From Chromera velia (lineage: Eukaryota; Sar; Chromeraceae), in the NCBI GenBank assembly GCA_018398765.1, contig JAHBMJ010002337.1, positions 1 to 20,432 on the forward strand: a DNA stretch of 20,432 nucleotides, read 5' to 3'. Made by a program: the position numbers and the translations under genes. Under the pieces are notes generated by a model that searched no databases, had not been told where the DNA came from, and saw only the letters and a list, made by a program, of their open reading frames with translations. Shown here piece after piece: positions 1 to 20,432 of this stretch (position 1 is the stretch's first letter; each line of letters opens with the position of its first letter).

Positions 1-656
1 GGGGGGGAGAGGGAGAGAGCGAGATGAGAGCGACGGTTGTTGTTCTCTTCTCTCTGTTTCTGTGCAAGGGGGGCCTCATCTTGAGTGGAAGAAAGGAAAA
101 AGAAGAGATGTAATAAGAAGAGAAGGGTTTCGCTACAGTAACTTGGCCCAAATGCGGAAAGGGGAAAAGAAGGTGAACCGATTGGAAGCTCAGTATGAAG
201 GCCTAAGAACTTGCATGGACGGTTGTGATCTCTTTCTTTTAGCAGATCTTTGTTTATCATTGAGTCGCCAATCACTGAGTGCGCAATCGAAAAAGCAGGG
301 AGTCCGACCTAACCAGAAGAGAGAGGAGTATCAAAGCCCATCGCTCCTTTAAAAGAAAGGAACAAAGAAAAATCGACCCGCTCAGATGGATGGAAGACAG
401 ACAGACAAACAAAAGAAACTAAATCTTTCAATCTCGTTTCTCTCACTTTCCTGATGTTCATCTATTCTCTTTTTTATCCTATTAAAATTTTGTTAAGTCA
501 GCAAAAAAGCAACTATGAAGGGGTTTTTAATCTTGATCTTGTTATGTGAGTGATAATCGACGATCGTGCCTTTTCTGGTGAACAAAGAAGCGTAAAGTAT
601 AAAGAACGTCACATGCAAAGGCTGAAGCCGCGTGTGTACAACAAAAAGGTTGATTA
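1..656. other. Intergenic stretch, no gene recognised
   Basis: The window opens with a short GA-rich microsatellite (about 1-30). The rest is mixed purine-rich sequence. The only open frame of note (from 62) begins with GTG, ends at 352, and shows no recognisable motif or convincing splice context, so I do not call it. This stretch lies downstream of the 3' end of the decarboxylase-family gene. Confidence 0.5.
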
Positions 657-766
657 AAAACGGCCTGGAAGAAATTCCAGGTGGGCCACGGGGTGTGGTC
701 TGAGCCTTAGTGATGGGGTATACCCCCCTGCCGTTTGCGGGGGCGACCTCTACAAGACAAAACGGC
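657..766. other. GC-rich self-complementary patch
   Basis: This patch of about 110 bp stands out from its surroundings. It carries a perfect 7 bp stem closed by a GAAA tetraloop (664-681), a perfect 12 bp palindrome GGGGTATACCCC (715-726) and a second hairpin with CCCCC pairing to GGGGG (724-743). The octamer AAAACGGC occurs at both edges (657-664 and 759-766), and GCCGTTT at 730-736 could pair with either copy. A structured RNA or the terminal part of a mobile element are both possible. I could not match it to a known RNA class. Confidence 0.35.
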
Positions 767-779
767 GACAGTACTCAAG

Positions 780-1345
780 GGCACCACTAAATCACTTATC
801 ACTTATAGGATTTAGTTTGAAAATTTAGTGTGATAGCTTGATGAACTCATGAACAATTATATATAATTATGAATAATTAATACGGGATCTGACATTAAAG
901 CTTATACGGCAGCGCCCATATACCAGTTTTTTTATCTGCCAGGTTACTATGCTAGTGCAGGCTAGAGGCAAATTTGCCGGACTTTTCAAAGTTACCAGGT
1001 TACCAAGATGCAACTAGGCCTATTTACTAGAAATTATTATAAATTAATTCATTAATTCAACATGCACTGTTTGTGTTGATTTGCCGAACGCTAGACGCTA
1101 GGCTAGACGCCGAATCATGGGCCGATCACTTAATCACTTCTAGAATCACTTAATCATGGACCAATAGCGATAGCGTTACTATGATGATGATGATCGGCAC
1201 GTAGCCCCTATAGGCGTGGTCTTTAGATTTTTTTTAGTTTAGAATTTTTACTCCTTCGGACCCCTCCAAACGAATATATTGATCTACCTAAAAATATTAG
1301 AAACAATATTTTTTAAAAAATATAAAGTAGCATGTAAAAATCACT
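780..1345. other. AT-rich island
   Basis: The base composition drops sharply to AT-rich here, with runs such as TTTTTTTTAG and TATTTTTTAAAAAATATA and repeated short motifs (AATCACTTA about 790-800, 1125-1155; GCTAGACG about 1090-1110). No coding frame is visible. It resembles the other AT-rich islands of the window at about 11890-12250, 14700-16080 and 20140-20432, which at least in one case belong to a mobile element. Confidence 0.5.
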
Positions 1346-1796
1346 AGCGCAGCCCTCCGTGACTCCGTCTCCTCGTATCCTAGCTCGTATCATGAGAACC
1401 TTTGATTCGAAGTTCTTGCACACCAGCCGCAGCTGAGCCGCTTTACAAGCGACTCGCACGAGAGGCTGAAAGTCGCTGGGCATTCAACAAGCTATCTAGC
1501 AAGCTATCTTGAAAAGCTATGACATACGCCCCCGCTACCTTCTGCTGATAAGAAAGCTCACTCTGCCGTTAGGAGCAGCATGGAAAGAGCCAAGCTTGAA
1601 CTAACTTCATTTCTGTCCGCGCAATTTGCACAGAAACACTTTTGTGCAGGCTCCAAGATGCGGGCATCATTGAAGGATTTGAAGTAACTATCTGAGTGGA
1701 GTCTCCTCCGAGCCTTGAAGCATCCCTTCCTGAACTTCCCACCGCTATTGAATTCTGTGAGTGATCATCTCAACCACGGGACTTAATGCCTTTTTT
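1346..1796. other. Decarboxylase-family gene 3' flank
   Basis: No gene is visible between the AT-rich island and the stop codon of the minus-strand decarboxylase-family gene. A plus-strand segment near 1650-1755 is bounded by an acceptor-like TTTTGTGCAG and a donor-like GTGAGT, but all three frames contain stops. The minus-strand 3' UTR of the decarboxylase-family gene should lie here. I cannot place its polyadenylation site. Confidence 0.4.
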
Positions 1797-4700
1797 TCAG
1801 CTCTTGGACAGAGACACCATCTCCTCCTTCAGAGCTTCCCAAAGAGTGTGCGCCTGTTCTTCTCCCCCCAAAGGAGTGTTGAACGCAGCCTGCATGCAGA
1901 AAAGGTTGCCCCGGAAAGGGCCAGGAAGAAAGTGAAGCACAGAGAGCTATTTGCAGTTTTGTAGGAGTCAATCAACGAAGCGATGCATTCCCATCCACCA
2001 TCCCTCTCCCCTTTTGGAGGATCAAATGAAGAATATTCTGCAAGAGAAGATCAAACGGACGAATGAAGCAGAGAAGCAACCGATCGCTGCGTTCCGGCAT
2101 CTGCAGGCAGTCCCCCTTTTCCCACACACTCGCACGTACCTATACACATACACATAGACACACGCAGACACACACACGTGCGCGCGCGCACACACACACA
2201 CACTCACACGCAGACGCAAACACCGACGTACCCGCAGAACGACTCTGCCCTCGACCTTCGTGTGGATGAGGAAGAGATTTCGAGGGGAGTGGTTCAGACG
2301 TTCCAAAAGTTTCAGCTGGACCTCGTCAGAGGCGTCACGCAGTCTGCAGACGGGGGGAGGCAGCAGAGCATGAAAAGGCACATCTCGAACAGGCGCAGGA
2401 AAGAGCCAGAGAGAAGGCGGATAGGGCAAGAAAGATGAATCGAAACCACCAGTGATGGAACAGTAGATGTCTCGCAGACGAGGCTGGGGCAGTGAAGGAC
2501 AAGGACACTGATTACGCAATACTACTGGGCAGATTCTTTTTGCTTCATTCATCACAAGCCGCTCTTCTTTCTTTCCTTCCTTTCTCTTTTGCCTCTTGCT
2601 CTCTTCTTGCAAACACCAAGTCACATGAAAGCAAACAAACAGACAAGACAAACCTACCTGAAGCACACCAAACCGAATTTGACAGGGTGGGTGACCTCGA
2701 AGGACTTCGAGGGATCTGACGTGATGAGGTCAGAAAACACCTTTGCACTGCTCAGACAACGTCGAAGATACTCCTGCATACAAAAAAATGCAGCGAGGGG
2801 GACAGGCACACCAACGATACATGGGACTTCTGAAAAGGTCTGCAACTTATCTCCGTGCGCGGTTGTGTGGGAAGTTCAAGTGAAGTTCTTTGTGGACGTC
2901 TCCCGCGGAATCGAACGCACTCGCAAATCCGGAACAAAAACTCCAATCAAGCGCTTTTACCCTATTCATGCTTCCGTCCAAAGAAGTGCCCTTCATCTTC
3001 TGTCATTCGTCGATTCCCACCACGCGGGGATGAGAGACGGAAATCGTCTGTCGAGTACAACCTTGCTCTCTCATCTGCTCACTAGCTCACCTCGACTTTC
3101 GCCCTTCCAAGCAGCTTCCAGACAAAGAAAATCTTCAAAGACCGGAAACGACGCCCCAGCCCAACCTGAAGTTACCACAAAAACGGAGTGCAAGAAGAAG
3201 GAGGAGGGAAATTCTGAGATGACGAATTCAACAAAAAAACGACAGACCGAAAACAGTAGAGCGCCCCGTCGGACCAGAAAAGGAATCAAATGAGAAGAAA
3301 GACAAACGATGGGCGGAAAGAGAGAGAGACCTTTTCTTCCCAGATAAAAAAAAAGTCTCTTTCTTTCTCGGGACTTTGATCCATTTCGCCCCTCCGTATG
3401 CGTGCGTCGCGTCTTTTTTCCCCACACTCTCAACCACCTTCTGTCTGGCACCTCACTCTCGTGCGCGCACATGCGCCCTCACCTGCCAGTCCTTGTAGTC
3501 GATGACCGTCCCTGAGCTCGTGTGTTTGTTTTTGAGGAACTCGGGGGTAGCCTGGAAGACGGAGACGACGTCCTCCTTCCTCCCGATGTAGAGGACAGAA
3601 CAGTCAAATCCCACGCTGCAGCAGGGAGAGACTCTCATGCGTGGGCATGAGTGTATGCATTTAAAATCGACCATGGAAGAAAGAGAAAAAAAAAATGGAT
3701 AAATGAAAGTCGGTTGGGGGGGGATGACAGGCAGGAACATAGAGACATCCGAATGGACCACAGCAAAAAGGACAAACCAACCTTGCTTAAAAAGAGTCGC
3801 TGAGACTCGTCTGATCGCAACAGCTCATATGGCTCCTCGTAGGTGCGGGCAGAAAATGCATGGGAAGGAAGTCGCAACAAGCGGGCAGAACGCAAAAGAG
3901 AAGGGGACAAGACGCAGGCAATGTTGCACAAAGACCCCTCCCCTGCACTGACAGCATCTGCTTGTGGGGATTGAAGTTGAATGAGTCGAAATCTTCCAGA
4001 CCCTTGAAGTGCTCACGACACTCAGGAAGGAGGTTGAAGGCCCCAGCGTAAGCCTGTGTTGTGGACGAAACAGAACGTGCAGAAAAGAGAAGGCAACATT
4101 AAGAAAAAGTCATCCAGCTGTGATGAAATCACGAACACCGCGCACGAAAGATTCATCATCTACACCACCACACGGAGAAGCACGACCTCGCAGTGTTAGA
4201 TTCCAAACTTGTCAGGACCCCCAAAAGGCCGACAAACCTAAATGAAGTGGCCAAAGGTTTGGGAGTGCAAGTCAGGTTGTTGATTTGTGTCCGTCGAGGG
4301 CTCAATCAGGTGGAAGAGAAGGGCTCACATAAGAGAGGGACTGACAAGGAGAAAAAAGAGAGACCAAAAGTCGCACTGTGGCACAAAAACTTTCGTCGGA
4401 ACCTAGAGACACAGGTCTACAGATGGATGGACACGGGAAAAAACAAAAAGCAGACACACAGGCAGACAAACAGACAAAAGTGCAACCGCCCCAAGCCTAT
4501 CTGTCTGATGGGCCGTGCAGCTCCGGCTCCAAGGCTTCTTTTTTTTCCCCTGTTTTTTGCCCCAACTCTCTGTTACTGACAGCATCGCAGTGAAGCCACA
4601 CAGAGGGGAACTCTTTCCGCACAGCCGCCGCCAGGGTGCTCATGGAGTCAACCGCGTTGGTCGAGGTGGTACCCACAGTCGCGTTCACAAAACAGGGGAT

Positions 4701-6401
4701 GCGACCTGCATCCCTGTCCTTTCGCATTTCCTCAAGAAGAGCGTCAACGTCCATCCCGAGAAAACCTCCCTCTGCCCCCCCACGGGTCGGCAGCACACGA
4801 CAGCGCACACCCGCGCACTTTGCGGACTTGGCAAGTGCAGAGTGCGCCTGGTCTGTCACATATGCAACGAGTTTGGAGAAGTCGGTTCTCTTGGCCTCGT
4901 CCTCTTCTTGTTCCAGAACCTGCGAGGCCTCCTTGGCGTGTCCGTTTGCGTGTCCATTTTCGAGTGTCTTCTTTGGGTACGGCAGGAAGGCCTCGCTCCT
5001 GACTGCCCTCTCTCGGGCGCCCAGGATCACAACGAAACAGGCGTCAGAGGCCGTCATCTGGATGCACCCGCCCCCAGCACCGGAAGAGAGGAACCTGCAA
5101 GAACGGAAGTGGTGGAATCAGCTGCCGATGTGCACGAGAGCTTTTTGGCATCCCAGTCCAGCTATGCAAAGAAGAAAACAGCCGCACAGAAAAACAACAG
5201 CATGCCAAATGAAATGTCACACGATATCAAACTGCGCTACCGGCTGGTGCCTGACTTGCTGACTGACGAACTTACTGGATGGCTGGCTGACTGAGTGATC
5301 GAGCGAAACCGACCGACCGACTGACTTTTCAGGCAGATCCATTGCTTTGGCGATCCAGTCGAGTGTGACCATTTCGAGTTCCGTCATTGCAGGGGAGGTG
5401 ATCCAAGAGAACCCCACAGCGTTGAAGGCCTGTGCGAGCATGTCGCCAAGCTGACTCTCCAGAGAGGTGGCCGAAGGGAAGTAGGCCATAAAGTGGGGGT
5501 GCTGCCAGTGAGTCATGCCGGGCTTGATCACCTCCTCGACCTGCAAGAAATCAAGGGATCGCTCTGTCTCTCCCTCTCGCTGTGAATTAAGTGGGGAGAG
5601 TCGAGAAAAAAAAAAAAACAAGCCACGAAGAGGGGTAGGTAGAGTGAAGACTAGAACCTAGAGTGGGCGTGTCAGTGTATGGGCAGGCATCAGGCAAAAG
5701 CTTGAGAACTGAGGGTGCAGGTGGCAAAAGAAAAGTCGCAGAGCAGAGCAGACACGGGACAGACAAGAGACGCGGAAAGAGGGGTGCAAACTCCGACAGT
5801 CAAGCCGCCCTCATTAGCGCACCGATCATACTCCCCTCTCGAAAGGGGGGTTGGTGTTCCATAGTCCCTGGTTCATCCTCTATGAACCTTCTTCTCTTTG
5901 CGCTTCGGCACCGAAACGCACAAGTCGGCTGTTCCCCTCCAACGCACTCACCTCTTTGAGTACGGACTCAAAGGAGACGCCTTCTGCTGGGGGGGGCTGG
6001 GTGAACTTTGGGTTCTGAGTGATGAACCCGGGGGACACACGGGAAAGGACCGGAATATCCGTGGAAGCGTCTGCCAGCATTTCGCTGCAAGAAAACAGAA
6101 GTGCACACTTAATCAAAACGAGGGGCGGGACGAGGAGACGGCTCAGAGGAGACGCGCAAGCGGGTGCACTTCGGTAAGGCGACTGACTAGTAATCTGCAA
6201 CATAATCGACCAAGGCGTGGGCGTTCCTGCAGTCAAGCAAAGACAAGTGACACGAAACAGGGTGTTGACTCGGAGGTACCTCTGCCTACTGCACCAGGGC
6301 TGCGTATTACAGCGGGGCGGGACATTCACTTACTTCCTGTAGTCAGCGATTCGCTGCTTCATCTCCTTCCGGAGTCTTTCACCTTCCGTGGGCGCACTCA
6401 T
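1797..6401 (-). CDS. PLP-dependent aromatic-L-amino-acid decarboxylase / acetaldehyde synthase
   Basis: This is a group II PLP decarboxylase of the DDC/TyDC family. I rebuilt ten exons on the minus strand: 6401-6334, 6084-5952, 5540-5326, 5094-4581, 4053-3953, 3615-3483, 3165-3091, 2773-2658, 2343-2232 and 1889-1797. All phases agree, giving 1560 nt and 519 aa, close to the family's usual 480-520. Landmarks are HWQHPH (78-83), the PLP phosphate segment GAGGGCIQ (144-151), H223 in DQAHS which stacks on PLP, D309 in LHCDAAYAG which pairs with the pyridine nitrogen, the Schiff-base K341 in NPHK, and GLGRRFRSLK (390-399). The family enzymes are cytosolic homodimers, and no targeting signal is obvious. 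The catalytic-loop residue that is Tyr in true decarboxylases is F370 here (PEFLKNK), which in plants marks aldehyde synthases. Residues about 173-210 are a low-complexity insertion. An in-frame ATG at 6527 could add 42 residues, but the N-terminal helix fits the 6401 start. The substrate is unknown. Confidence 0.93.
2147..2222. repeat. (CA)n/(CG)n microsatellite
   Basis: An interrupted CA repeat with a short CGCGCG core lies in the last intron of the decarboxylase-family gene (between exons 9 and 10). On the coding strand it reads as a TG/GT tract. Confidence 0.85.
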
Positions 6402-6626
6402 CTTGAACACGGAACAGTCAGGGTTAGCTGGAGGATGATCAAGCAGATACGTAAGATCGTCTTGAAATGTAGTGCGAGATAAGAGGGAACGTTTTAACCC
6501 CGTACCAAGCGGGCAAAGCGCACTCATGCGCACTCTTCCGATCTTGCCATGCAGTTGACGAGTTTGATACGAACCAACATGGCCCCGCAAAGCCTCCCTC
6601 AAGTCTGAAAAGCGAAATTGTTCGTA
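6402..6626 (-). promoter_or_regulatory. Putative 5' UTR and proximal promoter of the decarboxylase-family gene
   Basis: These 225 bp separate the decarboxylase-family start codon from the end of the composite repeat. The frame stays open upstream of the ATG on the minus strand as far as about 6602, so a longer N terminus beginning at the ATG at 6527 cannot be excluded. I see no TATA box that I would defend. The basis for the label is position only. Confidence 0.35.
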
Positions 6627-7170
6627 CCGTATATTTCACCATACTTTGCCCACCGGGGTTTCGGGTCCTCCACCTAAACATACCAAGTTTGAAAAAACTC
6701 CAGATAAATCCATGTAAAGAGCCTGCCCAAAAGTGAGGGGGCACTCATGCATTGCAGCCTACAAGAAGCGTGCACTGCCTCAGTCACAGCTCAGGATTCC
6801 TCAATCTAACCTAGAGAGAGAAAAGAGTCGTCAGCCTCCCGGGTGGATGGTCTGGTGGGTGCCCTGCAGAAAGAAGAAAGCAACACATATGGACAGAGGG
6901 GCATGCAGGGAGACGGATGGGCAAATCTTTCAGTTCTTATCACTCTAATAAAAATTTGATAGAAAAGGCTGTTCTATGGACCTCCCCGACCTCAAAGATG
7001 TAATCAGCAACTTTGGAGACCCCCATTTGGTCACTTGAGCTGTGACCCAAGATCTCCCCCTGCCTCGACTTTGCACGATCTCTCCAGCCAGAAAAGAGAC
7101 GGCAGAGAAATGCATGCACAGGCGGCCCCGGAAGGCAGTGCAAAAGTGGGCAAAGTATGGGTGAATCTGG
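6627..7170 (+). repeat. 544 bp terminal repeat A1
   Basis: This is the first direct repeat of composite copy I. It begins CCGTATATTTCACC and ends GAATCTGG, with TA on each side (6625-6626 and 7171-7172). It differs from A2 by about half a dozen substitutions and small gaps, for example around 6983 and 7059. Confidence 0.85.
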
Positions 7171-7501
7171 TATCTGAAGAAAAATTCGTATGGGAGGTTA
7201 TAGAAGGAGGCAGGAGGCAGGGACGGCATATGAACAGGAAAGGGTCTCATGGTATACAGAAAACAAAAAACGCCATCTCTGGCCAGGAAAGCATGGCACA
7301 GCCACACAGAGCAGAATGAAAGATATAGAGGGGGGGGCACGTCTAGCGCTTTGCTGACCTGCCTTCCTCTCTCACCACAGAGAAGAGGAGAGATGCCGAG
7401 GGAGTGCACCTGCAGAGGGCATGCATGCACCAATATATACACTGAGTGACAGGCCCCTGCCGCTAGTAAATTCAGCCAAGGAAGAGAAACAAACGAGCAC
7501 A

Positions 7502-8044
7502 CCGTATATTTCACCATACTTTGCCCACCGGGGTTTCGGGTCCTCCACCTAAACATACCAAGTTTGAAAAAACTCCAGATAAATCCATGTAAAGAGCCTG
7601 CCCAAAAGTGAGGGGGCACTCATGCATTGCAGCCTACAAGAAGCGTGCACTGCCTCAGTCACAGCTCAGGATTCCTCAATCTAACCTAGAGAGAGAAAAG
7701 AGTCGTCAGCCTCCCGGGTGGACGGTCTGGTGGGTGCCCTGCAGAAAGAAGAAAGCAACACATATGGACAGAGGGGTATGCAGGGAGACGGATGGGCAAA
7801 TCTTTCAGTTCTTATCACTCTAATAAAAATTTGATAGAAAAGGCTGTTCTATGGTCCCCCCCGACCTCAAAGATGTAATCAGCAACTTTGGAGACCCCCA
7901 TTTGGTCACTTGAGCTGTGACCCAAGATCTCCCCCTACCTGACTTTGCACGATCTCTCCAGCCAGAAAAGAGACGGCAGAGAAATGCATGCACGGGCGGC
8001 CCCGGAAGGCAGTGCAAAAGTGGGCAAAGTATGGGTGAATCTGG
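7502..8044 (+). repeat. 543 bp terminal repeat A2
   Basis: This is the second direct repeat of composite copy I. Its left junction is CA rather than TA (7500-7501), while its right junction is TA (8045-8046). It has the same termini as A1. Confidence 0.85.
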
Positions 8045-8497
8045 TATAGGTGTTTTTGGCCACGCTCTCAATTTCAGCATGTCAGTCAGACTGAAAAGAT
8101 TGAAACTTGAAAGCGGAAGCTTAATTTTTTCTTTTTTAGTAGAGTAATCCTCAAAGCTCTGTCAGATGCACCACAAATTGAGCTCAGTGTGGTCCATGAA
8201 TAGCCCTCAATGTCGAATGAAGGGGAGGGAACAACGTCTTTTGGGGGTTTTCTTTCGCCTTTGAGACTTCTGCGCTTTGGTAGACGGGTAGAGGGACGGA
8301 GACACTAAAACACGGAGTTTGTCTCTAGGCTGAGCGCTTCGACCCATCAGAAACTGCCTTGAACCATGGATGGATGGGTGGTGTTTGTCTCCCACAGATT
8401 TGCAGGCTGAGCGTCTCTGGACCTCCTGTCCCAACCCGGCCCCATCTGTCTCCACGCTGCCGTCTCCTTCCTTCCTTCCTTGCTTCCTTCCTGGAGG
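8045..8497 (+). promoter_or_regulatory. Upstream region of the bL25 gene
   Basis: These 453 bp between the composite repeat and the bL25 start codon hold no recognisable gene. A TTCC tract occurs just before the start (about 8465-8492). It presumably contains the promoter and 5' UTR. No specific element can be named from the sequence. Confidence 0.35.
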
Positions 8498-9443
8498 ATG
8501 ATCTCATTTGAGCTGCGCCACGCCTCTGTGGGGCGCCTGCACCGGAGACTTCCCTCTCTTGGCGCCTGCGTGGGCTCTGCCTCTGACCGTTCCTCCTCTC
8601 CTTTGCCTGCAAGGGGTTGTCTGGGTCTCTCTGTGCAGAGACGGTTCTACAAGAGGAAGATGAAGAGCGAGCTCAAGCACCTGGCCTGGCCGTTTCTACA
8701 CAGCGAGATGGTGGAGTTCTTCACAGAGAGGCCCAGCAGAGACTCTACAGCAGTGATCACTGCAAGGGAATGGCCACGCTTCGTCTCTGTGGAGCAAATT
8801 CGAGCAGAGCGATACGTGCCTGGTCAGGGGGGGGGAAGAGGAGGCAAACCCACGATACGTCGTGTTCCTTGCATCCCTTGTTCACTTTGCTTGCTCCTCG
8901 CATGCACCCCCTCTCCCCTGCTTTGATGATATGGTGCAGGAATCATATGGAAGCACGGTCCCGAAAGGCGGGTGTGCTTCAAGGAAGAAGACATCCATGC
9001 TCTCGCCTTCGACGAACCAGAGGGCCACCTGTCGCACTGTGAGTAAGCGATCCATCAGGGAGAGGATTCGTCTGGCTTGTTGATGTGTCTGTCTCCATAC
9101 TGACAACGGAGTCTGTGGTTTTTCCCATATGCCCGATTTTTGTTCTTCAGTTACAACCTTATCGTGTCACTGTACCGACACCGTTTTTCTCTTTCTTTCT
9201 TTCTTTGTTCGATAGGCCCAGGCTACTCTCCCGTCTGTCTTGTTGGTGCACGTCTGCTTGTTTGCCTGCTTCCTTCTCTCTGCCTGCCTGCAGTGTTCTC
9301 CGGTCGGCTGGTGAAGGTGCACGTGGGGTCTGTCGAGGAGAGCTGCGTGGTGTCTCATGTGTCTGCAGATCCTGGTAGGTCGGCTGAAGGGCCTCTGCCT
9401 TTGCTTTAGAAGATAGGAAACACACGGAGTTCTGCACTCTGCC

Positions 9444-9488
<45 letters not shown>

Positions 9489-9505
9489 TCGCTCTCTCGC
9501 TCTCG

Positions 9506-9554
<49 letters not shown>

Positions 9555-11880
9555 TTTTGGGGGTAGTCGCCTCATTTTCGGCTTCACTTGCATCTCTTAT
9601 CGATTAACCAAATGCAGTCTTTGTCTTGTGCCTGCGTGTCTTTGTTTCAGTCCAAGATCCTGTGTTTTTATGCCCACTTTTCCTTCCGGAACTTCGAGCT
9701 GCCCTAAAAGAAAAAGTCCCCCAGCCGCATCGAGACGGGTCTCTTCTTCATTCCTCTTTCTGTTCCTCGATTCATGCATGCAGTTGACAAACACCTGTAC
9801 TTCGTCCGACTAGCCAGACACACGGCAGGAAATGTGACGGTGGTGCCGATCCCGTTGACCATGATCGGACTCCTCAACTCGCCCGCATACAGAAAAGGTC
9901 CGAGAGAAGAAAGACAAACAAACAGACAGATGCACAGAAAGGGGGACAGGAGAAACAGTGCGCAGTCGATATTCTCACCTGTGCACGGATTCCTGGCCTG
10001 TCTTGCGACGAGCAGTCTGGACTATATTTCAGGAGCGCAGTTTCAGTTTGTTTGTTTGTTTGTTTGTTTTACCGAGACGTTCTGATCATTTGTTTTCGAT
10101 CGGTCTGGTGGCATGCCACTACGGTTTTCTGCCTGCCGGTGTTCCTCGATCCCTTTCTCTGTCATAAAGTGTTCCTCGTCTGGGCATTTTCTTTTCTTTC
10201 TTCCTTCTGTCTGCGCCCTCATTTGAATTCCCTTTCTTTTCTTTTCTTGCCTTTCTTTTTCTGCAGGGGTGCATGTCGAGCTCGCAATGCCAACAGTGAA
10301 GTGTGAAGTTGTCGGAGAATGTATCCCTCCTCCATTTCAAGTCGGCGACTTCGTCTGTTTGTCTTTTTTTGTTGTTACTTCGTCTCTGTCCTTCTGTCTT
10401 ACCTTTGCGTGTCTGAGTGATTGTGCAAGCCTGCCCTTCTGTATGTGTGCGCACGCGACCGTGCGTCTGTGCGTATGCGCGTGTGTGCATGCTTTGGCGT
10501 GTGTCCTCCACTTCAGTTGCTCTTGACATTCAACGGGCCCTGAAGATTCTCCAGTCATTCTGGTTTCCTTCCGATTTCGTCTTTTTTTTTGTTTGGCCAG
10601 TTTTTCCTCCCCCTGTTATCTCCTTCATTCGCATTTTCGATGGCTTTTCCTTTATTTGATGCGCCTACATGTCACTTAGAGGGGAGAGGTCGCGCAACTC
10701 GGCGGGTCCAGGCGCAGGTAGAGAGAGGGGGACAGCTCGGGATGGACGAAAGAGGGCCTCCCTCAAGCACTCACTCACCCACTCATTCACTTGCCCACCC
10801 AGCATAGGATCATGCGTCATGCGGATCTTTTGTTTTGTTGTTTGTCTATTTATTGTGTTTCCTAGCAGGTCGACGTCTCTCAACTGGACTACAGTCCTCC
10901 GTTCACATCGATGTACTTGAGGGACCTCGTGGTCGGTATCTCTCTCCTCACTTCCTTCGAAGGTTCAGTGCTGCCCTCAGTGTTGTGGACGGGTTCCTGT
11001 GTGCGTCTCTGTCTCCCGAACTGGAAAAGAGAGACTGCAGGCCTTGCATGCAAGCAAGCAAGCAAGGAAGGAAGGAAGGAGGGTAGGAGGGAGGGAAGGA
11101 AGGAAGGCAAGACTGGGAGAAATGTTATTCTGTCGACACTGTTCAATTGTTGCTTCTTGTGTCTGTTGCATAATTCAGACATGGTTTGTCTGCGGCACCA
11201 GGAACTCAGATCTCTGGACATCGCTTCTTCTTTGTCTGTCTTTCCTGTGAGCTTGCATAAGAGATCTCTGCCTGCCTGCTGAGCTTTCCAAAACGCACAA
11301 ACCCCACGTTTGTGCGTACATGCAGGGCCTTTTGCCTGAGGACGGGACGGTCCGGTTTGCCCGGGAGTATGACGTGAATTCTCAAGAGGTCGCGTGGGCG
11401 TATGAACACTCGAAGGTTTGTTAGTGCTTGGATTGAAAGTTCGTGTTTTCGTTGATCGTTTGGAGGGCCTCCTGTTGGTTGGCTCACGAGGGGATCGATG
11501 GAAACAAATTGGGCATCTGGTATAGGGTTGTTCAGCGTGTGTTGTGATTGGTTCTCAAGAATGTACCGTATATTTTGTAGAACAGTGGTGAAGTGAGATT
11601 TGGGGGGGGAGTAATGCGACCTCACCCACACCTCTTCTGGTCATGCCTGTCAGAACAATTCTGCGGACTCTCATCTGGCGCTTGAAAGGATCTCTCTTTG
11701 CCTTCTGTGCTTTTGTTCTGGTCTCCATGTTTGTTTGTCTGCCTGCCTTGTGGTACAAACGACTGTCTGCAGTTAGAGGAGGAAGCACCACCCCCCGATT
11801 TCATCGACCCCAACTGGCTCAAGAAGGGGGGCAGACGGATGCCCATTGCAGCGAGGCGAGGCTTCTATCCTCAGCAGTAA
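8498..11880 (+). CDS. Ribosomal protein bL25 (TL5/CTC family), organelle type, probably mitochondrial
   Basis: Eight plus-strand exons fit in phase: 8498-8822, 8940-9038, 9294-9374, 9784-9897, 10267-10340, 10869-10928, 11326-11415 and 11773-11880, giving 316 aa. The donor of exon 6 could instead follow 10931, adding one Val. bL25 binds 5S rRNA in the large ribosomal subunit. The first ~50 residues are rich in Arg, Ser, Leu and Ala with few acids (RRFYKRK at the end), like a mitochondrial presequence; no secretory signal is seen, which argues against a complex plastid. The 5S-binding domain includes RYVPGIIWKHG, matching the family's FPAIIYG, and VSHVSADPVDKHLYFVRL, matching VQRHPYKPKLQHIDFVR. 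The C-terminal beta domain follows, with VPIPLTMIGLLNS, YRKGVHVELAMPTVKCEV, FQVDVSQLDYS and LRDLGLLPEDG. A tail of about 60 residues ends with an Arg-rich segment. It is divergent from the decarboxylase-family gene. Confidence 0.9.
9441..9554. repeat. (TC)n-(TG)n-(AG)n microsatellite
   Basis: A long CT tract with interspersed TATC and CGCTC units switches to TG and then AG. It lies within the third intron of the bL25 gene (9375-9783). Confidence 0.9.
11051..11108. repeat. (AAGC)n/(GGAA)n tetranucleotide repeat
   Basis: AAGC units pass into GGAA and GGGA units in the sixth intron of the bL25 gene (10929-11325). Confidence 0.85.
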
Positions 11881-11994
11881 CCGCCTTTGCGAAAGCTTAC
11901 AGTGTTAAGTTACACATGCATTGATCTATGCTAAGTAATTCAAATCTGGCTGAAATCGCAACTCGTCTAGTGAATTGATCTAGGAATTGATACT

Positions 11995-12229
11995 AGGCCT
12001 TGCACTATAAAATTCTAAAAAAAAATTAAAAAATGAAGGTCTTATTTTTTTTTTTAAGAATTTTATAAAACTAAAGCTGTTAGTAAAGCACTTCAATCTG
12101 TAGGTGATCGAAGGTTATAAGAAATTATCTCCATTACCCTAAAAAAGTTATAGAAATTTTATAGAAAGCTCATAGAAATGTTATAGAAATCTAATAGAAA
12201 TCAATAGAAATATAATAGAAATGTCATAG
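11995..12229 (+). repeat. Left inverted arm with ATAGAAAT units
   Basis: The outer part contains a perfect inverted pair, TATAAAATTCT (about 12006) and AGAATTTTATA (about 12057), separated by A and T runs. The inner part (about 12150-12229) is a series of degenerate ATAGAAAT units spaced by about 11-14 bp. It matches the right arm in inverted orientation. Confidence 0.65.
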
Positions 12230-12426
12230 TCATTGACTTAAAGTTTATTTCTAACGTCTAGCCTATTCTTCTTCCGCCTTTTCCTTCTATCCTGTTTACT
12301 GTTCTCGCTGCTAGCTCTCTCGCTCGTGTGACCTCAAGCTTGACTCTCCTCCTTCCAACTTTGGGATTTGCTAAGTACTTCTTATCCCTTTGTCATGACC
12401 AGCACACTGCCTATTCCTCCTTCCTC

Positions 12427-13980
12427 TCAGCCCTCCTCCTGCACTCCTCTGGTCCCCCGAATGCATGCGCTTGCAATCAGGGTCGGATCCGGCCGCATGT
12501 CTTGCTCACATGTTGCCTCCATTTCTTACTCAATCGCTCGGCCAACCTCTTCAAGAACATCCTTGCCTCCCCCTCCATCGTGCCGTCGACCGCACTCACG
12601 AGTGAAGTGGTATCACATCCTCTGTCTATGCTTGTCTGCCCATATTTCCTCTTCTTTTCTTCTGCTGCTGCTTTGAGGGCTTGATTCCAGGTCACCTTCT
12701 CCCTCGAGGCGGCGTGTGGGTTTATTACCCTGGTATCGAAAATTGTCAGCCTCTGTGGAGCGTAGGCTTTCCAGACTTGGAAATCCCCCCTTAGCGCTGG
12801 ACATCCCTGTACCTCCCCTTCCTCTCTAATGATCGGCTCCTTTGCATGGACCACGCCTGCTAGGTATGCCTCCGCTGCGAGACTCGCCCATGTGCGGTTG
12901 ACTTCGTCATGTCGCAGCGTTGGCAGGCCCCCTACTAGACAGTTAAGGGCATGTTACAGATTACACCCTCCCCCACATCCCTCGTATCTGCTCTTCTCGG
13001 AGTCCCCCCCTACCCTCCCCTGATATCGGATTGTCATCACATCCCGGAACTCATCTGGGCTGAGATTTATTCCGTGCTCCTTTAGGGGGGTGACCGTCAG
13101 CCATCCTGACTGCCTCTTTTCCTTTGACTGCCTGACTTCCTCACACTGGTCTTCATTGTCTGCCGGCCTAGACTGGCTGCCTAACCTCTCCCACTCCTTC
13201 TCCACTGCTTCTTTGACTGCTTCCTTGTGGGCTGCCCTCATTTTTTGCCCCCGCTTCACGTGTTCGTCTGCGTCTATATCTTCTCCACGAAGGATGGCCT
13301 CTGTGATCGCTTCACTGGCTGCTGCTGAGGTCTTGTGGTCCTTGTCTACTGTTTCAGTGGGTTTGGGGATGCCTAAGCCTAGCAAACAGACAGGGAGGGC
13401 GGCAATATCAAAAGATTCTCTCAGCCACACATCGTGCTGGGTGGGGGGCCCTCTGTTCTGTCGTCCTTTCATCAGGGCAGGGATGAGGCGGTCTCTAATC
13501 GTGCCTTCCAGCTGCCCCATCTGTCCCTCCCAGTCCCCCCACCCTTGGCATTACTCATATCATAAACTTCTATTCGTGTTGCAAGGATTTGGAACAGCTA
13601 GGCTACGTATGCTTTATCGGGGCAAACTCTGCTACTACTGTGACTCTCTCCACGTTTCTGGCCCACTCTTTCACTTTCTCCTGTACCCATTTTTCTCTGT
13701 GTACGGCCATGCCTACATGCCCCCCTAGGAGACGTGTCCCCTCTACTATCTGCAGGTGGAAAACTCTGCAAAAATCTCCTTGGCTTTCTGTATAAATTTT
13801 GGAAGCACTGCGAGGATCAACTTGTCAACCTCCACTACATAACCTGCCGCTGGCCCCCTCGTGACTAACTCCCGCAGCCACACTCTCAACTGGCGCAACC
13901 AGCCAGTATTTGACGCATCATCTGCATACCATAGCTGGTGCCAGTATCTCTGGAGGGGATCGGGTTCCTGCTGCTATTTC
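12427..13980 (-). pseudogene. Decayed LINE: reverse transcriptase C-terminus with zinc knuckle and endonuclease-like tail
   Basis: Reading the minus strand from about 13980, QLWYADDASNTG gives the reverse transcriptase active-site motif (YADD at 13917-13928). After a frameshift near 13755 comes GTRLLGGHVG (palm/thumb region). Further frame changes near 13615 and 13530 lead to RDRLIPAL and LGIPKP (13520-12954). That frame ends GCGGGCNL, then an in-frame TAA (12951-12953), then HALNC, which together look like a broken C..C..H..C knuckle. The frame continues with [10 protein letters not shown], the segment ALRGDFQVW ... FDTRV ... KKRKYG resembling a restriction-like endonuclease, and CIRGTRG near the end. 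The order and motifs match non-LTR retrotransposon proteins common in algae, oomycetes and dinoflagellates. The 5' part (earlier RT motifs) is missing, as expected of 5'-truncated LINE insertions. At least three frameshifts and one stop make it non-functional. Confidence 0.8.
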
Positions 13981-14139
13981 TTTTTCTTCTCCGTTCCGGC
14001 GGCTACCCCTGCGCTCCATCTGTCCGCTGTGAAAAACCAGTCGCTTCCGTTGCGGGCCGATGCGGAAGCGGCTGAAGAGGACGATGCTGTGCGATGCGAG
14101 TCGCCGAGGGGTGCTGAGGAGGGGTACGAGTAGGGGGGG

Positions 14140-14216
14140 GAGGAGGAGGAGGAAGAGGAGGAGGAGGAGGAGGAGGAGGAGGTGGAGGAGGAGGAGGAGG
14201 AGGAGGAGAAGGAGGA
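14140..14216. repeat. (GGA)n trinucleotide repeat
   Basis: This nearly pure GGA/GAG tract reads as poly-Ser on the minus strand. The poly-Ser open frame is a by-product of the repeat, not a gene. Confidence 0.9.
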
Positions 14217-14324
14217 AAACAAAGACAATGAAAGGACTGATACCCGTCTACCTATCATTTATGTCTGGTTGTTCTCTCTTCCTGTTTGCTTAGGTGTATG
14301 AGTGGCTGTGGTAGTGGATGTATG

Positions 14325-14702
14325 CTCTTCATCTTCCTGTCCTCTGTCTCTCGCCTCTGGCTGTTTCTCTCTGTTTGCCTGCCTGCTTTTGCTTGTCTCT
14401 AGCTGATTCTCTCTAGCTGCCTGTCTGCTTTCCTTCGCTCTTGACTGTTTTTATCTGTCTGTCTTAAACTGGTTGCTCTCGCCTGCCTCTGGGCCCTAGC
14501 TGTCAGTGATTTTCTTTATTTGCCTGTCCGCTCTCACTCGCCCCTGACTGATTGAATTTCTTTTTGGGCTTCTGGCTGCTCGTACTCGTTCCTGACTGAA
14601 TCCCTCTGGCTGGCTGGCTGCTCTCCCTCGTTTCTGCTTGTTTCTCTCTGTCTGCCTGTCCTCTCTCACTCGCCTGTAACTGATTCTTTCTGGCCGTCTC
14701 AT
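14325..14702. repeat. Degenerate ~42 bp minisatellite
   Basis: Units follow the pattern TGCCTGTCTGCTCTC-CTCGC-CTGACTGATT-CTCTCTGGC, for example around 14375, 14419, 14520, 14608 and 14652, with some units lengthened. The period is about 42 bp, a multiple of three, so the minus strand shows a 14-residue repeat (RVREDRQ, RVRAARS, RVRADRQ) in a short open frame. It lies between the GGA tract and the right inverted arm. Confidence 0.7.
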
Positions 14703-14704
14703 GT

Positions 14705-15154
14705 GACCAGATTTCTATACATTTCCATAAACATATAGAAATCGATAGAAATCAATAGAAATCAGGCCATAATTTCTATAGGATTTCTATCAGATTTCTA
14801 TCGATTTCTATATATTTATAGAAATATATAGAAATCCGGTGAGATTTCTATAAATTATAGAAATTTGGTCCTAATTTCTATATCGAGATTTCTATGACAT
14901 TTCTATCAGATTTCTATTGATTTCTATCAGATTTTTATAACATTTCTATAACTTTTTGTAGGGTGCCGGTAGACGGCTGAGACCGGTAATTACCGGCAGC
15001 GAAGGGTTGTTTTCGATCAGTAAAGATCATAACCCTGCAATAATGATGAATTTAATGATCAATTTTCTATTGATTTTGTTCTAAAATTCTAAAATTAAAA
15101 AAAAAAAATGAGGTCCTTGATTTTTTTTAATTAAAATTTTTTAGTACAAGGCCT
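14705..15154 (-). repeat. Right inverted arm with ATTTCTAT units
   Basis: From 14705 to about 14955 the sequence is dominated by ATTTCTAT and some ATAGAAAT units in alternating orientation. About 14960-15030 is a GC-richer insertion with the perfect palindrome CCGGTAATTACCGG (14983-14996). From 15075 to 15154 come A/T runs and CAAGGCC, mirroring the left arm's outer end. Confidence 0.65.
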
Positions 15155-16212
15155 TGAATTGATATAATTTAATGACTATCTAAGGCTACAACTAATAAGG
15201 TAGTATTGAGTTGATTATAGAGTTAGAAACCGTTTAACACAGAGTATGACTGGTGTACTACTCATAAGCATCAATTAATAAAGAAGGTGAAGTTAATATA
15301 ATATAGTTTTATTTATGGTAACCTCCCTGAACCTAAGTGCCACTTAAAAAAATATAATCATTGCCAAGATCATCTCTATCTGCGGCATCTTTTTTTAAGA
15401 GACCGTCTACGCCTGCGGCATAGATGGTCAAGGCACCGTCCAGATATGCGGCTTTGGCTTTCAAGACACTATAAATGATCCATGCCTGCGGCGCGGACTT
15501 TCAAGCTTATCCAAAAATGCGATCTGAATTTTCAAGTACTAGTTAGGTCTAGAGAGGTTTTTATGGTTTTCAATTAAAAAGCTTGATGTACGACTTTTAT
15601 TTTATTTATGTTTTGTAGATATAAAAAATTAACTGTTACTAAAACACTGTTCTTTGCGTTAGTTTACGCTAGTTTACGTACTATTATATTAATTAATATT
15701 AATACACATACCGATTTTTTATTGTTCTATGAGAAACCGATCTAGATTACCTTGAATAAAGACATGAGGGTTATTGATCTGGTATATGATCTGGTGTAAT
15801 CTGGTGGAAGATAGAGATATTGAACTAAGAATAAAAATTAGAACTGTAGTAGATTAGGGTAGGTAAACAGCCTTATCAAGACTAATCAAAGCCATCAGGC
15901 CGAAACATGCATATATGCAGAGACTGCGAAGTACCTCAAGGCTTTATAACCGGGCAGGTTGAGCTACCCTCACCAAGTAAAAACGTGGGGGAGGAGAAAT
16001 TAAGTAAAAGTTGCGCGCGGGCAGATGATGATGATTGGAGAAGGTGCATGAAGGTGCTATTCCCTTAGTGATCCGATGATTGATCTCGCGTCGATCATCG
16101 CGATTCAATGCACGCGCACTAAAAAAAAACCCGGAACAACGCGAGTTTTTTTTTTGCGCCCACAGTCACGAAGTATCAGATTGCCTCTGCAATCTCCCAG
16201 CCTGCAGGTATA
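15155..16212. other. AT-rich intergenic region, no gene
   Basis: There is no coding frame here. Visible structure includes degenerate TGCGGC-containing units spaced 32-41 bp apart (15379, 15412, 15444, 15485, 15517), three copies of ATCTGGT (15776-15807), a palindrome TGCATATATGCA (about 15910) and homopolymer A and T runs near 16122 and 16146. Composition returns to about average from roughly 15990 on. Confidence 0.5.
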
Positions 16213-16756
16213 CCAGATTCACCCATACTTTGCCCACTTTCGCACTGCCTTCCGGGGCCGCCTGTGCATGCATTTCTCTGCCGTCTCTTTTCTGGCTGGA
16301 GAGATCGTGTAAAGTCGAGGTAGGAGGAGATCTTGGGTCATAGCTCAAGTGACCAAATGGGGGTCTCCAAAGTTGCTGATTACATCTTTGAGGTCGGGGG
16401 GGTCCATAGAATAGCCTTTTCCATCAAATTTTTATTGGAGTGATAAGAACTGAAAGATTTGCCCATCCGTCTCCCTGCATGCCCCTCTGTCCATATGTGT
16501 TGCTTTCTTCTTTCTGCAGGGCACCCACTAGACCGTCCACCCAGGAGGCTGACGACTCTTTTCTCTCTCTAGGTTAGATTGAGGAATCCTGAGCTGTGAC
16601 TGAGGCAGTGCACGCTTCTTCTAGGCTGCAATGCATGAGTGCCCCCTCACTTTTGGGCAGGCTCTTTACATAGATTTATCTGAAGTTTTTTTAAACTTGG
16701 TATGTTTAGGTGGAGGACCCGAAACCCCGGTGGGCAAAGTATAATGAAATATACGG
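16213..16756 (-). repeat. 544 bp terminal repeat B1
   Basis: This is the repeat distal to the MYND gene in composite copy II. It starts CCAGATTCACCC on the plus strand and ends GAAATATACGG. The internal junction is TG on the plus strand (CA in element orientation), the same as the A2 left junction of copy I. Confidence 0.85.
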
Positions 16757-17087
16757 TGTGCTCGTTTGTTTCTCTTCCTTGGCTAAATTTACTAGCGGCA
16801 GGGGCCTGTCACTCAGTGTATATATTGGTGCATGCATGCCCTCTGCAGGTGCACTCCCTCGGCATCTCTCCTCTTCTCTGTGGTGAGAGAGGAAGGCAGG
16901 TCAGCAAAGCGCTAGACGTGCCCCCCCCTCTGTATCTTTCATTCTGCTCTGTGTGGCTGTGCCATGCTTTCCTGGCCAGAGATGGCGTTTTTTGTTTTCT
17001 GTATACCATGAGACCCTTTCCTGTTCATATGCTGTCCCTGCCTCCTGCCTCCTTCTATAACCTCCCATATGAATTTTTCTTCAGATA

Positions 17088-17631
17088 CCAGATTTACCCA
17101 TACTTTGCCCACTTTCGCACTGCCTTCCGGGGCCGCCTGTGCATGTATTTCTCTGCCGTCTCTTTTCTGGCTGGAGAGATCGTGCAAAGTCGAGGTAGGA
17201 GGAGATCTTGGGTCATAGCTCAAGTGACCAAATGGGGGTCTCCAAAGTTGCTGATTACATCTTTGAGGTCGGGGGGGTCCATAGAATAGCCTTTTCCATC
17301 AAATTTTTATTGGAGTGATAAGAACTGAAAGATTTGCCCATCCGTCTCCCTACATGCCCCTCTGTCCATATGTGTCACTTTCTTCTTTCTGCAGGGCACC
17401 CACCAGACCGTCCACCCGGGAGGCTGACGACTCTTTTCTCTCTCTAGGTTAGATTGAGGAATCCTGAGCTATGACTGAGGCAGTGCACGCTTCTTGTAGG
17501 CTGCAATGCATGAGTGCCCCCTCATTTTTGGGCAGGCTCTTTACATGGATTTATCTAGAGTTTTTTTAAACTTGGTATGTTTAGGTGGAGGACCCGAAAC
17601 CCCGGTGGGCAAAGTATGATGAAATATACGG
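17088..17631 (-). repeat. 544 bp terminal repeat B2
   Basis: This is the repeat proximal to the MYND gene in composite copy II, with the same termini as the other three copies. It carries a few private substitutions (for example ATTTACCC instead of ATTCACCC near its start). Confidence 0.85.
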
Positions 17632-17690
17632 TATACACATGCACAAAATCGATATACATCTCGATCGAACCAACTCATGAATCTCACTGA

Positions 17691-17874
17691 ACAGATTCAT
17701 CGACGGCGCCTTCTTGCAACGGGACATCGTCCAAACTGTCGAACAAGTGAAGTCGATCTGCAAGGCTCGAAATTTGCAGTTCGAGATCGAAAGCAACTCA
17801 CAACTGAGAGACAGGCCTTCAGTGAAACTTGTAGCTGTGTCTCCACCGCACTGTGCCTTTCATCCGCCTCTACA
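17691..17874 (+). other. Possible upstream coding exon or 5' UTR of the MYND gene
   Basis: One plus-strand frame from about 17693 stays open to a TGA at 17877-17879 and looks protein-like (begins FIDGAFLQRDIVQTVEQVKS) with a C/G bias at third codon positions. An acceptor-like CTGAACAG precedes it. I could not find a donor whose phase joins cleanly to the MYND frame, which has an in-frame TAA upstream of its ATG. It may be 5' UTR, a separate short gene or an exon with an unrecognised junction. Confidence 0.25.
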
Positions 17875-17941
17875 GTTGTGACGGTGGAAGTAACCATCTC
17901 TTTGTTGTCCTGCGAGAACACTTTCAGTGCGTCTTGTCGAC

Positions 17942-19775
17942 ATGAAGCTGCACTGGTTTTCAATTGACGAGCCCTCTCGCTCCGAGGCTCTGAAGACCGC
18001 CACTGATTTCCCTCTTGATTGTGGTCTCGCGATCACAACAAACGAAGGTATCCCCGGCGTGGATCCTGGCACTGAGGCCGTCTACTCCATCATTCTTTAC
18101 ATCATGAAAGCCCCATCCAATTCAGCCGATGTTGGTGACATGCTCGTTTTCATCGATCTCTTGAAGGTGCCAAGCAAGCCCGATTCCAAGTTTTCGAAAA
18201 ATGAGGAACCTCTTGGCACTGAAAACAAAGTCTTGTTTCTTTCCCAAGCACTTGACATCGCCATTGAAGCCCGAAGCCTGCCCGCAGCCCTCATGATACA
18301 CGGCTCTGCGATGAGAGTCCAGAGAGGCATCGGAAAGACTTCGAAGGCTACCAATATTGCGATCGCAAAGATGCAGCAACGTGCAGCGGCTTTCGCTGTC
18401 GAGGCCTTGCATCAACCGATGTCCACATTCGTAACTTTTGCCGGAGAACCCAAAAAAGAGTCCGCGTTTGTGAAGGCCCTGGCCGCACGCTTGCTCAACG
18501 TCGATTGCTACACAAAGGGGTATCTTGTGAAACTCTTCGAAAGCGCGATTGATGTTTGCGATTTCTTTGACAACCCGTCCAACAGCCTGCAAGACCGTTC
18601 CGCTGCGGATCTCTACTCACAAGTTCTGACGCACGTGCCTAGCTACAGATCATGCTCTGCTCTCTGGCACAATGCGGGGCTGAACGCCAAAAACCGAATG
18701 ATCGATCTGATGGAAGCCAACAGCACGTGTGAGAAGGTACAGTGCGAGGCAGCGAGATGGTTCAAAAAGGCAGAGAGGTATTTCTTCAAGCTCGCCAGCA
18801 TTCTACAGCAGCAGAAGGACCCACTCGAGTTGACCAGGCTGTTCTTCCTCAATGACGGGATCGTGAAGCTGTTCTACTCAGACGTGATCCCCATGATCGA
18901 AAAGGGCGCCGGCGCGAAGATTCTTGGGACCAAACAGTCAGTCATCCAGTTTCAGATGCAGCCATTCTCCTTGCGCCGATTGGGCAAAACAGCCAGTCCA
19001 TGAGTGTCGTGACTCCATTCAGTCGATTCTTCCTCCAAGGCACTTTCTTCAGAGGAGGAGTGTCTTTCTTCCTATCAGGGTGGTCATGCAGCCTGGTCAA
19101 AGACACGGAGGCATCTCTCAGCGTGAATATGTGTTTTGGTTTGCAGGCAGAGGGCAGTTCAAGTGTCCCGAGCGCAAAACATCCTTCAACAGCTCATGAA
19201 AGTTCACTTCCCGGACCTGTGCCACCCCACGAGTCACGAATTGAATTCAAAGTTCCGACCGCAGCCAGAAAGCAGAAAAGCCGAGCAGAACTTGATCTTC
19301 TCCAAGCTTGGAGCTGTGGATGTTCAGAAGTGTCATGGCTGCGGAAAGAGCGGGGTGGAACTGAAGAGGTAGGCGGACAAACAGGGTGCTCGGCGGAAAG
19401 AAGCTAGAAGAATTGTTTGTCGTCTCTCCGCCTCTGCCTTTGTTTGTACTTTTGTGTGAAACCTATAGCTTTGTCTGTGCTTGCGCCTCCACGCTTGTTG
19501 CTCTCTATTTGCGTTTGTTCACGTCTTGGTATATTTGTCTTTAGAAAACTCGACTGCAAAGCCTTAGGAATTGATGCGAAACCAACGCAGAGTGTCCATT
19601 TGTGCCTGCCTTTGCCTGCCTCGATCTTTTTTCATGCAGGTGTGGACAGTGCAAGAACCGGCTCTACTGCAATCCCGAGTGCCAGAGAGCTGATTGGAAG
19701 ACTCACAAGCATCTTTGCATGGGGAAGAAGGCGGGACGTGAAAGACTGGTCGAGCAGCAGCGGGGAAGGGCCTGA
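17942..19775 (+). CDS. MYND-type zinc-finger protein
   Basis: Three exons join in phase: 17942-18936, 19147-19368 and 19640-19775, giving 450 aa. The first donor is GTCAGT, which rebuilds a CAG codon across the junction. The continuous frame past it (to 19003) is read-through into the intron. The C-terminal finger is complete: C394, C397, C407, C410, C416, C420, H428 and C432 in the MYND spacing C-x2-C ... C-x2-C-x5-C-x3-C-x7-H-x3-C. Intron 2 falls just before C407, inside the finger. MYND fingers bind zinc and usually proline-rich partners. The N-terminal 390 residues look mostly helical, with no catalytic motif, SET domain or membrane segment that I recognise, so the molecular role is unknown. 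The start is the first ATG after an in-frame TAA; an upstream exon cannot be excluded. The composite repeat ends 310 bp upstream. Confidence 0.87.
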
Positions 19776-20401
19776 ACCACTGAGTTGAGGGTTCATTCAG
19801 TCTGACGGGGTGGACGGAAGTAAAAAAAGTTTCCTTCGATGTGCCTTTTCCCATTTGATCGTGGATTGTCCGTGCTGACGGGGTTTTTGTCTGTATGCCT
19901 GTGGCGCGAGTCTGCCGGTGATATTCATGTGCTTGCGACTCGTCACCCTCGGTCATGCATCGCTCGGCATGAGGGCGCAGGGGTCTTATTGGTCTGGAAA
20001 GCGGTTTGTCGTTGGGTAGCTGGGGTTCTGGGACTGTCGTCTAGACCAGTTTTGATGCATTCCTACCTATTTTGGTTGTATAACACTTGTGGTTTTGGAT
20101 CGATCCGAGTGTAGGTCGATGTGTCATGTATGTCGATATGCCCGAGAGTGTTATAAAAAAATGAACATGATAAGGTAAACTTCAATTTGAACTTTAACTA
20201 CGTATGGTATAAAACATAAATTTATTAAACTTCAGGTCATTAATGTTATATACTGGCAAAACTAATTCATAACAACTTTGAACTTATTTATATCTAGATT
20301 TATGTATTGTTATGAATCTGAATAATGTGATACAATTTAGACAACTTAAATTTTAATTATATTACAAAGTGTTATATAGTGACCATGTTTGATTTAATTA
20401 T
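19776..20401. other. 3' flank of the MYND gene, grading to AT-rich DNA
   Basis: No further gene is recognised. The sequence keeps average composition to about 20145 and then becomes strongly AT-rich with ATAAAAAAATGAAC and TTATATA-type tracts. Confidence 0.5.
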
Positions 20402-20432
20402 ATTTGATTTGATTTGATTTGATTTGATTTGA
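20402..20432. repeat. (GATTT)n microsatellite at the window edge
   Basis: Perfect GATTT pentamers run to the end of the window, so the full length is not visible. Confidence 0.85.

Follow-up and report, generated by a model that had tools for sequence, protein, structure and literature searches.

Does a protein of the aromatic amino acid decarboxylase (AAAD) family still make amines when the tyrosine in its catalytic loop is replaced by phenylalanine, or does it make aldehydes? This question is raised by a minus-strand gene at positions 6401..1797 of a 20,432-nt stretch of DNA (the window), for which an original prediction, made from the letters of the sequence, had proposed a Phe-for-Tyr replacement and a possible aromatic acetaldehyde synthase (AAS). 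The rule behind this proposal, that a loop phenylalanine diverts the enzyme to aldehyde formation, agrees with published mutagenesis and with an assayed fungal enzyme. The Y332F variant of DDC is reported to form aldehyde and no amine (PMC7497351), plant enzymes are described as interconvertible in both directions by a Tyr/Phe swap (PMC7497351, PMC11308512), and a Tyr-to-Phe variant of HDC reportedly behaves alike (PMC11308512). In fungi, purified IasA from Psilocybe mexicana, which carries Phe329, is described as converting Trp to indole-3-acetaldehyde and as being active on 5-OH-Trp, Dopa, Phe and Tyr as well (PMC11046786). The original prediction further held that the tyrosine itself protonates the quinonoid intermediate in the plant enzymes. 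This role is less settled, as a review presents the proposal that the loop tyrosine acts indirectly, by stabilizing an active-site histidine that is the protonating residue (PMC7497351).

Structure of the gene and family of its product

The gene model comprises eleven minus-strand exons, whose boundaries were set by reading frame, splice signals and homology. Exon 1 (6401..6334) opens with a putative ATG start at 6401 and ends at a GT donor, and exon 2 (6226..6188), bounded by an AG acceptor and a GT donor, continues in frame and aligns to the AAAD N-terminal helix. Exon 3 (6084..5952) is defined by splice signals and frame. Exon 4 (5540..5326), which aligns with AAAD chains, encodes the segments THWQHPHFMAYFPS and VGFSWITSPA. 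Exon 5 (5094..4581) encodes the small-loop histidine His236 (within DQAHS), the segment TVGTTST and Asp322 (within WLHCDA); exon 6 (4053..3953) contains AYAG and the NPHK motif, with the PLP lysine Lys354 and, directly after it, an unusual Gln355. The large catalytic loop, TPEFLKNKHTSSG, lies in exon 7 (3615..3483), which also aligns with the AAAD chains. Exon 8 (3165..3091) encodes VGLGRRFRSLK and contains Gly405, exons 9 (2773..2658) and 10 (2343..2232) are defined by splice signals and frame, and exon 11 (1889..1797) ends in a TGA stop; the last exon join, of VLR to AAFNTPL, is, like the start, presumptive. Joined, the exons yield 1599 nt including the stop and a protein of 532 residues. 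The original prediction of a 519-residue product with H223, D309 and K341 matches the same model begun at Met14; counted from Met1, these residues are H236, D322 and K354.

All ten introns, which range from 103 to 527 nt, begin with GT and end with AG, and their number points to a eukaryotic host. Four of them share the 5’ end GTCAGT (minus-strand donors 6187, 5325, 4580 and 3952), while GTAAGT and GTGAGT each occur once. The coding sequence has GC fractions of 0.591, 0.420 and 0.683 at codon positions 1, 2 and 3, respectively, and none of 2000 base-shuffles of the 1599 nt stayed open. On account of the intact frame, the GC distribution across codon positions and the shuffling result, this is very likely a genuine coding gene.

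The assignment of the product to the aromatic decarboxylase family was confirmed by a Pfam search, in which the 532-residue protein had PF00282 as its sole match (E 3.7e-95; 319.3 bits against a curated cut-off of 27), with the PLP lysine and the aspartate of the family in place. Among the PDB matches listed by HMMER, the best is 6eei (394 bits), a chain titled ‘tyrosine decarboxylase 1’ that is described in the literature as the Arabidopsis phenylacetaldehyde synthase (PMC11046786). It is followed by 9dui and the DDC chain 1js3 (364 bits), human DDC (355 bits) and five plant-type TDC/TyDC chains (~323-350 bits). Overall, the AAAD, AAS and HDC chains score between 244 bits (7xin, the weakest) and 394 bits, and by PDB score the protein thus sides with the AAADs, away from GAD, CSAD and DABA decarboxylases; the trees described below comprise the window protein, AAAD/AAS rows and bacterial relatives. 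An identity as GAD, CSAD or DABA decarboxylase was rejected, since the other listed chains score at most 117.3 bits and four NCBIfam matches fall far under their cut-offs. Over aligned columns, the protein is 44.3% identical to 6eei, 38.5-42.2% identical to the remaining five PDB rows from plants and mammals, and 35.9-42.0% identical to the best 80 of at least 573 confirmed bacterial relatives. Pattern scans with the protein and with a 3-row alignment returned no relatives from viral contigs among the matches listed.

The catalytic loop and its surroundings

The minus-strand translation of exon 7 contains the loop TPEFLKNKHTSSGTVIDYKDWQ, in which the TTC codon at 3539..3537 encodes Phe383. In both HMMER and MAFFT alignments this residue is matched with Tyr332 of the human DDC chain 3rbf (P330-T331-Y332), at the loop position that the original prediction had proposed. 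Among plant chains, its counterparts are Y350 in 6eem and Y348 in 6eew, reported to be the loop tyrosines in TyDC from opium poppy and in TDC from Catharanthus (PMC11308512), and Phe338 in 6eei. A different tyrosine occupying the loop position was sought in the alignments to DDC, TyDC, TDC and AAS chains, and none was found by either program. Because Phe383 lies in the middle of its exon and is flanked by conserved residues, the choice of splice sites leaves it unchanged, and a splicing alternative that eliminates it was ruled out.

To place this replacement within the family, the loop column was read in 86 other aligned sequences, namely the best 80 of at least 573 confirmed bacterial relatives and six plant and mammal PDB rows, the latter forming the eukaryotic comparison and including one row, 6liu, that is without its C-terminal part. 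The column holds tyrosine in 80 sequences and phenylalanine in six. Among the 80 bacterial sequences, the counts are 75 and five, which is not an unbiased frequency, as these sequences were picked as best-scoring against a query that itself bears phenylalanine; among the six PDB rows, phenylalanine occurs in 6eei only. Tyrosine is also present in the loops of 1js3, 9hrh, 8x0o and 6khn, which are outside the tree set, and the tally leaves aside 6eeq (listed as a 4-hydroxyphenylacetaldehyde synthase), 3k40, 6jrl, 4e1o and 7xin.

The original prediction also held that all other key residues are kept. This is true of His236, Asp322 and Lys354, which are identical in all 86 other sequences, but not of the residue that follows the PLP lysine, which is Gln355 here, tryptophan in 85 of the 86 relatives, phenylalanine in one and glutamine in none. 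Met165 is similarly distinct, as the relatives carry Asp, Gly or Asn at this site. Considering the 96 columns with a conservation of 95% or more among the 86 relatives, the window protein keeps 84 and breaks 12, the most of any row, though close to the next, as five plant and mammal rows break 11, 10, 10, 10 and 9 columns and the bacterial sequence L039 breaks 9. 6eei lies outside the twelve highest break counts and therefore breaks no more than four. In addition, the stretch of residues ~187-222 is longer than its counterpart in DDC or 6eei.

At 11 alignment positions that we take to line the substrate cleft, the window protein differs from 6eei at one, from human DDC, 9dui, 6eem and 6liu at two each, and from 6eew, presumably the Catharanthus TDC, at four. 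The place of Gly405 is occupied by glycine in 6eew and 6eei and by serine in the TyDC rows 6eem and 6liu. Judged from these residues, the pocket fits substrates of the Phe/Tyr/Dopa/Trp type, with no single one of them picked out.

Predicted reaction and competing explanations

Among the known enzymes compared, the closest to the window protein is the Arabidopsis phenylacetaldehyde synthase 6eei, with which it shares the loop phenylalanine within an identical PEFLKNK segment and the small-loop histidine; the plant enzyme differs in having tryptophan in place of Gln355 and glycine in place of Met165, in its 44% identity and in grouping with the plant clade. Human DDC (chain 3rbf, 41% identity) has the catalytic His, Asp and Lys in common with the window protein, but carries Tyr332, has tryptophan after the PLP lysine and makes amines. 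The fungal AASs IasA (Psilocybe mexicana) and DHPAAS (P. cubensis) are also eukaryotic AAAD-family enzymes with a loop phenylalanine, a likeness drawn from their published descriptions (PMC11046786, PMC7497351). The insect DHPAAS 6jrl is an aldehyde-forming AAAD relative by sequence, yet insect AASs are reported to combine asparagine, in place of histidine at residue 192, with a retained tyrosine (PMC10380194), in contrast to His236 and Phe383 here, and an insect-type AAS was rejected because the small-loop histidine is kept. The window protein thus displays the features of the plant/fungal type, with Phe383 on the sites of Y332, Y348 and Y350 and with His236 kept in the small loop.

Based on these comparisons, the gene product is probably a dimeric, PLP-dependent aromatic acetaldehyde synthase of the plant/fungal type. 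The large-loop phenylalanine and small-loop histidine, paired as in 6eei, make decarboxylation followed by attack of O2 on the quinonoid the best inference for its chemistry. In the proposed mechanism, Lys354 would hold the PLP, Asp322 would tune the nitrogen of the PLP ring and His236 would stack on the ring. The amino acid, which the 6eei-like pocket suggests to be of the Phe/Tyr/Dopa/Trp type, would be decarboxylated to the quinonoid. As Phe383 would be unable to replace the function of DDC Tyr332, the quinonoid would stay unprotonated, no amine would form, and reaction with O2 would release aldehyde, CO2, NH3 and H2O2. The enzyme would probably act in the cytosol. The terminal branch of the protein measures 3.2 changes per site (see below), and rules derived from plant enzymes may therefore not transfer to it.

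The main alternative to an aldehyde synthase is a mainly amine-forming or bifunctional decarboxylase, in which the quinonoid would receive its proton from water or from a residue elsewhere and Phe383 would divert the reaction incompletely. A bifunctional precedent is reported in PsTyDC6, which has an AAAD-like site and yields both amine and aldehyde (PMC8927377), His236, itself a proposed proton donor, is retained, and Gln355, Met165 and the changes along the long branch could compensate for the missing tyrosine. We nevertheless consider this explanation unlikely, as Tyr-to-Phe exchange in DDC and plant AAADs is reported to redirect the reaction to aldehyde, with loss of the amine in DDC (PMC7497351, PMC11308512). 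Slightly lower still do we rate the chance that the protein is a PF00282 enzyme with an altered substrate or reaction (e.g. one using a non-aromatic amino acid), or one that is decaying, so that Phe383 is no aldehyde switch. Gln355, Met165, the 12 broken columns of 96, the longer 187-222 stretch and the branch of 3.2 changes per site are all compatible with such a change, and those plant AASs that are related to serine decarboxylases are described as accepting Met and Leu besides Phe and Trp (PMC4177580). However, the frame is intact, 84 of the 96 near-invariant columns are kept, His236, Asp322 and Lys354 among them, and the pocket positions closely match those of 6eei and DDC. Finally, the enzyme could be an ordinary decarboxylase whose true codon is TAC (Tyr), as TTC differs from it by one base and a single assembly was available. 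This we regard as highly improbable; the remainder of exon 7 is clean and in frame, and a random error that hits exactly codon 383 and yields phenylalanine is unlikely a priori.

If the aldehyde synthase is active as predicted, the one-residue amine/aldehyde switch of plants and mushrooms would extend to another eukaryotic lineage, and an annotation as ‘decarboxylase’, made from family membership only, would name the wrong reaction. Such activity would provide a one-step path to phenylacetaldehyde, 4-hydroxyphenylacetaldehyde or indole-3-acetaldehyde, the last an auxin precursor, with H2O2 as by-product.

Origin of the phenylalanine, bacterial homologues and the rest of the window

Phylogenetic trees were used to examine how the window protein came to share its phenylalanine with 6eei. 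Together with the six PDB rows from plants and mammals, the window protein splits from the bacteria with a support of 98 in a quick 87-row tree and of 100/99 in a 27-row tree; in a more careful 87-row tree, from which the loop column had been omitted, a seven-row set that includes the window protein obtained 100/98. The very long terminal branch of the window protein may reflect fast evolution or missing sampled kin. In the best 27-row tree this protein stands beside all four plants, a position unsupported at 59/17, and the plant rows form a clade that excludes it. Of three AU tests on the 27-row tree, the one joining the window protein and 6eei in a clade weakly rejected this grouping (p 0.033, uncorrected), whereas neither the grouping with animals (p 0.49) nor that of the six rows without the window protein (p 0.22) was rejected. 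The weak rejection favours a separate origin of the residue without proving it, and Phe383 and the plant phenylalanine probably arose in separate events. Parsimony requires at least six Tyr/Phe changes, four of them within the bacteria, on the tree without the loop column, and five and three, respectively, on the quick tree with it; as the forks within Micromonospora are poorly supported, we give the bacterial count as three or four.

The Tyr/Phe switch and its chemistry are already known, and what the gene would add, if the host is a protist, is a new natural example from one more eukaryotic lineage. A fuller reading, in which the protein is an independently arisen AAS outside plants, fungi and animals that combines the Tyr-to-Phe change with Trp-to-Gln, perhaps in a retuned oxygen-using site, is offered tentatively and is rather doubtful. 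Were it true, then, with the three or four bacterial changes included, the family as a whole would have taken this exit repeatedly. Among the open-licence papers listed, judged by their titles and the openings of their abstracts, none described an AAS of the AAAD family in protists, algae or bacteria, which is a weak negative. A different bacterial PLP enzyme, CcbF of lincosamide biosynthesis, is described as forming an aldehyde via decarboxylation and oxidative deamination (PMC11794154).

The five bacterial relatives with a loop phenylalanine (L016, L031, L044, L045 and L060, among the best 80 of at least 573) adjoin close relatives with tyrosine in the trees; in Micromonospora three sequences have phenylalanine and two have tyrosine. 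Judged by this residue, the five are candidate aldehyde synthases and look like a further unexplored group, and such natural variants allow the Tyr/Phe rule to be tested directly throughout the family. Scans of 15 of the 16 non-enzyme frames at the five Phe loci, and of five frames, a part of those present, beside the Tyr loci L068 and L035 (flanks of at most 3 kb), gave no match to an aldehyde dehydrogenase, an alcohol dehydrogenase or a catalase. Other matches included, in Micromonospora, a kinase and a rhamnogalacturonan lyase and, at the Tyr locus L068, a Rieske-type ring hydroxylase. The neighbour genes scanned gave no hint of a pathway and neither aid nor hurt the aldehyde-synthase reading.

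Elsewhere in the window, two inverted arms at 6625-7940 and 16318-17633, each of 1316 nt and 97% complementary to one another, lie 8.4 kb apart, the left one starting ~220 nt upstream of the ATG of the decarboxylase gene. Each side also has direct repeats at a spacing of 875 nt, and the arms possibly belong to a large foldback or terminal-inverted-repeat element. No Pfam match was obtained for a sample of 17 frames outside the decarboxylase gene, most of which lie within the arms or in the interval separating them. Among the frames without a Pfam match are two adjoining minus-strand ones of 125 and 188 residues at 12477-13520, which by eye look like the end of a retroelement of the reverse-transcriptase type. 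A plus-strand open reading frame of 358 residues at 17927-19003, just beyond the right arm, had no Pfam match at E 0.1 and is possibly another gene. The GC fraction drops to 0.334 at 15001-16000, as compared to 0.427-0.551 in the other 1-kb steps.
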